Source: Pontibacter kalidii | GTDB taxonomy: Bacteria; Bacteroidota; Bacteroidia; Cytophagales; Hymenobacteraceae | Direction of reading: 5' to 3' | Length of the DNA stretch: 64,000 nt | Assembly (NCBI RefSeq): GCF_026278245.1 | Contig: NZ_CP111079.1 | Location: forward strand, 3,982,501 to 4,046,500 | Shown here: piece by piece, positions 1 through 64,000 of the stretch | Layout: each line of letters starts with the position of its first letter | How positions within the stretch are numbered: position 1 is the stretch's first letter | Program-made: the position numbers and the translations under genes | The notes under the pieces: model-generated | Databases searched by the model: none | The model's input: only the letters and a program-made list of their open reading frames with translations | What the model was told of the DNA's origin: nothing

Positions 1-1
1 C

Positions 2-760
2 CTGAATGCCTGGCTTACGGTGGTGCCGCAGGAGATACGCATGGCGCCGCTGCAAGCTCACAACGGCCATTTGAACACCCGCCTCGGCATTACCTCCTAC
101 ATTACCGTTACCACCGACGGTAAGCCGCAGGTGCAGGTAAACCGAACTCTGCCCAGGCTGATCGTGGATAGCCGCATGAGTGACGACGTACAGATCGGTT
201 TAACGGCCAGCATACCCTACGCCCATGCCAGCAAAATGCTGCAGGAGCAGGTGGCCAGGCAAACGTATACTTTCGATGGTGGCAAGAGTGAGATTACGGT
301 AAACGAGGCGGCCATTACGCCCGGCGGCAACCAGCTGGTGCTGATGCTGGACGTGAAAGGCAAGACCAAGGCCGGTATTTTCATAAAGAAGATAGAGGGC
401 AAAGTATACCTGCGCGGCACGCCCTACTACGATGCCGAGACTGCCTCCATCCGGGTGCGCGACGTGGCCTACGACCTCGACACGAAAGACAGAATCTTGA
501 GCACTGCCAGCTGGCTGGCCCAGAACAAGTTTGAGGAGATGATACAGCAGCAGGTAAGTATACCGGTGCAGCATGAACTGGAGAACGCCCGCAAAATGCT
601 GCAGGCCACGCTGGATAAGCAGGCCCGTGTGCACGAGTCGGTGCTGCTGCGCGGAAGTATAAACCACATCGCCCCGGATAACCTGTACCTGACCCAGGAT
701 GGCATAAAAGCCGTGGTAAATGCCAGAGGCACGCTAACTGCTACAGTAGATAAGCTCTAG
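2..760 (+). CDS. DUF4403 family protein, C-terminal part (5' end outside window)
   Basis: The reading frame is open from base 2, so the start lies upstream of the window; about 252 C-terminal residues are visible, ending in TAG. The visible part alternates beta-strand-like stretches with a helical segment rich in Gln, Glu and Lys, and resembles the Bacteroidota DUF4403 family (usually about 450-500 residues). The molecular function of that family is unknown to me. The gene converges on the lipoprotein gene at 898-1632, and the gap between them holds a long inverted repeat. Family assignment is by overall sequence character, so it is moderately sure. Confidence 0.7.
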   Translation: MNAWLTVVPQEIRMAPLQAHNGHLNTRLGITSYITVTTDGKPQVQVNRTLPRLIVDSRMSDDVQIGLTASIPYAHASKMLQEQVARQTYTFDGGKSEITVNEAAITPGGNQLVLMLDVKGKTKAGIFIKKIEGKVYLRGTPYYDAETASIRVRDVAYDLDTKDRILSTASWLAQNKFEEMIQQQVSIPVQHELENARKMLQATLDKQARVHESVLLRGSINHIAPDNLYLTQDGIKAVVNARGTLTATVDKL

Positions 761-762
761 CT

Positions 763-892
763 GCGTATCACGTAGCACGACAAAAGACTGTGTGACAAAA
801 GACAAAGGGATTACTTTGCCCGGAAGAAGTCCTTTGTCCTTTGTCTAATGGTCATTTGTCAAGGATACGTGATACGCCTTTCGTCTTTTGTC
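763..892. repeat. Nested inverted repeat between convergent genes
   Basis: GCGTATCACGTA at 763-774 has its exact reverse complement at 866-877. GACAAAAGAC at 779-788 has its exact reverse complement at 883-892. Inside lie further GACAAAAGACAAAGG-like and CCTTTGTCCTTTGTC-like stretches that can also pair. The unit fills almost the whole gap between two convergent genes, so it may serve as a bidirectional terminator or be a REP-like insertion. It lacks the compact GC stem and T-run of an ordinary terminator. Confidence 0.6.
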
Positions 893-897
893 AAGAA

Positions 898-1632
898 TCA
901 GAGCTTTCCGATTGGCCTGGGGCTGTTAAAGACCTCTTCCGGCACCGTGGCGGGGGCGGCTATGTCGGTCAGCACGAAATCGCTTTGGGAGTTGCTGCGG
1001 TCGGAGGCCAGTTTTATACTTCCGTAGTCACTGTAATCGCTCCAGCGGCGGGTAAAGGAGGGCTCGGCATCCTCAGCGCTCCGGAAGAAGGCCCATTGCG
1101 TTACCAGCCCCTGCTCCTTATCCACCCATACTTTATACTTGTTCTGGGGCGTCAGCCCCACCTGCGCAAAGGTCATCTCCAACACATCAGCCGGGGCTCC
1201 GTCCATGGTTTCTTCCTCGCCTAAATAAGTCAGATTAACGCCGGGGTCCAGTAGCTTAAAGGGCATCACGAGCCAGTAGGAGTTGTTTATCCAGAGGGCA
1301 TAGGCGCGCTCCAGCAGCTTTTGCTTCTCCTCCGGGCCCTGCAGCTCCTTGCCGTCTGCGTATACTTTGCCATCCTTGGTTTCGGTGTTGATGATGGCCA
1401 CCAGGCTGTCTTTCTCCCAGCGGAAGCTGTTCTGCTGCTTGTCCCACACCTGATACTGGTCATTGAAGGTCCAGGCGAGGTAGCGGGTATCCTTCCAGCC
1501 TTCTTCGCCGCCCATATTGTCTATCACCTCCCGGGCAATACGCTGGGCTTTTTCTTCAGGGGATTGTGCGCAGGAGAGGGGTAACAGCACCAGACACAGG
1601 AGCAGTGGTTTTAGCAGGTATCGAAGGAGCAT
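898..1632 (-). CDS. Putative lipoprotein, DUF6503/LolA-like
   Basis: This 244-residue protein starts with a hydrophobic signal and a lipobox ending at Cys21 (LLPLSC), so it should be lipid-anchored. The body has the pattern of the LolA-like beta-sheet fold seen in Bacteroidota DUF6503-type proteins: an N-terminal helix (EKAQRIAREVIDNMGG) followed by many aromatic strands. It could bind a lipid or other hydrophobic ligand, but nothing in the sequence identifies one. It is divergent from the BrkB-type gene at 1775; the roughly 140-base gap must carry both promoters. Confidence 0.65.
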   Translation of the reverse strand: MLLRYLLKPLLLCLVLLPLSCAQSPEEKAQRIAREVIDNMGGEEGWKDTRYLAWTFNDQYQVWDKQQNSFRWEKDSLVAIINTETKDGKVYADGKELQGPEEKQKLLERAYALWINNSYWLVMPFKLLDPGVNLTYLGEEETMDGAPADVLEMTFAQVGLTPQNKYKVWVDKEQGLVTQWAFFRSAEDAEPSFTRRWSDYSDYGSIKLASDRSNSQSDFVLTDIAAPATVPEEVFNSPRPIGKL

Positions 1633-1774
1633 AAGCGTACGTGTTTATTTGCGCTCCCGTGTACGGATTTATACTGGCACAGGATGCTCCTAAAGGCTTG
1701 CCGGCAAGGGTATACCAACCCAACGTAAAGGCGCTGCGTAGTTTAAGCCACACCAGAGACGACAAATATGCCCT

Positions 1775-2737
1775 ATGGCCAAATATACACCTAGAGGAAT
1801 TTTCCAGCTGCTCAAAATCTCTGTTAATGGCTTCCTGGATGCTAACGCGCTGCGGCTGGCGGCGGCGCTCGCCTTCAATGCTATTTTCTCCATTCCCCCG
1901 CTGCTGCTCATCATCATTAAGGCGGCGGGGTTCTTCTTTGGCGAGAAGGCCGTGTCGGGCAAGCTGGAGGAGCAGGCGTCCGCGGCCATCAGCCCGGAAG
2001 CGGCTTCCTCTATCCAAACCATGGTGCAGAACGCCAGCACGACCGAATCCACAGGATGGGCCATGTGGGTGGGCATCGGTACGCTCGTTTTTGCCGCCAC
2101 CACTTTCTTTGTTACCCTGCAACAGTCGCTTAACAGCGTCTGGAACCTGAAAGTAAAGCCCACCAGCGGCATCCTGCGCATGGCCAAGGAGCGAATGTTC
2201 TCCTTCGGGCTTATCCTGAGCATCTCGCTCCTGATGCTCATCTCCTTCGTCATCAGCGCGGCTATCTCCGTGCTGAGCGATTACCTCGGTCGCTTATTGC
2301 CGGACATCAGCGTATGGCTCATCAAGTTTCTCGACTTCACGATATCCATCGGTCTGACCACCCTGCTCTTCGCCCTGATCATGAAGTATTTGCCTGATGC
2401 CTACATCCGCTGGAAAGACACGCTCATCGGGGGCCTGATCACGGCGCTGCTCTTCACGATTGGTAAATTCCTTATCAGCTGGTACCTGGGCACCTCCGAC
2501 CCCGGCTCGGCCTACGGTGCGGCGGGCTCCATCATCCTGATACTTGTCTGGATCTACTACTCCTCCATGATCGTGTTCTTCGGGGCGGAGTTTACGCAGC
2601 AGTACGCTCATAAGTATGGCCAGCGCATCACGCCAAAGGCACACGCCGTGTTTATTGAGGAGCGCGAGGTGGTGGATAAGCGCGAAGAGCGCAGGGGCAC
2701 CGGCCGGCCAAAATCCGAGGGTAGGTTTGAGGGGTAG
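1775..2737 (+). CDS. YihY/BrkB family inner-membrane protein
   Basis: The 320-residue protein has about six hydrophobic segments and the family hallmarks: an early ALRLAAALAFNAIFSIPPLL segment near residues 26-45 and a late segment with GSAYGAAGSIILILVWIYYS near residues 248-267 followed by FFGAEFTQ. BrkB/YihY proteins are polytopic inner-membrane proteins; the name virulence factor BrkB is historical and no transport activity is firmly established. The C-terminal tail is short, charged and cytoplasmic. The ATG at 1775 is the first start that includes the whole family domain. The gene stands alone and is followed by a repeat-rich gap. Confidence 0.85.
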   Translation: MAKYTPRGIFQLLKISVNGFLDANALRLAAALAFNAIFSIPPLLLIIIKAAGFFFGEKAVSGKLEEQASAAISPEAASSIQTMVQNASTTESTGWAMWVGIGTLVFAATTFFVTLQQSLNSVWNLKVKPTSGILRMAKERMFSFGLILSISLLMLISFVISAAISVLSDYLGRLLPDISVWLIKFLDFTISIGLTTLLFALIMKYLPDAYIRWKDTLIGGLITALLFTIGKFLISWYLGTSDPGSAYGAAGSIILILVWIYYSSMIVFFGAEFTQQYAHKYGQRITPKAHAVFIEEREVVDKREERRGTGRPKSEGRFEG

Positions 2738-2829
2738 TTATTCGTTGTTCGTTGTTTGGCAAATAGTCTGCTGTAACAGTTTGTCTTTGCTTCAAGTGGT
2801 TGCCTGCAGTCCGGCTCCAACCACCCCTA

Positions 2830-2851
2830 CCCCTCCTTATCCAAGGAGGGG
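2830..2851. repeat. Solitary CCCCTCC/GGAGGGG hairpin
   Basis: CCCCTCCTT (2830-2838) and AAGGAGGGG (2843-2851) form a perfect 9-bp stem around ATCC. A C-rich flank (CCACCCCTA, 2821-2829) precedes it. The layout, C-rich flank then CCCCTCC, loop, GGAGGGG, is the same as in the arms that flank the DUF559 gene at 10.0-10.6 kb and in the hairpins near 17060 and 53450. Confidence 0.7.
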
Positions 2852-2903
2852 AGCCTGTAACTACTTTAGCACAAGTATGAGTTCTATAGCTACAGTCTTT
2901 GCG

Positions 2904-2926
2904 AGGGCAGGTTGCGACCTGTCCCT
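2904..2926. repeat. Small inverted repeat AGGGCAGGT...ACCTGTCCCT
   Basis: AGGGCAGGT at 2904-2912 pairs with ACCTGTCCCT at 2917-2926 with one bulged base. It sits in the roughly 740-base gene-free gap 2738-3477 between a BrkB-type gene and the 3' end of rlmN. I see no protein, RNA gene or promoter that explains it; it is one of several small palindromes collected in this gap. Confidence 0.5.
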
Positions 2927-2943
2927 ACAAAGTATGAAACCGC

Positions 2944-3360
2944 TCCTCCCAAGAGGAATTGTCACCCCACCCCAACCCTCCCCTAAGAACAGAGGAGGGA
3001 GCTCTGCTACTTCTGTTGTCCTCTCGAGCAGGGCGAGATATCTAGCCGGAATTCTAAAGAGATCTCTCCCATAGGTCGAGATGACAGCAAGGGCGGGAGC
3101 TATCGAATCTGATCCCAGTCCTTGGGTGGAGCGCCTTGTAGATTTCCGGTTTCGCTTTAGCGAAATTGCGGAGACCGCAGGTCAAGCAAAGGAAATGTAC
3201 ACCGCGCGATGCCCTTATCGAGGGCCCCTACCCCCAGGACGAGCCCTCTCGGGCTGGAGAGCAGAAAGTATAAATGGAACAAGTTGGTTGTAAAGCCGTG
3301 GATGAACGGGAGCTAGCAAGTATAGCTTGGTTCGGATTGCAGAAGGCAGCGGCTAATCGA
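2944..3360 (+). repeat. Composite dispersed repeat, copy 1
   Basis: This stretch matches, in reverse orientation, the gap at 53101-53540. The shared parts come in the same order: AAGAGG(GG)AATTGTC, a CCCTCC/GGAGGG hairpin (2976-2999), an imperfect palindrome bounded by TGTCNTCTCGAG and TCGAGATGACA (3017-3087), then a block with AGCGCCTTGT, TTCCGGT, a hairpin, AGCAAAGGAA, GCGCGATGC and GAGCCCTCTCGGGCT, and finally GCTAGCAAGTATAGCTTGG and GCAGCGGCTA. The hairpin at 3150-3165 (TTTCGC TTTA GCGAAA) differs from its partner (TGCCGC GACA GCGGCA) by two compensatory base-pair changes. Copy 1 has an extra run of about 18 bases near 3212-3235. It looks like a mobile or structured non-coding element; coding frames in it are not shared between the copies. 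Confidence 0.8.
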
Positions 3361-3404
3361 GACACAAGCGGACACTTGCGCCAGGGGTAACACTCCAGGT
3401 ATAG

Positions 3405-3462
3405 ATAAAATATAAAAACCGGCTCTTGCTAAATTTAGCAGGAGCCGGTTTTTATATTTTAT
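3405..3462. terminator. Long perfect bidirectional terminator after rlmN
   Basis: The palindrome is centred on 3433/3434 and has 29-bp arms with a single G-T wobble. The GC-rich middle (AAACCGGCTC) is flanked by A-runs on one side and T-runs on the other, so it can end transcription in both directions. It lies just beyond the 3' end of rlmN (minus strand) and closes the repeat-rich gap. Confidence 0.9.
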
Positions 3463-3519
3463 TATTGCGCTAGCTAATTGGCTGCGAAAGTCATGCTACG
3501 GAATACGAGCTACAGAAAA

Positions 3520-4593
3520 CTACGCCGGCTGCTTCTCCTTCACGGCCAGCTGGCCGCAGGCCGCGTCGATATCCTTGCCACGGCTGCGGCGCACATTTAC
3601 CTGCAGGCCACGGTCGGCCAGATAATAGATAAACGCCTGCAGGCGGTCGTCGTCGGTGTTTACAAAGTCGGCGTTCTCGATCGGGTTATACTCGATCAGG
3701 TTGATCTTGCACGGGATGATTTTGGAGAAGCGCAGCAGCTCTTCGGCATCTTGCAGGGTATCGTTAAAGTTATCGAACACGATGTACTCATACGTTACCT
3801 TGCGGCCGGTTACCTGGTGATAGTGCTTCAGGGCATCCTTCAAGGCCTCCAACGAGTTTGTCTCGTTGATCGGCATGATCTGGTTACGCTTCTCATCATT
3901 GGCTGCGTGCAGCGACAGGGCCAGGTTAGCCTTCACGCCATCGTCGGCCATTTTCTTGATCAGCTTGGCAATACCGGCCGTGCTTACCGTGATGCGCCGC
4001 GCGGCCATGCCCAGGCCATCATGCGCCGTGATGCGCTCGATGCTCTTCATCACGTTGGCGTAGTTGAGCATCGGCTCGCCCATGCCCATGTACACGATGT
4101 TGGTGAGCGGCTGGCCATACTGCCGGATACTTTGCTCGTTGATGCGTACCACCTGGTCGTAGATCTCGGCGGCGTCGAGGTTGCGCACGCGGTCCATGTA
4201 GCCGGTGGCGCAGAACTTACAGGTAAGCGAGCAACCTACCTGGCTGCTCACGCAGGCCGTTTTGCGCTCGTCGTGCGGAATCAGCACGCCCTCTACAATA
4301 TTGCTGTCATACAGTTTGAAGGCAGACTTAATCGTGCCGTCTTTGCTCAGCTGCTCGGTAGCCACCTGCACGGCGTTAATGGCAAAGTGCTGCTCTAGTT
4401 TCTCGCGCAAAGCCAGGCTCACGTTGTTCATCTCCGCAAACGACTGGGCCGAATGCTTCCAGAGCCACTCGTATACCTGCTTGGCCCGGAAAGGCTTTTC
4501 CCCGTTCTCCACGAGCCACGCCTTCAGGTCATCCAGCGTCAGCTTCCGGATATCCTTCCTGTTTATGATATTTATATCTGCAATCAAAGTCAT
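3520..4593 (-). CDS. rlmN: 23S rRNA (adenine-2503-C2)/tRNA methyltransferase RlmN
   Basis: RlmN is a radical-SAM enzyme that methylates C2 of A2503 in 23S rRNA and A37 in some tRNAs. The 357-residue protein has the 4Fe-4S motif C121-x3-C125-x2-C128 (CSLTCKFC), the SAM-binding GMGEPMLN motif near 170-177, and both cysteines of the ping-pong mechanism: Cys114 (TACVSSQ) and Cys346 (ACGQL) near the C-terminus. Length is normal for the family. The thioesterase gene ends 21 bases upstream on the same strand, so the two are probably one operon. A strong terminator follows at 3405-3462. Confidence 0.97.
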   Translation of the reverse strand: MTLIADINIINRKDIRKLTLDDLKAWLVENGEKPFRAKQVYEWLWKHSAQSFAEMNNVSLALREKLEQHFAINAVQVATEQLSKDGTIKSAFKLYDSNIVEGVLIPHDERKTACVSSQVGCSLTCKFCATGYMDRVRNLDAAEIYDQVVRINEQSIRQYGQPLTNIVYMGMGEPMLNYANVMKSIERITAHDGLGMAARRITVSTAGIAKLIKKMADDGVKANLALSLHAANDEKRNQIMPINETNSLEALKDALKHYHQVTGRKVTYEYIVFDNFNDTLQDAEELLRFSKIIPCKINLIEYNPIENADFVNTDDDRLQAFIYYLADRGLQVNVRRSRGKDIDAACGQLAVKEKQPA

Positions 4594-4614
4594 ACTGCAA
4601 AATTACAAAAATCC

Positions 4615-5043
4615 TCAGGCTTTAGTTTCAATCTTTGCCTTTACTTCAGCGGGCAGGGGCATTAGTTTGCGCTCCTGGTAATCAAAGCACAGCATACCGG
4701 TCTTGGCGCGGGCCACCTCCTTGCCGTTTTGGTTGGTGATGTGGTAGGTGATATCGAAGCCATACTTGTTCAGGTCATCAAAGGCCATACTTATAGCTAA
4801 CACATCGCCGTAAAAACCCTCGCCTTTGTACGCTATCGCCACATCGGCCATAATCATACTGGCCCCGATTATACTTAGTTCGCTCCAGCCGAAGTGGTTT
4901 AGCAGTTGCATGCGCGCCTCGTGCATGATGGAGAGCAGGGCGTCGTTGCCGAGGTGATTGCCGTAGTTCAGGTCGGTTACGCGCACCGGAATGTGGGCCG
5001 TAAAGTGGGTGTGGGCGGGGATGTCTACTTTAACTCGTGCCAT
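4615..5043 (-). CDS. Acyl-CoA thioesterase-like hotdog protein (4HBT type)
   Basis: The 142-residue protein has the size and pattern of a single hotdog domain. The motif D24-LNYGNHLGN-N33 is typical of 4-hydroxybenzoyl-CoA/YbgC-type thioesterases, where the Asp helps thioester hydrolysis. The true acyl substrate cannot be read from the sequence. It is the first gene of a likely two-gene operon with rlmN and is divergent from mnmD. No signal peptide is present, so it should be cytoplasmic. Confidence 0.85.
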   Translation of the reverse strand: MARVKVDIPAHTHFTAHIPVRVTDLNYGNHLGNDALLSIMHEARMQLLNHFGWSELSIIGASMIMADVAIAYKGEGFYGDVLAISMAFDDLNKYGFDITYHITNQNGKEVARAKTGMLCFDYQERKLMPLPAEVKAKIETKA

Positions 5044-5146
5044 GATATGGGTGCCGCTGCAGCTATACTTTTATTTTTTCTGCCCGGCTTATATAATTTT
5101 ATTAAATTCTGATTATGATATATTGCGGCCTCAAGGCAGTAATGCG

Positions 5147-5154
5147 TACCTTTG
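5147..5154 (+). promoter_or_regulatory. Bacteroidota -7 box for mnmD
   Basis: TACCTTTG matches the Bacteroidota primary-sigma -7 consensus TAnnTTTG. A weak -33 element (TTG, 5123-5125) lies 21 bases upstream, and the mnmD ATG follows 19 bases after the box. Confidence 0.65.
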
Positions 5155-5172
5155 CAAGGTAACACAAAAACC

Positions 5173-5859
5173 ATGCACCTCGAAATACGACAGACGAAAG
5201 ACGGCTCCAACACCCTTTACGTGCCCGAACTGAACGAGCACTACCACTCGGTGCATGGGGCCCTGCAGGAGTCGCAGCATGTGTTTATAAAGCATGGCCT
5301 GGAGTATGCGCTGGAGCAGAAGAAGGATTTGAAGGTGCTGGAGGTCGGCTTCGGCACCGGCCTGAATGCCATCCTTGCGTTCCCGTCTGCGCTGGCCAAG
5401 AAGGCTTTTATCCAGTACGACACGCTGGAGAAGTACCCGCTTGCCGGGGAGGTGGTGCAGCAGCTGCACTACGAAAACATCATCCTGAATCCAGAACTGT
5501 ACGAATATTTCCTGAAGCTGCACGCGGCGCCCTGGAACGAGCCCACCGATATTATCCCCTACTTCACGCTGCAGAAAATGCACGAGTCCCTGGAGGAGTA
5601 CGTGGCCCCGAACTCCTACTACGATGTGGTATTCTTTGATGCCTTTGCCCCTGAGAAGCAGCCGGAGCTCTGGTCAGACGCCATGTTTGAGAAACTGTAC
5701 AAGGCCATCCGGCCGGGCGGCATACTGGTTACCTACTGCGCCAAAGGCTCGTTTAAGCGCAGCCTGAAAGCCGCCGGCTTTGTAGTGGAGGCACTGCCCG
5801 GCCCTCCGGGCAAACGCGAGATGACGCGCGGCCTGAAGCCCCTGCCTGCCGACAGGTAG
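5173..5859 (+). CDS. mnmD: tRNA U34 5-methylaminomethyl-2-thiouridine methyltransferase MnmD
   Basis: MnmD makes the last step of mnm5s2U34 synthesis in tRNA wobble position. The 228-residue protein carries the SAM-binding motif VGFGTGLN (58-65) and the acidic FFDAFAP segment near residue 155, as in the C-terminal-type methyltransferase of MnmC; the FAD oxidase domain of enterobacterial MnmC is absent, as usual in Bacteroidota. I place the start at the ATG at 5173 (MHLEIRQTKDG) because family homology begins there; an in-frame TTG at 5152 overlaps the promoter box. The gene is monocistronic. Confidence 0.93.
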   Translation: MHLEIRQTKDGSNTLYVPELNEHYHSVHGALQESQHVFIKHGLEYALEQKKDLKVLEVGFGTGLNAILAFPSALAKKAFIQYDTLEKYPLAGEVVQQLHYENIILNPELYEYFLKLHAAPWNEPTDIIPYFTLQKMHESLEEYVAPNSYYDVVFFDAFAPEKQPELWSDAMFEKLYKAIRPGGILVTYCAKGSFKRSLKAAGFVVEALPGPPGKREMTRGLKPLPADR

Positions 5860-6109
5860 CCCTTACACCTGCCCTGACATTCAAATAGTTATACTACGCA
5901 TTGCACTGTTTCCCAACAAGGCTGCATTGCGCGTGAGCGCTTCCGGGACATGGCTTACTTTTTTCAGGATTGTCTGCATCAAAGATGAACCTAATTTAAA
6001 ACAGAATAGTTAGGGACTAAATTGCACTTTTTTGCAGGTGCCATACTTTGAAATAAGAAATAAAACCTTACATTGCACTTCAGAAAAGTATCCCCTAATC
6101 GTTCACCAT

Positions 6110-6418
6110 ATGAAAAGCTTACTTAGAAAAGTATCTTCTAGCATCATCAAGCCATTTCTTCCTAAGTATGAAGTGGTTTGCACCTCTTACCAGGTAATCC
6201 CGGGCCATCCGGTAAACGGCAACCAGCAAAAGCACACCTTTGAGAAGGGCGCCTCCGAGGAAGCCAGGAAATTCTACGTAAAAGTGATCAACTCCGACAT
6301 GACCAGAACCATGGCCCCAGTGGAGGTGCACCTGAAGCGCCGCGGCAGAACCATCGAGAAGCAACACTTCGGACCGGTGGACGAGCTAAAGAAATTCAAC
6401 ATCGTCTACAAAGGCTAA
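6110..6418 (+). CDS. Small conserved-looking hypothetical protein
   Basis: The 102-residue product (MKSLLRKVSSSIIKPF...) is basic, has no signal peptide and no membrane segment, and I do not recognise a family. Start is placed at the ATG at 6110; an in-frame TTG 26 codons upstream would add an unlikely leader. Codon use matches neighbouring genes and a strong terminator follows at once, which supports expression. It converges on the TetR gene at 6504. Confidence 0.7.
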   Translation: MKSLLRKVSSSIIKPFLPKYEVVCTSYQVIPGHPVNGNQQKHTFEKGASEEARKFYVKVINSDMTRTMAPVEVHLKRRGRTIEKQHFGPVDELKKFNIVYKG

Positions 6419-6439
6419 GTACTTTTACAAAGCCCTGAA

Positions 6440-6479
6440 ACAGAAGCGCCTCCCGGTAGCAATCGGGAGGCGCTTCTGT
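6440..6479. terminator. Bidirectional terminator between convergent genes
   Basis: A perfect 16-bp stem (6440-6455 with 6464-6479, core GAAGCGCCTCCCG) closes around an 8-base loop and ends in TTTAT. It serves the small gene at 6110 and the TetR gene at 6504. Confidence 0.93.
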
Positions 6480-6503
6480 TTATAACGACGTCGGTTCTAT
6501 GCG

Positions 6504-7043
6504 CTAGCTCTGCTTTATGAACTTTGCCTTCGTCAGGTCCAGCATTTTAGTAAAGTGCGTCTTGTCCTCGTTGGTGAGGTAGGCTCTCCAGAGGCCCTCT
6601 ACCAACAGCATCAGGATCTCCGTCTCCAGCTCCGGCTCCTGGTGGCCCAGCTTACGGAATGCCTCTACCAGCTTTGCCTTCACCGAGTTAAGGTAGCGCT
6701 GGTGATGGCGCTGCGCCACCTCCTCGTCCACCATGCGGAACTGCATCCGCCAGAAATCCCTTTCATCCTCCACCAGTTTCTGTGGCATGTCCAGCACGTT
6801 GCTGATCAGTTTGGCGGGGTCGTTCTCCTCCACCGATTTCTTGCTCTTCTCGGTAATACGCCTGTAGCCGGCTTTCACGACTGCCTCCAGCAGGTTCTCC
6901 TTGCTGATGTAATGCTTAAAAATAAGTCCTTCTGATACGCCGGCAGCTTTGGCTATCTGGCTGGTGGGAGTGGCATCGTACCCTTTTTCAGCAAAGAGGT
7001 TTAATGCAGTGTCTAGGATGATTTCTTTCTTGGTTTTGGGCAT
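6504..7043 (-). CDS. TetR/AcrR family transcriptional regulator
   Basis: The 179-residue protein has a canonical TetR N-terminal DNA-binding domain: helix 1 (KKEIILDTALNLFAEKGYDA, 5-24) and a helix-turn-helix around TSQIAKAAGVSEGLIFKHY (27-45). The C-terminal ligand-binding region is helical and not assignable to a known ligand. No efflux pump or enzyme gene is adjacent, so its target is unknown; autoregulation is common in the family. The upstream region is AT-rich and contains ATTAATAATTAA-like half-sites. Confidence 0.92.
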   Translation of the reverse strand: MPKTKKEIILDTALNLFAEKGYDATPTSQIAKAAGVSEGLIFKHYISKENLLEAVVKAGYRRITEKSKKSVEENDPAKLISNVLDMPQKLVEDERDFWRMQFRMVDEEVAQRHHQRYLNSVKAKLVEAFRKLGHQEPELETEILMLLVEGLWRAYLTNEDKTHFTKMLDLTKAKFIKQS

Positions 7044-7129
7044 CTTGGTACTAAATAGCAGGTTATTCTTACATCAGCAACAGGTTTGGCAGGTACAGTG
7101 CTTTGCTATATGCCTGTTAAGGCTAAATA

Positions 7130-7137
7130 CAAAAGTA
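7130..7137 (-). promoter_or_regulatory. Bacteroidota -7 box for the TetR gene
   Basis: On the minus strand the sequence reads TACTTTTG, matching TAnnTTTG, about 87 bases before the tetR-type start codon. I see no clear -33 TTTG at the expected spacing. Confidence 0.45.
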
Positions 7138-7214
7138 CAATATAGCTAATTAATAATTAAGCACCTGAGACAATACATTTGTTTCCACAAATTAATTAAA
7201 AAATTCGTCTGTTG

Positions 7215-7793
7215 TTATACTGCCGCGCGCCATACCCCCTGTGGCATCACCACGGCATCCAGCGGCACGTCAAACGGGTTAGGATCGGCGATGCTTTCCA
7301 CGGGTGGCTCCAGCGAGAGGCCAACCTTGAGCACATCGGGGCGGCAGTCGGCCAGGAAGCGGTCGTAAAAGCCTTTGCCGTAGCCTACGCGGTGGCCTGC
7401 CCTATCGAAGGCCAGCAGCGGCACCAGCACCACATCCACCTCGCGGGCATGGATGATGTGCGCGTCCTGCGGCTCGGGGATGCCCCAGGCATTCTCTATC
7501 AGCACAGCCTCGTCGGTGAGGTGGTGGTGGGTGAGTACGTTCTGCCCGGCATCGGTTACCGGCACCGCCACGCGCACCTCGGGGTGCTCCTGCCGCAGCC
7601 GCTCGATAATGGCCCAGGTGTTTACTTCGTTGTTTTTGAGGATAGGCAGAAACACGTGCACCGTCTGGCCAGCCCGCAACGGGAAGTGCCTGAAAAACAC
7701 CTCGGCGATGCGCTGGCTGCGTTGCTGCACCTCCTCCTGCGGCAAAGTGCGCCGCTGCCGCAGCATGTGTTTTCGTAGATCTGCCTTCAGCAT
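7215..7793 (-). CDS. 5-formyltetrahydrofolate cyclo-ligase
   Basis: This enzyme converts 5-formyl-THF to 5,10-methenyl-THF using ATP, rescuing folate stored as folinic acid. The 192-residue protein has the hallmark GYGKGFYDRF loop (137-146) and the preceding VVLVPLLAFDRAGHR segment. The ATG at 7793 overlaps the bshC stop codon in TGATG, which implies translational coupling; a GTG one codon upstream is possible but less likely. It is the second gene of a two-gene operon with bshC. Confidence 0.93.
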   Translation of the reverse strand: MLKADLRKHMLRQRRTLPQEEVQQRSQRIAEVFFRHFPLRAGQTVHVFLPILKNNEVNTWAIIERLRQEHPEVRVAVPVTDAGQNVLTHHHLTDEAVLIENAWGIPEPQDAHIIHAREVDVVLVPLLAFDRAGHRVGYGKGFYDRFLADCRPDVLKVGLSLEPPVESIADPNPFDVPLDAVVMPQGVWRAAV

Positions 7794-9355
7794 CACGCCT
7801 CCTCCAGGATGGTAAACTTGAACTCCAGCGGATCAAAGGCCTCCACCAGCGCCGGTATAAAGTCCGGGTTGTTGGTCTGGAAGGTAAGCAGGTTATCTTT
7901 ACGCTCCTGCAGGCTACCTCCCGGGAAGAGCTTCTCCTTCAGGTTCTCCAGCTGCTTAAAGGTCTGCTCGTGCTTGCTGTCGCGGGCTTTGGAGAGCTTC
8001 TTCTCCAGCATCTGCAGCGAGTTGGCCGCTTTCTGCGCCTCGGCTCCCACGGCCTTCACCAAGGTCGGGTCTATGCTCTCGGCCAGCTTCTCCACCTCGG
8101 CATAGGCAGCGGCCACCGCCTCGCGCTGCGCCGCCAGGCTAATCTCCTCCTCGTGCAGCTGGCCGGATAGCTGCTTTTTCAGCTCCTGGAAGTCCTGGAA
8201 CAGGTCTTGCGGCTGCAGGCCCAGTTTGTGCATACGGCTGGCGTTGCTGCGGCTGATGTACAGGGCCGAGTTGCGCAGCATCAGCAGCGGAAAGGCCACT
8301 TTATACTTAGCAAACAGCTTTTTTAGCTGAAACCAGTAGGCCACCTCGGCGGCGCCGCCAATGTAGGCCAGGTTCGGAAGTATAAGCTCCTCGTACAGCG
8401 GGCGAAGGATCACGTTCGGGCTGAAGCGCTCCGGATGCTCCTGCGCCTCCTGCCGTATCTGCTCCCGCGTAAAGGTGAGATCTGTGTTAAGGACCTTATA
8501 CTTGCCGTCCTCCTCCACAATGCGCTCGCGCAGGTCATCGGTCAGGTAAAAAAGGTTTATCTCGCGCGAGTATACTTGCGGCTTGTAACCTAGCTCCTCC
8601 AGCTGCGCGCTCGCCTCCTCCACCAGTTGGTTCGATAGCTGCCCGGTCAGCTCCTGCTCTACTACCGGCGTAAGTGCCTTCTTCAGTGTTGCGTGGTCAC
8701 CGTCTATACTTACCAGGCCATACTCTCCAAACAGGGCATGCGTAATGGCACGCGTGGCATCTGCCAGGGTTTTGCTGTTGCGGTAAGCCTCCTCAAACAC
8801 AGGGTACACTTCCGGAAGCTCCTCCAGCAGCTGAGCCATGCTTTCGGTGGAGAACCTGCCCACGGCACCGGCCTGGTCTGTCTCCCAGGTATACGTTTTC
8901 CCAAATAGGTTAAAGTGGTTGATCTCGGCGAAATCGTGGTCTTCGGTGGCCATCCAGTATACCGGCACGAAGTTGTAGTCCGGGTACTTCTCCTGCAGTT
9001 GCTTACAGGTGTTTATGGCGGTGATGATCTTGTAAACGAAGTATAGCGGGCCGGTAAAGATGTTGAGCTGGTGGCCAGTGGTAACGGTGTAGGTGTTGGG
9101 CTGCAACAGCAGATCGATGTGCTGCTGTACTTTTGGGCTGATGTCGGGGATGGAAGTATATTGCTCCTGCAGTGCCTGATGCAAGGTCTGGCGTTGCTCC
9201 TGGTCAAAGTTTTTCTCCTGCAGCTGGGCCGCGAAGGACGCTAAGGTCGGGAAGTGGTTATAGAACGGTTGCAGCTGCTCGCTACAACAAAGGTAGTCGC
9301 TTATCGTCTTGGAGAAGGCGCCGGTGGCGGCGTAGTCTATTTTGGTGATCTTCAT
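7793..9355 (-). CDS. bshC: Bacillithiol biosynthesis cysteine-adding enzyme BshC
   Basis: BshC attaches cysteine to glucosaminyl-malate to finish bacillithiol. The 520-residue protein begins with the typical MKITKIDYAATGAFS, contains TVTTGHQLNIFTGPLYF near residue 94, and has a helical Leu/Glu/Lys-rich region near residues 380-480 consistent with the family's coiled-coil dimerisation domain. I chose the ATG at 9355; an in-frame ATG five codons upstream is possible. bshA and bshB are not in this window. The gene is coupled to the folate cyclo-ligase gene by a 1-base overlap. Confidence 0.95.
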   Translation of the reverse strand: MKITKIDYAATGAFSKTISDYLCCSEQLQPFYNHFPTLASFAAQLQEKNFDQEQRQTLHQALQEQYTSIPDISPKVQQHIDLLLQPNTYTVTTGHQLNIFTGPLYFVYKIITAINTCKQLQEKYPDYNFVPVYWMATEDHDFAEINHFNLFGKTYTWETDQAGAVGRFSTESMAQLLEELPEVYPVFEEAYRNSKTLADATRAITHALFGEYGLVSIDGDHATLKKALTPVVEQELTGQLSNQLVEEASAQLEELGYKPQVYSREINLFYLTDDLRERIVEEDGKYKVLNTDLTFTREQIRQEAQEHPERFSPNVILRPLYEELILPNLAYIGGAAEVAYWFQLKKLFAKYKVAFPLLMLRNSALYISRSNASRMHKLGLQPQDLFQDFQELKKQLSGQLHEEEISLAAQREAVAAAYAEVEKLAESIDPTLVKAVGAEAQKAANSLQMLEKKLSKARDSKHEQTFKQLENLKEKLFPGGSLQERKDNLLTFQTNNPDFIPALVEAFDPLEFKFTILEEA

Positions 9356-9634
9356 GGTTTGTACTTCCATCTGCTTTATAGCCGTAGGTTTAGCCCTTTT
9401 AACAGTTTAGTGCGAAATGTGTTGCAGCTAATTCATACTTTGCCGCCGCTGCACAAAGTACGCGTTTATTTTCTTTTCTGTGCCAGGGTTCGGGGAATTT
9501 GCGCCGGAGGGGGTTATACCGCACTCACAGTTCTACTGCCTGCGGCCTGCATTATTTTATACTTTATACTTACGGATGCGGCCCTTGCACGTAAAGCAGG
9601 AAGTATCATACTTGTAACTTATACTTCTATACCT

Positions 9635-10015
9635 ATGGGATTACTGAGCGGCATGATGGGACACGCCTCCGAGGTGTCAATCGAAAAACTGGCGAAGGAA
9701 TTTCAGCCGATCCTGATCGACGACGAGCGGATCGAGCGCGCCTACAAACTGATCCGGGACATGCTGGTGTTTACCAACAAGCGGCTGATACTTGTGAACA
9801 AGCAGGGCCTTACGGGCTCTAAAACCGACTACCAAAGTATACCCTACGGTAGCATCAAGATGTTCTCCAAAGAAAGCGCCGGCATCGGCGACCTGGACGC
9901 GGAACTGAAGATCTGGCTTACGGGGGAGGTGGAACCGACTATTAAGCAGGATTTCAGGAAAGGCGACAATATTAACGAGGCCTACCGGGTGCTGAGCAGG
10001 TATGTGCTGAAGTAG
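9635..10015 (+). CDS. Bacterial PH-domain protein (PF08000 type)
   Basis: The 126-residue product consists of one bacterial pleckstrin-homology-like domain (LVFTNKRLILVNKQG, QSIPYGSIKMFSKESAG, then a C-terminal helix ending YRVLSRYVLK). The binding partner of these small domains is unknown. The start is the ATG at 9635. Its stop codon TAG (10013-10015) is also the first three bases of the left inverted repeat of the DUF559 cassette. The 260-base upstream gap holds several TATACTT motifs between 9550 and 9630 and no other gene. Confidence 0.88.
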   Translation: MGLLSGMMGHASEVSIEKLAKEFQPILIDDERIERAYKLIRDMLVFTNKRLILVNKQGLTGSKTDYQSIPYGSIKMFSKESAGIGDLDAELKIWLTGEVEPTIKQDFRKGDNINEAYRVLSRYVLK

Positions 10016-10055
10016 GACCTCCCCCTGCCCCCTCCTAAAAACAGGAGGGGGTGTT

Positions 10056-10424
10056 TTAGCCATTTTTAAATAATGCAGTTATCTTTTGTAGCACCTTTTC
10101 CGGCTGCTCAAAAATCTCACTGTTTCTGATGCGGATAACTTTGTAGCCCAGATGCTGTAGCTTTTCGTCGCGTACTTGGTCATTTGCGATGGCTTCGGGC
10201 GTATCATGCACAGAGCCATCTATTTCTATGATCATTTTTTCAGAGGCGCAGTAGAAATCCACGATGTAGCTCCCAATGCTGTGCTGCCTCCTGAACTTAC
10301 GACCACCTAATTTATGCTTCCGAAGCAAACGCCACAGTTCCTCTTCCGCAGGAGTTAAGCTATTTCTCAGTATGGATCGCTCCTGCCTCAGGTTAGGAAT
10401 ATTGTGTAGCTGATCTTTCCGCAT
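10056..10424 (-). CDS. DUF559 endonuclease-like protein
   Basis: The 122-residue protein belongs to DUF559, a PD-(D/E)xK nuclease-like family related to very-short-patch repair (Vsr) endonucleases. The putative catalytic residues are present: Asp56 (YIVDFYC) and Glu67-Ile-Asp69 (IIEIDG), followed by GYKVIRIRNSEI. The N-terminus has the usual LRNSLTPAEEELWRLLRK helix. It is a full-length, apparently intact gene. It is more AT-rich than its neighbours by eye and lies inside a 42-bp inverted repeat, suggesting acquisition. No adjacent cytosine methyltransferase is present, so a Vsr repair role is unlikely. Confidence 0.9.
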   Translation of the reverse strand: MRKDQLHNIPNLRQERSILRNSLTPAEEELWRLLRKHKLGGRKFRRQHSIGSYIVDFYCASEKMIIEIDGSVHDTPEAIANDQVRDEKLQHLGYKVIRIRNSEIFEQPEKVLQKITALFKNG

Positions 10425-10477
10425 TTTTTATACTTTGTCGGCTAACATTTACTCCTATTATTAATGTTCCAAAAAGC

Positions 10478-10512
10478 AAAGGCCTTTCTCTAATAGACAG
10501 AGAAAGGTCTTT
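10478..10512 (-). terminator. Probable rimO terminator
   Basis: AAAGGCCTTTCTCT (10478-10491) pairs with AGAGAAAGGTCTTT (10499-10512) with one mismatch. On the minus strand it is followed by GCTTTTTGG, the T-run of an intrinsic terminator. It now lies inside the DUF559 cassette, upstream of the nuclease gene, separated from the rimO stop by the right inverted repeat. Confidence 0.7.
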
Positions 10513-10567
10513 GTCGAAAAATATCTTTACACCCCCTCCTGTTTTTAGGAGGGGGCAGGGGGAGGTC

Positions 10568-11881
10568 CTAACTCACCACTTCCCCATACAAGTCAAAATC
10601 CGAGGCATCCGTGATCTTCACGTTCGCAAAGTCACCTAAACGTACATAGGTGCTGTCGGCTGGTACGAGTACCTCGTTGTCTACCTCCGGAGAGTCGTAT
10701 TGGGTGCGGCCCACAAAATAACCGCTCTCCTTGCGGTCGAAGAGCACTTTGTAGGTCTTGCCGATCTTTTCCTCGTTCAGTTCGACTGAAATGCCCTGCT
10801 GCAGCTCCATAATCGCATCGGCGCGCTCCTGCTTTACTTCCTCCGGCACGCTGTCCTCCAGCGTATAAGAGTGAGTGTTGTCTTCATGCGAGTAGGTAAA
10901 GATGCCCAGCCTATCGAACCTGGTCTCCTCTACCCAGTCATACAGCTCCTGAAAGTCCTGATCGGTCTCGCCCGGGTGGCCGGCTATAAGGGTCGTTCTT
11001 AAAGCGATGTCCGGCACGCGCTGACGGATCTGGTCTACCAGCTCAATAGTGCGGCGCTTGCTTATACCACGGCGCATCGACTTCAGCATGTTATCGGAAA
11101 TATGCTGCAGCGGCATGTCGAGGTACTTGCAGATGTTCTCGCGCTCGTTCATCACGTCGAACACGTCCATCGGAAACTGCGACGGGTAAGCATACTGCAT
11201 CCTGATCCACTCAATGCCGTCTACATCCGACAGGTTACGCAGCAGGTCGGCCAGTTTACGCTCACCATAGTGCTGCAGGCCGTAATAGGTCAGGTCCTGG
11301 GCAATCAGCACCAGTTCCTTCGTGCCCATACTTGCCAGGCGCTTTGCCTCGCGCACCAGATCCTCAATCGGACGGTCCACGTGCTTGCCGCGCATGAGTG
11401 GGATGGCGCAAAACGAGCAAGGCCGGTTACAACCCTCGGCAATTTTAAAGTAAGCAAAGTGCGAAGGAGTCGTCAACAGGCGCTCTCCAATGAGTTCGTG
11501 CTTGTAGTCGGCCTCCAGTGTTTTAAGCAGGCGCGGCAATTCCAGCGTACCGAAGTAGGCATCCACCTGTGGGATCTCCTGCTCCAGCGAGTCCTTGTAG
11601 CGCTGCGACAAGCAGCCTGTCACGTACAGCTTGTCGATCTGCCCTGCCTCCTTGGCCTCGGCGTAACGCAGAATGGTATCGATAGACTCCTGCTTGGCGT
11701 TGTCGATAAAGCCACAGGTGTTCACGATGATGATGTTGGAATCATCCTTATCAGACTCGTGCGCCACCTCAAACTCGTTGGCGCGCAGCTGCCCCATCAA
11801 CACTTCCGAGTCCACCAGGTTTTTAGAGCAACCCAAGGTAACTACGTTTACTTTATCTTTCTTAAGTGATCTTACTTTCAC
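10568..11881 (-). CDS. rimO: Ribosomal protein S12 methylthiotransferase RimO
   Basis: RimO is a radical-SAM enzyme that adds a methylthio group to a conserved Asp of ribosomal protein S12. The 437-residue protein has the N-terminal MTTase domain with its three cluster cysteines C18, C56 and C90, the radical-SAM motif C151-x3-C155-x2-C158 (CNRPCSFC), and a C-terminal TRAM domain (about 370-437). Length is typical. The stop codon TAG lies in the outer end of the right arm of the DUF559 cassette. The gene appears monocistronic. Confidence 0.96.
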   Translation of the reverse strand: MKVRSLKKDKVNVVTLGCSKNLVDSEVLMGQLRANEFEVAHESDKDDSNIIIVNTCGFIDNAKQESIDTILRYAEAKEAGQIDKLYVTGCLSQRYKDSLEQEIPQVDAYFGTLELPRLLKTLEADYKHELIGERLLTTPSHFAYFKIAEGCNRPCSFCAIPLMRGKHVDRPIEDLVREAKRLASMGTKELVLIAQDLTYYGLQHYGERKLADLLRNLSDVDGIEWIRMQYAYPSQFPMDVFDVMNERENICKYLDMPLQHISDNMLKSMRRGISKRRTIELVDQIRQRVPDIALRTTLIAGHPGETDQDFQELYDWVEETRFDRLGIFTYSHEDNTHSYTLEDSVPEEVKQERADAIMELQQGISVELNEEKIGKTYKVLFDRKESGYFVGRTQYDSPEVDNEVLVPADSTYVRLGDFANVKITDASDFDLYGEVVS

Positions 11882-11965
11882 TGATGTATTATTAATTAAT
11901 GAGATACGCTACAATTGATAAAAACCTCTGCCAAGGCAGATTGGTTCGTTCCGGATATCAGCCCG

Positions 11966-11973
11966 CAAAGGTA
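11966..11973 (-). promoter_or_regulatory. Bacteroidota -7 box for rimO
   Basis: The minus strand reads TACCTTTG, matching TAnnTTTG, 85 bases before the rimO ATG. No obvious -33 element is visible. Confidence 0.55.
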
Positions 11974-12108
11974 CAACATGTTTAGCTAATAAAGGAAAAT
12001 CACACAAGAAATTGACAATCAAACCCTTAGTCTTAACACAAAGATCAAAAGGGAAATGAGTCTTAAAGAGAGGAAGCTGCCAAAATGTTAGCTTGCTTTG
12101 ATGCTGAC

Positions 12109-12513
12109 CTACTCGGTCTCAGCAAACCACCTGAGGCCGGCTGCATGGCTACTCACCAGCTTTACCTCAATCGGCAGTTTATAATTAGCAACGAGCAGTG
12201 AGATCACCTGTAACAAGTTGTAGTCCCAGAGATAGTCCGGGGAATCCAGAAGGGCGATTTTTCGGAGGGTCGTGTGGGGGATGTGATGGATAAAGCACTG
12301 GATCACTTCTTCGGTTAACACACCACCGGCAGGCAAACCGGAGTCGATGATCAGATGTGATACTTTTTGCTCCTGAATGGTAGTGAATAAGTAGACTACT
12401 GTTTGCAGGAACCGGGCCGACTCTACGCTAAGGTCATCCGACCAGGATACATGCAGGATACCTTTCGCTTCATCGTAGGCTAATTCCATTAAGTCATACC
12501 TGGTAACACTCAT
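12109..12513 (-). CDS. Hypothetical protein, possibly STAS/SpoIIAA-like
   Basis: The 134-residue protein has no signal peptide. It alternates strands and helices (GILHVSWSDDLSVESARFLQ; VSHLIIDSG; RKIALLDSPDYLWDY), a pattern seen in STAS/SpoIIAA-like domains used by Cytophagales as small sensory or regulatory modules. I do not recognise a specific family and the assignment is tentative. The gene stands alone between rimO and the lipoprotein/ftsY pair. Confidence 0.65.
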   Translation of the reverse strand: MSVTRYDLMELAYDEAKGILHVSWSDDLSVESARFLQTVVYLFTTIQEQKVSHLIIDSGLPAGGVLTEEVIQCFIHHIPHTTLRKIALLDSPDYLWDYNLLQVISLLVANYKLPIEVKLVSSHAAGLRWFAETE

Positions 12514-12673
12514 TCAGTCGAAATTCTAAAATGAGTCCTAACTTAATTAAAATTTATCTAAACCCGATCGCTTTGCACCGTTTTCCTGAAGCTCTTTCTG
12601 GCACTTGTTTTATACTTGTAGCAGCGCTCCCCTTCTGGCAGTTATATGACGCAGGCGATGTTATACTACCGGC

Positions 12674-13180
12674 CTAATAACTTGCCTGGTAGTTTATCAG
12701 AAACTCTACGCTGGTTACCTGCCCCTCTTGCACCTCCACTGGGTTGATGTTCATCTCCCCATCGTAAAGGCTGGCAAACAAGCCTTTTTCCTCCTTCGAG
12801 AAAAGGCTGTAGGTACCGGGCTTCAGGCTGACCGCAAAGTTGCCGTTAGCATCTGTATCAACCTGAGTCACTAGATTAGTTTGGATGTTGGTGTGAAAAA
12901 CACCGTCTGTGGTTTGGGCTTGGCTGGCGTTGGTGAGTTCGTAGATATAAAGTGTGCGCTCCACACCCCGGCCTTTGCTGGGAGGCGCGTCCGGGGAGGG
13001 CATCTGGTTACCCGACACCCACAGCACCTGGCCACTTATGCCCTGTGCTATGGGAGCTTGTTGCTCCTGTGCGTCTTTTGCCTGTTCCTGGTTCTCCATC
13101 GGTTCTTGTGTGTTTTGATGGGATTGGTTGGCACCGTTGCACTGCGAGAGGAACAGCGCCAGCAGCAGGAACTTTGCCAT
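12674..13180 (-). CDS. Lipoprotein with carboxypeptidase-regulatory-like fold
   Basis: The 168-residue protein has a short signal with lipobox Cys14 (LFLSQC), a Gln/Glu/Asn-rich linker (15-45), then a beta-rich domain. Within it, TDANGNFAVSLKPGTYSLF (about 112-130) is the signature of the carboxypeptidase regulatory-like (Ig-like) fold, here probably for protein interaction or anchoring at the cell surface. It follows ftsY by only 9 bases, so it is likely co-transcribed with it, although no functional link to SRP targeting is known. Confidence 0.78.
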   Translation of the reverse strand: MAKFLLLALFLSQCNGANQSHQNTQEPMENQEQAKDAQEQQAPIAQGISGQVLWVSGNQMPSPDAPPSKGRGVERTLYIYELTNASQAQTTDGVFHTNIQTNLVTQVDTDANGNFAVSLKPGTYSLFSKEEKGLFASLYDGEMNINPVEVQEGQVTSVEFLINYQASY

Positions 13181-13189
13181 GGCTATACT

Positions 13190-14149
13190 TTATTTACGTG
13201 AAAAGAAGGAGTCCACAAATTCGTGCTTGTCGAACAGTTGCAGGTCCTCAATTTTCTCGCCTACACCGATATACTTCACCGGAATCTTAAATTCATCGGA
13301 AATACCGATCACCACACCGCCTTTGGCCGTGCCATCCAGTTTGGTGATGGCCAGCGCCGTCACATCGGTGGCCTTGGTAAATTCGCGGGCCTGCAGCAGG
13401 GCGTTCTGACCCGTACTGCCATCCAGCACCAGCAGCACCTCATGCGGCGTGTCCGGTGTTATCTTCTGCATCACGCGCTTGATCTTGGAAAGCTCGTTCA
13501 TCAGCCCCACCTTGTTGTGCAGTCGTCCGGCGGTGTCGATGATCACCACATCGGCATTCAGTTCCACGCCCTTCTTCACGGCATCGTATGCCACAGAGGC
13601 GGGGTCGGTGTTCATGCCATGTGAGATAACCGGTACACCCACGCGCTCGCCCCAGATGATCAATTGATCCACCGCCGCGGCACGGAACGTATCGGCAGCA
13701 CCCAGCACGACTTTCTTGCCGGCTTTATGGAATTGGGATGCCAACTTGCCAATGGTGGTGGTCTTGCCTACGCCGTTCACGCCCACCACCATAATTACGT
13801 ATGGCTTGATGTCTTTGGGCAGGTCGAAGTTGGCGCCGTCGCCGGCCCGGTTCTCCTCCAGCATCGCGGCTATCTCCTCGCGCAGGATGTTGTCCAGCTC
13901 GTCGGTGCTCACGTACTTGTCGCGGGCCACGCGCTTCTCAATGCGGTCGATGATCTTCACCGTGGTCTCTACCCCCACATCGGCGTGCACCAGGATTTCC
14001 TCCAGTTCGTCGAGCACCTCCACGTCCACGGTGGATTTGCCCATAACGGCTTTGCTTAGCTGACCGAAAAAGTTGCTCTTGGTTTTCTCGAGGCCTTTAT
14101 CCAGCGATTCTTTTTTCTTCTCTTTGCTGAAAAAGTCAAAAATTCCCAT
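13190..14149 (-). CDS. ftsY: Signal recognition particle receptor FtsY
   Basis: FtsY is the SRP receptor GTPase that docks ribosome-SRP complexes at the inner membrane. The 319-residue protein has the N domain (about 20-100) and the NG GTPase with G1 GVNGVGKT (123-130), DTFRAAAVDQL, DTAGR (G3) and TKLDGTAKGG (G4). Its N-terminal A region is very short (MGIFDFFSKEKKKES), as usual in Bacteroidota. The cluster rpmB-rpmG-DUF4295-ftsY is the common Bacteroidota order. Confidence 0.97.
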   Translation of the reverse strand: MGIFDFFSKEKKKESLDKGLEKTKSNFFGQLSKAVMGKSTVDVEVLDELEEILVHADVGVETTVKIIDRIEKRVARDKYVSTDELDNILREEIAAMLEENRAGDGANFDLPKDIKPYVIMVVGVNGVGKTTTIGKLASQFHKAGKKVVLGAADTFRAAAVDQLIIWGERVGVPVISHGMNTDPASVAYDAVKKGVELNADVVIIDTAGRLHNKVGLMNELSKIKRVMQKITPDTPHEVLLVLDGSTGQNALLQAREFTKATDVTALAITKLDGTAKGGVVIGISDEFKIPVKYIGVGEKIEDLQLFDKHEFVDSFFSRK

Positions 14150-14200
14150 GCCGGTTCTTGATGTAGGGTGAATGCTATCTCACTGATACGGTAATATACT

Positions 14201-14224
14201 AAAAAAGTCCCGGTAAAGGGACTT
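14201..14224 (-). terminator. Terminator between DUF4295 and ftsY
   Basis: On the minus strand AAGTCCC pairs with GGGACTT around a 6-base loop, followed by TTTTTAG. It should end or attenuate the rpmG-DUF4295 transcript before ftsY. Confidence 0.75.
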
Positions 14225-14262
14225 CTTCATGTTATCTATCTATCGATGTAGAGTAGGCTGTA

Positions 14263-14418
14263 TTACTTTTTGGATAGGAACTCCTGTACTTTGTCAACAG
14301 GCACCATCTCCTCTTTAAAGCTGTAAGCACCAGTTTTTGGAGACTTCACAGCTTTGATCACTTTTGCCCAGTCTTTACCTGTAGCGGTCTTTAGGGTTGC
14401 AACTACCTTCTTAGCCAT
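14263..14418 (-). CDS. DUF4295 family small protein
   Basis: A 51-residue protein, starting MAKKVVATLKTATGKDWAK and ending QEFLSKK, is encoded 2 bases after the rpmG stop codon. It is basic and Lys-rich, as expected for a ribosome-associated small protein, and DUF4295 is found only in Bacteroidota, always next to rpmG. Its role is not established; the tight linkage to L33 suggests a ribosomal function. Confidence 0.92.
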   Translation of the reverse strand: MAKKVVATLKTATGKDWAKVIKAVKSPKTGAYSFKEEMVPVDKVQEFLSKK

Positions 14419-14420
14419 GG

Positions 14421-14609
14421 TTATTTAATTTCTTTATGTACAGTTACTTTTTTCAACACAGGGTTATACTTCTTCAGCTCAAGGCGCTCGGGAGTATTCT
14501 TTCTGTTTTTGGTAGTGATGTACCTTGAAGTTCCAGGCATGCCAGTAGCCTTATGCTCTGTGCACTCCATAATAACCTGGATTCTATTACCTTTTGCTTT
14601 TTTAGCCAT
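14421..14609 (-). CDS. rpmG: 50S ribosomal protein bL33
   Basis: The 62-residue protein is a standard bL33 ([38 protein letters not shown]). It lacks the four zinc-binding cysteines of the C+ paralogue, with only one Cys, so it is the zinc-independent form. It has its own promoter at 14638 and is followed by DUF4295 after 2 bases. Confidence 0.97.
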
Positions 14610-14637
14610 CTCGACAGTAATTTTTTATTTAGGACTG

Positions 14638-14669
14638 CAAATATAAAAGCTTAAATCTCTAATTACAAA
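14638..14669 (-). promoter_or_regulatory. Promoter of rpmG-DUF4295
   Basis: On the minus strand a TTTG -33 element (14666-14669) is separated by 20 bases from the -7 box TATATTTG (14638-14645). This is the canonical Bacteroidota spacing and lies 28 bases before the rpmG start. Confidence 0.8.
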
Positions 14670-14770
14670 CAATGTATAAATTTTCTTGCAGAACCACCCT
14701 TCGGCGCTTCACACAATTTACACTTGCCGTAGCGTGCCGCTCCTGCTGCCACAGCGGAAACGGCAAAGGT

Positions 14771-14817
14771 CAAAAAAAGAGCAACGGAGGAAAGCATCTA
14801 CAGCTTCTCTCCGTTGC
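14771..14817 (-). terminator. Intrinsic terminator downstream of rpmB
   Basis: On the minus strand GCAACGGAGAGAAGC pairs with GCTTTCCTCCGTTGC (one mismatch) and is followed by TCTTTTTTTG. It is about 100 bases after the rpmB stop. The rest of the 309-base gap between rpmB and rpmG holds the rpmG promoter and nothing else I can identify. Confidence 0.88.
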
Positions 14818-14918
14818 CGATGTTTTATCTTAAAGTACCAGATGGCTTTCTCCGGATGTGCCTGTTGCCGCGGCGCTTTGAAGCTACCGCCGACGGCGCG
14901 GCCGGAAATACAGCACTA

Positions 14919-15158
14919 CTAGTACAGGATGTAACCTTGCTCTACAGCCTTCTTCAATACCGCAGTGATACCATTCTTGTTGATGGTTCTCAGTGCAGAA
15001 GTAGAAACTTTCAGCGTTACCCAAGCATCCTCTTCCGGGATGTAGAAGCGCTTCTTCTGGAGGTTTGGATAAAACTTACGCTTCGTCTTGTTGTTAGCGT
15101 GCGAAACGTTATTACCTACCTGTGGTCTTTTACCTGTTAAGTCGCAAACTCGTGCCAT
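14919..15158 (-). CDS. rpmB: 50S ribosomal protein bL28
   Basis: The 79-residue protein has the bL28 pattern: [20 protein letters not shown], then [18 protein letters not shown] and a C-terminal [13 protein letters not shown]. Length is normal. It carries Cys5 only, so no zinc ribbon is formed. Unlike many bacteria, rpmB and rpmG are separated here by a terminator and a second promoter, so they are independent transcripts. Confidence 0.97.
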
Positions 15159-15291
15159 CTTGTATTCTTTTCTGGTTTATTCAATAGGGGTGCAAATATC
15201 TATAAAAAGATACACAATATCAAACCTATAGCTAAAATTTTACTTTTGCCGTGTAGAATCTGCTTCGCGGCACCTGCCCCGGTAACATGTT

Positions 15292-15459
15292 TTATACTTT
15301 CTTCTGCGCTGCCGCCACCTTCTCATGAAAGCCGTAGGGGCAGTGTTTGCAGGCGTTTTTGCAGCAGTACCCGCGCTTGAGCAGGTATTTTGCCGTCAGC
15401 ACCATCAGCCCCTGCTGGTTGAAGTAAAAGTCCTCGCCCTCTGTTAACTTCTGCGCCAC
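15292..15459 (-). CDS. DUF5522 domain small Cys-rich protein
   Basis: A 55-residue frame on the minus strand encodes EDFYFNQQGLMVLTAKYLL, then KRGYCCKNACKHCPYGFHE. The CC-x3-C-x2-C-P-Y-G motif (Cys32, 33, 37, 40) is the hallmark of DUF5522, a short Bacteroidota family that may bind a metal or Fe-S cluster. The only plausible start is GTG at 15459, because an in-frame stop lies five codons upstream. The function is unknown. Confidence 0.85.
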   Translation of the reverse strand: MAQKLTEGEDFYFNQQGLMVLTAKYLLKRGYCCKNACKHCPYGFHEKVAAAQKKV

Positions 15460-15585
15460 CGTTATACTTATCTGTTACGCAAAGTACGTCATTTATACAT
15501 TCCGGGCCAAGGCCTGCTCCTAATTGCCCGCTGCCCGGCCATGAAAGCCTTCATCTGCCACCTGGGGCAGGCGCCTGCCGTAGAT

Positions 15586-15615
15586 TTTGAAGTGGGCCTG
15601 AAATGTGTAATTTTG
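15586..15615 (+). promoter_or_regulatory. Promoter of rocD
   Basis: TTTG (15586-15589) and TAATTTTG (15608-15615) are separated by 18 bases, close to the Bacteroidota -33/-7 consensus. The rocD ATG follows about 80 bases downstream. The rest of the 15460-15694 gap shows no gene. Confidence 0.75.
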
Positions 15616-15694
15616 ACAACAATAAAGCCCATATTCTGTAATAATGGTAAGCAGCCACGCTGCCGTCCTCCAAAGAAGCTGATAATTGAAAACT

Positions 15695-16936
15695 ATGAAC
15701 ACTCAAACCATCACCTCCAGCCAGCAGGCAATTGATACCGAACACAAGTACGGTGCCCACAACTACCATCCACTGCCCGTGGTGCTAAGCCGCGGCGAAG
15801 GGGTGCACCTCTGGGATGTGGAAGGAAAGCATTACTACGACTTCCTCTCGGCCTACAGTGCCGTGAACCAGGGCCACTGCCACCCGAAGATCGTGGGCGC
15901 CCTCACTGAGCAGGCACAGCAGCTCACGCTCACCTCCCGCGCCTTTTACAACGATAAGCTTGGCCTGGCCGAGAAGTACATCTGCGAGCTGTTTGGCTAC
16001 GATAAGGCCCTGTACATGAACTCCGGTGCCGAGGCCGTGGAGACGGCCATTAAACTGGCCCGCAAGTGGGGCTATACCAAAAAGGGCATCGCGCCGCATA
16101 ACGCCGAGATTATTGTGGTGGAGCATAACTTCCATGGTCGCACCACGGGCATCATCTCCTTTTCCACCGACCCGGACTCCACCAAGGGCTTCGGCCCCTA
16201 CATGCCGGGCTATAAGGTGATTCCTTACAACGATGTGGAGGCGCTGGAGCGTGCCCTGAAGGAGAACCCGAACGTGTGCGGTTTCCTGGTGGAGCCGATC
16301 CAGGGCGAGGCGGGCGTAGTGGTGCCTGACGAGGGCTACCTGTCCAAGGCCCACGCGCTGTGCAGGGAGTACGATGTGCTGTTGATGACCGATGAGATAC
16401 AGACCGGCATCGGGCGCACCGGCAAGCTGCTGGCCAGCTACTACGACGAGGTGAAGGCCGACATACTTATACTTGGCAAGGCGCTCTCCGGAGGCGTGCT
16501 GCCGGTTTCCTGCGTACTGGCCAACGACGAGATCATGCTGTGCATACAGCCGGGCGAGCACGGCTCTACCTTCGGCGGCAACCCGCTGGCTGCCATGGTG
16601 GCCATTGCCGCGCTGGAGGTAATCAAAGATGAAAACCTGACGGAGAACGCTTATAGACTGGGAGAGCTGTTCCGGGAGCGCATGCAGCGCCTGATCGAGA
16701 AGCGGCCGGAGCTGGTAACACTGGTGCGCGGCAGAGGCCTTTTGAACGCCATCATCATCAACCCGACACCGGATGGCCGCACCGCCTGGGATGTGTGCGT
16801 GGAGCTGAAGGAAAAAGGCCTGCTGGCCAAGCCAACCCACGGCGACATCATCCGCTTCGCACCACCGCTGGTGATGACGGAGGAGCAACTGCAGGAGTGC
16901 AGCGACATCATTGAGGACGTGATCCTGAACTTCTAA
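15695..16936 (+). CDS. rocD: Ornithine aminotransferase
   Basis: The enzyme transfers the delta-amino group of ornithine to 2-oxoglutarate, linking arginine, ornithine and proline metabolism. The 413-residue protein is a class III PLP aminotransferase with [21 protein letters not shown] near 105-125, [16 protein letters not shown] near 228-243 and the PLP-binding Lys262 (ILGKALSGG). The N-terminal [19 protein letters not shown] and C-terminal [15 protein letters not shown] are typical of OAT rather than acetylornithine aminotransferase. The ATG at 15695 is preferred over an upstream TTG. No other arginine gene is adjacent. Confidence 0.95.
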
Positions 16937-16960
16937 CGTGTAAACGCCGGCAAGTATGAA

Positions 16961-16990
16961 AGGCAGGGGCTACGGCTTCTGCCTTTTTTG
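16961..16990 (+). terminator. rocD terminator
   Basis: AGGCAGGGGC and GCTTCTGCCT pair (two G-T wobbles) around a TACG loop, followed by TTTTTTG. It lies 24 bases after the rocD stop. Confidence 0.85.
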
Positions 16991-17056
16991 TTTCTGATGT
17001 ATGTTATACCAATATGAATTCATTTAAGCACATTAGATGCTTTGTCAAGTAAAGCC

Positions 17057-17088
17057 AATTCCCCTCCTTGGAGGGGTAGGGGTGGGTT
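17057..17088. repeat. Solitary CCCCTCC/GGAGGGG hairpin with G-rich flank
   Basis: CCCCTCC (17061-17067), TT, GGAGGGG (17070-17076) is followed by TAGGGGTGGG. Read on the minus strand it is CCCACCCCTA-CCCCTCC-loop-GGAGGGG-AATT, the same layout as the arms around the DUF559 gene and the copies at 2830 and 53444. The 465-base gap 16937-17401 also holds two terminators and the repeated string TTCATTTAAGCA at 17020 and 17374. Confidence 0.7.
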
Positions 17089-17262
17089 AATGTTTTTTAG
17101 ATGCGCACGAGCCACTTAATACTAGTATTAATTCCTACTTAGAGAATGAACTAAGTGCCTGGCGATGCAGGTGCTGAACTCGGGCAAAGTATACATTCAT
17201 ACTTTAGAGGAGGCTGCAGGCACAAAGCTACCTAATCCCTTTTAACCGCCGTGCTGGCTCAA

Positions 17263-17298
17263 GAAAAAGGCCTGCAGCATCATAGCAGCAGGCCTTCT
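17263..17298 (-). terminator. Terminator downstream of the asparagine synthetase gene
   Basis: On the minus strand AAGGCCTGC pairs with GCAGGCCTT around a 12-base loop that can itself pair in part, followed by TTTCTTG. It lies about 100 bases after the stop at 17402. Confidence 0.8.
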
Positions 17299-17369
17299 TA
17301 CATCATCTTAAACCAGTCGACTATCCTATAATTCGCAGGATTGTCCGCATTATCGCTATTGTCATCCAT
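17298..17369 (-). CDS. Possible 23-residue small protein between asnA and its terminator
   Basis: An ATG-started frame of 23 codons lies 32 bases after the asparagine synthetase stop and ends exactly where the terminator stem begins. The peptide has an acidic Asn/Asp-rich N-terminal half and ends NYRIVDWFKMM. There is no known family or clear ribosome-binding site, but position inside the transcript is suggestive. A chance ORF of this size is common, so confidence is low. Confidence 0.25.
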   Translation of the reverse strand: MDDNSDNADNPANYRIVDWFKMM

Positions 17370-17401
17370 ATCCTATTCATTTAAGCATACATTAGCGCGT
17401 G

Positions 17402-18358
17402 TTAGAAAATGGCTTTGGTAAAAGGCTTGCGCGAGAACACGGTTACCTCATTCACATCTTTCAGGCGGCAGATAAAGCGGGTCATGCGCTCCACACCGAA
17501 GCCACCACCGGCAGTTCTTGGTATGCCGCCTTCCTTAGCCACCTCCAGGTAATGCGCAAAAGCCTCCTGGTTGGTGCCAACCTCTGCCATGCGCTTTTTG
17601 ATCTGGTGATACTCATACTCGCGCTCTGCTCCCGATAACCCTTCGCCAAAGCCCTCTGGCCAGATCACATCGTAGTTCAGGTAGGTGCCCGGCTTCTTCG
17701 GATCCTCCTTGTCGTAAAACTCGCGCTTGTGGTTCAGCAGCCAGAACGGCTCCGTGGCCTCCTTCGACTTAAGATGCTCATAGTCTGACCCCAGGGCGGC
17801 TTCCAGCTTCTCGGTGCGGCATACTTCCCACTTCTCATACTGCGGCAGCAGCTCGCCACGTAGCTCAAGTATGATGTCCGGTAACTCCTCGTTCAGGCGG
17901 CGGAACACGAAGTTTACCAGCTCCTCCATAAACTCCATCACAAAAAAGCGGTCTTTGCCCTTAAACTCAAAGTCGATCTGCGTAAACTCGAACAGGTGGC
18001 GGCCGGTCTCAGCGCGGTCAGAGAACTCCAGGCGCACGTTCGGCGACACGATGTAGAGGCTGTCGAGCCCGGGGTTCATCAGGGCCAGTTGCTTGTGGAA
18101 GATCATGGACTTGGTAAGGCTCCAGCGCTGCTCGGCGTAGCTAATGGAGGCATCTACCACACCATGGTTCAGCGGGTCGGTGATGGGGGAGAGCATGAGC
18201 GGCATGAGTTGCGTCAGGCCCTTGCGGTACATAAAATCGTGGGCGGCGCGCACAATGCCCTGCTGCACTTTCAGGATCTTGGGCAGCGATGCCCGGCTCA
18301 GGTGGCTCACGGTGTCATCGAGCACCGCCGATTGCGTAAGTGTAACTTCTTCTGTCAT
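17402..18358 (-). CDS. Archaeal-type asparagine synthetase (AsnRS/AspRS paralogue)
   Basis: The 318-residue protein is a class II aminoacyl-tRNA synthetase catalytic core without the N-terminal OB-fold anticodon-binding domain. Motif 2 (DRAETGRHLFEFTQIDFEF) and motif 3 (GGGFGVERMTRFICRL) are intact and of the AsnRS/AspRS type. Such cores are known in Pyrococcus to make free asparagine from aspartate and ammonia with ATP. It is not homologous to enterobacterial AsnA in sequence but probably does the same reaction. The divergent neighbour encodes an AsnC/Lrp-type regulator, which supports a role in asparagine supply. A pure tRNA-ligase role is unlikely without an anticodon domain. Confidence 0.85.
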   Translation of the reverse strand: MTEEVTLTQSAVLDDTVSHLSRASLPKILKVQQGIVRAAHDFMYRKGLTQLMPLMLSPITDPLNHGVVDASISYAEQRWSLTKSMIFHKQLALMNPGLDSLYIVSPNVRLEFSDRAETGRHLFEFTQIDFEFKGKDRFFVMEFMEELVNFVFRRLNEELPDIILELRGELLPQYEKWEVCRTEKLEAALGSDYEHLKSKEATEPFWLLNHKREFYDKEDPKKPGTYLNYDVIWPEGFGEGLSGAEREYEYHQIKKRMAEVGTNQEAFAHYLEVAKEGGIPRTAGGGFGVERMTRFICRLKDVNEVTVFSRKPFTKAIF

Positions 18359-18394
18359 TTTTTTGAAATTTTGTTAAAGAATTAAAGATTTTTA

Positions 18395-18407
18395 CATCAC
18401 AAAGATA
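18395..18407 (-). promoter_or_regulatory. -7 box of the asparagine synthetase gene within a shared 13-mer
   Basis: The minus strand reads TTATCTTTGTGAT, containing TATCTTTG (18400-18407), a perfect TAnnTTTG box. The same 13 bases occur in the opposite orientation at 18481-18493 in front of the AsnC-type regulator. The two boxes may be just promoters or may include an operator for the regulator. Confidence 0.7.
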
Positions 18408-18480
18408 ATTACAGTTGCTTTAATATGCGAATTTGTTAAAAAAAATTTTCGAAGGTTGATATATTTTCAAAGATATAGTC

Positions 18481-18493
18481 TTATCTTTGTGAT
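18481..18493 (+). promoter_or_regulatory. -7 box of the AsnC/Lrp-type gene within a shared 13-mer
   Basis: TTATCTTTGTGAT includes TATCTTTG (18482-18489). The ATG of the regulator follows about 34 bases later. It is the inverted counterpart of the box at 18395-18407, with an AT-rich spacer of about 73 bases between them. Confidence 0.7.
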
Positions 18494-18522
18494 TATGTTA
18501 ACAGCAGCACGTACAGGAGCCT

Positions 18523-18981
18523 ATGAATTACGAAATTGATAACCTGGATAAGCAGATTCTGCGCCTGCTGATGCAGGATGTGACCCGCGCTTACACTGAT
18601 ATTGCCAAAGAACTGAATGTTTCGGGCGGTACGATACACGTGCGGATGAAGAAACTGACGGAAATGGGCGTGGTGAAGGGGGCCCAACTGCTGGTAAACC
18701 CTTCAGCGGTTGGCTTTGATATCTGCGCGTTTATCGGGGTGTTCCTGGAGAAGGGCTCGGAGTATAAGGAGACGGTGGAGAAGATGCAGAACATCCCTGA
18801 GATTGTGGAACTACACTACACCACCGGTGCCTACAGCATGTTTGCCAAGATCGTGTGCCGCGACACCAAGCACCTGCGCGAGGTGCTGAACGAGAAACTG
18901 CAGTCTATAGAGGGGGTGCAGCGCACCGAGACGCTGATCTCGCTGGAGGAAAGTATAAACCGGCAGATCAAGATCGAGTAA
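18523..18981 (+). CDS. Lrp/AsnC family transcriptional regulator
   Basis: The 152-residue protein has an N-terminal winged helix-turn-helix (LDKQILRLLMQDVTRAYTDI, then AKELNVSGGTIHVRMKKL, about 8-47) and a C-terminal RAM ligand-binding domain (about 66-145, with GAYSMFAKIVCRD). Lrp/AsnC proteins sense amino acids. Its divergent partner is an asparagine synthetase, which parallels the asnC-asnA pair of E. coli, so asparagine is the likely effector and the shared intergenic region the likely target. That regulatory link is inference. Confidence 0.93.
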   Translation: MNYEIDNLDKQILRLLMQDVTRAYTDIAKELNVSGGTIHVRMKKLTEMGVVKGAQLLVNPSAVGFDICAFIGVFLEKGSEYKETVEKMQNIPEIVELHYTTGAYSMFAKIVCRDTKHLREVLNEKLQSIEGVQRTETLISLEESINRQIKIE

Positions 18982-18990
18982 CGGGTAAAA

Positions 18991-19288
18991 GATAGAGACG
19001 CCGGTTAGAGCGTCTCTACAAAGTATAAAGTATGTTTTTGGGAAATGATTGTCCCCTAACCCTTTAAAGGGGGATTATTTTATTGGTTTATGATGCGGGC
19101 CCCTACCGCGAGTTTTCAACTCGTGGTTTGCCATGATGGTAAGCTTTCAGCTTACGTTTGCCGTCAGAGGGCTCCCTTATACCTTTGCAAGCTGAAAGCT
19201 TGCCTCATCAAAAGCCACAAGATGCCATCTTACGGCAGGTACAGCATGTGTATAAATTGTAGCCCTCCCCCTCTGGGGAGAGGGTCAT
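18991..19288. repeat. Gap filled with six small palindromes
   Basis: The gene-free stretch after the Lrp-type gene contains: AGAGACGC...GCGTCTCT (about 18993-19018); CCCCTAACCCTTTAAAGGGGG (about 19053-19073); CGCGAGTTTTCAACTCGTGG (about 19105-19124); GTAAGCTTTCAGCTTACG (about 19139-19156); GCAAGCTGAAAGCTTGCC (about 19188-19205); and CCCTCCCC-CTCT-GGGGAGAGGG (about 19263-19284). The stems are unrelated to each other in sequence except the second and last, which resemble the C-rich hairpin family seen elsewhere in the window. I see no coding sequence. Confidence 0.7.
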
Positions 19289-19289
19289 A

Positions 19290-20546
19290 CTACTGCAGTT
19301 TCTGCAGCGCCTCACGCAGCCTGCCCAGCGATGCTTTGATATCCTCCAGAGAGGCACCACCTACCGATAGTCTGAACCAGTTAACGTCTTTGCCGGAGCC
19401 AAAGGCCGAGAACGGCACCACGGCCAGCTTCGCCTCTTGCAGCACGTAGAACGTCACATCCTGGCTTGTCTCCAACACCTTGCCCTCCGGCGTGGTTTTG
19501 CCGGCAAGGTCGATCTTGGCAGAAAGATAAATCGCACCCATTGGCTCAATAGCATCCACGGCAAAGCCTTCCGACTTCAGCTCCCGGAAACCGTTATAGA
19601 GCACGTTCAGGCTCTCCTGCACCTTCGGCTTAAACTCATTCATAAAGGTATCCACCGCTTGCCGGTTCTGCAGGAACTCGGCCATAGCCATCTGTTCCGC
19701 CTTAGGCGCCCAGGCACCCACGTGGCCAAGTATGGATTTCATCTTATCCATCACCACCGTCGGACCGAAGGCGTAGCCCACGCGTACGCCTGTGGCGGCA
19801 AAACATTTGGAGGTACCGTCGATGTAGATCGTATAGTCGCGCATCTCCGGGCGCAGGCTCACCGGGTCGTAGTGCTCGGCGCTGCCAAAAGTTAGCATCC
19901 AGTAGATCTGGTCGTAGAGCATGTACAACGGCTTCTCACCTTCACTGCGGGTGCGGTTCTCCTCCAGCACCAGGTCGCAGATCTCCTCCAGGTCTTTTTT
20001 GGAGAACATCGTGCCTGTCGGGTTCAGCGGCGAGCACAGGGCCAGCATGGTGGCGCCTTTCAGGTGCGGCTTTACGTCGGCAGCGGTTGGCATAAAGTTA
20101 TTCTCCGGCCGCGTCTTTACCTCCACCGGCGTAGCGCCGGATAGGTGGCAGTAGTGGTTGTTGTTCCAGGACGGGGTGGGGTATACCACCTTGTCGCCCG
20201 GGTCTACCAGCGCCAGGTAGGTGGCATAGATAAGGGGGCGTGAGCCGCCTGCCACCAGGATGTCGTTCTCCGGGTAGGTAAGGCCCAGGCACTCCTGCGT
20301 GAAAGCCACCACCGCCTTGCGCAACACCGCCACGCCATTGGCAGGTGGATAGTTAGTGTGCCCCTGCTCGTAGGCTTTGGTGATGCCCTTGCGCAATTCC
20401 TCCGGGATGGGGTATATGCCAGGGTTAAAGTCGCCGATGGTGAGGTTGCAGATAGGCTCGCCCTTTGCAATCATTGCGTTCACCTCGCCGGCCACCCGAA
20501 TAATCTCGGAGCCGATCAGGTTCTGCGCCATTTTAGAAACTGTCAT
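19290..20546 (-). CDS. Class I/II pyridoxal-phosphate aminotransferase
   Basis: The 418-residue protein is a fold-type I aminotransferase of the aspartate aminotransferase family. Visible active-site features are Asn175 (LNPTGTM), Asp212 (YDQIYW), the PLP-binding Lys247 (DGTSKCFAATGVRVGYA) and a C-terminal Arg in WFRLSVGG. Substrate specificity cannot be read directly; aspartate or another amino acid is possible. It lies next to the asparagine synthetase region but is separated by a repeat-filled gap, so a link is only suggestive. Confidence 0.9.
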   Translation of the reverse strand: MTVSKMAQNLIGSEIIRVAGEVNAMIAKGEPICNLTIGDFNPGIYPIPEELRKGITKAYEQGHTNYPPANGVAVLRKAVVAFTQECLGLTYPENDILVAGGSRPLIYATYLALVDPGDKVVYPTPSWNNNHYCHLSGATPVEVKTRPENNFMPTAADVKPHLKGATMLALCSPLNPTGTMFSKKDLEEICDLVLEENRTRSEGEKPLYMLYDQIYWMLTFGSAEHYDPVSLRPEMRDYTIYIDGTSKCFAATGVRVGYAFGPTVVMDKMKSILGHVGAWAPKAEQMAMAEFLQNRQAVDTFMNEFKPKVQESLNVLYNGFRELKSEGFAVDAIEPMGAIYLSAKIDLAGKTTPEGKVLETSQDVTFYVLQEAKLAVVPFSAFGSGKDVNWFRLSVGGASLEDIKASLGRLREALQKLQ

Positions 20547-20737
20547 GGTATCGTATTTCTGAGTAAAAAGAAGGTCCTGCTAAGTTATTGATTTCTAGTT
20601 TAGCTTGCGTTATACTTTGAAAATTGTTTATTAATCCTCTGATCCGCAAGCATAATCGCATCATCACAGCTATATTATTATATAATTGACAATAGCTGGT
20701 TTACCCCATACCTTGTACTTCCACCCCTTGGGCATCC

Positions 20738-23158
20738 TTAAAACAACAGGCTCACGGTAAGCTTTATACGGAGGTTTTCGCGGGAGTTTTGAAGAGCGTA
20801 TGGGCCGTAACGGTAAAAAGCCCCTACTCCCACACCGCTGAACGGGGAACTGATGATATTGTTGAGCATCAGCCCGGACTCAAAAAAACCTTTGCGCATA
20901 CTTCTGAAAGCCACTTCCGGCAGCTCCTGCAGCGGTTCCTCCATACTTCCGAAGCCAATGTTGGTGACCGCCACCAGGTCGGGGGCGAAGAAGCGGGTGT
21001 TGAGCAGGCGCTTGCCGAAGTTCTGGGAGAAGAACAGGGCAGCATACCGGTCGGTGAAGAACTCGTAGGGGTACATGGTCTCAAAGCCTTCGCTGGTGTA
21101 CAGCTTGTAGTCGCGGTTGTTGCTGCCGTAGCCGTTGTAGCGCGTTACCAGGGGTGCATTGCCCTCTACCCATCCCCCCGCAAGTATAACCCTGCTCTCG
21201 CCGAAGGTGCGGTGGCGCAGCAAAGTCTTCAGCCGCAGGTCATACTTGTGGTAGCCGTAATCGCCCTCCAGAAAGCCATCCAGGCCGCGGGTGTACTGCA
21301 GCCACAGCACCGGCTGTTCCTCCCCCGTCATCGGCACCAGGCGGTTGAACTGCTGCATGTACTTCTCGCCCGGGGCGTAGCGCAGGCTCAGCACCGCCTC
21401 CGCAAGGTTAAAGGTGGATAGCGGCTGCCCTTCCTGCTGCAGCAAGGTCGGCTGCCGCTCCTCCTGCCGCAGTTGGGCGTTGGCCTGCAGGTAGCGCAGC
21501 ACGCGGCCCTGCAGGGCTATACTTTGGTGGGTGGTGTAATCCATGTCCGTCAGGAGCGCCCGGCGCAGGTTCCCCAGTAACCCGTAGCCTTCTTCAAAAG
21601 CCAGTCTGCGGCCGCCGGTTTCCAGGATATCCTTAAAGTAGGTAGCTTTTAACTGCAGCTCCAGCGGCCGGTAAAGTATAACCGCGGCATCGGCGCCATA
21701 TTTGGCCTTGCGGTCCTTTAAGGCATAGCCCCCGTAGCCACCTACCTTCCATCTCTCCGAGAAACGGTCGTTGGTATAGGCGCCCATGCCTAACCGCATG
21801 CCCTCAAGAGCACCCACGCGCAACAGGCGCCTCAGGTCCAAACTTATCGCCCCTATGGGGATCTGTTTGCTCATCAGGTACTCCATGGTCCGGATGGTGC
21901 GGTCCAGTTTCCGGGCACGGCCCACGCTGTCGAGGCGCTCGTAGGTGCGCTGTTCCAACTGTGTGAGCGAGTCGGGGCGGTAGGCCTGAAAAAAACTGTC
22001 GGGCTGGCGGTGGGCGTCTGGTTGCTGCTTCAGGGCCACCACCCCAAAGTCGGTGGGCTGCAGGTTTGGGTTTAGGTTGATGTTGGTGATGTAGGTGCGC
22101 AGGCGGGCATAAGGCTGGTGCCCGTTCAGGCTGAGTTGCGGGATGGTCAGCTCCACGTCTAGTTCGGTGGGGAACCACCGCTTTTGCGGCCCCACCCGTT
22201 CGTAGCGCTGCTGCAGCCGGATGTTGCGCTTTTCGTCGTCGCCTGCCGAGCCAGCCAGCACATTTTGCACCGCCCAGCCGCTGCTGTTGATGTAGAGCAA
22301 CCCCTCCAGCCCCTCGAAATTCTTGCCCTGCTCCGGCTCAAAAGAGATGATAAAGATGCTGTCCTGGCCTTGCACCACCGTCTCCTGCAGCACAAAGTTA
22401 TACTTGCGGGTGCTGCCCGGGCTCAAAGGGCTCAGGTAGCGCTTGCCAAAGAACACGGGCAGGTCGTCGTACACCGAGAACTCCCGTGCCTCGGCGGCCA
22501 CTACGCCAAAGCTCGGCTGCTGCAGCCCCGACACGCGCGTGGCCAGGATGGTTTCTCTGGTGAGGTTAGGCTGCAGAAAGGCGTAGTCGGTCACACTCTC
22601 AAGCAGGAACAGGTGCTGCTGCCCCAGCAGGCTGCGCATCTTCAGGTAGGCCGAGTCGCGTTTAGTGAGCTGCAGGGTATCGCGCAGCTCCTGCTCCCCC
22701 ACGTCGGCGGCGGTAAGTATGAATTTATTGTAGGTGCGGTAGGTATAGTTATCGAGGTGCTGCAGGCGGTGCTGCTCCCGATTTTCCGCAGCTAATCTAA
22801 TGATGCGATGGGCCGGGTTCTCGCCGGTGCCCAGCACCACCACCTCCTGCAGCCGCGCCGCTGTGGGCTGCAGCTGCACATTTATACTTTCCACCGAGTC
22901 CGGATAGATGATACTGGGCAGATACCCCACATAGCTGAAGCGCAGGCTCCGGAGAGGCTGCCGGTGGCGCAGCAAGTACTCCCCCTCCAGGTTGGTGGTG
23001 GTGCCGGTCTCCCCCTCGTTGGCTGTTATACTTACAAAGGGCAGCCGCTCGCCGGTGGCCGCATCGCGCACCACCCCCTGCACTTGCCGTACCTGCGCTA
23101 AGGCAGTGCCGCAGAGCAAGCACAAGTATAAAAGCAGGAGGTGGCGGACGTATGGCAT
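20738..23158 (-). CDS. DUF5686/carboxypeptidase-regulatory-like outer-membrane protein
   Basis: The 806-residue protein has a Sec signal peptide (MPYVRHLLLLYLCLLCGTALA), an N-terminal carboxypeptidase regulatory-like domain (about 25-110: GVVRDAATGERLPFVSI, TNLEGEYLLRHR), then the long beta-rich DUF5686 region to the C-terminus, whose final strands end in KLTVSLLF like an outer-membrane barrel. This architecture is common in Bacteroidota, and the function is unknown. Its TonB plug is absent, so it is not a classic SusC receptor. It is followed by no close partner; the PAP2 gene lies 64 bases upstream on the same strand. Confidence 0.88.
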   Translation of the reverse strand: MPYVRHLLLLYLCLLCGTALAQVRQVQGVVRDAATGERLPFVSITANEGETGTTTNLEGEYLLRHRQPLRSLRFSYVGYLPSIIYPDSVESINVQLQPTAARLQEVVVLGTGENPAHRIIRLAAENREQHRLQHLDNYTYRTYNKFILTAADVGEQELRDTLQLTKRDSAYLKMRSLLGQQHLFLLESVTDYAFLQPNLTRETILATRVSGLQQPSFGVVAAEAREFSVYDDLPVFFGKRYLSPLSPGSTRKYNFVLQETVVQGQDSIFIISFEPEQGKNFEGLEGLLYINSSGWAVQNVLAGSAGDDEKRNIRLQQRYERVGPQKRWFPTELDVELTIPQLSLNGHQPYARLRTYITNINLNPNLQPTDFGVVALKQQPDAHRQPDSFFQAYRPDSLTQLEQRTYERLDSVGRARKLDRTIRTMEYLMSKQIPIGAISLDLRRLLRVGALEGMRLGMGAYTNDRFSERWKVGGYGGYALKDRKAKYGADAAVILYRPLELQLKATYFKDILETGGRRLAFEEGYGLLGNLRRALLTDMDYTTHQSIALQGRVLRYLQANAQLRQEERQPTLLQQEGQPLSTFNLAEAVLSLRYAPGEKYMQQFNRLVPMTGEEQPVLWLQYTRGLDGFLEGDYGYHKYDLRLKTLLRHRTFGESRVILAGGWVEGNAPLVTRYNGYGSNNRDYKLYTSEGFETMYPYEFFTDRYAALFFSQNFGKRLLNTRFFAPDLVAVTNIGFGSMEEPLQELPEVAFRSMRKGFFESGLMLNNIISSPFSGVGVGAFYRYGPYALQNSRENLRIKLTVSLLF

Positions 23159-23222
23159 CGGGTAAAGTTAAAAAGAAAAGGCGCCACTCCTGCAGCGCCT
23201 TCCGCTCTTCATATAGTAGGAC

Positions 23223-24119
23223 TTAAAAGGTTACACTCAGCCCCACACCCGGGCTTCCGTTTGGCAGCACCGTGGGCACCACCATCGTGTTCAGGCCTTT
23301 ATCCTTGGCAAATTTATCGTGCAGCCAGTATACCGTGTTTACCGAAAGGATGCCTACGCCGGCCCCGGCCAGCACATCGGCCATCCAGTGCTCGTTGTTG
23401 AGCATGCGCATTACACCCGTGCCAGTGGCTATGGCATAGCTGCCCACACTTACCCAAGGACTCTTGTGCCGAAACTCCTTATCCACCACCGTGGCGATGG
23501 TAAAGGCATAGGCCGTGTGGCCCGACGGGAAGGCGGTTGGATCCCCATTCGGGCGATCAATATCCGTTAGCTTTTTGGTAGGCCACACCAGGGCGGAGGT
23601 CAGGGCGCCGGAGGCGATCAGCAGTTTTGTCTGCCGGCCCACCTCGTGCCGGTTCTGGGAGGAGAAGGCGTTGAAGCCGTACAAGTAAGCCAGCGGCACG
23701 AAGAAAACATAATCATCCACCTTGGTGGCGAAGTCGGGGGTATGCCGGTTGCGCGCATCGCGGGCATCAAAGCTGCTGAACAAGCCCCGGTCCTGTATGG
23801 TGTAAATGCCTAGGCCGATCAGGACGGTGGATGGCAGCACGGCACGCTTCAGGAAGCGCTTGTTCTCACCCTCCCGTAGTTGTGCCTCCGTGAAAGGCTC
23901 TTTCTGGCCCGGATAAATCGTGTCACCCTCTGTCGTAATGATGGCCTTGTTGCGCAATTCAAGGCCTGGTGGTTGGGCGGTATCTGCAGCAATTGAGATA
24001 CCCGTGTCCGTCAGCACAGTGCTACTATCCTTGCTTATACTTGGCTGCTGCGCCAGCACAGGGTTTGCCAGCATGACCAGCCCCAACAAAAAAATGGTTA
24101 GTCTATTCTTCAGATTCAA
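23223..24119 (-). CDS. PAP2-type membrane phosphatase
   Basis: The 298-residue protein has a signal peptide (ending about residue 24, VLAQQ) and a C-terminal PAP2 domain. The three signature motifs are present: KLTDIDRPNG (K-x6-RP), FPSGHTAY (PSGH) and R-x5-H-x3-D (RMLNNEHWMAD). PAP2 enzymes dephosphorylate lipid phosphates such as phosphatidic acid or undecaprenyl pyrophosphate on the outer side of the inner membrane. Substrate is not decidable here. The gene lies upstream of the DUF5686 gene on the same strand and may share its transcript. Confidence 0.9.
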   Translation of the reverse strand: MNLKNRLTIFLLGLVMLANPVLAQQPSISKDSSTVLTDTGISIAADTAQPPGLELRNKAIITTEGDTIYPGQKEPFTEAQLREGENKRFLKRAVLPSTVLIGLGIYTIQDRGLFSSFDARDARNRHTPDFATKVDDYVFFVPLAYLYGFNAFSSQNRHEVGRQTKLLIASGALTSALVWPTKKLTDIDRPNGDPTAFPSGHTAYAFTIATVVDKEFRHKSPWVSVGSYAIATGTGVMRMLNNEHWMADVLAGAGVGILSVNTVYWLHDKFAKDKGLNTMVVPTVLPNGSPGVGLSVTF

Positions 24120-24315
24120 TTTCTATTCTTTGGTTTAAGTTGAGCAGTAGCTAATAAACTGCTTTTTAACCTATTTTGTGCCACAGCCGCTGCTTTTTTA
24201 TGGGCAGGCTTTAGTGAGTCCGATAAAAAGTGGAACCGGTAAAACCTCTCGCAACACCCGCAACCGAAGCATGGCCACAAAGTATAAGTAGGCGTACCTA
24301 ACACAACTGTTCCAC

Positions 24316-25833
24316 ATGAAAATCCTGACCTCCGCCCAAACACGCGAAGCAGACGCTTATACCATCCGTGAAGAAGGCATCTCCTCCACCGATTTGATGG
24401 AACGGGCAGCAAAAGCATTTACCGGGTGGTTCGAGAATAAGTTTCAACCGGGCGCGGAGGTGCACCTTTTCTGCGGCCCCGGCAATAACGGCGGCGACGG
24501 GCTGGCAGTGGCGCGGCTGCTGCACGAACGCAAGTATAAGGTGCAGCCTTACCTGGTGGGTGATACCTCCAAGGCTTCCGATGATTTTAACGTAAACCTG
24601 CAGCGCCTGCCGCAGGAGCTGCAGCCTATCCACGTGGAACAGGAAGATGCTATACCTGCCCTGGATAGCCATGTACTGGTGATCGATGCCCTCTTCGGCA
24701 CCGGTCTAAACCGCCCGGCCATGGGTTTGTATGGCAAGGTGATCGAGAAGCTCAACAGCAGCGGCGCTACCATCTCCTCTATCGATATCCCCTCCGGCCT
24801 CTTCTCCGACAGCCAGACGCCCGACGAAGGGGCCATCATCCGGTCAAAGTATACTATCAGCTTTGAGCTGCCTAAATTAGCGTTTCTGCTACCACAGCAC
24901 GAGCCCTACGTGGGCGAGTGGCATGTGGTGCCGATCGGGCTGAGTCAAAAATTTATCGCAGCAGCAAAATCTGATGTATACTGCACCAGGCAGGAAGATG
25001 TGCAGCAACTGCTGAGACCCCGTAAAAAGTTCTCGCACAAGGGCACCTACGGCCACGCACTGCTGCTTTGCGGCGGATACGGCAAAATGGGGGCCGCCGT
25101 ACTGGCGGCCCGCGCCTGCCTGCGCAGCGGCATCGGCCTATTGACGGTGCAGGTGCCGCAGGCCGGCTATCCCATCCTGCAAACTGCCGTGCCCGAAGCC
25201 ATGACGCTGACCGACAAGAACCGGAAGCACCTTTCGGAACTGCCGCAGGACATGGACAAGTATAACGTAATCGGCATCGGCCCGGGCATCGGTACAGAGC
25301 GTGTCACCAAAACAGCCATAGGCCAGCTGCTGGCTACCGCCCCGCACCCCATCATACTAGATGCGGATGCCATCAACCTTATAGCTGCGAGTGAGAAGCT
25401 GAAAGGGCAGCTGTACAAGAAAAAACTCATTTTTACACCGCACCCCAAGGAGTTTGAGCGGTTGGTGGGCAAGGTAAAAAACGATTACGACCGCCTGCAG
25501 CACCTGCGGGAGTTCTGCCTGGAGTATGGCTGCTACGTGGTGCTAAAGGGCAGCCACACCGCTGTAGGCACGCCGGAGGGCAAGGTATACATGAACACCA
25601 CCGGCAACCCCGGCCTGGCTACCGGCGGCACCGGCGATGTGCTGACGGGCATCATTACGGCATTGGTGGGGCAGCAATATACTTTAGAAGAGGCCTGCCG
25701 GCTGGGGGTATTTATACATGGGCTTGCCGCCGACCTGGCGCTGCAAACCGTAGGAGACATTGCCATGACAGCCTCTGATGTGATCGACCACCTGCCCAAG
25801 GCTTTCCTGCACCTCACCCGGCCACTGCCATAG
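24316..25833 (+). CDS. nnr: Bifunctional NAD(P)HX epimerase/ADP-dependent dehydratase
   Basis: This 505-residue fusion repairs hydrated NADH and NADPH. The N-terminal YjeF_N epimerase domain (about 1-215) has GPGNNGGDG (54-62), and the C-terminal YjeF_C dehydratase domain (about 225-500) has GPGIGTE, ILDADAINLI and the nucleotide-binding NPGLATGGTGDVLTG near 431-445. Domain order and total length are standard for the fused form. Its 3' end overlaps the convergent UbiA-like gene by 20 bases, so the two mRNAs are complementary at their ends. Confidence 0.95.
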   Translation: MKILTSAQTREADAYTIREEGISSTDLMERAAKAFTGWFENKFQPGAEVHLFCGPGNNGGDGLAVARLLHERKYKVQPYLVGDTSKASDDFNVNLQRLPQELQPIHVEQEDAIPALDSHVLVIDALFGTGLNRPAMGLYGKVIEKLNSSGATISSIDIPSGLFSDSQTPDEGAIIRSKYTISFELPKLAFLLPQHEPYVGEWHVVPIGLSQKFIAAAKSDVYCTRQEDVQQLLRPRKKFSHKGTYGHALLLCGGYGKMGAAVLAARACLRSGIGLLTVQVPQAGYPILQTAVPEAMTLTDKNRKHLSELPQDMDKYNVIGIGPGIGTERVTKTAIGQLLATAPHPIILDADAINLIAASEKLKGQLYKKKLIFTPHPKEFERLVGKVKNDYDRLQHLREFCLEYGCYVVLKGSHTAVGTPEGKVYMNTTGNPGLATGGTGDVLTGIITALVGQQYTLEEACRLGVFIHGLAADLALQTVGDIAMTASDVIDHLPKAFLHLTRPLP

Positions 25834-26716
25834 CCAGCAGCACCAGCCCCGCGTGCAGCAGCATAGCTCCATCAGCCAATATGGCAAAGTATACCCGTGG
25901 CCGGTTTTCCGCTGACCGCCACACGATAATTGCCGCCCCCACGGCACTTGCCAGCAATGCCCCAAGTATGAGGCCGCTCTCGCCACTTGCCAGCACCACC
26001 AGCATGTACAACAACAGCAGCCCCAGTGAGAGCCGTTTGGTGTTGCGCACGCCTATCCAGCCCGGAAACGTCAGCGTGTTCATGTCGCGGTCATAGGCAT
26101 AATCGCGGATATCGAACAGGAGGGCGAGGGCAAGGATGAACAGGAAGCGGCGCAGAAACAGCCACAGGGCTTCCGGTTGCCATACTTCCAGGCCGGCATC
26201 CAGCAGCGGGAACAAGGCCGTTACCACCGCCCACACATAGGCGATCAGAAACACCTTCAGCAGCGGCACGCTGCGCAGGGGCCTTACGCGCCTCCGCTTG
26301 TAGAGCACCGGCACCGTGTACCCCACCGAGATCACCGCCAGGTGCAACACAAACCACAGGTTTATCCGGAGATTAAACCAAAAGTACACCCCCACCGCCA
26401 CGGCTATGCTTAGCAGCCCCAGCACCGCCAGCTCTTTTTTATGCCGCTGGCTCCAGATAGGATCATACCTCTTTTCAGGTTGATTCGGCCGCCGTAGGAT
26501 GCTCTGCACGCTGCTCATGTTGTAGGTAAAGAGGGTGGCCAGAAATACGAATACCGCCATGGCCCATGACACCGGCAGTTCCGCCAGCAGGTAGGTTTCT
26601 ACGGTCAGCGCAAAGCCGCAGAAAGCGATAAAGACGCTGCTGTACAGCAGCCCCTCCAGCAGCCTGTACGGGTGGCGCTCCGCCTCTCTTATGCCGATGT
26701 CTCTGTTCGCGCTCAT
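25814..26716 (-). CDS. UbiA prenyltransferase-like membrane protein
   Basis: The 300-residue protein has about eight hydrophobic segments and looks like a UbiA-superfamily member. The second Asp-rich motif is recognisable (FDIRDYAYDRDMNTLTFPG, around 200-218). The first motif, usually N-D-x-x-D-x-x-x-D, is replaced by TYNMSSVQSILRRPN (about 64-78) with no Asp, so the usual Mg-pyrophosphate site is incomplete. It may be a divergent or non-catalytic homologue. It overlaps the 3' end of nnr by 20 bases. Confidence 0.7.
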   Translation of the reverse strand: MSANRDIGIREAERHPYRLLEGLLYSSVFIAFCGFALTVETYLLAELPVSWAMAVFVFLATLFTYNMSSVQSILRRPNQPEKRYDPIWSQRHKKELAVLGLLSIAVAVGVYFWFNLRINLWFVLHLAVISVGYTVPVLYKRRRVRPLRSVPLLKVFLIAYVWAVVTALFPLLDAGLEVWQPEALWLFLRRFLFILALALLFDIRDYAYDRDMNTLTFPGWIGVRNTKRLSLGLLLLYMLVVLASGESGLILGALLASAVGAAIIVWRSAENRPRVYFAILADGAMLLHAGLVLLAMAVAG

Positions 26717-26822
26717 CTACTTTGCAAGTACGCAACAAATCTTCCGCCAATCAAACGCATTTAACTGCGGCTGTACGGGGGCGCTTTCTACTTTGTGCTG
26801 ATACTACCTGAAAAAACAAAAG

Positions 26823-26856
26823 CCCGGCCCGGGTTACCCCATGCCAGGCTTTAACA
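26823..26856 (-). terminator. Terminator downstream of ppa
   Basis: On the minus strand AAAGCCTGGC pairs with GCCGGGCTTT (one mismatch) around an inner GGGTAACCC stem, followed by TGTTTTTTC. It is about 15 bases after the ppa stop. Confidence 0.75.
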
Positions 26857-26871
26857 GGAAAAGTAATAGGG

Positions 26872-27447
26872 TTAAAGCGTTTGCTCCTTTTTAGTGGGCT
26901 CGCCAAAGGTCGTGTTGTAAAGCTCTATGCTCTCCTGGATGATCCTGTAAGCGTGCTCACGCCCGAGGAACTGCTCCACGACCACTTCCTTGTTCTCCAG
27001 CTTCTTGTAGTCTTCAAAGAAGCGGCGCATCTCCAGCAACGTGTGCGGCGGCAGCTCCGAGATATCATTGATGTGGCGCACCGACATGTCGTTGTAGGCT
27101 ACGGCAATGATTTTGTCGTCTTCCTCGTTGTTGTCGATCATCTGCATCACACCAATCACCTTTGCATCGATCAGGCACATGGGCTGTACATCAATCGAGC
27201 AGATCACCAGTATATCAAGCGGGTCTTTGTCGTCGCAGTAAGTTTGTGGGATAAAGCCATAGTTGGCCGGGTAGTTCACCGAAGAGAAAAGCACACGGTC
27301 CAGCTTCAGCATCCCGCTATCCTTGTCCAATTCATATTTTGCCTTCGATCCCTTCGGTATCTCAATGATAGCCGTTACCACTTCCGGCGATGCTTCGCCG
27401 TAGCTCACACTATGCCAGGGGTTGTTCTTGTCCTCTGTGTTCTCCAT
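26872..27447 (-). CDS. ppa: Inorganic pyrophosphatase (type I)
   Basis: The soluble Mg-dependent enzyme hydrolyses pyrophosphate and drives biosynthetic reactions. The 191-residue protein has the family-I signature D73-K-D75-P-L-D78 ([10 protein letters not shown]), plus [14 protein letters not shown] and [11 protein letters not shown] place the start at the ATG at 27447 (MENTEDKN); an in-frame ATG three codons upstream (27456) is equally possible. The C-terminal part is slightly longer than in E. coli. A terminator follows, and the PafA-like gene is 59 bases upstream on the same strand. Confidence 0.95.
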
Positions 27448-27506
27448 ATTCAACATTAGTTTTAAGGGCGCCGTCAATCCTATGCTCTTCTTCAGGCGCT
27501 GTGGTT

Positions 27507-29222
27507 TTATTTCATGTATACTTGTAAAGGTTTGCCCACGCTTCCGTTTGGCTCCTGAATGTATAGCCAGGCTGCCAGTGTGGCCGCGATGTCAGCCACC
27601 TCTGCCTGTGCGTCGCTCTCGCCTGCCTTTACCTGCCAGCCGTACCACAGCAACGGCACGTGGGTGTCGTAGTTGGCCTGGGAGCCGTGCGTGGTGCCCT
27701 TCGGCTCTTTCCCGTACCCCTCGAACCAGCCTGGCTCCAACAGCAGTACCACGTCGCCGGAGCGCTTCGCGTTGTAGCCGTTCTCCACGCGGGCCATCAT
27801 GCCGGTGCCCCAGTTACTGCTCTGCAGGGTCGTGGCTGGCACAGCGCGCATCACGCCATTAATACGCAGCACGTAATTTGCCACTCGCTGCTGCACCTCA
27901 GCTATGTCCAGCTTTTTGCTTTCAATGACGGCTCTGTTCAGGTAGATCTGCTGGTTCATGTAGCGTTCTATCCAATCGGCTTTGCCATAGGTTTTATCCA
28001 GGTATGCGTCCACCGAATCGCGTACGATAGCAGAGGAGCCTACTCCTGCCGGTACCTTCATCTCCTGCAGGAAGGCTGGCACGTGCGCGGCACCGTGGTC
28101 GGCTGTCAGGAAGAAAAGTACCTCACCTTTTCCTACCTCCTTTTCTATGGTGCTGATCAGCTCCGCCATCTCACGGTCCAGGCGCAGGAATACATCTTGT
28201 GCCTCTATGGAGTTCGGTCCGAAAGCGTGCCCTACATAATCCGGCGTGGAGAAACTTACCGTCAAAAAATCGGTTACGTCATCTTTCCCAAGTTCCTCCC
28301 CTTTCAGGGCTGCCAGGGCAAAGTCCTTGGTAATGGTGTTACCGGCAGGTACAGAACGGATCAGGTCAAAATCCTTCCCTCTGATGGCAGGCACATTGTG
28401 CGGGAACACCGGCTTCTCCTCGCCCTTCAGCGGCCTTTCCCATGGCATGTCATCGGCGGTGCTCTCGGTATACTCCGCTAGCGGCAACAGTGTTTCCCAG
28501 GGCTGGCTCAGGTACTGATCCGCCAGTTTGCGGTTGTTAAACTCCTGCACCCACTGTGGCAGCTGCTCCTGGTAATACGTGCTCGTGATCCAGTTGCCGC
28601 TCTGCGAGTCGAACCAATAAGCGCCATTGGCCAAATGCCCGGCCGGAAGTATGGAGCCCCTGTCCTTCAGGGCCACCCCCACCACTTTGGCCTGCTTGTT
28701 TGTGGCTAAGCGAAGCTCGTCGGTTATGGTCGTGGTCTTGAGGTTAGCCGGCGACATCAACCCTGCATTGGAGCTGCTGCCTACGGTTTGCACGGTATTG
28801 TCTTCTACGCAGTAAATATCTTTCTTCTGATTCCGGTCGTACCAGCTGTTGCCGATGATGCCGTTCAGGGCCGGCACGCTTCCTGTGTAGATAGAGGCAT
28901 GTCCGGGGCCGGTATAGGTCGGCACGTAGCTGTACTGTGTGTTCTTGAAGTTAAAGCCCTGCGACAGAATCTTCTTAAAGCCATCGTTGCCATACTTGCT
29001 CCAGTAACGGTACAGGTAGTCGTAGCGCATCTGGTCGACCACAATGCCTACTACCAGCTTTGGCCGCTGCAGCATCGGGCTCTCTTCTGTATTCAGGTGC
29101 TCGCTCCCGTTGGATGCGACAGGTGCGTTGGGTGTAGTCCCGGCGCAGGCGCTTAGCAGCAGCACAGCGGCTACCGTAGCTTTTGCCCATCCCAGTGACG
29201 TCAATAACCGGTTGTATCTCAT
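27507..29222 (-). CDS. PafA-like alkaline phosphatase superfamily lipoprotein
   Basis: The 571-residue protein starts with a signal and lipobox Cys26 (LLLSAC), followed by a low-complexity linker. The catalytic domain has VVDQMRYDY (metal-binding Asp63), [13 protein letters not shown] (102-114, nucleophile Thr), [13 protein letters not shown] (Lys and Arg of the phosphomonoesterase PafA type), [15 protein letters not shown] and [10 protein letters not shown]. The Lys/Arg pair fits a broad phosphate monoesterase that frees phosphate outside the cell. Start is the ATG at 29222. A TATATTTG promoter box lies 22 bases upstream. No pho box was recognised. Confidence 0.9.
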
Positions 29223-29243
29223 TCTTCTATAGCTCGTTTCCAA

Positions 29244-29251
29244 CAAATATA
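29244..29251 (-). promoter_or_regulatory. Bacteroidota -7 box for the PafA-like gene
   Basis: The minus strand reads TATATTTG, matching TAnnTTTG, 22 bases before the start codon at 29222. No clear -33 element is visible. Confidence 0.6.
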
Positions 29252-29341
29252 AGAAGTACCGCTCACTAATGCGCTTTTCTCAGTGTCGTAACGCTTATTT
29301 CATGAATTGGGAACACCTCTTTTTGATGGTGCTTATAAATG

Positions 29342-29375
29342 AAGCAGCGCCCACTTGTACGGGTGGGCGCTGCTT
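29342..29375. terminator. Terminator at the end of the atp operon
   Basis: AAGCAGCGCCCAC (29342-29354) pairs perfectly with GTGGGCGCTGCTT (29363-29375). It lies 20 bases after the atpG stop. The T-run is better in the plus direction (CTTTTG), but the gene it follows is on the minus strand. Confidence 0.85.
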
Positions 29376-29394
29376 TTGAATCTTTTGCTTTTGC

Positions 29395-30288
29395 TTATTC
29401 TGAAGCTAAGGCCTCTGCACCACCAACAATCTCGAGGATCTCCTTCGTGATGGCGGCCTGCCTTGTTCTGTTGTAAGTCAGTTTCAGCTGCTTCAGTAGC
29501 TCGCCGGCGTTTTCCGTCGCCTTGTCCATGGCTGTCATACGGGCACCGTGTTCCGAGGCGTTGGACTCCAGCACCGCTTTGTAGACCTGGATCTTCAGCG
29601 ATTTCGGGATAAGCTCCTCCACAATCTGCTCCTTAGACGGCTCAAAGGTATAGTCGATCAGCGTCATCTCCGCATCTGCCTCCTCAGCCGGCTTCTCCTC
29701 GATAGGAAGGAACTGCTCCTGGCGCACGATCTGCGTTGCCACGTTTTTGAACTCGTTGTACACCAGGTCCACCTGATCGAACTCTCCTGCCACAAAACCG
29801 GCCATGGCACGCTCCGCAGCAACACGCACAGCGTCGAAGGACAGGGTAGCGAAAACGTTGCTGTAGTCGCCTATCACATTGTAGCCTCTCTTGCGGAAGG
29901 CGTCTAATCCTTTGCGGCCAATGGCCAGGATAGTCACATTACCGGCCTCGAACTGGCTTTTATACTTGCCACTTACCAGTGCCGTCACGCCTTTTACAAT
30001 GTTGGAGTTAAAGGCACCCGCCAGACCACGGTCAGAGGTTACCGCAATGATCAGCACGTTGTTTACGGCGTCACGCTTCTCCGCATAGGGGTTTGTTACA
30101 GATCCCTCAGCCATAGACGACAGGTTCGTCAGGATGCCGCTCAGGCGCTGTGCGTAAGGGCGCATACGCAGTATGTTGTCCTGTGCACGCCGTAACTTAG
30201 CAGCCGACACCATTTTCATGGCTTTGGTAATTTGCTGCGTCGATGAGATCGATGTAATGCGGCCTCTAACCTCTTTTAAACTTGCCAT
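29395..30288 (-). CDS. atpG: ATP synthase gamma subunit
   Basis: The gamma subunit is the central rotor shaft of F1. The 297-residue protein has the N-terminal coiled-coil helix (MASLKEVRGRITSISSTQQI, then TKAMKMVSAAKLRRAQ), TSDRGLAGAFNSNIVK in the globular part and the C-terminal helix ending RQAAITKEILEIVGGAEAL. It closes the operon; atpD and atpC (beta and epsilon) are absent here, as is common in Bacteroidota, where they sit elsewhere. A small hairpin (30320-30336) lies in the 73-base gap to atpA. Confidence 0.97.
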   Translation of the reverse strand: MASLKEVRGRITSISSTQQITKAMKMVSAAKLRRAQDNILRMRPYAQRLSGILTNLSSMAEGSVTNPYAEKRDAVNNVLIIAVTSDRGLAGAFNSNIVKGVTALVSGKYKSQFEAGNVTILAIGRKGLDAFRKRGYNVIGDYSNVFATLSFDAVRVAAERAMAGFVAGEFDQVDLVYNEFKNVATQIVRQEQFLPIEEKPAEEADAEMTLIDYTFEPSKEQIVEELIPKSLKIQVYKAVLESNASEHGARMTAMDKATENAGELLKQLKLTYNRTRQAAITKEILEIVGGAEALASE

Positions 30289-30319
30289 ATATTTTTGCTA
30301 TGAGCAAAAGCCAAAGGTC

Positions 30320-30336
30320 AGAGGCGCATCGCCTCT
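30320..30336. other. Intercistronic hairpin between atpA and atpG
   Basis: AGAGGCG (30320-30326) pairs with CGCCTCT (30330-30336) around CAT. No T-run follows on the coding strand, so it is more likely an mRNA processing or stability element than a terminator. Confidence 0.45.
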
Positions 30337-30361
30337 AACCCCAGCCTCGTTACTTAACGTC

Positions 30362-31942
30362 TTATTTGTTGTACTTGGCAGAAGTTTCCTTCGCCACCTG
30401 CTTGATAACGGCAGTTGTCTCGTCATCCAGCTTACCGGCTCTCAGCGCCTGCAGGACGCCTGCATACTGGGCACGCAGCGTGCGCAGGAAGTCTTTCTCA
30501 AAGTTCCTCACCTCCGTTACCGGCACCGTGTCCAGCAGGCCGTTTGTGGCGGCGTAGATGGTTGCTACCTGCTCTTCTACTGATACCGGCGAGTACTGCG
30601 CCTGCTTCAGGATCTCCAGGTTGCGGCGACCACGCTCAATGGTAAGCTTGGTGGCGGCATCCAGGTCGGAACCGAACTTGGCGAAAGCCTCCAGTTCACG
30701 GAACTGCGCCTGGTCCAGCTTCAGGGTACCGGCTACTTTCTTCATCGACTTGATCTGCGCAGAACCACCCACACGCGATACCGAGATACCCACGTTAATG
30801 GCCGGGCGGATACCTGCGTTGAACAGGTTTGTCTCCAGGAAGATCTGACCGTCTGTGATCGAGATCACGTTTGTCGGGATATAGGCAGAAACGTCACCAG
30901 CCTGCGTCTCGATGATGGGAAGGGCTGTTAAGGAGCCTCCACCTTTCACCAGGTGTTTGATAGACTCTGGCAGGTCGTTCATGTTCTGAGCGATCTCATC
31001 CGATGCGTTGATCTTCGCGGCGCGCTCCAGTAAGCGGGAGTGCAGGTAGAACACGTCACCTGGGTAAGCCTCACGCCCTGGCGGACGACGCAGCAGCAGG
31101 GACACCTCACGGTAAGCCACCGCCTGCTTTGAAAGGTCGTCATACACCACCAGTGCAGGACGGCCGGTATCACGGAAGAACTCCCCGATGGCAGCACCTG
31201 TAAACGGCGCGAAGAACTGCATTGGAGCAGGGTCAGCAGCAGAAGCAGCTACTACTACAGTATAGTCCATGGCACCACCCTCTTGCAGGGCCTTCACCAC
31301 CTGGGCTACCGTAGAAGCTTTCTGACCAACGGCTACGTAGATACAGAAAACGGGCTCGCCTCTGTCGTAGAACTCACGCTGGTTCAGGATAGTATCGATA
31401 GCAACCGCAGTCTTTCCTGTCTGGCGGTCACCGATGATCAGTTCACGCTGGCCACGGCCGATCGGAATCATGGAGTCGATCGCCTTGATACCAGTTTGCA
31501 TTGGCTCGTTTACCGGCTGGCGGTAGATCACGCCCGGAGCCTTGCGCTCCAGTGGCATCTCGTACATCTCACCGGCGATAGGGCCTTTGCCATCGATTGG
31601 CTGGCCCAGGGTGTTGACAACGCGGCCAACAATACCTTCACCTACTTTAATAGAGGCAATACGGTTGGTTCTTCTTACAGTGGCGCCCTCTTTAATCTCG
31701 CTGTAGTCACCGAGCAATACGGCACCTACGTTGTCCTCCTCCAGGTTCAGAACGAGTGCCTGCAGGCCGTTCTCGAACTCTAAAAGCTCACCAGACTGAG
31801 CCTTGGAAAGGCCATAGATACGAGCGACACCGTCACCCACTTGCAGTACAGTACCTACTTCTTCCAGTTCCGCCTCGGTACGGAAGTTAGACAGCTGTTC
31901 TCTTAATATGGCTGATACTTCGTCAGGTCTTACTTCTGCCAT
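30362..31942 (-). CDS. atpA: ATP synthase alpha subunit
   Basis: Alpha is the non-catalytic nucleotide-binding subunit of F1. The 526-residue protein has the Walker A motif [13 protein letters not shown] near 170-182, the catalytic-interface Arg region ([15 protein letters not shown]) and the usual N-terminal [17 protein letters not shown] barrel. Length is slightly above the E. coli 513. The atpH stop lies only 2 bases upstream of its start. Confidence 0.98.
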
Positions 31943-31944
31943 GA

Positions 31945-32502
31945 TTATAGTTTATTAATGTATGGGTTGTCTTTAAATTGATTTTTCAACTTGCGAAGGC
32001 TATTCTTCACAGAGTTGTCGATTTGTTTATCTCCTACACGCAGTACAAATCCTCCGATCAGAGATGGATCTACGCGCTCTACCAACTCGATGCGCTTGCC
32101 CGTTTGGGCGACCAGTTTCTGGCCAAGCTCATCGCGCAGGGCCGGTGTGAGCGGCACGGCAGAAACTACCTCGGCGCTTTGAATGCCCTGCAGCACGCGG
32201 TACTGCTCCTGGAAGGCGGTCGCCACGGCATCCAGTATAGCCTCCCGGTTCTTGCGGGCTATCAGGATAAAGAAAGCGAGTGTCATCTCGTTCACTTTCC
32301 CTTTAAACACCCCGTTTAAAATCGCCAGTTTCTTGTCTGACTTTACGATCGGGTTTTGCAGCAGCAGCCTGAAATCGCGGTTCTGGGAAACTACCTGCGA
32401 GAACAGTTGCATGTCTGCGTGTACCTGCTCCAGCACATTTTTCTCCGCAGCCAGCTCAATCAGCGACTTCGCATACCTGGAAGCAACTCTAATATCTGAC
32501 AT
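31945..32502 (-). CDS. atpH: ATP synthase delta subunit
   Basis: Delta (OSCP) connects the peripheral stalk to the top of F1. The 185-residue protein has the family pattern: [19 protein letters not shown] at the N-terminus, [19 protein letters not shown] in the middle and the C-terminal [20 protein letters not shown] motif. It lies between atpF (52 bases) and atpA (2 bases) in the operon. Confidence 0.95.
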
Positions 32503-32554
32503 AGTGCTTGTTTATAATGCAGCAAGCTGCCGGGGCAGCCGCGTTTATACGTTG

Positions 32555-33049
32555 TTAGTTAAGCGTTACTTCACGGATGTAGTCCTGCGCCAGCGCCTGC
32601 TGTGAGGTCTTGTCGCTCAGTTCTCTTCTCAGGATCTGCTCAGCGATCTCCAGCGATAGGGAGGCGGCCATGTTTTTCACTTCCGTGATAGCGGCGCGCT
32701 TCTCGTTCTCGATAGCCTCACGAGCCTGCTCAATCATACGGGCACCCTCTTCGTTCGCCTTCTGCTTGGAGGCCTCCACAATGTTGTTGGCTGCCTCTGA
32801 AGCTTCTCTCAGAATCTTGTCGCGCTCCATACGGGCTTCAGCCAGCAGCTTCTCGTTGTCGGCTTTCAGCGCCTGCATCTCCAGCTTTGCTTTCTCCGCT
32901 GCGCTCAGGGCGTTCTCGATAGAAGTCTCGCGCTCGTGAAGGGCGCTCATGATTGGCTTCCAAGCAAACTTGCCAAGCAGGAACAGTACGAGTAGGAACA
33001 CTACCGTCTGCCAGAAAATCAGACCAATACCAGGGGTTACTAATTCCAT
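32555..33049 (-). CDS. atpF: ATP synthase subunit b
   Basis: Subunit b forms the peripheral stalk. The 164-residue protein has one N-terminal membrane segment (GLIFWQTVVFLLVLFLLGKF, 8-27) followed by a long charged helix rich in Ala, Glu and Lys, the dimerising coiled coil. The size is standard. The start is the ATG at 33049, 153 bases after atpE, a gap that contains a hairpin. Confidence 0.96.
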   Translation of the reverse strand: MELVTPGIGLIFWQTVVFLLVLFLLGKFAWKPIMSALHERETSIENALSAAEKAKLEMQALKADNEKLLAEARMERDKILREASEAANNIVEASKQKANEEGARMIEQAREAIENEKRAAITEVKNMAASLSLEIAEQILRRELSDKTSQQALAQDYIREVTLN

Positions 33050-33137
33050 CGTTTATGTAAGTTGAATATTAGGTTCTTTTGCAGCAGCCATTTTGGCCGC
33101 TAATTAACTATATCAGAACTATGCGTTTTGACCTCAT

Positions 33138-33160
33138 CGTCTGGGCCATGCGCCCAGACG
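33138..33160. other. Intercistronic hairpin between atpE and atpF
   Basis: CGTCTGGGC (33138-33146) pairs perfectly with GCCCAGACG (33152-33160) around CATGC. On the coding (minus) strand it follows atpE and is not followed by a T-run, so it may stabilise or attenuate the mRNA and help make more c subunit than downstream subunits. Confidence 0.6.
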
Positions 33161-33202
33161 TGAGATCAGATAATGTTAGCTCGTTACTTTCAGAAAAAGT
33201 AA

Positions 33203-33478
<276 letters not shown>

Positions 33479-33498
33479 TTAAAAAAATAAAATTCGTA

Positions 33499-34536
33499 TT
33501 AATGATGGGCTCCGTCGCCGTGTCCCATATCATCCACATGGTCATGCTCTTCTACCGCCCCGCCAAAGTACATGGCAGAAAGCAGCGTGAAGATGTAAGC
33601 TTGCAGCAGGGCTACGAACAGCTCCAGGAACATCATGAAGATGGAGAAGGCCACGCTTAGCGGCGCCACCGATATACTCTCGAAAATAAAGATCAGGCTG
33701 AACAGCGACAGAATGATGATGTGGCCGGCTGTGATGTTGGCAAAAAGTCGGACCATCAGGGAGAATGGCTTTGTCAGGATGCCGATGAGCTCCACCGGGA
33801 TCATGATCGGGGCAAGCCATGTTGGCACGCCAGGAGTAGCAAAGATGTGCTTCCAGTAGCTCTTGTTACCGCTAAAGATGGTGATAAGCAAGGTAAGCAC
33901 TGCCAGCACCAGCGTTACCGCAATATTACCGGTAAGGTTAGCGCCGCCCGGCATCAGGCCCAGCAGGTTGTTAAACCAGATAAAGAAGAACACAGTGAGC
34001 AGGTAGGGCATGTAGCGCTCATACTTCGGGCCGATGTTCGCCTTAGCTATCTCGTCGCGGATAAAAATGATGATTGGCTCAAAGAAAGACTGAACACCGC
34101 GCGGGGCAGCCTTCGGGTTGTTCTTATAACGGCCCGCGATCACGAAGAAAACACCCAGCAGCAACGCCACACTAACCAGCATGGAGGCGACGTTCTTGGT
34201 AATAGAGAAGTCAAGCAAGCCTGCCTGCTCTGCCAGCGGCTCACCGGCCTCATCTACTTTAATAATATGGCCATGGTCCAGCGCATACCCGTCGTAGGGC
34301 ACTGTCTCGTGGCTCTCGTTGTAGAAATTGTGAGAAGAGAATACTTTGAACTCACCATTGTCTACCAGTATAACGGGCAGGTAAACTACTGCACCGTCTG
34401 CAAAATGCCATGTATAATCATCCGCGATGTGGTGCGTGATCATAGCGCCTGGCTCAAACTCACCGCCCTCCGCAGGTGCCTCAGCAAAAGCGTTCAGCGT
34501 AAGGAAGGAAAACAATAGAACGAATAACCTCTTCAT
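33499..34536 (-). CDS. atpB: ATP synthase subunit a
   Basis: Subunit a forms the proton half-channels facing the c ring. The 345-residue protein is longer than E. coli AtpB because it carries an N-terminal signal peptide (MKRLFVLLFSFLTLNAFAEA) and a periplasmic domain (about 20-110), a known Bacteroidota feature. The essential Arg lies in PFSLMVRLFANITAGH near residue 262. The tail is His/Asp-rich (EHDHVDDMGHGDGAHH). It precedes atpE by 38 bases. Confidence 0.96.
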   Translation of the reverse strand: MKRLFVLLFSFLTLNAFAEAPAEGGEFEPGAMITHHIADDYTWHFADGAVVYLPVILVDNGEFKVFSSHNFYNESHETVPYDGYALDHGHIIKVDEAGEPLAEQAGLLDFSITKNVASMLVSVALLLGVFFVIAGRYKNNPKAAPRGVQSFFEPIIIFIRDEIAKANIGPKYERYMPYLLTVFFFIWFNNLLGLMPGGANLTGNIAVTLVLAVLTLLITIFSGNKSYWKHIFATPGVPTWLAPIMIPVELIGILTKPFSLMVRLFANITAGHIIILSLFSLIFIFESISVAPLSVAFSIFMMFLELFVALLQAYIFTLLSAMYFGGAVEEHDHVDDMGHGDGAHH

Positions 34537-34579
34537 TAAGAATGATTTAGAAGCAATATTTTACAAGCAGAACCTACCG

Positions 34580-34963
34580 TTAATTCTGCCCTCTCAAATG
34601 CGGGCGCAAGTTAGCCAACAAACTGTAAATTTCAAACCCGGTAAACAGGAAATATAACGCAAAGAAGTTGAAAACGAACTGCAACCTGCCCTCCTGGAAG
34701 AACCACACGTAGAGCGCCACCACCCCGATACTCAGCACCACCCGGAACCCCATGGAGGCAAAATAGTACACCTGAAAGTTTTCAGGGTCGTTTTTATACC
34801 CCAACTGCGTGAGGTAATAGGTAAAACCGGTGATAAAGACGAAGAAGGCAAGTATATACCATATATAACTGTGCAGCAGGGCATAACCGGTAAATTGCAG
34901 CAGCACGCCTATTATCACACAAAGTATGGCCGTAAGCATGGCCAGGTTCCGAACAAACTTCAC
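34580..34963 (-). CDS. Small four-helix membrane protein in the atp operon
   Basis: The 127-residue protein has four predicted membrane segments (about 7-27, 31-51, 66-88, 93-113) and little else. It sits between atpZ (6 bases) and atpB (43 bases), the position of the AtpI-like assembly protein in other operons, so a role in c-ring or F0 assembly is plausible. I do not recognise a named family with certainty. Confidence 0.8.
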   Translation of the reverse strand: MKFVRNLAMLTAILCVIIGVLLQFTGYALLHSYIWYILAFFVFITGFTYYLTQLGYKNDPENFQVYYFASMGFRVVLSIGVVALYVWFFQEGRLQFVFNFFALYFLFTGFEIYSLLANLRPHLRGQN

Positions 34964-34969
34964 TTGGGG

Positions 34970-35212
34970 TTATTTTTTGTTGATGGATACGATGGTCAGC
35001 ACCATGGTGGCGATAACGGCTGTCAGCAGCAGCCCGATGGTAAACCAGGGCTTGTCGTTGCCTACCTTATCATCCAGCCACTGCCCGGCAAAGGCGGCCA
35101 GCACCAGCGCCCCGATCATCTGAAACGCCATGCCCGAGTACTTCACGTATGGTTTGATACTGTCCTGCCTGCGCTGCTCAGGCTTCTGCTCTTTCTCCGG
35201 ATCGTTTTCCAT
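34970..35212 (-). CDS. AtpZ/AtpI family protein
   Basis: The 80-residue protein has a charged N-terminal tail (MENDPEKEQKPEQRRQD) and two membrane helices with GMAFQMIGALVLAAFAGQWLD, the AtpZ/AtpI pattern. AtpI-type proteins help assemble the c ring and may transport Mg or Ca. It is the first gene of the operon, 17 bases after the promoter box. Confidence 0.88.
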   Translation of the reverse strand: MENDPEKEQKPEQRRQDSIKPYVKYSGMAFQMIGALVLAAFAGQWLDDKVGNDKPWFTIGLLLTAVIATMVLTIVSINKK

Positions 35213-35228
35213 GTGCTTCAGAAGTTTG

Positions 35229-35236
35229 CAAAGGTA
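35229..35236 (-). promoter_or_regulatory. Promoter box of the atp operon
   Basis: The minus strand reads TACCTTTG, a perfect TAnnTTTG -7 box, 17 bases before the atpZ start codon. Confidence 0.7.
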
Positions 35237-35371
35237 CTCTTTTTTACGGGCTTATACGCGAAAGCAGTGCAACATCGGCAAAGAATACCCCGTCTGAAAC
35301 CATTTGGTTTTTTGTATAGTTCAATAGCAGGCTACAAATGGGCTATATGCTTAACTATCCGATGATTATTG

Positions 35372-35379
35372 TATTTTTG
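35372..35379 (+). promoter_or_regulatory. Possible promoter box of porW-PBP1A-uvrC
   Basis: TATTTTTG matches TAnnTTTG and lies 139 bases before the porW start. The long leader includes TTGCTG...CAGCAA, which may form a small hairpin, and TATACTT motifs. Confidence 0.5.
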
Positions 35380-35517
35380 TAGATAGCCCTGAACGTAGTA
35401 ACTTGAGAAGAGTTGCTGCATACGCTGCTACAGCAAGCATGGCTATACTTTTAGCCGCCGCGAGAACGTTTTTACTTTATATATAAGGAGCACCCAAACC
35501 TGCTGCACACCATCGCC

Positions 35518-38355
35518 TTGAACAAGAAACCGCTGCACATATTTTTTATACTTGCCGGACTGTTGCTGGCGGCATGCTCTGCCGAGCGCAACAACCCGCT
35601 CAGCAAGACTTACCACAACACCACCGCCCGCTACAACGGTTATTTCCTAGCGAAGGAGAAAATGCGTCTGCTGGAGGAGCAGCTGCAGGAGCAGACGACC
35701 TATGACTATAGCCAGGTGCTTCCCATCTTTCCGCCCCTCGACACCGCCACCGCCACGGCCCTAGCCGCCGACCTGGAAGACATCAAGAAGAAGGCCTCTT
35801 TCCCGATACAGTACCATCCCAACAGCAAGTGGGTAGACAATAGCTATGTGTTGATTGGCCAGGCCAACTTCTATGGACTGAATTTCGAGGAGGCCGTGCG
35901 CACTTTTAAGTATGTAAACGCCAACGGCAAGGGCAAAGACGAGCGGCACGAAGCGCTGGTGTGGCTGATGCGCTCCTTTATTATATTAGGTGAGATGGAA
36001 AATGCGCAGCAGGTATCGGAGTACCTGCGCAAGGAGCGCCTGAACAGGGAAAACGCCCGCGAGCTATACTTGACCCGCGCCCAATACCACCGCCTCCAGG
36101 GCGATACGGCCCTGGTGATCGAGAACCTGGCGCTCTCGCTACCCAACTTTGATGAGAAGGATGCGGAATCGCGGGTGCGCTATACATTAGGACAACTCTA
36201 CCAACTGACGGGCCAGAACAAGGAGGCCGACAAGCAATACAGCAAGGTGCTGCGCAACAACCCGCCTTACGACCTGGGCTTCTTCAGCCGCCTGAACCTG
36301 GGGCAGGTAACCGAGCTGGCCGATCACAACGACATAGAGCGCATCGAAGGCTATTACCAGAAGCTCCTGAAAGACGAGAAGAACAAGGAGTACCACGACA
36401 AGATATACTATGAGATGGCGCGCTTCGCGCTACGCCAGCAGCACTACGACAAGGCGCTGGAGTACCTAAACCAGTCGTTGCGTACGCCGGGCGCCTTGCC
36501 GAACCAGAAAGCCTATAGTTATGTGCTGGCCGGTGAGATTTATTTCGAGCACCTGAACAAGTATGAGTTTGCCGCCGCCTACTACGACAGCGCCGTGCAG
36601 GTGTATCCGCAACAGGCCCTACAGTATGAAGCTGTGGCAGAGCGGCGTGATATTCTGGCGGACTTTGCCCGCCAATACACCACCATCCAGACGCAGGATA
36701 GCCTGCAGCGCATCGCCAAATTACCGGAAACGGAGCGGATGGAGCTCCTGCAGCAACTGGCGCAACGCGAGGAGGAAGAAAGAATAGCCCTGCTGGCGCA
36801 ACAGCAGGAGCAGACACAGCGCCAGGAGCAGAACAACCGCCGCAACCAGGGGCGCACCACTTCTAACAGAAATGAAACCTTCGGCACTAGCAGTACAGGC
36901 GGTGTATGGTATTTCGACAACCCTACGGCCATGGCCACGGCGCGCGCCGAGTTTACCCGCCGCTGGGGCGACCGGCCCAACCAGGATTTCTGGCGCACCC
37001 GTACCCGCGGCGAGACAGGGAACACACCTGCCGTAGTGGCCCAGGCTCCGGAAAGTATAGCCGAACCGGAAGCAGAGGATAACCCACAGGAGCGCATGCA
37101 GGCTCAGGTAGAGGCGTACCTGCAGAACCTGCCGCTGACCATCGCCGCGCTGCAGCAGTCCGAGCGGATGGTGGAGGAGGCACTTTTCCGCCTGGCGGTC
37201 ATCTATGCCCAGAACCTGCAGGCACCACAGGAGGCCATTGCCACCTATGAACAGCTGCTGCAGCGCTTTCCGCAAACCTCCCATGCCGCCGAAGCCTACT
37301 ATAGTTTATACTTGCTCTATGGCCGCGCCGGCAACCAGGAGCAGCAGCAGGCCTACTATACCAAGATAAAGCAGCAGTTCCCGAACACCACCTACGCCCG
37401 CCTGCTGGATGACAAAGGCTTTATGGCCAAAACCGCCGCGGAGAACATCAGGGTGCACGCCCTGTACGACTCGGCCTATGCGCACTACGAAGCGCAGGAG
37501 TACAAACGGGCCGTGGAGCAGCTCAACATCATCACGGCGCAGTACCCCTTCAACGATATTCAGGATAAGGTAATGTTCCTGGATGCCATGGTAGCCGCCC
37601 GCACCGAGAAGCCGGAGGTGCTGCGCGATAAACTGAACCGCTTTAAGAAAGAACACAAAGGCAGCCCGCTGGTGAAGCAGGCCGACAAGTTGCTGGCCAC
37701 CTACCAGGAGCTGGAGCAGAAAAACCAGCTTCGTGCGGAGGCTCCTGCCCCGCCGGCGCCCAAACAGAAAAGGGAGGAACAGACGCCGGAGCAAAAAGTT
37801 AGCACAGAAATTGCACAGGCTACCGCATCAGCCGCCAGGGCCACGCCTGTCTTACCTCCTGTAGCGACGCCGCCAACCGCAGACACCGCGCTGCCGGCAA
37901 CAACAGCGGCAGACACGCTGATGCAGCAGGCAGCGGAACAGCCGGTAGCAGCGGCCAGGGATTCCTTAGCAGAGCCTGCAGCCGACCCGCTGGCGTACAA
38001 AGCAGAGGCCGACTCAGCATATTATTTCGTGCTGATCTACCCAAGCGATGCCAAGGCATTTGCCGGTATTGCGCAAAAGTATGAGAAGTATAACGGCATG
38101 TACTATAAAAAAGAGGGACTGACTATAGATACGCTGGACTTTGGAGGCGGGAAAACCATGTTGGTGTCCCGCTCTTTTCAGGATCCGCAATTGGCCACCT
38201 CTTATAACATCAAACAAAAGGCACCGCAGGCGCCGATAGGTAGAATTAGAGGCATAGATTTCATTACCTTTGTTATCTCTTCTGCCAATTACCAGAAATT
38301 CATACAGAGGAAAGATCCTGAAGTTTACCTGACCTTCTTCAAAGACAATTATTAA
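35518..38355 (+). CDS. porW: Type IX secretion lipoprotein PorW/SprE
   Basis: PorW (SprE) is a lipoprotein needed for the type IX secretion system and gliding. The 945-residue protein has a lipobox at Cys20 (LLLAAC), then TPR-like helical repeats (about 90-380 and 500-680), a Gln/Arg/Asn-rich spacer (about 420-450), an Ala/Pro-rich linker (about 745-820) and a C-terminal domain with FVLIYPSDAKAF. The start is TTG at 35518, because MNKKPLHIFF gives a proper lipoprotein signal and no ATG or GTG is near. It is 4 bases upstream of the PBP1A gene, so secretion and cell-wall genes share an operon. Confidence 0.92.
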   Translation: MNKKPLHIFFILAGLLLAACSAERNNPLSKTYHNTTARYNGYFLAKEKMRLLEEQLQEQTTYDYSQVLPIFPPLDTATATALAADLEDIKKKASFPIQYHPNSKWVDNSYVLIGQANFYGLNFEEAVRTFKYVNANGKGKDERHEALVWLMRSFIILGEMENAQQVSEYLRKERLNRENARELYLTRAQYHRLQGDTALVIENLALSLPNFDEKDAESRVRYTLGQLYQLTGQNKEADKQYSKVLRNNPPYDLGFFSRLNLGQVTELADHNDIERIEGYYQKLLKDEKNKEYHDKIYYEMARFALRQQHYDKALEYLNQSLRTPGALPNQKAYSYVLAGEIYFEHLNKYEFAAAYYDSAVQVYPQQALQYEAVAERRDILADFARQYTTIQTQDSLQRIAKLPETERMELLQQLAQREEEERIALLAQQQEQTQRQEQNNRRNQGRTTSNRNETFGTSSTGGVWYFDNPTAMATARAEFTRRWGDRPNQDFWRTRTRGETGNTPAVVAQAPESIAEPEAEDNPQERMQAQVEAYLQNLPLTIAALQQSERMVEEALFRLAVIYAQNLQAPQEAIATYEQLLQRFPQTSHAAEAYYSLYLLYGRAGNQEQQQAYYTKIKQQFPNTTYARLLDDKGFMAKTAAENIRVHALYDSAYAHYEAQEYKRAVEQLNIITAQYPFNDIQDKVMFLDAMVAARTEKPEVLRDKLNRFKKEHKGSPLVKQADKLLATYQELEQKNQLRAEAPAPPAPKQKREEQTPEQKVSTEIAQATASAARATPVLPPVATPPTADTALPATTAADTLMQQAAEQPVAAARDSLAEPAADPLAYKAEADSAYYFVLIYPSDAKAFAGIAQKYEKYNGMYYKKEGLTIDTLDFGGGKTMLVSRSFQDPQLATSYNIKQKAPQAPIGRIRGIDFITFVISSANYQKFIQRKDPEVYLTFFKDNY

Positions 38356-38359
38356 TTAC

Positions 38360-40675
38360 ATGACTACGCGTCAAAAAACCCTCACTCCGAAAAGATCCTT
38401 TTACCCAAAAGTTGTATCGACACTGTGGCTGCTATTTATCGGCGGCTTCGCAGCTTTTATACTTTATATCTACGCGGTAAGCATCAACTTCCTGAATTTG
38501 TTCGGGGAGATGCCCGACCTGCGCACGCTCGAGAACCCGAAGAGTGAGGTAGCCTCGGAACTGTACTCTGCCGATAACCAGCTGCTGGGCAAATATTTCC
38601 GCGAGAACCGCACGCCGGTGGAGTATGAGGAGCTACCGGATAACCTGGTCAACGCGCTAATCGCTACCGAGGACATACGCTTTGAGGAACACGCCGGCAT
38701 CGACCCGCAGTCTATGGTGCGTGTGGCAGCAGGTATCCTTACTGGGGAGCAAAAGGGCGGGGGCAGTACGCTCACGCAGCAGGTAGCCAAAAACCTGTTT
38801 GATACACGTAGTGAGGAACTCAACAATGGTGCCCTGAACGATATACCTGGGCTGGGCATGCTCATCCTGAAGACAAAGGAATGGATTATGGCTGTAAAGC
38901 TGGAGCGCTCTTACACCAAGCGTGAGATCCTGACCATGTACCTGAACACGGTGAACTTTGGCTCGAACGCCTTTGGAATCAAGGTGGCAGCCAGAACTTT
39001 CTTCAACAAAAAGACCGAGGAGCTGGAGGTACAGGAGTCGGCGGTACTGGTAGGCCTGCTGAAGGCTCCGAGTTACTACAGCCCTAAGTTTTACCCGGAG
39101 AACTCCAAGCGCCGCCGCAACACCGTGCTGGCCCAGATGGTCAAGTATGGCTTCATGACCGATGCGGAGTTTAACCAGCTGAAGGGAGAGGATATCGCGC
39201 TCGATTACCGTGTGGAGAGCCATAACGTTGGCATGGCGCCCTACTTCCGCACCGAGGTAAGCAAGGACCTGCTGCAGTGGTGCCGTGAAAACGGTTACGA
39301 CCTCTACGCCGATGGCCTCCGTGTTTTCACCACCATCGATTCACGCATGCAGAAGTATGCCGAAGAGGCCGTAGCGGAGCATATGAAGGATCGCCAGAAG
39401 GTCTTTTTTGAGCACTGGAAGGGCCGCAACCCGTGGGTAGACGAGAACATGCGCGAGCTTAAAGGATTCCCCGAGATGGCCATCAAGCGCAGCGACCGTT
39501 ACCGCCGCCTGAAAGCCCGTTTCGGGGATGACACAGACTCCATCAACTATTACCTGAACAAGAAAGTACCGATGACCATCTTTACCTGGGATGGTGATAA
39601 GCAGGTAGAAATGAGCCCAATGGACTCGCTCAAGTACTACAAACACTTCCTGCAGACGGGCTTTATGGCCATGGAACCGCAGACGGGCCACATCAAGGCC
39701 TGGGTAGGTGGCATTAATTTCAAGCACTTTAAGTATGACCACGTGAGGCAGGCCGCTCGCCAGCCGGGCTCCACCTTCAAGCCTTTCCTCTATACCACAG
39801 CCATCGAAAACGGCTACCCGCCTTGCTACGAGGTGCTGGACACGGAAAACTGTATTCCGTTGCCGGATGGCAAGATGTGGTGCCCTAAAAACGCGGACAA
39901 CAAGTTTAGCGGCGAGAAGTATACGCTGCGCAAAGCATTGGCCGAGTCGGTGAACTCTATTTCAGCCTTTCTGGTGAACAAACTTGGCGCCCCGGCTGTG
40001 GCACAAACTGCCCGCCGCATGGGCATCACTACCAAACTGGATGAAACACCTGCGCTGGTGCTTGGCACCAGTGATGTGACGCTGTTTGACATGGTGGGCG
40101 CTTATGGCACCTTCGTGAACGGCGGAACCTGGGTGCAGCCCAACTACATCACCCGCATCGAGGACAAGCATGGCAACGTCGTCGCGGAGTTTGTTCCCAA
40201 AACGGTGGAGGCCCTTAGCGAGGAAACCGCTTACATGATGGTGCATATGCTCAAAGCAGCGGCAGAGCCGGGCGGTACTGCCTATTATGGCCTGCGCTTC
40301 CGGAACGGTTTAAAGAACGAGATGGGTGCAAAAACCGGCACAAGCCAGAACTACTCCGACGCCTGGTTCATGGGCATCACCCCTGACCTGGTTGCCGGCA
40401 CCTGGGTAGGCGGCGAGGATCGCTCCATCCACTTCAGGACGATTGCTCTTGGGCAGGGCGGCAGGCTGGCTATGCCTATCTACGGCTCCTTTATGCAAAA
40501 AGTATACAATGATAAATCGCTGGATGTGTCAAAAGACCCGTTCCCTAAACCTTCTATGCCTATATCTGTAGAATTAGATTGTGAAAAGTATAATCGCGGC
40601 ATTCAGGTTGACTCGGCGCAGCAAGACGAGTTCCTGAACCTGCCAACCGAGATTAACCTGGACGCAGAGATCTAA
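38360..40675 (+). CDS. Class A penicillin-binding protein (PBP1A type)
   Basis: This bifunctional enzyme polymerises and cross-links peptidoglycan. The 771-residue protein has one N-terminal membrane anchor (about 20-42), a GT51 glycosyltransferase domain with catalytic Glu104 (ATEDIRFEEHAGID) and GGGSTLTQQVAKN, and a transpeptidase domain with Ser471-TFK, SVNSIS and the KTGTS motif near 658-662. All key residues are present. It lies between porW (4 bases) and uvrC (11 bases). Confidence 0.95.
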   Translation: MTTRQKTLTPKRSFYPKVVSTLWLLFIGGFAAFILYIYAVSINFLNLFGEMPDLRTLENPKSEVASELYSADNQLLGKYFRENRTPVEYEELPDNLVNALIATEDIRFEEHAGIDPQSMVRVAAGILTGEQKGGGSTLTQQVAKNLFDTRSEELNNGALNDIPGLGMLILKTKEWIMAVKLERSYTKREILTMYLNTVNFGSNAFGIKVAARTFFNKKTEELEVQESAVLVGLLKAPSYYSPKFYPENSKRRRNTVLAQMVKYGFMTDAEFNQLKGEDIALDYRVESHNVGMAPYFRTEVSKDLLQWCRENGYDLYADGLRVFTTIDSRMQKYAEEAVAEHMKDRQKVFFEHWKGRNPWVDENMRELKGFPEMAIKRSDRYRRLKARFGDDTDSINYYLNKKVPMTIFTWDGDKQVEMSPMDSLKYYKHFLQTGFMAMEPQTGHIKAWVGGINFKHFKYDHVRQAARQPGSTFKPFLYTTAIENGYPPCYEVLDTENCIPLPDGKMWCPKNADNKFSGEKYTLRKALAESVNSISAFLVNKLGAPAVAQTARRMGITTKLDETPALVLGTSDVTLFDMVGAYGTFVNGGTWVQPNYITRIEDKHGNVVAEFVPKTVEALSEETAYMMVHMLKAAAEPGGTAYYGLRFRNGLKNEMGAKTGTSQNYSDAWFMGITPDLVAGTWVGGEDRSIHFRTIALGQGGRLAMPIYGSFMQKVYNDKSLDVSKDPFPKPSMPISVELDCEKYNRGIQVDSAQQDEFLNLPTEINLDAEI

Positions 40676-40686
40676 TTCCCATACGT

Positions 40687-42510
40687 ATGCCAGCAAACGA
40701 GAAGCTGAAGGAGAAAATATCGCACCTGCCGCACAAACCCGGCATCTACAAGTTCTTCGACGAGCATGGCATTATCTATGTGGGCAAAGCGGTTGATATC
40801 CGGAAACGCGTCAGCTCCTATTTCAACCGCTCTACCCAGCATAATAAAAAGACGCTCAAGCTCGTCTCGCAAATAAAGGACATTGAGTTTACGATCGTAG
40901 ACACGGAGGCTGATGCGTTCTTGCTGGAGAACAACCTCATCAAGCAGTACCAGCCAAAGTATAACATCCTGCTGAAGGACGGCAAGACCTACCCCTACAT
41001 TTGCATTGTGAATGAGCGCTTCCCGCGCGTTATCACCACCCGTAACAAAAAGAACGATGGCTCGCGCTACTTTGGCCCTTACCCGAGCGGCACGGCCATG
41101 TACGTCGTTCTCGACTTGATCCGGACCCTCTATCCGCTGCGCACCTGCACCTACAACCTCTCGCCGGAGAACATCGCCGCAGGCAAGTTTAAAGTATGCC
41201 TGGAGTACCACATCGGCAACTGCAAGGGCCCTTGCGAGGCCCTGGTGGATGAAACGGAGTATAATGCCAATATCGCGCAGATCAAGAACATCCTCTCGGG
41301 GAACCTCTCCGTAGCCAAGGCCTATTTTAAGGAGCATATGGCCGCCGCCGCCGCCGATTACCAATTTGAGCTGGCCCACAAGTATAAACAGAAGCTGGAT
41401 ATGCTGGAAGATTTCCAAGCCAAGTCCACGGTGGTTAGCAACACGCTTACCAACATCGATGTCTTCACCATCACCAGCAACGAGCAGTGCGCCTTCATCA
41501 ACTACCTCAAGGTCATGAACGGCTCCATTATACTTACCCAGTCGCTGGAGCTGGAGAAGAAGCTGGACGAGGAGGATGCCGACATCCTTGCCTCTGTGGT
41601 GGTGCAGCTGCGGCAGGAGTTCGAGAGCACCTCGCGCGAGGTGATCACCAACATTGAGTTACAGCTTCCGCTGGATAGCATCACGGTTACCTACCCACAG
41701 ATAGGGGATAAGAAAAAGCTTCTGAGTCTGTCGCTGAAGAACGCCTTATACTTGCGTAAGGAGCGCGAGGGGCGGCAGGAAAAGAACAAGGAGCTAAGCG
41801 AGCAGCGGGAGCTGCGGGTGCTCGAGACGCTGAAGAAGGACCTTCGCCTTACGGAGCTGCCCCGCCAGATCGAGTGCTTCGACAATTCCAACTTCCAGGG
41901 TGCCAACCCCGTTGCTTCGATGGTCTGCTTCAAGAACGGCAAGCCCAGCAAGAAAGATTACCGCCACTTTCACATCAAAACTGTGGTAGGGCCAGACGAT
42001 TTTGCTTCGATGTATGAGATCGTGACCCGTCGCTACCGCCGCCTGCTGGACGAGCACCAGCCCCTCCCGCAGCTGATCGTGATTGACGGGGGCAAGGGCC
42101 AGCTGGGTATGGCGGTGAAGGCCTTACGCGATCTTGGCATTTATGGACAGGTCGCTGTGGTCGGGATCGCCAAACGCCTGGAGGAGATTTTCTACCCCGG
42201 CGACTCCCTACCGCTTTATATCGACAAGAAATCTGAGTCGCTGAAGCTTATACAACGCCTGCGCAACGAGGCGCACCGCTTTGCCATCACGTTCCACCGC
42301 AGCAAGCGCGATGCCGGAACCCTCAAAACCGCCCTGACCGATATCAAGGGCATCGGTCCCTCTACGGCAGACGCGCTGCTGCAAAAGTACAGATCGGTTA
42401 AAAAGCTCCGTGACCTGACAATGGATGAGCTTACAGCAGAGATTGGAAAAGCCAAAGCGGCTATACTTTATACCTACCTGCACGCTGCGGAGGAGGGGAA
42501 GCAAGTATAA
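40687..42510 (+). CDS. uvrC: Excinuclease ABC subunit C
   Basis: UvrC makes both incisions in nucleotide-excision repair. The 607-residue protein has the N-terminal GIY-YIG nuclease (PGIYKFFDEHGIIYVGKAVD, about 18-37), a UvrB-binding UVR motif (about 205-235), the C-terminal RNase H-like nuclease (IECFDNSNFQGANPVASMV) and a helix-hairpin-helix end (TDIKGIGPSTADALLQKY). Its start is 11 bases after the PBP1A stop, so it is probably co-transcribed. The terminator at 42571 follows. Confidence 0.97.
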   Translation: MPANEKLKEKISHLPHKPGIYKFFDEHGIIYVGKAVDIRKRVSSYFNRSTQHNKKTLKLVSQIKDIEFTIVDTEADAFLLENNLIKQYQPKYNILLKDGKTYPYICIVNERFPRVITTRNKKNDGSRYFGPYPSGTAMYVVLDLIRTLYPLRTCTYNLSPENIAAGKFKVCLEYHIGNCKGPCEALVDETEYNANIAQIKNILSGNLSVAKAYFKEHMAAAAADYQFELAHKYKQKLDMLEDFQAKSTVVSNTLTNIDVFTITSNEQCAFINYLKVMNGSIILTQSLELEKKLDEEDADILASVVVQLRQEFESTSREVITNIELQLPLDSITVTYPQIGDKKKLLSLSLKNALYLRKEREGRQEKNKELSEQRELRVLETLKKDLRLTELPRQIECFDNSNFQGANPVASMVCFKNGKPSKKDYRHFHIKTVVGPDDFASMYEIVTRRYRRLLDEHQPLPQLIVIDGGKGQLGMAVKALRDLGIYGQVAVVGIAKRLEEIFYPGDSLPLYIDKKSESLKLIQRLRNEAHRFAITFHRSKRDAGTLKTALTDIKGIGPSTADALLQKYRSVKKLRDLTMDELTAEIGKAKAAILYTYLHAAEEGKQV

Positions 42511-42570
42511 AATAAACTTCCACTGCAGCATTTTTAGCTGCCCTTTTATCCTCACCAGGTATAAAAAGAA

Positions 42571-42595
42571 AAAGGAGGCTCACTGAGCCTCCTTT
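42571..42595. terminator. Bidirectional terminator between uvrC and gldN
   Basis: AAAGGAGGCTCA and TGAGCCTCCTTT form a 12-bp palindrome with A-runs before and T-runs after. It serves the uvrC transcript and the gld operon. Confidence 0.9.
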
Positions 42596-42618
42596 TATAT
42601 TGCTTGTTACTGTATTGC

Positions 42619-43479
42619 TTAGTAGCTCCACAGGCTATACTCATACTCGATCAGTGCTTCCAGTGCATCTTGTGCAGCCAGCAGGCCTTTTTTGCCACCA
42701 CCGTAGATCGAGGCCAGGTTTTGGTCGCCTGGGTTCGATATCTTGGTGATGTAGGAGCTGAACAGCCACAGGTCAAATGCGTCAGCCAGGTTCTTGTGCT
42801 GTGCATCGTTCTGTGCGTTATACCAGATCGCTGTCTCCGGGTTGTTACGGAACAGGGTTACCAGGTCACTCATCTTAAAGCTTGCCACATTCTGCTCAAA
42901 TCCCAGGGGGTTAAGCGTGGCAGGCACTTTAATGCTGATCGTCTGGATATCGTGGTACATGCGCGAACGCTTCTTATCGAACACCACGTTCTCCTTCAGC
43001 TCCAGCAGGTAAAGCTGCTTAGGGAAGTACTCATTGCTTACAGGAGCCGCTTCTGTCGTTCCGGCCGATGAACCTAAGGCTTCACCCCAGGCATCATCCT
43101 CCTCTTCTACTTCACCGAAACCAGCTGCAAGTTCCTCTTCGCTCAGGCCACCTTCTGCCTCTTTTGGCGTCAGGTTTTGCATGAATTCCTCGCGCGTGAT
43201 AGGTGTACTTACAGAGTCGCTTCTGTAGGCCGTCAGCTCACCGCTTTTAACAGCCTCTATAATTACCTTCGTGATTTCTCTGTTTTCAGAGAACAGTGGC
43301 TTGTTCTGCTTCTCACGCAGGTCAATTTTTCGCCATACTGTTTTCTTGAACAGGATATCAGACTCCGGAATAGGCCTTGCCGAAGGGTTGCTGGCTGTTG
43401 TGTTTGATACCTGCTGTGCCATGGCACCTACAGATAACATCAAACCGGCTGCTACACCTATTGCTTTAACTAATTTCAT
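42619..43479 (-). CDS. gldN: Type IX secretion/gliding protein GldN
   Basis: GldN (PorN) forms, with GldK, the periplasmic ring of the type IX secretion system. The 286-residue protein has a signal peptide (ending about residue 21, VGAMA), the conserved RPIPESDILFKKTVWRKIDL segment (35-54) and NEYFPKQLYLLELKENVVFD in the middle. A Glu/Asp-rich insertion (about 110-135) is variable in the family. It is the last gene of the gld operon, 22 bases after gldM. Confidence 0.95.
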   Translation of the reverse strand: MKLVKAIGVAAGLMLSVGAMAQQVSNTTASNPSARPIPESDILFKKTVWRKIDLREKQNKPLFSENREITKVIIEAVKSGELTAYRSDSVSTPITREEFMQNLTPKEAEGGLSEEELAAGFGEVEEEDDAWGEALGSSAGTTEAAPVSNEYFPKQLYLLELKENVVFDKKRSRMYHDIQTISIKVPATLNPLGFEQNVASFKMSDLVTLFRNNPETAIWYNAQNDAQHKNLADAFDLWLFSSYITKISNPGDQNLASIYGGGKKGLLAAQDALEALIEYEYSLWSY

Positions 43480-43501
43480 ACTCCTTGTAAGCTTCTAAAT
43501 G

Positions 43502-45100
43502 TTAATTTAAAGGAACCTGGAAGTTCGGTGTTCCTACGTTCACATCCACCGCCTGGCCTTTGTAGTTGAGGCGCTTCACATCCAGCACCTCAATCACTAC
43601 GCGGTCGCCTTTATTGGCTTTGGCCGCAAAGCTGGTTAGGTTAGCAGTAGGTCCGCTAAACTCGCCCTGGTCTACCGGCTGGTTACCGCGCACCAGGTAG
43701 GCTCTCCACTTGGTTACTCTATAACGCGCCTCGTTAGGTAATAATTGTTTGAAGCCTTCCTCTGGCACAGCCTGTATTTCTACGGCTCTGAAGGATTGTG
43801 CCGGTACGCCGCGCTTCACATCAATTGGCTTGCCATTTACCAGCGCCACCAGCTCTGGCTTAGGGATCGGACGCACTTTGAATTTCTCTGAACCGATGGC
43901 GTTACCGCCGCTGCTCACGTTGATGGTTACCTCGGTACCGCTAGGGATAATGGTTACTTCACCTTTCTTAGCCCCTTTGATGGCAGTACCACCGTTAGCG
44001 CTAAAGCTAGGATCATATACCGCACCCAACGCTGGCACCTGGATGTTCAGCTCGTTGGCACACTGGAAGTACAGCGCCTGCACAGAAGCAGACTGCACCT
44101 GAATCACAGGCTTGGCAACGATATACTCCTCTGTTACGGTGAAGGTAGTGTCTCTACCGTTCTGGTTGATTGTTACCTGGCCTTTCCATGTCTGCTTTGA
44201 GTTTCCATCGGCATCGTAGTTAGAGGCAGAAGCCACGAACTCTACTTTACCCATGCCATTCTCAACTTTGATTGGCTTGCCTTGGTAAGACATTTTAGGG
44301 GTGATGTTATCAGATGAAGCCGCAATGAACATATCGGCTGAGTATTTTGTACCAGCTGCCACCGTTTTAGACTCGGCGCGGGCCATGGCAAAAATCTTCT
44401 CGAACTTAATGATGTCAGCACCTACCTGCTGGGCAAGTTTCTGCAGCACATCCGCCTCATACTTCAAAACCTCTGCTTCTTTCTGAGAAAGTACTGCCAG
44501 GGCAGCCACCATGGGTGTTTCCTCGAAGTTCAGCTGAGCGAAGTCCTTACGCTTCTGTGCCGGGTCATTCTGTGCTACCGGATCCTCTTTGCCACTCAAG
44601 GCTAGTTTTTGTGGAACCTGCTCATTGTACTGGCGCAGGAATTTGGCGTAGTCATTCAGCTTTTGCTCCAGCTCATATCCTTTACCATTGTTCTTGCTTG
44701 CCGCGCCAATCATATTCATGGCCACAATGTCATTTCCTTCCGGCTGCTTGTATGCCGTACCTTCATCATTCATTCCTCCTGATTGTTCAATCAGAAGTTT
44801 TCTCAGACCCTGGATATAGGAAACCATTTCTGATGTCTGATTACGTACTTCCTGTGCTGTTTTCAGCACACGCTGGTCATTGGCAGAAGGGTTCTTATTC
44901 TCTGCAATGGCAGCCTGTATGTTTGATACGACCCCGGCGTTATCTGTTACTGTTTTTCGGTTCACAGTCTGTAAAGACTCGTCTAGGAACTGAAACTTTA
45001 ACAGGATCGCCGAGCTCACGTTAAGGGCCAGAAGCGCGGTCAGTACAAGGTACATCATACCGATCATCTTCTGCCTTGGTGTCTCTTTTCCTCCAGCCAT
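43502..45100 (-). CDS. gldM: Type IX secretion/gliding motor protein GldM
   Basis: GldM (PorM) is the periplasm-spanning rotor of the motor that powers type IX secretion and gliding. The 532-residue protein has the cytoplasmic tail MAGGKETPRQKM with the conserved Arg9, one membrane helix (GMMYLVLTALLALNVSSAIL, 14-33) and a long beta-rich periplasmic region with four domains. The end (VDVNVGTPNFQVPLN) matches the family. It sits between gldL (53 bases) and gldN. Confidence 0.96.
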   Translation of the reverse strand: MAGGKETPRQKMIGMMYLVLTALLALNVSSAILLKFQFLDESLQTVNRKTVTDNAGVVSNIQAAIAENKNPSANDQRVLKTAQEVRNQTSEMVSYIQGLRKLLIEQSGGMNDEGTAYKQPEGNDIVAMNMIGAASKNNGKGYELEQKLNDYAKFLRQYNEQVPQKLALSGKEDPVAQNDPAQKRKDFAQLNFEETPMVAALAVLSQKEAEVLKYEADVLQKLAQQVGADIIKFEKIFAMARAESKTVAAGTKYSADMFIAASSDNITPKMSYQGKPIKVENGMGKVEFVASASNYDADGNSKQTWKGQVTINQNGRDTTFTVTEEYIVAKPVIQVQSASVQALYFQCANELNIQVPALGAVYDPSFSANGGTAIKGAKKGEVTIIPSGTEVTINVSSGGNAIGSEKFKVRPIPKPELVALVNGKPIDVKRGVPAQSFRAVEIQAVPEEGFKQLLPNEARYRVTKWRAYLVRGNQPVDQGEFSGPTANLTSFAAKANKGDRVVIEVLDVKRLNYKGQAVDVNVGTPNFQVPLN

Positions 45101-45153
45101 TTTATACTATATTAACTGTGTTTTCTTTAGATAGAACTTATTTAAACCGGAAA

Positions 45154-45957
45154 TTAGCCTTTCATAGCTGACAGCATGTTGCCATACACCGTGTTCAGAG
45201 AGTGTAGGTTTTGCGTCAGGCGAGAAACTTCCTGCTTAAACTGTTCTGTATCTTTGCTGGCGTCAGTTAAGTTTTCCATGGCCATGCTCAGGTTGCCATA
45301 GAATTTATTCATGGTCTTCAGGTGGTTGTTAGAATCCTGAAGCTCCATCTCGTACACTGCGTTCAGAGCACCCAGGTTGCGGGTCATGCCCTGTATCTGC
45401 GCATGGTACTCTTGTGCATCTGTAGCAGAAACTGCCATCTGAGAGATAGCATCCGCTGTAGTAGCGTACGCGCTGTTGATCTTATCCAATTGGCCGGCGG
45501 CAGCTCTTACACGCACGGTGTACTCTTCTGTAGCGGCAGCTGCGTTGCTCATGTCAGCCATGCTCGCGGCAGTTTCGCTCAGGCGGTTCAGGCCCAGACC
45601 AAGTTGGTTTATTGTTTCTGGCGTAATATCAGCATTACGCATCATTTCGTCGAGTTTACCTGTAACGGACGGACCACCAGCTACGGCACTTGTAGCAGGC
45701 ACGATGCCCTCTCCGGCGAAGTCATCCGCAAGTTGTGGGTATACTCTGGCCCAATCCGGCTCAGCATGCTGTGGCTGGAAGGCGCTCAGGAAAAATATAA
45801 CTGCCTCTGTGCTCAGACCAAGGATCAGCATCAAGTCGGCTCCTGGCCAGTGCTGGATCTTGAACAACGCACCCACAATTACGACGGCAGCACCAATACC
45901 ATAAATTTTTGGCATCAAAACGTCGAACAAGAAACTGCGACCTTTAGCTTTGCTCAT
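45154..45957 (-). CDS. gldL: Type IX secretion/gliding motor protein GldL
   Basis: GldL (PorL) is the stator that uses the proton gradient. The 267-residue protein has two membrane helices (about 16-34 and 42-60) and the conserved membrane Glu51 (LGLSTEAVIFFLSAF). The rest is a cytoplasmic helical region ending in VYGNMLSAMKG. Gene order gldK-gldL-gldM-gldN is the standard one. Confidence 0.96.
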   Translation of the reverse strand: MSKAKGRSFLFDVLMPKIYGIGAAVVIVGALFKIQHWPGADLMLILGLSTEAVIFFLSAFQPQHAEPDWARVYPQLADDFAGEGIVPATSAVAGGPSVTGKLDEMMRNADITPETINQLGLGLNRLSETAASMADMSNAAAATEEYTVRVRAAAGQLDKINSAYATTADAISQMAVSATDAQEYHAQIQGMTRNLGALNAVYEMELQDSNNHLKTMNKFYGNLSMAMENLTDASKDTEQFKQEVSRLTQNLHSLNTVYGNMLSAMKG

Positions 45958-46038
45958 TTTGTTTTCTAATTAAGTAGTGAACGATTGATTAAAAGGATAA
46001 ATGGGGGATTGGGAATAAAAATATTTGATTATTTTCTA

Positions 46039-47055
46039 TTAAAACTCTCTGCCTGAAGAACGTCCCAGGTAAATCATCGCATTACGGAAACCAATGTATG
46101 ATCGGGCAGAGTCCTGGAATTCAAAGTTACGTGTACCTGTCTCCAGGAAGTAGGCGATATCTTTCCAGGAACCTCCTCTTACTACTTTACGCGGCTCGTT
46201 GTCATCGTTGTAAACAGGGTTCAAGTCCCAGGTAATCGGAACAGTGGCATCAGAATAGGCATCTTCGCACCACTCGGCAACGTTTCCGGCCATATCATAC
46301 AGGCCGAAGTCGTTCGGGAAGAACTGTGCGACAGGGGCCGTATACGTAAAGCCATCGCTGTAGTAGTCGCCACGTCCTGGCTTAAAGTTAGCTAGCAAGC
46401 AACCTTTGGCGTTACGCAGGTATGGGCCACCCCAAGGGTAAACGGCCATATCACGGCCGCCACGTGCTGCATATTCCCACTCTGCCTCTGTAGGCAGACG
46501 GAACTGCGGCATGGGAGCACGTCCATTTTCAGCATTTGCCTGGTTTTTGTGCTTGGTGCGCCACTCGCTAAAATACTTGGCAGCAAACCAATCCACACCC
46601 ACTACCGGGTAGTCATCGAACGCAGGGTGCGAGAAGTAGTACTCCATCAGCGGATCGCCCATGTGGTATGTATAATCCTTCACCCATACAGTGGTATCGG
46701 GATACAGCTGCGTCATCACGTACTCCTCACCCAAGACATCCAGCGAGTCTTCCATCATCACGTTAATGAACTGACGGTACTCGTTGTTTGTGATCTCGGT
46801 TTCATCCATGTAGAAGCCACCAATCGTCACTTGCTTGTTTAAGTTTGCCATAGATGCCGCTATATCCTGGTCAGCCTGGCCCATGTGGAACGTACCGCCT
46901 GGGCAGGCCACCATGCCATAAGGCACTTCCTGCGGATTGTACTCTGGTCTGTCCTCGGCACCTACAAGATCTCCTTGCGGCCCGCGTCTCATCCCACAGC
47001 TTGCAAGCAGTACCACCGCCAATGCGAAGGAAGACAGCTTAAGTAGTTTATTCAT
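46039..47055 (-). CDS. gldK: Type IX secretion/gliding lipoprotein GldK
   Basis: GldK (PorK) is an outer-membrane lipoprotein of the periplasmic ring of the secretion system. The 338-residue protein has lipobox Cys20 (VVLLASC) and a formylglycine-generating-enzyme/sulfatase-modifying-factor fold with GGFYMDETEITNNEYRQF, FRLPTEAEWEYAARGG, NVAEWCEDAYSD and KVVRGGSWKDIAY. The enzymatic copper-binding cysteines of true FGE are not evident, so it acts as a structural protein. It has its own promoter box at 47115. Confidence 0.95.
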   Translation of the reverse strand: MNKLLKLSSFALAVVLLASCGMRRGPQGDLVGAEDRPEYNPQEVPYGMVACPGGTFHMGQADQDIAASMANLNKQVTIGGFYMDETEITNNEYRQFINVMMEDSLDVLGEEYVMTQLYPDTTVWVKDYTYHMGDPLMEYYFSHPAFDDYPVVGVDWFAAKYFSEWRTKHKNQANAENGRAPMPQFRLPTEAEWEYAARGGRDMAVYPWGGPYLRNAKGCLLANFKPGRGDYYSDGFTYTAPVAQFFPNDFGLYDMAGNVAEWCEDAYSDATVPITWDLNPVYNDDNEPRKVVRGGSWKDIAYFLETGTRNFEFQDSARSYIGFRNAMIYLGRSSGREF

Positions 47056-47114
47056 GATGACTGTTAAAAAGTAAATTTTCTGTAATAGATTTTAGCACAC
47101 TTCTACGAGTGTAG

Positions 47115-47122
47115 CAAATATA
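47115..47122 (-). promoter_or_regulatory. Promoter box of gldKLMN
   Basis: The minus strand reads TATATTTG (TAnnTTTG) about 60 bases before the gldK start. The 229-base gap to porP is AT-rich and has no gene, so gldKLMN may be transcribed separately from porP. Confidence 0.6.
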
Positions 47123-47284
47123 TGAGAATTAGGAATAAATAAAAAACAATTCACTACAACACCTTTTTTAATTTTTTTAACGCGTTAAGGCATTGATTAT
47201 TATTGTGATGTACAAGTATTTTTTTGTGCACTTTTTTAAGAATAGCCCCTAAAAGTAAAAAAGCAATTACAATTACCAACCATC

Positions 47285-48250
47285 TTACCTTGTAAAAAAG
47301 TAGCGGGGCGTTCTTACAGGCGGCTTAAACCGTATCACCGGCTCGGGCAGGCGGTAGTTCACCATTACCTCGTGCGAAGTGGCAGCCTTGGCAGATGTAT
47401 GAAAGGTGGTTAAATCCAATGCATATCCTATCCGTAGCGCATTATCCTGAAGCAGAGACACTCCCACAAGGGCACTAACAGCTTCTTCATGTCGATAATT
47501 CACTCCGGCCCAATATTTTTCCTGATAGGTTACCCGCCCTCCTGCATCGAACGAAAAAGTTTCGGTGTCGTGCTTGAGCAGCACCGTCGGCGTGAGAACC
47601 AGGTCATTAGTCAGCGGCATGTGATAGCCGGCCGTAACATACACGTGGTTCTCGCCCAGCAGCGTTCCCTTTCCGGTATTGGTGGAGTCTGCGAACTCAT
47701 ACTCTGCCTTCCGCAGGTTCGTTACGCTACCGCCGGCGTAAAATGTTTCCGACTCATACCACACGCCTGCGCCTAGGTCAAACTTCGTGTCCTCGCTGTT
47801 GAAGGGCACGTTGGGGTCGCCTTCATCAATGGCCCGGTAGCGGCCTTTTTTATAGTTGTTCACATTCCCTTGTATGCCCAGCCCCAGCTTTCCTGTCTCG
47901 CCTATGTTGATGTGGAAGGAATAGGAGAGGGCTGCCGTCAGGATGGTGGTGTTGGCAATCTTGTCGCGCATCAGGTTGAGGCCCACGCCGCCGTGCAGCA
48001 ACCTCACCGGCGTGTGCGCTGACAGGAAGAGCGTCTGCGGGGCACCGCCATCATCGAAGGAGGCATCATAGCCCAGCCACTGGTAGCGGTAAATAGACAT
48101 GAACTCCGGCCGGTTGGTGATGCCCGCGTAAGCAGGGCTTATCTGCATGCCATTAAACCCATAGTGGGTAAACTGGGGTTGCTGCTGCGCATAGGCGCAT
48201 GGCGCTGCCATCAGGAGCACCAGCAACAAGACAGGTAGAAGCTTTTTCAT
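47285..48250 (-). CDS. porP: PorP/SprF family type IX secretion outer-membrane protein
   Basis: PorP/SprF proteins are outer-membrane barrels linked with type IX secretion and with export of SprB-like adhesins. The 321-residue protein has a signal peptide (MKKLLPVLLLVLLMAAPCAYAQ), the hallmark QFTHYGFNGMQISPAYAG just after it, and repeated aromatic beta strands. I use the ATG at 48250; the frame runs on upstream. The order porP-gldKLMN matches porPKLMN of Porphyromonas. Confidence 0.93.
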   Translation of the reverse strand: MKKLLPVLLLVLLMAAPCAYAQQQPQFTHYGFNGMQISPAYAGITNRPEFMSIYRYQWLGYDASFDDGGAPQTLFLSAHTPVRLLHGGVGLNLMRDKIANTTILTAALSYSFHINIGETGKLGLGIQGNVNNYKKGRYRAIDEGDPNVPFNSEDTKFDLGAGVWYESETFYAGGSVTNLRKAEYEFADSTNTGKGTLLGENHVYVTAGYHMPLTNDLVLTPTVLLKHDTETFSFDAGGRVTYQEKYWAGVNYRHEEAVSALVGVSLLQDNALRIGYALDLTTFHTSAKAATSHEVMVNYRLPEPVIRFKPPVRTPRYFFTR

Positions 48251-48304
48251 AGGCTGCGGCAAGAAGGCAAGGTTAAGATGAGCTATTTTGGACAGAACGC
48301 TTTT

Positions 48305-48335
48305 CAAATATAGCTATTAAACACTAAAACGCAAA
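48305..48335 (-). promoter_or_regulatory. Promoter of porP
   Basis: On the minus strand TTTG (48332-48335) is followed after 19 bases by TATATTTG (48305-48312), a canonical -33/-7 pair, 55 bases before the porP ATG. Confidence 0.75.
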
Positions 48336-48412
48336 TGCCGCGCTGCGTAGTGCAGTGCTAGCGTTTGCGTTTTAGTTAGTATGCAAAAAAGGCTTAAAAG
48401 TTGCGTTACGAA

Positions 48413-49216
48413 CTACTTTTTTGCCTCCTGCATCTGGTTCTGTATGTATACCTCTATGGCGCCGGTCATAGATGGCGCATTTGGGTGCGGCGCCTCAATG
48501 TCCAGCTCCAGACCTGCATCGCGCACGGCTTTGGCTGTGGTGGGGCCAAAAGCAGCAATACGCGTGTTATTCTGCTTAAAGTCCGGGAAGTTGATGAACA
48601 GCGAGTGGATGCCTGACGGGCTGAAGAAGGCCAGGCAGTCATAGGTCACGTCGTCCAGGTCAGACAGGTCGGCGGCAACGGTCTTGTAGATGATCGCCTC
48701 GGTGTGCTTGATCTTGTTTGCCTTCAGGAACTCCGGGATATCATCTTTGCGGATATTCGAGCACGGGAACAGGAAGTTCTCGTTCTTGTGCTTCTTGATC
48801 ACCTCGAACAGGTCCTTGGCCGTTTTCTCGCCCACAAACAACTTGCGCTTGCGCAGCGTGATGTATTTCTGCAGGTAATAGGCTGTCTGGTCGGAGATAC
48901 AGAAGTACTTCATGTCGGCAGGCATCTCGATCTTGCTCTCCTGGCAGATGCGGAAAAAGTGGTCCACGGCGTTGCGGCTCGTGAAGATCACAGCCGTGTG
49001 CGACAGGATATCCACTTTGTCTTTGCGGAACTCCTTATAAGGGACCGGCTCCACCTCTATAAACGCCCTAAAGTCAACCTTGATCCCATACTTCTCCGCA
49101 ATAGACAAATAGGGGGAGTTGTCGGTGGTTGGCTGTGGTTGTGTAACCAGAATACTCTTAATAGGAATCTTGTGTCTTTCAGGGTTCGCAGAGCCCTTTG
49201 CTTTGCTTTCAGCCAT
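48413..49216 (-). CDS. hemD: Uroporphyrinogen-III synthase
   Basis: HemD closes and inverts ring D of hydroxymethylbilane to make uroporphyrinogen III for haem. The 267-residue protein has the two-lobed alpha/beta pattern: ILVTQPQPTTDNS at the start, AVIFTSRNAVDHFF, NFLFPCSNIRKDDIP, LAFFSPSGIHSLF and IAAFGPTTAKAV. HemD is weakly conserved, but these segments fit. It is 54 bases downstream of the DUF4271 gene and probably co-transcribed with it. No other haem gene is adjacent. Confidence 0.9.
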   Translation of the reverse strand: MAESKAKGSANPERHKIPIKSILVTQPQPTTDNSPYLSIAEKYGIKVDFRAFIEVEPVPYKEFRKDKVDILSHTAVIFTSRNAVDHFFRICQESKIEMPADMKYFCISDQTAYYLQKYITLRKRKLFVGEKTAKDLFEVIKKHKNENFLFPCSNIRKDDIPEFLKANKIKHTEAIIYKTVAADLSDLDDVTYDCLAFFSPSGIHSLFINFPDFKQNNTRIAAFGPTTAKAVRDAGLELDIEAPHPNAPSMTGAIEVYIQNQMQEAKK

Positions 49217-49270
49217 ATTATAAAATGATGCTTATAAGTTCGCCTGCTGCGATATCCGCCGTAATCTTGC

Positions 49271-50437
49271 TTAAAAATTGAAAACGATCAGCTCCAGCAT
49301 TATCGCCAGCGGAATCACTTCTGTGGCGCAAAGGTACGAAAATAAATGCAAATTTATCACCGAGGCTTTCTTATTTACGGCGTAAAACACGCGCAGTATC
49401 GTGATAACCAGCAACAACGCCACCGCCAGGCTCGAAATAAGCAGGATTGTTTCGGGCATCATCATGTTCAGCGAGAGGTAGAGCAGCATGACGAGCGGCA
49501 GGAACAGGCCCATAAACAGCAGCGAGCGCAGAAACTCGCGGTACTGCAGCTGCACCAGGCTCTCGAGCCCGAACACGAACGCCATCACCTTCAAAAAAAC
49601 ATACTTTAGCAGCACGATGCCAAAGATCAGCAACGTATAGAACAGAATCTTGGTGGTAATGTCGGCCTCGGAGACCGGGAAAAGCCGGTTAAACAGCCGC
49701 ACGTGCTGCACATTGGTATGGATGGCGGCAATGAGCAGGGCCATCGACAGCGAGAAGGCCAGCACAAACAGCATGTTGGAGACGGCCCCTACGGGCTTGC
49801 CCACCGAGTAAAGGCCCTCCTGGGGGCTGGAATGCAGAAAACGGTTGAGGTCGAATTGGCTTCTGAAGTCGGCAGGGTAGCTGACGCGCAGCAAACCATA
49901 GATCAGCCCGATCAGCAGCATAAAAATAATGAAGGCGTTATGGTTCACGTACTCCCGCACCTGCACCGAGAAGGGGCGCTGCCCTTCCTCCTGCTTGGTG
50001 GCGGCCACCAGAGGCACATTCCGGAAGGTGGCTACGTTTGGCTGCTGCGCCGGGTGCCATACCGTGAGCAGGTATTTGCCTTCCACGGGCTCGGTGCCAC
50101 CGCTATACCTGGCCAGGTCTAACGTATAATTCGCGGTAGAGTCGGCTTTAAAGATGAGCCGGTTGTTCAGGAACAGGCACAGGTCGCGCGGGGCGGCAAA
50201 GGCAATGTTGAAGGGCTGCGCCTGCGTAATAGGCAGCCACTGATGCAGGGCGTTATACCTGGCGTGCTGGCCAGCCACATACGGCACCAACTGGGCCTCC
50301 CCGCCCGGCTGCACCAGCCAGTTGCCCGTGATGGTGTTTTTCTGCTCCAGCGGCAATACCTGCCCCTGCAGGGGCACCTGCCATCCTATAAAAAGCAGCA
50401 GAAAAATGAAGTTATACTTTGGAAACGCTCTGGGCAC
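49271..50437 (-). CDS. DUF4271 membrane protein
   Basis: The 388-residue protein has a signal-like N-terminus, an extracytoplasmic beta-rich part (about 25-165) and about six membrane segments in the C-terminal half (from FIIFMLLIGLIYGLLRV onward). The C-terminal membrane part is the Bacteroidota DUF4271 domain, of unknown function. It is directly upstream of hemD on the same strand. A tight cluster of three TATACTT motifs lies at 50478-50497, just upstream of its start. Confidence 0.85.
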   Translation of the reverse strand: MPRAFPKYNFIFLLLFIGWQVPLQGQVLPLEQKNTITGNWLVQPGGEAQLVPYVAGQHARYNALHQWLPITQAQPFNIAFAAPRDLCLFLNNRLIFKADSTANYTLDLARYSGGTEPVEGKYLLTVWHPAQQPNVATFRNVPLVAATKQEEGQRPFSVQVREYVNHNAFIIFMLLIGLIYGLLRVSYPADFRSQFDLNRFLHSSPQEGLYSVGKPVGAVSNMLFVLAFSLSMALLIAAIHTNVQHVRLFNRLFPVSEADITTKILFYTLLIFGIVLLKYVFLKVMAFVFGLESLVQLQYREFLRSLLFMGLFLPLVMLLYLSLNMMMPETILLISSLAVALLLVITILRVFYAVNKKASVINLHLFSYLCATEVIPLAIMLELIVFNF

Positions 50438-50510
50438 GGCGTAAACGGTTAACGGAGTACAGCGGCGACAGCCGGATTATACTTTATACTTATACTTTTG
50501 CTGAGTGTGC

Positions 50511-50918
50511 TTAAGAGTGCAGCACCCCCTGCAGCTGCAGCATGCCTATCTCAATCAGGTTATCCTCCACAATAGAGTCGGGCACGAACACGAAGCGCTT
50601 GTCGTAGATCTGGCGGCCGATGTAGTAGCTTACCCAGTACTCGTTGTTGATATGGAAGATGGCCGGATCGATGGGCTCTACCTGTACGAAGCTCTTGGCC
50701 TCCACGTGCTCGAACATATGGCGCAGCACCGAGGTCTTTACCTCCTCCCCGCCAACCAGGCCGTAGCCCTTGGAAGCCACCAGCACGTTCTCCACCGGGA
50801 AATTATTATAGTTGATCAGGTATACACTCCAGGCAGGCTGGTCGGTGGTGGCGTCTGCGGATCTGGCAACGGCCACCGCAATGCCCTCTACCGTCCCGAA
50901 ATCAATGTCCTTCTTCAT
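50511..50918 (-). CDS. Conserved hypothetical protein overlapping lipB
   Basis: The 135-residue protein begins MKKDIDFGTVEGIAVAVARS and has no signal peptide or membrane segment. It overlaps the 3' end of lipB by 17 bases, so it is translated with it. I do not recognise a defined domain. It is mainly beta-strand-like (WSVYLINYNNFPVENVLVAS; YWVSYYIGRQIYDKRFVFVP). Good codon use and the overlap support a real gene. Confidence 0.8.
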   Translation of the reverse strand: MKKDIDFGTVEGIAVAVARSADATTDQPAWSVYLINYNNFPVENVLVASKGYGLVGGEEVKTSVLRHMFEHVEAKSFVQVEPIDPAIFHINNEYWVSYYIGRQIYDKRFVFVPDSIVEDNLIEIGMLQLQGVLHS

Positions 50919-51636
50919 GCGCAGCAGTTGTAATAGTGGACCCGAACAAGGCGCCCAGGTGCTTTAACAGTTTCTCCTCTACCTCGGCCAGCGGCACCTC
51001 ATGCCCCAGCTCTTTGGCCAGCGAAGTTACGGCTTTATCAGAAATCCCGCACGGCACGATGTTATTAAAGTAATCCAGGTCGGTGTTGATGTTGAAGGCA
51101 AAGCCGTGCATGGTTACCCAGCGGCTGCACTTTACGCCCATGGCGCAGATCTTGCGCGGGCTGCGCTGTTCCACGTGGTCGAGCCACACGCCGGTAAGAC
51201 CCGGGATGCGGCCAGCGGCAACGCCGTAGTCTGCCAGGGTAAGTATGATCGCCTCCTCCAGGAAACGCAGGTACTTGTGGATGTCGGTGAAGTAGTTCTC
51301 CAGGTCCAGGATGGGGTAGCCTACAATCTGGCCGGGGCCGTGGTAGGTGATGTCACCGCCTCGGTTGATCTTATAGTAGGTGGCGCCCTTGGCCTGCAGC
51401 CCCTCCTGGTTCAGCAACAGGTGCTCCTCATGGCCGCTCTTGCCCAGCGTGTATACATGGGGGTGCTGGCAGAAAAGGAGGTAGTTGGGCGTTGGCACCT
51501 GCGCCTCCGGTGCAGCGGCGCGGTTCTGTACTTTTAACTCCAGGGTGGCGGTAAAGAGCTTGTCCTGGTAGTCCCACGCCTCTTTGTAGTCGATCAGGCC
51601 CAGGTGCTGAAACTGTATGTCGGTATTCTTTTGCAC
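50902..51636 (-). CDS. lipB: Octanoyl-[acyl-carrier-protein]-protein N-octanoyltransferase LipB
   Basis: LipB moves octanoate from ACP to lipoyl domains of 2-oxo-acid dehydrogenases. The 244-residue protein has RGGDITYHGPGQ (92-103), the catalytic Lys in KICAMGVKCSRW (about 157-168) and the catalytic Cys in NNIVPCGISDKAVTSL. The start is GTG at 51636, one base after the preceding gene's stop (TAACGTG), implying coupling. It is the second gene in the isomerase-lipB-hypothetical operon. Confidence 0.95.
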   Translation of the reverse strand: MQKNTDIQFQHLGLIDYKEAWDYQDKLFTATLELKVQNRAAAPEAQVPTPNYLLFCQHPHVYTLGKSGHEEHLLLNQEGLQAKGATYYKINRGGDITYHGPGQIVGYPILDLENYFTDIHKYLRFLEEAIILTLADYGVAAGRIPGLTGVWLDHVEQRSPRKICAMGVKCSRWVTMHGFAFNINTDLDYFNNIVPCGISDKAVTSLAKELGHEVPLAEVEEKLLKHLGALFGSTITTAAHEEGH

Positions 51637-51637
51637 G

Positions 51638-52633
51638 TTATACTTTGGAAAGTTCTACTTTCAGGTAGTTAATATTATCAGTCGTGTTCGGGTCCACTTT
51701 GTTCAGCCCGGCCAGGTACAGCGATACCCAGTCGAACAGGTGGATGAGGTAGAGCATCTGCTCCAGCAAAGTGGCACCCACGGCCTCTACCTCCAGCACA
51801 TCCTGCACCTTGTGCTCCAGCACCGGCCTGGCCAGCTCCATGCGCAGCCTGGCGCGGGGGTGGTCGTAGCCGGTTTTGATGTACACAACAGCCAGGTTAC
51901 TGAATAGTTCCGCCGGCTGCTGCCAGCCCTCCACCTCGTTGTGGCTCGCTTCGGGCAAGACATTCACGTGGGCCAGTTGCTTGGCGTTGGTATTAAGCTG
52001 CTGCTGGAAGCGCAGCGCCACCGGCGCCAGGGCATCGCTGGCGTACAGCATGGGTAGCTTGCCCCGCAGCGAGCTGGCCAGTGCGCTGGCCTGTACTTTT
52101 ATACTCCCGGCCTGCTCCTCCAGCAGGGTTATACTTTGCCTGAGCTCCGTTTTAAAGGTATCGTCCAAAAGCTCTGCATAATGCAGCAAGTATAACTGTT
52201 GCACCAGCGTGAAGCCCAGACTGGCGCGCGGCTGCCCCGCATCCGAAGGGATGACGATGTGCGGCATGTTGTTGGCCTGCGCCATGCGGAGCATCTCCCC
52301 ACCCGAGGTCACAAAGGCCACGCCGGCTTCCGCCTCCATGGCCTGCCGCACCACCGAAAGGGCCTCCTCCGTATTCCCGGAGAAGGAGGACGCAATCACC
52401 AAGGTACTTGGGCCGGCGAAAGCCGGCAAGGTATAGCCTTTCTGCACCACCACAGGCACCTTTAGCTTATCGGCTACGTAAGCCTGCAGAATGCTGCTGC
52501 AGATGCCCGAACCGCCCATGCCGGCCATGACTACGTGGTTATACTTGGGGCGGGGGAAAGTAACAGCAGCGCCCTCCCCAATTTCCAGGGCGTGGCGCAG
52601 CTGCTGGGTAAAGCCTTCGATATGTTGTTTCAT
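51638..52633 (-). CDS. Bifunctional phosphoglucose/phosphomannose isomerase
   Basis: The enzyme interconverts fructose-6-phosphate with glucose-6- and mannose-6-phosphate. The 331-residue protein has two SIS domains: GMGGSGICSS (38-47) and SSFSGNTEEALSV near 87-99 bind the sugar phosphate, and QQLNTNAKQLAHVNVLPEASHNEVEGW carries the catalytic Glu and His typical of this family, written here in two parts: NTNAKQLAHVNVLPEASHNE, then VEGW. The start is the ATG at 52633. It is the first gene of the operon with lipB and is divergent from yraN. Confidence 0.9.
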   Translation of the reverse strand: MKQHIEGFTQQLRHALEIGEGAAVTFPRPKYNHVVMAGMGGSGICSSILQAYVADKLKVPVVVQKGYTLPAFAGPSTLVIASSFSGNTEEALSVVRQAMEAEAGVAFVTSGGEMLRMAQANNMPHIVIPSDAGQPRASLGFTLVQQLYLLHYAELLDDTFKTELRQSITLLEEQAGSIKVQASALASSLRGKLPMLYASDALAPVALRFQQQLNTNAKQLAHVNVLPEASHNEVEGWQQPAELFSNLAVVYIKTGYDHPRARLRMELARPVLEHKVQDVLEVEAVGATLLEQMLYLIHLFDWVSLYLAGLNKVDPNTTDNINYLKVELSKV

Positions 52634-52686
52634 AGTCGCTAAAGTTGGTGCAGCAGCCTTAGCTGCCCGCAAAGTACAAGTTTTAT

Positions 52687-53049
52687 ATGGCTTCTCAAAT
52701 AAGCAAGCACCTCCATACCGGCCGGTTGGGCGAAAACCACGCCGCCGCTTACCTGCGGGGCCAGGGCTATACTATCCTGCGGCAGAACTACAGGTATAAA
52801 CGCGCCGAGATAGACCTGATTGCACAGAAAGACAAGCTGCTGGTGTTTGTGGAGGTAAAGACCAGGGCTACTAATAGGTACGGGTATCCGGAAGAGGCGG
52901 TTAATGATAGGAAGGAGGCGCTGCTGCTGGGTGCCGCCGAGGAGTTTATACTTCAGGAGGAGTGGCAGCATGAGGTGCGGTTTGATATCATCTCGGTTAC
53001 TTTAACCTCTCCGCCGGAGATTCATCATATTGAGGATGCTTTTTACTGA
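52687..53049 (+). CDS. YraN family (UPF0102) nuclease-like protein
   Basis: The 120-residue protein has the YraN pattern: LGENHAAAYLRGQGYTILRQ, then NYRYKRAEIDLIAQKD with Asp43 and FVEVKTR with Glu56 and Lys58. These residues form a PD-(D/E)xK nuclease core, though the cellular substrate of YraN proteins is not settled. It is divergent from the isomerase operon by 53 bases and is followed by a repeat-rich gap of 537 bases. Confidence 0.92.
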   Translation: MASQISKHLHTGRLGENHAAAYLRGQGYTILRQNYRYKRAEIDLIAQKDKLLVFVEVKTRATNRYGYPEEAVNDRKEALLLGAAEEFILQEEWQHEVRFDIISVTLTSPPEIHHIEDAFY

Positions 53050-53100
53050 GGTTATACTTGTACTTGCCCTAGCCATACTTTTATACTTGCTGATTTATAC

Positions 53101-53540
53101 TTCACTAGCCGCTGCTTCCTTCTATTTGAACCAAGCTATACTTGCTAGCAACCGCTGATCCTCTAGTTCCCACAAACCTACTGTTGCATCTCATGCCTTG
53201 GTGCTCTCAAGCCCGAGAGGGCTCGTCTTCCCGCATCGCGCTGTGTTCCCTTCCTTTGCTACCCTTCGGTCGCAATGCCGCTGTCGCGGCACCGGAATCT
53301 CACAAGGCGCTCAACCCAAAGACTGGGTATCATTTCGATAGCCACAGCTATTTGTCATCTCGAACGTAGTGAGAGATCTATTTAGAACTCTGCATAGATC
53401 TCTCGCCCTGCTCGAGATGACACGGAGAGGAGTAAGTATAATTCCCCTCCTCGGAGGAGTTAGGGGTGGGTTTACGCTTTGTAAGGGGACTGGGGAATGA
53501 TAATCACATGCCGGACAATTCCCCTCTTGGGAAGGCCAGG
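53101..53540 (-). repeat. Composite dispersed repeat, copy 2
   Basis: Read on the minus strand, this is the partner of 2944-3360. It contains AAGAGGGGAATTGTCC (53514-53529), the ACTCCTCC/GGAGGGG hairpin (about 53444-53472), the palindrome TGTCATCTCGAG...TCGAGATGACA (53352-53422), then TTTGGGTTGAGCGCCTTGT, the hairpin TGCCGC GACA GCGGCA (53276-53291), GCGCGATGC, GAGCCCTCTCGGGCT (about 53210-53224) and GCTAGCAAGTATAGCTTGG (about 53135-53155). The gap 53050-53586 also contains four TATACTT motifs between 53050 and 53150 and no gene I can support. Confidence 0.8.
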
Positions 53541-53552
53541 GGGTGAGTTTAT
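53517..53552. repeat. Solitary C-rich/G-rich hairpin
   Basis: AATTCCCCTCTTGGGAAGGCC is followed by AGGGGGTGAG. It has the CCCCTC-GGGAAGG then G-rich tail layout of the hairpin family at 17061 and 53444, in the same orientation, with a few mismatches in the stem. Confidence 0.5.
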
Positions 53553-53586
53553 ATAAAACCACCTACACGAGGACGGTGGCTAGTTC

Positions 53587-54504
53587 CTACTTACTGCTTG
53601 CCTGCGAGCGTTTATCGAACTTGCCGCGCTCGTAGATGGGTGTGGCGTGGCGGTCGTACTCCCTGATCAGGTAGGGCTCGTGCGGTGCATCGTAGGCAGT
53701 CTTAGGATACTGGTACTCGTAGCGGCGGCGGTTACGGAAATCGTAGTAGTTGATCCAGACACCTACCTTGCGGCCTTTCTCATACTGCCCGCTCCACTCC
53801 AGCTGCCCGTTTTCATAGAAACGGTAATACGTGCCCTGCACCTGGCCATACTCGTAAGGGATCACCTCTTTTATCTTTTTAGTATCGCCGTAGTAAGTCA
53901 CGACTGCATCGCGCAGGAAGCCCTTTTCATAGTGCTCCTTATCCACCAGGGTATGATCGTCGTTGTTCCGGTACTTTTCCCAGCGCAGGTGTTTGGTTCC
54001 CACGTAAAAGTAGCCTTCCTCCACCACCTCGCCATCAAGGGTCTTTTTGTAGGGGCCATGCAGCACCTTGTAGCGGTCGGTGTCTGTTACGTTAGAGCCG
54101 GAGCGGGCCAGCTTGCGCTTGTCGGTGTCATAATAATACTTGAGGGGGGCGTAACGGTCCGGCTCCTGGTACTCGGGCAGGTAGCCAAAGGTCTCGACCG
54201 TTTCTTTGTAGCGGCCGCCGCTCTTGGTGTAGCCGCGCTTTATCTTGTAGCCCAGAAACTCGCGCTTGCTACGCTTTACCTTGCGCTTCTTCTTTTTCTC
54301 CGCAATCTCCTCCTCCAGCGGGTTGCGCGTCTCAACGGTTGGCTGGGTGGTGTCGGCAGCGGCCAGGGCATCGGCCTTCGCTTTGCTGCCCTCTTTCAGG
54401 CGCGCCATGTTCAGGTTATAATCACTGTTCCACTGAGGCTGACCGCAGCTGCCCAGGCTTAGCACCATAACGCTTATCAACAAAGTATAAACCGGGTTCT
54501 TCAA
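53587..54504 (-). CDS. Lipoprotein with MORN/YwqK-like repeats
   Basis: The 305-residue protein has lipobox Cys20 (VLSLGSC), a Lys/Arg-rich linker (KKKKRKVKRSKREF, about 71-84) and a C-terminal region of repeated Tyr/Gly strand pairs, such as GTYYRFYENGQLEWSGQYEKG and KVGVWINYYD, shown here in parts, matching MORN/YwqK-type repeats. Family members are sometimes called antitoxins, but there is no toxin next door, so a cell-envelope role is more likely. The gene stands alone. Confidence 0.8.
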   Translation of the reverse strand: MKNPVYTLLISVMVLSLGSCGQPQWNSDYNLNMARLKEGSKAKADALAAADTTQPTVETRNPLEEEIAEKKKKRKVKRSKREFLGYKIKRGYTKSGGRYKETVETFGYLPEYQEPDRYAPLKYYYDTDKRKLARSGSNVTDTDRYKVLHGPYKKTLDGEVVEEGYFYVGTKHLRWEKYRNNDDHTLVDKEHYEKGFLRDAVVTYYGDTKKIKEVIPYEYGQVQGTYYRFYENGQLEWSGQYEKGRKVGVWINYYDFRNRRRYEYQYPKTAYDAPHEPYLIREYDRHATPIYERGKFDKRSQASSK

Positions 54505-54708
54505 TTTTGAATCGTTCTATTGTTTAACGGTTAAACTGCCAAATGGCTGGTCTTATTATACTATAACTCTTCTTCAGGAAAACCAACAATTTAACAATAA
54601 AGCAATTTAGCAATTATAATATAAGTATACGCACCAACACGCGCTTCGCCCCCTATAACTGTACCCGCAACGGGTAAGTTTCATTTATACTTTAGGATCA
54701 GTTAAAAG

Positions 54709-54741
54709 CAAAAAAGGCAGCGCCCAAACGGACACTGCCTT
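54709..54741 (-). terminator. htpG terminator
   Basis: On the minus strand AGGCAGTGTCC pairs with GGGCGCTGCCT (one mismatch) around GTTT, followed by TTTTTTGC. It is about 30 bases after the htpG stop. The preceding gap (54505-54708) is AT-rich and shows no gene. Confidence 0.85.
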
Positions 54742-54768
54742 AGCTGTTAGGTATTAATAATAAAGGTA

Positions 54769-56589
54769 CTACTCTTTGGTCATCAGCTCAAAGCTGCGCT
54801 TCACGAAGCTGGTGAGGGCTGCCCCCGACAGCATGTTCTGCGACAGCAGGGCCAGATCGAAGGCCTGGCGCGCCAGTTTGCCTTTTTCCTCCGCCTTCAA
54901 CACGCGCTGGTTCAGCGGGTGGTTGGCGTTGATGGTCACGTTATACGTATCCGGCATATCGCCCATAAACATCATGCCGCCACCGCCGGCACGGCTCATA
55001 TCCTTCATGCGGCGCATAAACTCGGGCAGCGTTATCACCACCGGCGCGTCGTCCGGGGCAAGCGGCGCTACCTCCACAGTCATGTGCTGGTTGCTGATAG
55101 CCTCCTCGTATACTTTCTTCAGTTCCTCTTTCTCGCTGTCGCTCAGCACGCTTTCCTTCGCCTCGTCCTTCTCGATGAGCTTGTCTACTGTCTCGGAGTC
55201 CACGCGCTTGAGGGTAGTTTTCTCCAGTTTCTGCTCCAGCATACCGATAAAGTGGCTGTCTATCACCGTGTCCAGCTTCAGCACGTCGTAGCCACGGTTC
55301 TGGGCGGCTTCCACAAAGGCGTGCTGCTTGTCGGCGTCGGTGGTGTAGAGCAGCACCAGCTGCTCGTTTTTGTCAGTCTGGTTAGCCTGCACCAGCGCCT
55401 TGTACTCTTCTAACGTATGGTATTTGCCTTCCGTATTCTGCAGCAGCACAAAATCCTTCGCTTTCTCATAGAACTTGTCATCGCTCAGCATGCCATACTT
55501 CACAAACACGCTGATGTCTTCCCAGTTCTTCTCAAACGTCTCACGGTCTTTGCGGAAGATCTCGGCTAGCTTGTCGGCTACCTTTTTGGTGATGTAGGTG
55601 TTGATCTTCTTCACGCTGGCATCGGCCTGCAGGAACGAGCGGCTCACGTTCAGCGGAATGTCCGGCGAGTCGATCACGCCGTGCAGCAGCATCAGAAACT
55701 CCGGCACCACGTCCTTCACCTCGTCGGTAATAAACACCTGGCGCGAGTAAAGCTGGATCTTGTTGCGCTGAATCTCAAAGTCGTTTTTGAGTTTCGGGAA
55801 GTATAGAATACCCGTCAGGTTGAACGGATAGTCTACGTTGAGGTGAATCCAGAACAGCGGCGGCTCTGAGAACGGGTACAGCTCCTTGTAGAACTCCTTG
55901 TAGTCCTCGTCCTTCAGCTCCGAAGGCTGCTTGGTCCAGATCGGGTTCGGGTTGTTGATCGTCTCGCCCTCAAACTCTACCGGCACGGGCAGGAACTTGC
56001 AGTACTTGTCCAGTATCGTGCGGATGCGGGCCGTCTCCAGGAACTCCTCCGAGTCCTGGGCTACGTGCAGGATCACGTCCGTGCCGCGTTCTGCCCGCTC
56101 AGCTGCTGTGATCGTGAACTCGGTGCTGCCGTCGCAATCCCAGCGAGCGGCCTCAGCGCCCTCCTGGTACGACCTGGTTACGATCTCCACGCGCTCAGCC
56201 ACCATAAAGGCCGAGTAGAAGCCCAAACCAAACTGGCCGATGATCTGGTCCTTGTCGGCAGAGGCGTCCTTGTAGCGCTCCACAAACTCCGTGGCACCCG
56301 AAAACGCGATCTGGTTGATGTACTTCTTGATCTCCCCGGCTGTCATGCCCAGGCCGTTGTCAGAGATGGTGATGGTCTTGGCCTCCTTGTCAACGGCTAC
56401 TTTCACCTTCAGCTCGCCCAGCTCGCCTTTGTACTCGCCGATAGACGACAGGCGCTTGATCTTCTGTGTCGCGTCCACGGCGTTGCTCACCAGCTCGCGC
56501 AGGAAGATCTCGTGGTCGGAGTACAGGAATTTCTTGATGATCGGGAAAATATTCTCGGTGTGGATGGAGATATTACCTCTTTCTTCCAT
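54769..56589 (-). CDS. htpG: Molecular chaperone HtpG (Hsp90)
   Basis: HtpG is a dimeric ATP-dependent chaperone. The 606-residue protein has the GHKL ATP-binding domain with FLRELVSNAVDATQKI (about 29-44), DNGLGMTAGEIKKYI and GQFGLGFYSAFMVAE, a middle domain with the catalytic Arg (NVSRSFLQADASVKKI) and a C-terminal dimerisation domain. It is close to normal length. No heat-shock promoter of the CIRCE type was seen upstream. Confidence 0.98.
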   Translation of the reverse strand: MEERGNISIHTENIFPIIKKFLYSDHEIFLRELVSNAVDATQKIKRLSSIGEYKGELGELKVKVAVDKEAKTITISDNGLGMTAGEIKKYINQIAFSGATEFVERYKDASADKDQIIGQFGLGFYSAFMVAERVEIVTRSYQEGAEAARWDCDGSTEFTITAAERAERGTDVILHVAQDSEEFLETARIRTILDKYCKFLPVPVEFEGETINNPNPIWTKQPSELKDEDYKEFYKELYPFSEPPLFWIHLNVDYPFNLTGILYFPKLKNDFEIQRNKIQLYSRQVFITDEVKDVVPEFLMLLHGVIDSPDIPLNVSRSFLQADASVKKINTYITKKVADKLAEIFRKDRETFEKNWEDISVFVKYGMLSDDKFYEKAKDFVLLQNTEGKYHTLEEYKALVQANQTDKNEQLVLLYTTDADKQHAFVEAAQNRGYDVLKLDTVIDSHFIGMLEQKLEKTTLKRVDSETVDKLIEKDEAKESVLSDSEKEELKKVYEEAISNQHMTVEVAPLAPDDAPVVITLPEFMRRMKDMSRAGGGGMMFMGDMPDTYNVTINANHPLNQRVLKAEEKGKLARQAFDLALLSQNMLSGAALTSFVKRSFELMTKE

Positions 56590-56876
56590 TGTCTAAACGT
56601 TATATGGTTAAGGTTGATCTTTTGCTGCTTTACGCTTCAGCCCTGCTTTCAAATCCTGTTCCAGAGGGCAGGGGAGTGACAGGATGTCAGAGAGAGGAGA
56701 AAAAAACTACAGCCGCGGCATACTTTCGGACACCCCATTTTAAACCTTGGCGCCAATCTTTCATCTAACCTCCTGCCATGGCACCCGTTTTATACTTGTG
56801 CATACAATTTATACTTGTGCCTACAATAAAAGTAGAAACATTTGCCCGGCTAAATGCAACATTGTAGAAAATAACA

Positions 56877-56884
56877 TATCTTTG
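56877..56884 (+). promoter_or_regulatory. Promoter box of the putative metal-uptake operon
   Basis: TATCTTTG matches TAnnTTTG and lies 20 bases before the GTG at 56905. Just upstream AAATGCAACATTG (about 56851-56863) is a near-palindrome that could bind a Fur/Zur-type regulator; this is speculative. Confidence 0.6.
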
Positions 56885-56904
56885 TTTTAACCCGAATACT
56901 GAAG

Positions 56905-57228
56905 GTGCACCGCTACATCCAACATATCGCCCTTGCCTTGCTGCTGCTCTTTAGCAGAGCCATGGTTCCGGACGAGCTTATTCAGGAGCTGCACCCGCAC
57001 ACGCATACCGTGCACACCGATCACTCGGATACCCACGAGGCACAGGTAGGTATGAAGCACAAGCACTGCACCGTAGAGGATGTGTTCAACACACCCTACC
57101 AAGGCGCAGCGCTCTCCCTTAGCTTTACAAACATTACCCACACTGCTGTTTATGCCGATGCTTATACTTGCAGCTGGCAAGGCAGCAAACCCGCTTTATA
57201 TTATCTTCGCGGCCCGCCTGTGGCCTGA
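56905..57228 (+). CDS. Small His-rich exported protein, probably metal-binding
   Basis: The 107-residue product has a hydrophobic N-terminus (YIQHIALALLLLFSRAM), then a His-rich stretch with ELHPHTHTVHTDHSDTHE and MKHKHC (about 28-55). It probably binds zinc, copper or a similar metal in the periplasm. The start is GTG at 56905, because no ATG is in frame upstream. It precedes the TonB-dependent receptor by about 190 bases. I do not recognise a named family. Confidence 0.72.
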   Translation: MHRYIQHIALALLLLFSRAMVPDELIQELHPHTHTVHTDHSDTHEAQVGMKHKHCTVEDVFNTPYQGAALSLSFTNITHTAVYADAYTCSWQGSKPALYYLRGPPVA

Positions 57229-57418
57229 CTTTCAGCAAACCTGCACCGCTACTCCGGCTATACTTTATACTGTATGGTTTAGGGCGTGCATACCCTCCTT
57301 TTTACACTTTAAAAGCCTTTGGGGCACACGCTTGCTACTGGCAAGGTGCAGCCGCCGCAGGGCGTTGGCTGTACTTGCTATAGCCACTCTTTAGTTATTG
57401 CTGAAAAACAAAGAAGCG

Positions 57419-59812
57419 TTGAAGACGAAACCAATCCGGAAAACCATACTTTTTGCCCTGGCGATGCTGGCGCTGCCAACACCGCAGCTGCTGGCGCAGT
57501 CGCTGCCCGCCCCGATGATAGGGGATGCAGAGCAGGATTGCGGCCTTACGCTCTCGGGCAAGGTGCTGGACCACGACACGCGTGAGCCCCTGATCGGGGC
57601 TACGATCTACTTACCAGAGTTGGATCGTGCCACCATGTCTGACGAGTACGGCAACTACCATTTCCACCAGCTATGCCGTGGTGCCTATACGCTGCAGGTA
57701 AGGTATGTGGGTTATGAGGACGAGCAATTTGCCGTAAGGCTGGCTTCTTCGCTCACCCGCGACCTGCAACTGCACGCCGATGCCCGCCTGCTGCGCACGG
57801 TGGAGGTAACCGGGGAGCACTTGCGCGAGCAGGCCCAGACGCAGCAAAGTATAAGCGGCCGGGAGCTGGAGCAAACGCGTGGCCTGGCGCTGGCCGAAAC
57901 GTTGAAAGGCATTGCTGGCGTTACCACCTTGCAAACCGGGCCTACCATTTCCAAGCCTGTTATCCATGGCCTGCACAGCAACCGCGTGCTGCTGCTCAAC
58001 AATGGCGTGCGCCAGGAGGGACAGCAGTGGGGAGCCGAACACGCGCCGGAGATAGATCCTTTTATCGCCTCTGAGATGAAGGTGATTAAAGGGGCTGCCG
58101 GGGTGCGCTACGGCGCCGACGCCATTGGCGGGGTCGTGTTGGTAGAGCCCAAGGCGCTGCCTACCACACCCGGTGTCAGCGGCGATGTATACTTGCTGGG
58201 CAGCACCAATAACCGCCAGCTGACAACCTCGGCCACGGTAGAGGGCAACTTCGAAAAAATTCCGCCGCTGAGCTGGCGCCTGCAGGGTACCCTGCGCAAG
58301 GCCGGCAACGCCAAAACGCCGGACTATTACCTGGAGAACACCGGCCTGCGGGAGCAGAATTTCTCGGCAGCGCTGGGCTATAACAAGGAGACGTACGGCG
58401 CGGAGCTGTTCTACAGCCGCTTCAGCACGGAACTGGGGGTGCTGCGCGAGTCGCACATCGGCAGCGTGCAGGATTTGCTCTACGCCATCGAGCGCGGCAG
58501 GCCCAGCAAAGCCGATAACGCAGAGTTCACGTATGACATCGATCGCCCTTACCAGGATGTGCAGCACGACCTGTTCAAGGCCAAGGGCTTCTGGCAACTG
58601 GGTGAGGCGGGCAAGCTGGAGTTTGTGTACGGCTGGCAGCGCAACCTGCGCCAGGAGTACGACATGCGCAGGCGCGTAAGCCAGGCGCCTACCTTGCAGC
58701 TTACCCTCAACACCCACACCACCGAGGCCATTTTCGCGCACAAACCCCTGGGCAACTTTACCGGCTCTGTGGGCATCAGCACCATCTACCAGAAGAACAC
58801 CTACCGCTACAGCGACTTCCTGCCATACTTTACCGGCACCACAGCAGGCATCTTTGCCACGGAAACATGGAAGAAAAACCGCCTGCAGCTGGAGGCGGGC
58901 CTGCGCTACGACTACAAGCACCTGCTAGTAAAAAAGTATGAAAAGGAGGATGAGGAAACCTCTGGCAGTAAACGCATCCTGATCAAGCCGGAGTACAAGT
59001 TCAACAACCTCTCCGGCACCCTGGCAGCCATGTACGATGTGGGCTACCACCTGACCTTTGGCCTGAGCGCCACCTCGGCCTGGCGCGCGCCGGGCGCGAA
59101 CGAGCTGTTCAGCGAGGGGGTACACCACAGCGCAGCCGCCTACGAGAAGAGCAACCCCAATCTCAGGTCGGAGCAGGCGTATAACCTGGAGTTCTCGGTG
59201 GATTATTTCAGCAATCCGCGCCTGAACGGCACGCTGAGCCTGTACCACAACTACATCCGCGACTACATTTATCTGAAGCCTCTGCCGGAGCCGGTACTTA
59301 CCATTCGTGGGGCTTTCCCGGCGTTTGCCTATACCCAGGCCGATGCCACACTTTCGGGCGTGGACCTGAGCTGGGATTATAAAATTGCCACGGGGTTGGT
59401 GCTGGACTCGAAAACTTCGCTGCTGTATGCACGTAACCTCGATACCAACGATTACCTGATCTACATGCCGGCCAACCGCTTCGACAACAGCCTGCGTTAT
59501 GAGTTTGCCTCTGCCGATGGCAGTAAGCTCTCAGATGCCTTTGTGTCGGTGGGAGGGGTGTATGTGGCCAGACAGAATCGTGCCCCCGAAAAAACCGAGC
59601 AGGATTATGCCCCGGCGCCGGAGGGGTACTTCCTGTTACAGGCGGAGGCAGGCACCACCCTCCACGTTGGCAAGCAACCAATTGAGGTAGGCATAACCGG
59701 CAACAACCTGCTAAACACCGTCTACCGCGACTACCTGAACAAGCAACGTTATTTCGCCGATGAGTTAGGCCGAATGCTGCTCTTGCGGGTACGGGTGCCG
59801 CTCAAGTTTTAG
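57419..59812 (+). CDS. TonB-dependent receptor, ZnuD-like (putative metal uptake)
   Basis: The roughly 797-residue protein has a signal peptide (ending near LLAQ), an N-terminal carboxypeptidase-regulatory-like domain (about 40-125), a plug domain with GPTISKPVIHGLHSNRVLLL, NNGVRQEGQQWGAEHAPEID, then a 22-strand-type barrel ending LLLRVRVPLKF. The plug sequence resembles the ZnuD-like receptors for zinc and related metals. No ATG is available near the start; TTG at 57419 (or TTG at 57398) fits the signal peptide. The His-rich protein upstream supports a metal substrate, which is still inference. Confidence 0.88.
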   Translation: MKTKPIRKTILFALAMLALPTPQLLAQSLPAPMIGDAEQDCGLTLSGKVLDHDTREPLIGATIYLPELDRATMSDEYGNYHFHQLCRGAYTLQVRYVGYEDEQFAVRLASSLTRDLQLHADARLLRTVEVTGEHLREQAQTQQSISGRELEQTRGLALAETLKGIAGVTTLQTGPTISKPVIHGLHSNRVLLLNNGVRQEGQQWGAEHAPEIDPFIASEMKVIKGAAGVRYGADAIGGVVLVEPKALPTTPGVSGDVYLLGSTNNRQLTTSATVEGNFEKIPPLSWRLQGTLRKAGNAKTPDYYLENTGLREQNFSAALGYNKETYGAELFYSRFSTELGVLRESHIGSVQDLLYAIERGRPSKADNAEFTYDIDRPYQDVQHDLFKAKGFWQLGEAGKLEFVYGWQRNLRQEYDMRRRVSQAPTLQLTLNTHTTEAIFAHKPLGNFTGSVGISTIYQKNTYRYSDFLPYFTGTTAGIFATETWKKNRLQLEAGLRYDYKHLLVKKYEKEDEETSGSKRILIKPEYKFNNLSGTLAAMYDVGYHLTFGLSATSAWRAPGANELFSEGVHHSAAAYEKSNPNLRSEQAYNLEFSVDYFSNPRLNGTLSLYHNYIRDYIYLKPLPEPVLTIRGAFPAFAYTQADATLSGVDLSWDYKIATGLVLDSKTSLLYARNLDTNDYLIYMPANRFDNSLRYEFASADGSKLSDAFVSVGGVYVARQNRAPEKTEQDYAPAPEGYFLLQAEAGTTLHVGKQPIEVGITGNNLLNTVYRDYLNKQRYFADELGRMLLLRVRVPLKF

Positions 59813-59882
59813 TAAACCAAAAAAATTAAGTATCATTTATTTTGAAACCTCGTATTGTTGTATATTCCTAAACACCTATATC

Positions 59883-60416
59883 ATGAAAAAACTATTTAGA
59901 CCTTATCTTACTGCATTCTTACTAGGCGCCCTACTTATCTCCACCACCTCTTGCGGCGACGACGATGATCCGGAGCCAATCGTTGAAGAGGAAAATATCA
60001 CCTCGATGACCTTGAGGCTAGAGCCAGTTGCCACTGATAAAGGCATTGATCCTGTAGAAGCAACTTTTACGGCTGGCACTACACCAGCTTTAAACCTGAG
60101 GTCAAATACGCAGTATACCGCCACCATCACCTTCAACGATAAGATTGAGGACGAAATCAGGGAAGAGGCAGAAGACCATGAAATTTTCTTTGAAGTGTCT
60201 GAGGACCTGGTAGTGGTACAGAAGATCATCCCGGAAGACTTTGACAGTAACGGCCGTCCGGTTGGACTGACGACCAGAATGGTTACTGGCAATGCCGGAG
60301 GAACAGGAGATTTGAAAATTACACTGAAGCACCAGCCAGACCTGAAAAACGACGAAAGCGATATAACCGTTGGTGAAACAGACGTCGCAGCGACCTTCAA
60401 AGTAACGATTCAGTAG
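59883..60416 (+). CDS. Small lipoprotein following the TonB-dependent receptor
   Basis: The 177-residue protein has lipobox Cys24 (LLISTTSC), an acidic stretch (GDDDDPEPIVEEEN) and one beta-rich domain ending VAATFKVTIQ. In Bacteroidota such small lipoproteins often follow metal-type TonB receptors and are named type 1 periplasmic binding fold proteins; they may help the receptor capture its ligand. It lies 70 bases after the receptor, is likely co-transcribed and is followed by a terminator. Confidence 0.75.
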   Translation: MKKLFRPYLTAFLLGALLISTTSCGDDDDPEPIVEEENITSMTLRLEPVATDKGIDPVEATFTAGTTPALNLRSNTQYTATITFNDKIEDEIREEAEDHEIFFEVSEDLVVVQKIIPEDFDSNGRPVGLTTRMVTGNAGGTGDLKITLKHQPDLKNDESDITVGETDVAATFKVTIQ

Positions 60417-60439
60417 CAGTATAGGCTATATAAAAGTAA

Positions 60440-60473
60440 GAAGAGGCGCAGCTCGTTTGAGCTGCGCCTCTTC
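60440..60473. terminator. Bidirectional terminator after the metal-uptake operon
   Basis: GAAGAGGCGCAGCTC and GAGCTGCGCCTCTTC form a perfect 15-bp stem around GTTT, with TTTAT following. It also serves the convergent YdeI-like gene. Confidence 0.92.
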
Positions 60474-60500
60474 ATTTATACTTTGACCTATACTTAATAC

Positions 60501-61130
60501 TTATACTTTCCTCTTAGCGACCTCCTCCACGGCTTTGGCTACGCGCCGAGCCCGGGTTTCGGGTCTTTTGGCCTCCAGCACGGCCACTGCGTACTCTTTG
60601 CGGTGCGTAAAAGCCATACTTTCAAATGCCTCCAGCAGGCTTGCCTCCTGCAGCGCCTCCTTCAGGTCATCGGGCAACACCACGGTTTTAGCTTTCCGGT
60701 CGATGCCGGGCATGTCCACGCCAAACATGGAGGCCTGTTTGCGCTCCGCCTGCGGCCTGAACCGCAAGGCAGACCATACCTCATCCACCGCCACCTGCCG
60801 CACCGCCTCATACTGCATCTGGGCCATCACCTGCCAGCCATTGTCGCGGGTAAGGTCTGTTTTTATACCGGATGATTTTTTAGGATAAGCCACCCAAAGT
60901 ATGCCTTCGGGCTGCAGCAAGGCCACTGCCTGTGGGGCCAGTTGCGCCAGCTCGCTGGCCTGCTGCACGAACAGGAGCACCGCCTCGTAGGAACCTATAC
61001 CTGGTGCTTCATCGGCTCTTGTAAACGTATATCCCTCCTGCCGCAGTGCCTGCGCTGCACCCTCAGGGGCCATCAACAAAAGTATAGCTTGCTCTTTTTT
61101 GAGCTGTAGTTTCTTTCCGAGGTCTGCCAT
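60501..61130 (-). CDS. DUF3052-like/YdeI (OmdA) two-domain protein
   Basis: The 209-residue protein has an N-terminal domain of the DUF3052 type (about 1-125: LLLMAPEGAAQALR, LLQPEGILWVAYPKKSSG) and a C-terminal YdeI/OmdA-type domain (about 145-205) with PDDLKEALQ, FESMAFTHRKEYA and EAKRPETRARRV. YdeI-type proteins have been linked with peptide resistance, but the activity is not known. It is cytoplasmic by sequence and stands alone. Confidence 0.82.
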   Translation of the reverse strand: MADLGKKLQLKKEQAILLLMAPEGAAQALRQEGYTFTRADEAPGIGSYEAVLLFVQQASELAQLAPQAVALLQPEGILWVAYPKKSSGIKTDLTRDNGWQVMAQMQYEAVRQVAVDEVWSALRFRPQAERKQASMFGVDMPGIDRKAKTVVLPDDLKEALQEASLLEAFESMAFTHRKEYAVAVLEAKRPETRARRVAKAVEEVAKRKV

Positions 61131-61407
61131 CGTATAGTTAGGAGTTGAGAAGTATAACCCTGACTAAATTACTACAAAAATTGCACTCCTGCACCTGATG
61201 CAGGCATTTTAACAACTGCCGAATCCAGCCGGCAACTTTATGCTTACGGCATAAGTATAAACCAGCACTACGCACTACAGCTGTCTTCTTCATCCCTCCC
61301 CAGCGCCTGCTAAGGGCCTATTTTAAAGATTTCCTAACACAGGGGCAACATTAATCAGAGTAGCATAGTATAACTAAATATAGTTAAAAACATATTTAAT
61401 AATATCT

Positions 61408-61980
61408 ATGCCTATGTTTAGAATTTCTACTTCTGTTATTTCCGTATTAAACCGATTTGTTTTGTTACTGCTGCCAGTGCTTTTTATAGCTGCCTGTTCT
61501 GCCCACGTGGAGCGCGAGACAGACAAGAAGCAGCAGGATACTACCGTGGCCGTGGTAGCCTCTAAAAAGGTGCCCAGCGTTACGGTAGCCTCTTTCCAGA
61601 GCCAATCCGATGAGGTTTATTTCGACCTGATTGCCAATACCTCCAGCTGCCTGGGCGAAGACCTGTGGTTCGGGGGCAAGCTTGAAAGCCAGAGCAAAGC
61701 GTATTTGGCAAACTCAGGAGGCATTACGCAGCAGAAAGTGTACAGAGTTACCGAACTTACCGCCACAGGCCTTAACAGCAACAACAGCTATAAGGTGAAC
61801 AACAACACCAACACGCTGCGCGCCGTGGTGAGCGAGAAGGGCGAGATCTTTCTGCAACTAAGCCAGGGGCAGCTGCAACTACTGCCACAGGCCAACGAGG
61901 AGCCACTCGTGCTGGCGTACCAGCCAAACCCGAGCGATGGCTACTACGATGGCACCATCGGCCGCTGGAGCTGCAGGTAA
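61408..61980 (+). CDS. Hypothetical lipoprotein
   Basis: The 190-residue protein has a long hydrophobic signal and lipobox Cys30 (VLFIAAC), then Lys/Asp-rich residues and a beta-rich domain. Two further Cys (CLG and the penultimate Cys of the C-terminal WSCR) could form a disulphide. I recognise no family. The upstream 277 bases are AT-rich with no gene. Confidence 0.72.
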   Translation: MPMFRISTSVISVLNRFVLLLLPVLFIAACSAHVERETDKKQQDTTVAVVASKKVPSVTVASFQSQSDEVYFDLIANTSSCLGEDLWFGGKLESQSKAYLANSGGITQQKVYRVTELTATGLNSNNSYKVNNNTNTLRAVVSEKGEIFLQLSQGQLQLLPQANEEPLVLAYQPNPSDGYYDGTIGRWSCR

Positions 61981-62001
61981 GGCTTAGCCAATTTTAAAAA
62001 C

Positions 62002-62038
62002 AAGAGGAGCCCGTGCCGGTAAGGTGCGGGCTCCTCTT
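62002..62038. terminator. Terminator after the hypothetical lipoprotein
   Basis: AAGAGGAGCCCG (62002-62013) pairs with CGGGCTCCTCTT (62027-62038) and is followed by TTATAC. Confidence 0.85.
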
Positions 62039-62071
62039 TTATACTTTCGGCCATGTTAGCCGGGATTTTCG

Positions 62072-62079
62072 TATTTTTG
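62072..62079 (+). promoter_or_regulatory. Promoter box almost touching the DUF4286 start
   Basis: TATTTTTG matches TAnnTTTG. The DUF4286 ATG begins at 62084, only 4 bases after the box, so the mRNA may have no leader or almost none. Confidence 0.6.
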
Positions 62080-62083
62080 TAGT

Positions 62084-62416
62084 ATGATTCTGTATAATGA
62101 GACGATAAGTATTGAAAACACGGTGGCCGATGAGTGGCTGCAGTGGATGCAGGAAGTTCATATTCCGGCAGTAATGGACACGGGTTACTTTCTGGGCAAC
62201 CAGATCAGCCGCCTGATGCACGAGGTGGCCAATGACGGCACCACCTATGCCGTGCAGTATACCTGCCACAGCTTGGAAGACCTGGAAGAGTACCAGCGCG
62301 AGCAGGCTCCTGAGATCGATCTGCGCCACCACGAGCGTTACCAGGGCAGGTATGTGGTGTTCCGCTCCATGCTGGAGGTGGTAGCCCGCGATGTAGAGCG
62401 TAAGGGAGAGGAGTAA
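62084..62416 (+). CDS. DUF4286 family protein
   Basis: The 110-residue protein matches the small Bacteroidota DUF4286 family: MILYNETISIENTVADEWLQ at the start, HIPAVMDTGYF and YAVQYTCHSLEDLEEYQRE. It looks like a ferredoxin-like alpha/beta fold. Its function is unknown. The ATG at 62084 fits the family N-terminus exactly, so the very short distance to the promoter box is not a start-codon error. Confidence 0.9.
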   Translation: MILYNETISIENTVADEWLQWMQEVHIPAVMDTGYFLGNQISRLMHEVANDGTTYAVQYTCHSLEDLEEYQREQAPEIDLRHHERYQGRYVVFRSMLEVVARDVERKGEE

Positions 62417-62421
62417 AGTAT

Positions 62422-62470
62422 AAGGCAGCGGCGCCAGCGATTTTCTGCAAATCGCTGGCGCCGCTGCCTT
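62422..62470. terminator. Long perfect terminator between DUF4286 and GNAT genes
   Basis: A perfect 22-bp stem (62422-62443 with 62449-62470; core CAGCGGCGCCAGCG) around a 5-base loop. It lies between convergent genes and can work in both directions. Confidence 0.92.
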
Positions 62471-62478
62471 ATGTTAGG

Positions 62479-62949
62479 TTAAGAGGCATACTGCCGTATC
62501 TGCTCCTCGTTCAGGCTGCAGTTGATCCACTCACTGTCCAAAGCGGCGCCGATCTTCTTGTAAAAGGCAATGGCCGGCTCGTTCCACTCCAGCACCTGCC
62601 ACTTAAAGCGCTTGGCGCCCGTGTCTTTTGCCTCCTGCGCCACCGCGTTAAACAGCCGCTTACCAATGCCGGTACGCCGCAGCCGCTCGGTTACCACCAG
62701 GTCTTCCAGAAACAGCATCCTGCCTTTCCAGGTGGAGTAGGCCGTGTAGTATAAAGCAATGCCTACCACGCCTTCCTCGGTCTCAGCCACAAAAAACTTG
62801 TAAATCGCGTTTTCGCCGAAGCCGTCACGCTCCATTTCCAGCAGCGTGTTGGTAACCTCATCCGGCGCCCGCTCATACGCCGCCAACTCCTTAATCAGCG
62901 CATACACCTGCGGCAGATCATCTATCGTTCCTTTTCTTATCTCTATCAT
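62479..62949 (-). CDS. GNAT family N-acetyltransferase
   Basis: The 156-residue protein is a single GNAT domain. The acetyl-CoA-binding motif A is visible as FLEDLVVTERLRRTGIGKRLF (about 80-100; RRTGIGKRL at its core), followed by WNEPAIAFYKKIGA (motif B). The pattern resembles diamine/thialysine acetyltransferases (SAT-like), but the substrate is not certain. It converges on the DUF4286 gene with a shared terminator. Confidence 0.9.
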   Translation of the reverse strand: MIEIRKGTIDDLPQVYALIKELAAYERAPDEVTNTLLEMERDGFGENAIYKFFVAETEEGVVGIALYYTAYSTWKGRMLFLEDLVVTERLRRTGIGKRLFNAVAQEAKDTGAKRFKWQVLEWNEPAIAFYKKIGAALDSEWINCSLNEEQIRQYAS

Positions 62950-63030
62950 GTTAATTGTTGATTGCTCCTTGTTGATTGTTTGGCCAGTGATGAAGGAGAC
63001 TTTACTGATGCATAAGCTCCTACATACTTT

Positions 63031-63092
63031 ATAACTTCCAAACTTTCTAACCTTCTAACTCTCAAACTCCTAAACTCTCTAACTCCCAAACT
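63031..63092. repeat. Degenerate CTAACTCTCAAACTC tandem repeat
   Basis: Units of 7-10 bases such as CTTCCAAA, CTTTCTAAC, CTTCTAACT, CTCAAACTC and CTAAACTCT are repeated with small changes. The right half overlaps the last codons of the acyl-ACP thioesterase gene and supplies its last residues (ELESLGV) and stop codon. Confidence 0.65.
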
Positions 63093-63823
63093 GTCCTGGC
63101 TTGTACCAGTTCTTTACCGCTTTCCCGGCTGGTGAGCTTGTGCAAGTATGTACGACCCTCCGCTTCAGCTGGCGCCACAGCCGACACCACGGTATCGCCC
63201 AGTATACTTTCTGCTTTAAAGATGATATCTACCTCCTGCAGTTGCTTCTGTTCCAGCACCTCCAGTGGCAGCGTGTCCAGGGCCCACTGCAGGTAACGGG
63301 TGTTGGTTACGTGGCGGTTCAGGTCGATGTCGTGCCAGCGCACCGGCATTTGCTGCTCGTGCTGCGCCTCCTGCAGCTGTGGCAGCTTGCCCTTGGCAAA
63401 CGGAAGTGGCTCGCTTTCCGGCACAACCTCCAGGGCCATGATAAAATCGGGCACCGAGACGAGCTGCCGCTTCACCACATCCATCACCAGCCACACGCTG
63501 GTGGCCTGCCCCAGCAGTTCCCGCTCCTCGCTGTAAACCCTGAAATCGCGGTGCAGGAACACGCGCTCGCGCCCCGAGGCCCAGGTTTCCACAGTTAGCT
63601 TATCGTTATGGCCGGGGTAGCGGAACATTTCCACGCGCATGCGCTGCAGCACCCACGTCAGCCCCCGCTCCAGCAAATCGTACATCGAAATGCCCAGGTC
63701 GCGGGTGTTCTCCCAGGCGGCCTCCTGCATATAGCTTACCAATGCCGGCATGGTGGCCCTGCCCCGGTAGTCTATCTCGCCGGAGCGAACGGTAAACGCA
63801 CTTTCCCCTGCCCTTGATTTCAT
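63062..63823 (-). CDS. Acyl-[acyl-carrier-protein] thioesterase
   Basis: The 253-residue protein has two hotdog domains like plant FatA/FatB. The second-domain catalytic motif is visible as HDIDLNRHVTNTRYLQW (about 163-179). It hydrolyses acyl-ACP to end fatty-acid synthesis or recycle ACP; chain-length preference is not readable. The final residues come from a degenerate tandem repeat, so the natural C-terminus may have been altered by a few residues. It stands alone between the GNAT gene and a partial gene. Confidence 0.9.
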   Translation of the reverse strand: MKSRAGESAFTVRSGEIDYRGRATMPALVSYMQEAAWENTRDLGISMYDLLERGLTWVLQRMRVEMFRYPGHNDKLTVETWASGRERVFLHRDFRVYSEERELLGQATSVWLVMDVVKRQLVSVPDFIMALEVVPESEPLPFAKGKLPQLQEAQHEQQMPVRWHDIDLNRHVTNTRYLQWALDTLPLEVLEQKQLQEVDIIFKAESILGDTVVSAVAPAEAEGRTYLHKLTSRESGKELVQARTVWELESLGV

Positions 63824-63887
63824 AGCTCAGTTTATACTTGTCCGGATGCTAAGGTACGTAAGAATTGCGGCAGGCGCCACCAAAAAA

Positions 63888-63920
63888 CAAGAGCACACCT
63901 GTTGGTAGGGTGTGCTCTTG
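63888..63920 (-). terminator. Terminator of the partial gene at the window end
   Basis: CAAGAGCACACC (63888-63899) pairs with GGTGTGCTCTTG (63909-63920). On the minus strand it is followed by TTTTTTGG, 24 bases after the partial gene's stop. Confidence 0.88.
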
Positions 63921-63943
63921 CTGTTGGCGCTCCTGCAATATAC

Positions 63944-64000
63944 TTACATCATGGCGCCAATGCCCACGCCCAGGAACATGAACAGCAGGCCCAGTGCGTA
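63944..64000 (-). CDS. C-terminus of an unknown membrane protein (5' part outside window)
   Basis: The last 18 codons are visible and encode a hydrophobic end (YALGLLFMFLGVGIGAMM) followed by TAA. This looks like a final membrane helix. The terminator at 63888 supports a real gene end. The family cannot be named from this fragment. Confidence 0.6.
   Translation of the reverse strand, partial: YALGLLFMFLGVGIGAMM

What the first reader, a model, noticed from the sequence alone, without database searches (positions are those of the whole stretch)
10013..10570. DUF559 nuclease gene bracketed by perfect 42-bp inverted repeats, with solitary relatives elsewhere: a REP/RAYT-like system with a different enzyme
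Seen: 10013-10054 is the exact reverse complement of 10529-10570; each arm has its own CCCCTCC/GGAGGGG hairpin; the only gene inside is an intact DUF559 nuclease. Related hairpins with the same C-rich flank occur without any gene at 2830, 2976, 17061, 53444 and 53521, all between genes. Known: REP palindromes are paired around RAYT transposase genes and also occur alone. Inference: here a Vsr/DUF559-type nuclease may spread or maintain its palindromes.
Basis: partly seen in the sequence, partly recalled or inferred. Interest (0 to 1): 0.85.

Follow-up and report, generated by a model that had tools for sequence, protein, structure and literature searches.

The report
Nuclease gene bracketed by triplex repeats
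A small bacterial nuclease gene of unknown role (DUF559) sits between two mirrored copies of a short DNA repeat that could fold into a triple helix; the same pairing recurs in distant bacteria and suggests which enzyme may belong to a widespread repeat family that had none.

Summary
The 42-bp arms are perfect and bracket a DUF559 (Vsr-fold) gene. In the genus (50 species searched), 112 of 138 DUF559 loci have an inverted-repeat bracket, against 1 of 101 ORFs sampled from the own genome, that one being this gene. 99 of 128 genes carry same-class arms in opposite orientation; there are six classes. On the protein tree their seven states need 6 changes, the minimum.

The arms are not RAYT-type REPs. 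Each is a hairpin plus a G-rich tail mirroring the purine stem: the 'intrastrand triplex motif' (BoxC/PIT/TM) of Holder et al. 2015. By a triplex scanner, 123 of 127 genus genes have a motif within 300 bp and 95 on both sides; control windows give 3/151 and 0/151. The link recurs, less completely, across phyla; E. coli ycjD lies about 168 bp from TMECO no. 9.

Best reading: DUF559 nucleases are the cognate, co-evolving enzymes of triplex repeats, a REPtron-like system with unrelated chemistry. Cleavage and spreading are inferred. Against a strict version, solo repeats persist in genomes lacking the matching gene class.

The parts
10013..10054 (-). left arm, class A: hairpin CCCCCTCCT..AGGAGGGGG plus tail GGGGGAGG, tail pointing away from the gene; triplex core 10016-10051
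   Evidence: exact inverted repeat; triplex scanner score 18 of 20, n=10
10056..10424 (-). DUF559 gene, 122 aa, Vsr/EDxHD-type nuclease fold
10477..10513 (-). terminator-like hairpin followed by a T run in rimO sense, lying inside the cassette between the right arm and the DUF559 start
   Evidence: sequence; by eye, a hairpin with a T run follows rimO in many of the 29 readable junctions
10529..10570 (+). right arm, class A, mirror copy of the left arm; triplex core 10532-10567; its outer end overlaps the rimO stop codon
2818..2851 (-). solitary class B triplex repeat
   Evidence: score 18, n=10; intergenic
2964..2999 (-). solitary triplex repeat, CCCTCC variant
   Evidence: score 17, n=9; intergenic
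17061..17085 (+). solitary class C triplex repeat
   Evidence: score 14, n=7; intergenic
53431..53465 (+). solitary, imperfect class C-like hairpin plus tail (below the scanner threshold)
   Evidence: family D4; intergenic
53508..53542 (+). solitary, imperfect hairpin plus tail (below the scanner threshold)
   Evidence: family D4; intergenic

Best explanation
The cassette is a REPtron-like unit: one DUF559 (Vsr/EDxHD-fold) nuclease gene flanked by two inverted copies of its own cognate repeat, an intrastrand-triplex (BoxC/PIT/TM) element; solitary and doublet repeats elsewhere are its gene-less derivatives. Shown by computation: the association, its class specificity, the class-wise orientation, the triplex-type architecture of the arms, the nuclease fold, and presence/absence of cassettes at orthologous intergenic sites. 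Inferred: when a repeat becomes single-stranded (replication, repair) it folds into a hairpin/triplex; the DUF559 protein recognises that fold and cuts beside it; repair of the break, using another repeat or the cassette as template, copies arms (homogenising the two arms of a cassette) and occasionally spreads repeats or the whole cassette to new intergenic sites. Recognition and cleavage are the more likely steps (about 0.75), active dissemination less so (about 0.5).
For: Inverted-repeat bracket (score 20 or more): 112 of 138 genus DUF559 loci against 1 of 101 own-genome ORFs (this gene) and 0 of 26 neighbour genes; mismatched up/down pairs 297 of 1950. Of 128 genes, 99 carry same-class arms in opposite orientation: A 15 and B 29 tail-out, C 11, D 18, F 6 tail-in, E 19 in and 1 out. 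Seven arm states need 6 changes on the tree, the minimum; with unassigned rows included 27 against a shuffled mean of 81.4, 0 of 200 as low. Triplex motif within 300 bp: genus 123/127 either side, 95/127 both (93 in opposite orientation), controls 3/151 and 0/151; phylum sample 58/76 and 38/76 (controls 2/32, 0/32); all-phyla short frames 39/53 and 18/53, long frames 16/22 and 13/22 (controls 7/99, 0/99). Stem-tail match exceeds all 1000 permutations in each of three samples. Arms of one cassette resemble each other more than arms between cassettes in classes A, B, E (0/500) and D (3/500); in L051, L139 and L149 the flanking repeats on both sides hold the same inserted loop block. Orthologous empty sites. 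Genomes without DUF559 hold 0, 0, 1 and 15 repeats of the four classes counted; total genes against total solos rho 0.55. E. coli TMECO no. 9 lies about 168 bp from ycjD. A DUF559 protein, VsrA, is required for an SOS response in Caulobacter lacking a methyltransferase (PMC12907096, passages).
Against: Class-by-class co-occurrence of gene and solos is weak: p = 0.043 (B), 0.26 (C), 0.09 (D), 0.009 (E), without phylogenetic correction; solos of one class are also associated with genes of other classes, at times more strongly (for example B solos with C genes, p = 0.005). The own genome has 71 class B, 20 class D and 6 class E repeats but no gene of those classes. 29 of 128 genus genes got no class by the rule. 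Arm homogenisation is absent in classes C (378/500) and F (77/500). Outside the genus many DUF559 genes show no bracket: both-side motifs in 38/76 and 18/53, and in 3 of 12 plasmid-record loci, either side 7 of 12. The E. coli gene has a motif on one side only, and so has the Neisseria gene by the scanner. The stem-tail covariation margin is modest (own 0.661, 0.610, 0.682 against permuted maxima 0.643, 0.588, 0.676). The fold offers no strand-transfer chemistry. I saw no cleavage assay on these repeats. Holder et al. could not show stable triplexes in vivo.
Confidence: 0.62

Rival explanations
1. Homing-type selfish gene: the nuclease cuts unoccupied repeats or compact repeat doublets, and recombination through the flanking arms copies the DUF559 gene into them; the repeats are the targets and the homology, not its offspring.
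Against: Arms of occupied cassettes are intact repeats, so insertion does not destroy the supposed target; the class C doublets read have the opposite layout to class C cassettes; repeats outnumber genes by ten or more in many genomes, which homing alone does not explain.
Confidence: 0.2
2. Passenger model: triplex repeats spread by another route and accumulate at DUF559 genes because these are dispensable intergenic genes; the nuclease plays no part in repeat biology, or serves other repair such as very-short-patch repair.
For: Solos without a matching gene class; Caulobacter VsrA is proposed to act in mismatch repair (PMC12907096, passages).
Against: Class-specific orientation and one arm class per protein clade; near-absence of brackets on other genes; stop codons of several class C and F genes lie inside the arm.
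Confidence: 0.1
3. Transcription insulators: the arms act as bidirectional terminators or as mRNA-stabilising hairpins around a small gene wedged between convergent neighbours.
For: Class A arms abut the stop codons of rimO and bPH; in bPH sense the left hairpin is followed by TGTTTT.
Against: In rimO sense no T run follows the arm directly and a separate terminator-like hairpin lies beyond it; according to Holder et al., PIT elements showed no promoter or terminator activity; this does not explain the third strand or the match of arm class to protein clade.
Confidence: 0.05

Closest known systems
Intrastrand triplex motif / BoxC / PIT element / TM(ECO) (Holder et al. 2015, PMC4666352; abstract, sections 15 and 18, Table 1 and passages seen)
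   Same: Same architecture: pyrimidine stem, short loop, purine stem, short second loop, antiparallel purine-rich third strand; intergenic, multicopy, at times in inverted pairs. The E. coli TMECO no. 9 sequence lies about 168 bp 3' of the DUF559 gene ycjD.
   Different: Known there as repeats without an enzyme: the authors report no associated mobility functions and no consensus function of flanking genes; the main text has no word beginning with 'DUF' or 'nuclease' and no 'ycjD'. I did not see the classes and their pairing with DUF559 clades in what I read of it.
REP / RAYT (TnpAREP) REPtrons
   Same: One gene associated with cognate palindromes, many gene-less copies genome-wide, co-evolution of enzyme groups with repeat groups (PMC8266576, abstract and introduction).
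   Different: TnpAREP is a HuH enzyme with a catalytic tyrosine and a GTAG motif beside the repeat; here the enzyme has a Vsr/PD-(D/E)XK fold, and GTAG occurs in or near only 36 of 198 arms.
EDxHD homing endonucleases (I-Bth0305I)
   Different: No intron, intein or interrupted conserved gene was seen at the window locus; the flanks are triplex repeats.
Vsr very-short-patch repair endonuclease
   Different: No Pfam Vsr match at E 0.001, DUF559 and MTES_1575 only; no methyltransferase between the arms.

Membership tests
RAYT/TnpAREP REPtron | HuH (Y1) transposase encoded between the repeats | tested here: not met
   the gene between the arms matches DUF559 and MTES_1575 and has a Vsr-type fold
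RAYT/TnpAREP REPtron | conserved GTAG tetranucleotide beside the palindrome | tested here: not met
   GTAG in or within 8 bp of 36 of 198 arms
RAYT/TnpAREP REPtron | cognate repeats flank the gene in inverted orientation and also occur alone | tested here: met
RAYT/TnpAREP REPtron | enzyme groups co-evolve with repeat groups | tested here: met
   7 arm states, 6 changes on the protein tree
Intrastrand triplex motif (BoxC/PIT/TM) | Y stem, loop, R stem, loop, antiparallel third strand with G.G-C and A/T.A-T triads | tested here: met
   own scanner, not the authors' ITxF: window arms 18 of 20; 123/127 genus genes
Intrastrand triplex motif (BoxC/PIT/TM) | formation of a triplex in solution | not testable with these tools
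   needs CD, NMR or probing of the arm oligonucleotides
EDxHD / DUF559 nuclease | Vsr-like PD-(D/E)XK core with conserved acidic and His residues | tested here: met
   invariant E27, D56, E67, H73, D82 in 36 sequences; fold
Homing endonuclease | cuts the empty allele and converts it | not tested
   empty sites exist, but cleavage and conversion were not examined
Insertion sequence / MITE | transposase and target-site duplication | tested here: inconclusive
   no transposase between the arms; junctions could not be resolved to the base because the intergenic flanks are diverged

The most novel reading that the evidence does not exclude
Triplex repeats (BoxC/PIT/TM), dispersed widely in bacteria and found in archaea, are the substrates and products of one ancient mobile system: a family of Vsr-fold DUF559 nucleases that read a folded single strand (hairpin plus third strand), cut it, and spread it through repair. 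This would be a dissemination route without transposase, recombinase or reverse transcriptase, built on an enzyme devoted to a DNA triplex-forming element.
Probability: 0.4. Interest if true: 0.95.

Novelty: new variant of a known kind. Interest (0 to 1): 0.85.

Why it matters
[quoted passage not shown] DUF559 is a nuclease family listed by Pfam as of unknown function. Linking them turns two open questions into one testable hypothesis with a ready laboratory model (E. coli K-12 ycjD with its 23 TMECO repeats). If the enzyme acts on its repeat, repeat systems of the REPtron kind can be built on a repair-type nuclease instead of a transposase, and a natural enzyme for a DNA triplex-forming element would be at hand.

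Tried and rejected
Rfam: no family reached its gathering score at the cassette; the two weak matches listed are far below theirs. PADLOC: only weak partial matches to other nuclease domains (best E 4.8e-5; one is named homing endonuclease, 1.3e-4), so a defence-system reading was dropped. Simple co-occurrence of gene class and solo class was tested and is weak. The idea that class C doublets are cassette deletions was dropped because the five read have the reverse layout. Inversion between the arms as the cause of the opposite gene orientation in G001 and G024 against G000 was considered and left open: in G001 a terminator-like hairpin lies outside the arm. A covariation test with permuted tails gave a significant but small margin; in that script 10 of the 53 all-phyla loci had been cut at wrong coordinates, so it was repeated with the right ones and 1000 permutations, with the same outcome. 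Base-level insertion junctions could not be fixed.

Literature: searches timed out. Those answered: (14 papers with 'DUF559'; listing, and passages of two). In these I saw no paper linking DUF559 with palindromes or triplex repeats; most subscription journals are not held. Papers: PMC4666352 (outline, abstract, sections 15 and 18, passages including Table 1); PMC8266576 (abstract, introduction); PMC12306157, PMC8044849, PMC1189080, PMC12907096, PMC9403480 (passages). The others are listings only.

Rows dropped before counts: of 145 DUF559 rows, 138 loci were used (five weak or fragment rows left out, the second pieces of two split copies merged). Matches under 282 nt were left out of the class count (128 genes), the tree (127; L099, a weak match without arms, also left out) and the triplex count (127; L085 left out for a short flank, L099 kept). 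29 of 128 genes stayed without a class by rule; for the genome-wise test they took the class of the nearest classed protein and four fragments were left out; classes A and F were not counted as solos. The phylum sample is 78 loci: 60 short-frame hits that I picked going down the listing, not every one, 16 short-frame loci given by the search (two more at contig ends left out) and two; 76 had long enough flanks; its control windows come only from loci over 3 kb. The listing itself is cut at the best matches. The all-phyla sample is the best 80 of 570 confirmed relatives, 57 with an open frame of 260 codons or less, 53 of these and 22 long-frame ones with long enough flanks. Plasmid sample: 12 of the 30 rows listed, one per genus, besides the E. 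coli and Neisseria rows fetched earlier.
Full report
WHAT IS THERE. The 42-bp arms at 10013-10054 and 10529-10570 are exact reverse complements and enclose one gene, a 122-aa DUF559 protein at 10056-10424 on the minus strand. The cassette lies between the convergent genes rimO (10568-11881, minus) and a bacterial PH-domain gene ending at 10015, with the outer ends of the arms overlapping both stop codons. The own genome (5.05 Mb) has three short DUF559 genes and one weak longer match. The other two short ones, L002 and L003, are also bracketed, by a different arm sequence in the opposite orientation. The general hairpin pattern occurs 205 times in the genome against 3 for the reversed control.

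THE GENUS. A Pfam search over 50 species of the genus found DUF559 in 46. I used the flanks of 138 loci. An unguided inverted-repeat score of 20 or more was found in 112 of 138 DUF559 loci, 1 of 101 ORFs sampled from 144 kb of the own genome (the window gene itself), 0 of 26 neighbouring genes, and 297 of 1950 mismatched up/downstream pairs, the last, I take it, because unrelated loci share arm classes. The arms fall into six classes; 99 of 128 genes with a near-complete match carry the same class on both sides in opposite orientation: A 15 (the window among them) and B 29 tail-out, C 11, D 18 and F 6 tail-in, E 19 tail-in and 1 tail-out; 29 had no class by the rule. On a FastTree tree of 127 proteins the seven arm states need six changes, the minimum possible; with unassigned rows included, 27 changes against a shuffled mean of 81.4 (0 of 200 as low). 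The alignment has 107 columns and many open forks, so the deeper order is uncertain.

WHAT THE ARMS ARE. In each class the tail after the hairpin is the mirror image of the purine stem strand, with G opposite G and T or A opposite A (for example class B stem AAGGAGGGG, tail GGGGTGGTT; class D AAGGGGG, GGGGGAT; class F GAGAGGGG, GGGGTGTG). This is the rule of an antiparallel purine-motif triplex, the 'intrastrand triplex motif' that Holder et al. describe as the former BoxC or PIT element (PMC4666352). A scanner for that rule finds a motif within 300 bp of 123 of 127 genus genes on at least one side, and on both sides of 95, 93 of them in opposite orientation. Own-genome control ORFs had both sides in 2 of 101, one of them the window gene, and shuffled flanks 0 of 60. 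Window pairs placed at least 400 bp away in the same loci had 3 of 151 either and 0 of 151 both. Without requiring a tail match, hairpins found near DUF559 genes match their own tails better than all 1000 permutations in the three samples, though by a small margin (which mends).

BEYOND THE GENUS. In 76 short DUF559 genes from outside the genus (74 from the phylum search, two), 58 have a motif on one side at least and 38 on both (controls 2/32 and 0/32). In 53 short-frame genes from a similarity-ranked sample across bacteria and archaea, 39 and 18; in 22 long-frame ones, 16 and 13 (controls 7/99 and 0/99). By inverted-repeat score alone, 16 or more was reached in 35 of 78 phylum loci against 36 of 2967 mismatched pairs and in 25 of 57 short-frame all-phyla loci against 171 of 4000. 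Brackets of that score were seen in loci titled Anaerolineae, Candidatus Viridilinea, Planktothrix, Chamaesiphon, Nostoc, Pirellula, Peribacteraceae, Gracilibacteria, Thermomonas and Caulobacter, and a weaker one (15) in a Methanophagales archaeon; that of Caulobacter does not follow the triplex rule by eye. A further check on 12 plasmid-record loci, one per genus, gave 7 with a motif and 3 with both sides; two more (Sphingobium, Shinella) show by eye a form with a hairpin in the second loop, which the scanner does not allow. In E. coli MG1655 the annotated DUF559 gene ycjD is at 1351407-1351760 and the exact sequence of TMECO no. 9 starts at 1351204, the coordinate printed in the paper's table, about 168 bp from the gene end. 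With 18 TMECO regions the chance of such nearness to a given gene is about 0.16%, worked out after the fact. The E. coli gene has no motif on its other side; the Neisseria gene has motifs on one side by the scanner and an imperfect one by eye on the other.

GAIN, LOSS AND EXCHANGE. The rimO/bPH junction carries the class A cassette in 7 of 29 readable junctions (30 of 50 genomes fetched, one truncated) and in others is empty or holds a class B or C solo repeat. At the L003 locus the class C cassette is present in G000 and G013; a remnant of its 3' end lies in G052 and, by eye, a shorter one without arms in G014; G012, G020, G006 and G057 show neither; four of the twelve genomes searched were not resolved. 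The insertion follows a terminator-like hairpin, but the junction cannot be fixed to the base. The two arms of one cassette are more alike than arms between cassettes in classes A, B, E (0 of 500 permutations) and D (3 of 500), not in C or F. In L051, L139 and L149 the repeats on both sides hold the same inserted loop block, which points to copying between the sides. Gene-less doublets occur; three copies of one class E doublet family lie at separate places in G044 (by eye).

RESULTS AGAINST A SIMPLE STORY. Solo repeats do not depend strictly on a resident gene of the same class: the own genome has 71 class B, 20 class D and 6 class E repeats and none of these gene classes. Class-wise tests give p = 0.043 (B), 0.26 (C), 0.09 (D) and 0.009 (E), without phylogenetic correction, and some solos go better with genes of another class (B solos with C genes, p = 0.005; C solos with B genes, p = 0.002). 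Total gene number and total solos correlate (rho 0.55), and the four genomes without DUF559 hold 0, 0, 1 and 15 repeats of the four classes counted. Gene loss with persistence of repeats, or action across classes, would fit but is not shown.

MECHANISM. I favour a REPtron-like system in which the nuclease reads its folded repeat and cuts beside it, and repair copies repeats or cassettes. Association and co-evolution are shown; recognition, cutting and spreading are inferred. The main rival is a homing-type selfish gene that uses repeats as targets and homology; a passenger model and an insulator model are less likely. It works like a REPtron but is not a member of that family: the HuH enzyme and the conserved GTAG were tested and not met. 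The arms meet the sequence rule of the triplex-motif family.

NOVELTY. The repeat family and the nuclease fold are both known; the link between them was not seen in the papers searched. Holder et al. write that they never found mobility functions around TMECO sites; their main text has no word beginning with 'DUF' or 'nuclease' and no 'ycjD'. I rate it a new variant of a known kind, with a real chance that it is categorically new if the enzyme proves to act on the triplex.

Noticed in passing
window 3017-3433 and 53106-53422: Inverted copies (82-90% alike) of a dispersed repeat about 250-400 bp long; many further copies in G013, G044, G014 and G012 appeared as side matches, one of them in the own genome at window 53080-53327.
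   Followed up: no
L013, L100, L103 (own genome): Class C repeats occur as tail-out doublets inside a larger unit of about 130 bp with outer inverted ends near GTTGCGAT / ATCGCAAC, a MITE-like composite.
   Followed up: partly
L051, L090, L132, L139, L149 (loops of flanking repeats): Repeat loops hold inserted blocks (for example with GAGCTACGCTCGC), sometimes the same block on both sides of one gene and sometimes on one side only.
   Followed up: partly
L465 (Sphingomonas parapaucimobilis plasmid record): A DUF559 gene sits between sufB and sufC of an Fe-S assembly operon, directly after a triplex motif.
   Followed up: no
L466 (Pseudanabaena galeata plasmid record): Triplex motifs lie on both sides of a DUF559 domain inside one annotated long open frame.
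   Followed up: no
L318 (Gracilibacteria): The DUF559 match contains one in-frame stop under the standard code, perhaps because this lineage reads TGA as an amino acid (recalled); inverted-repeat arms are present.
   Followed up: no
G046:C1:752187-768965: Four DUF559 genes, of the B and E clades, within 17 kb of one contig.
   Followed up: no
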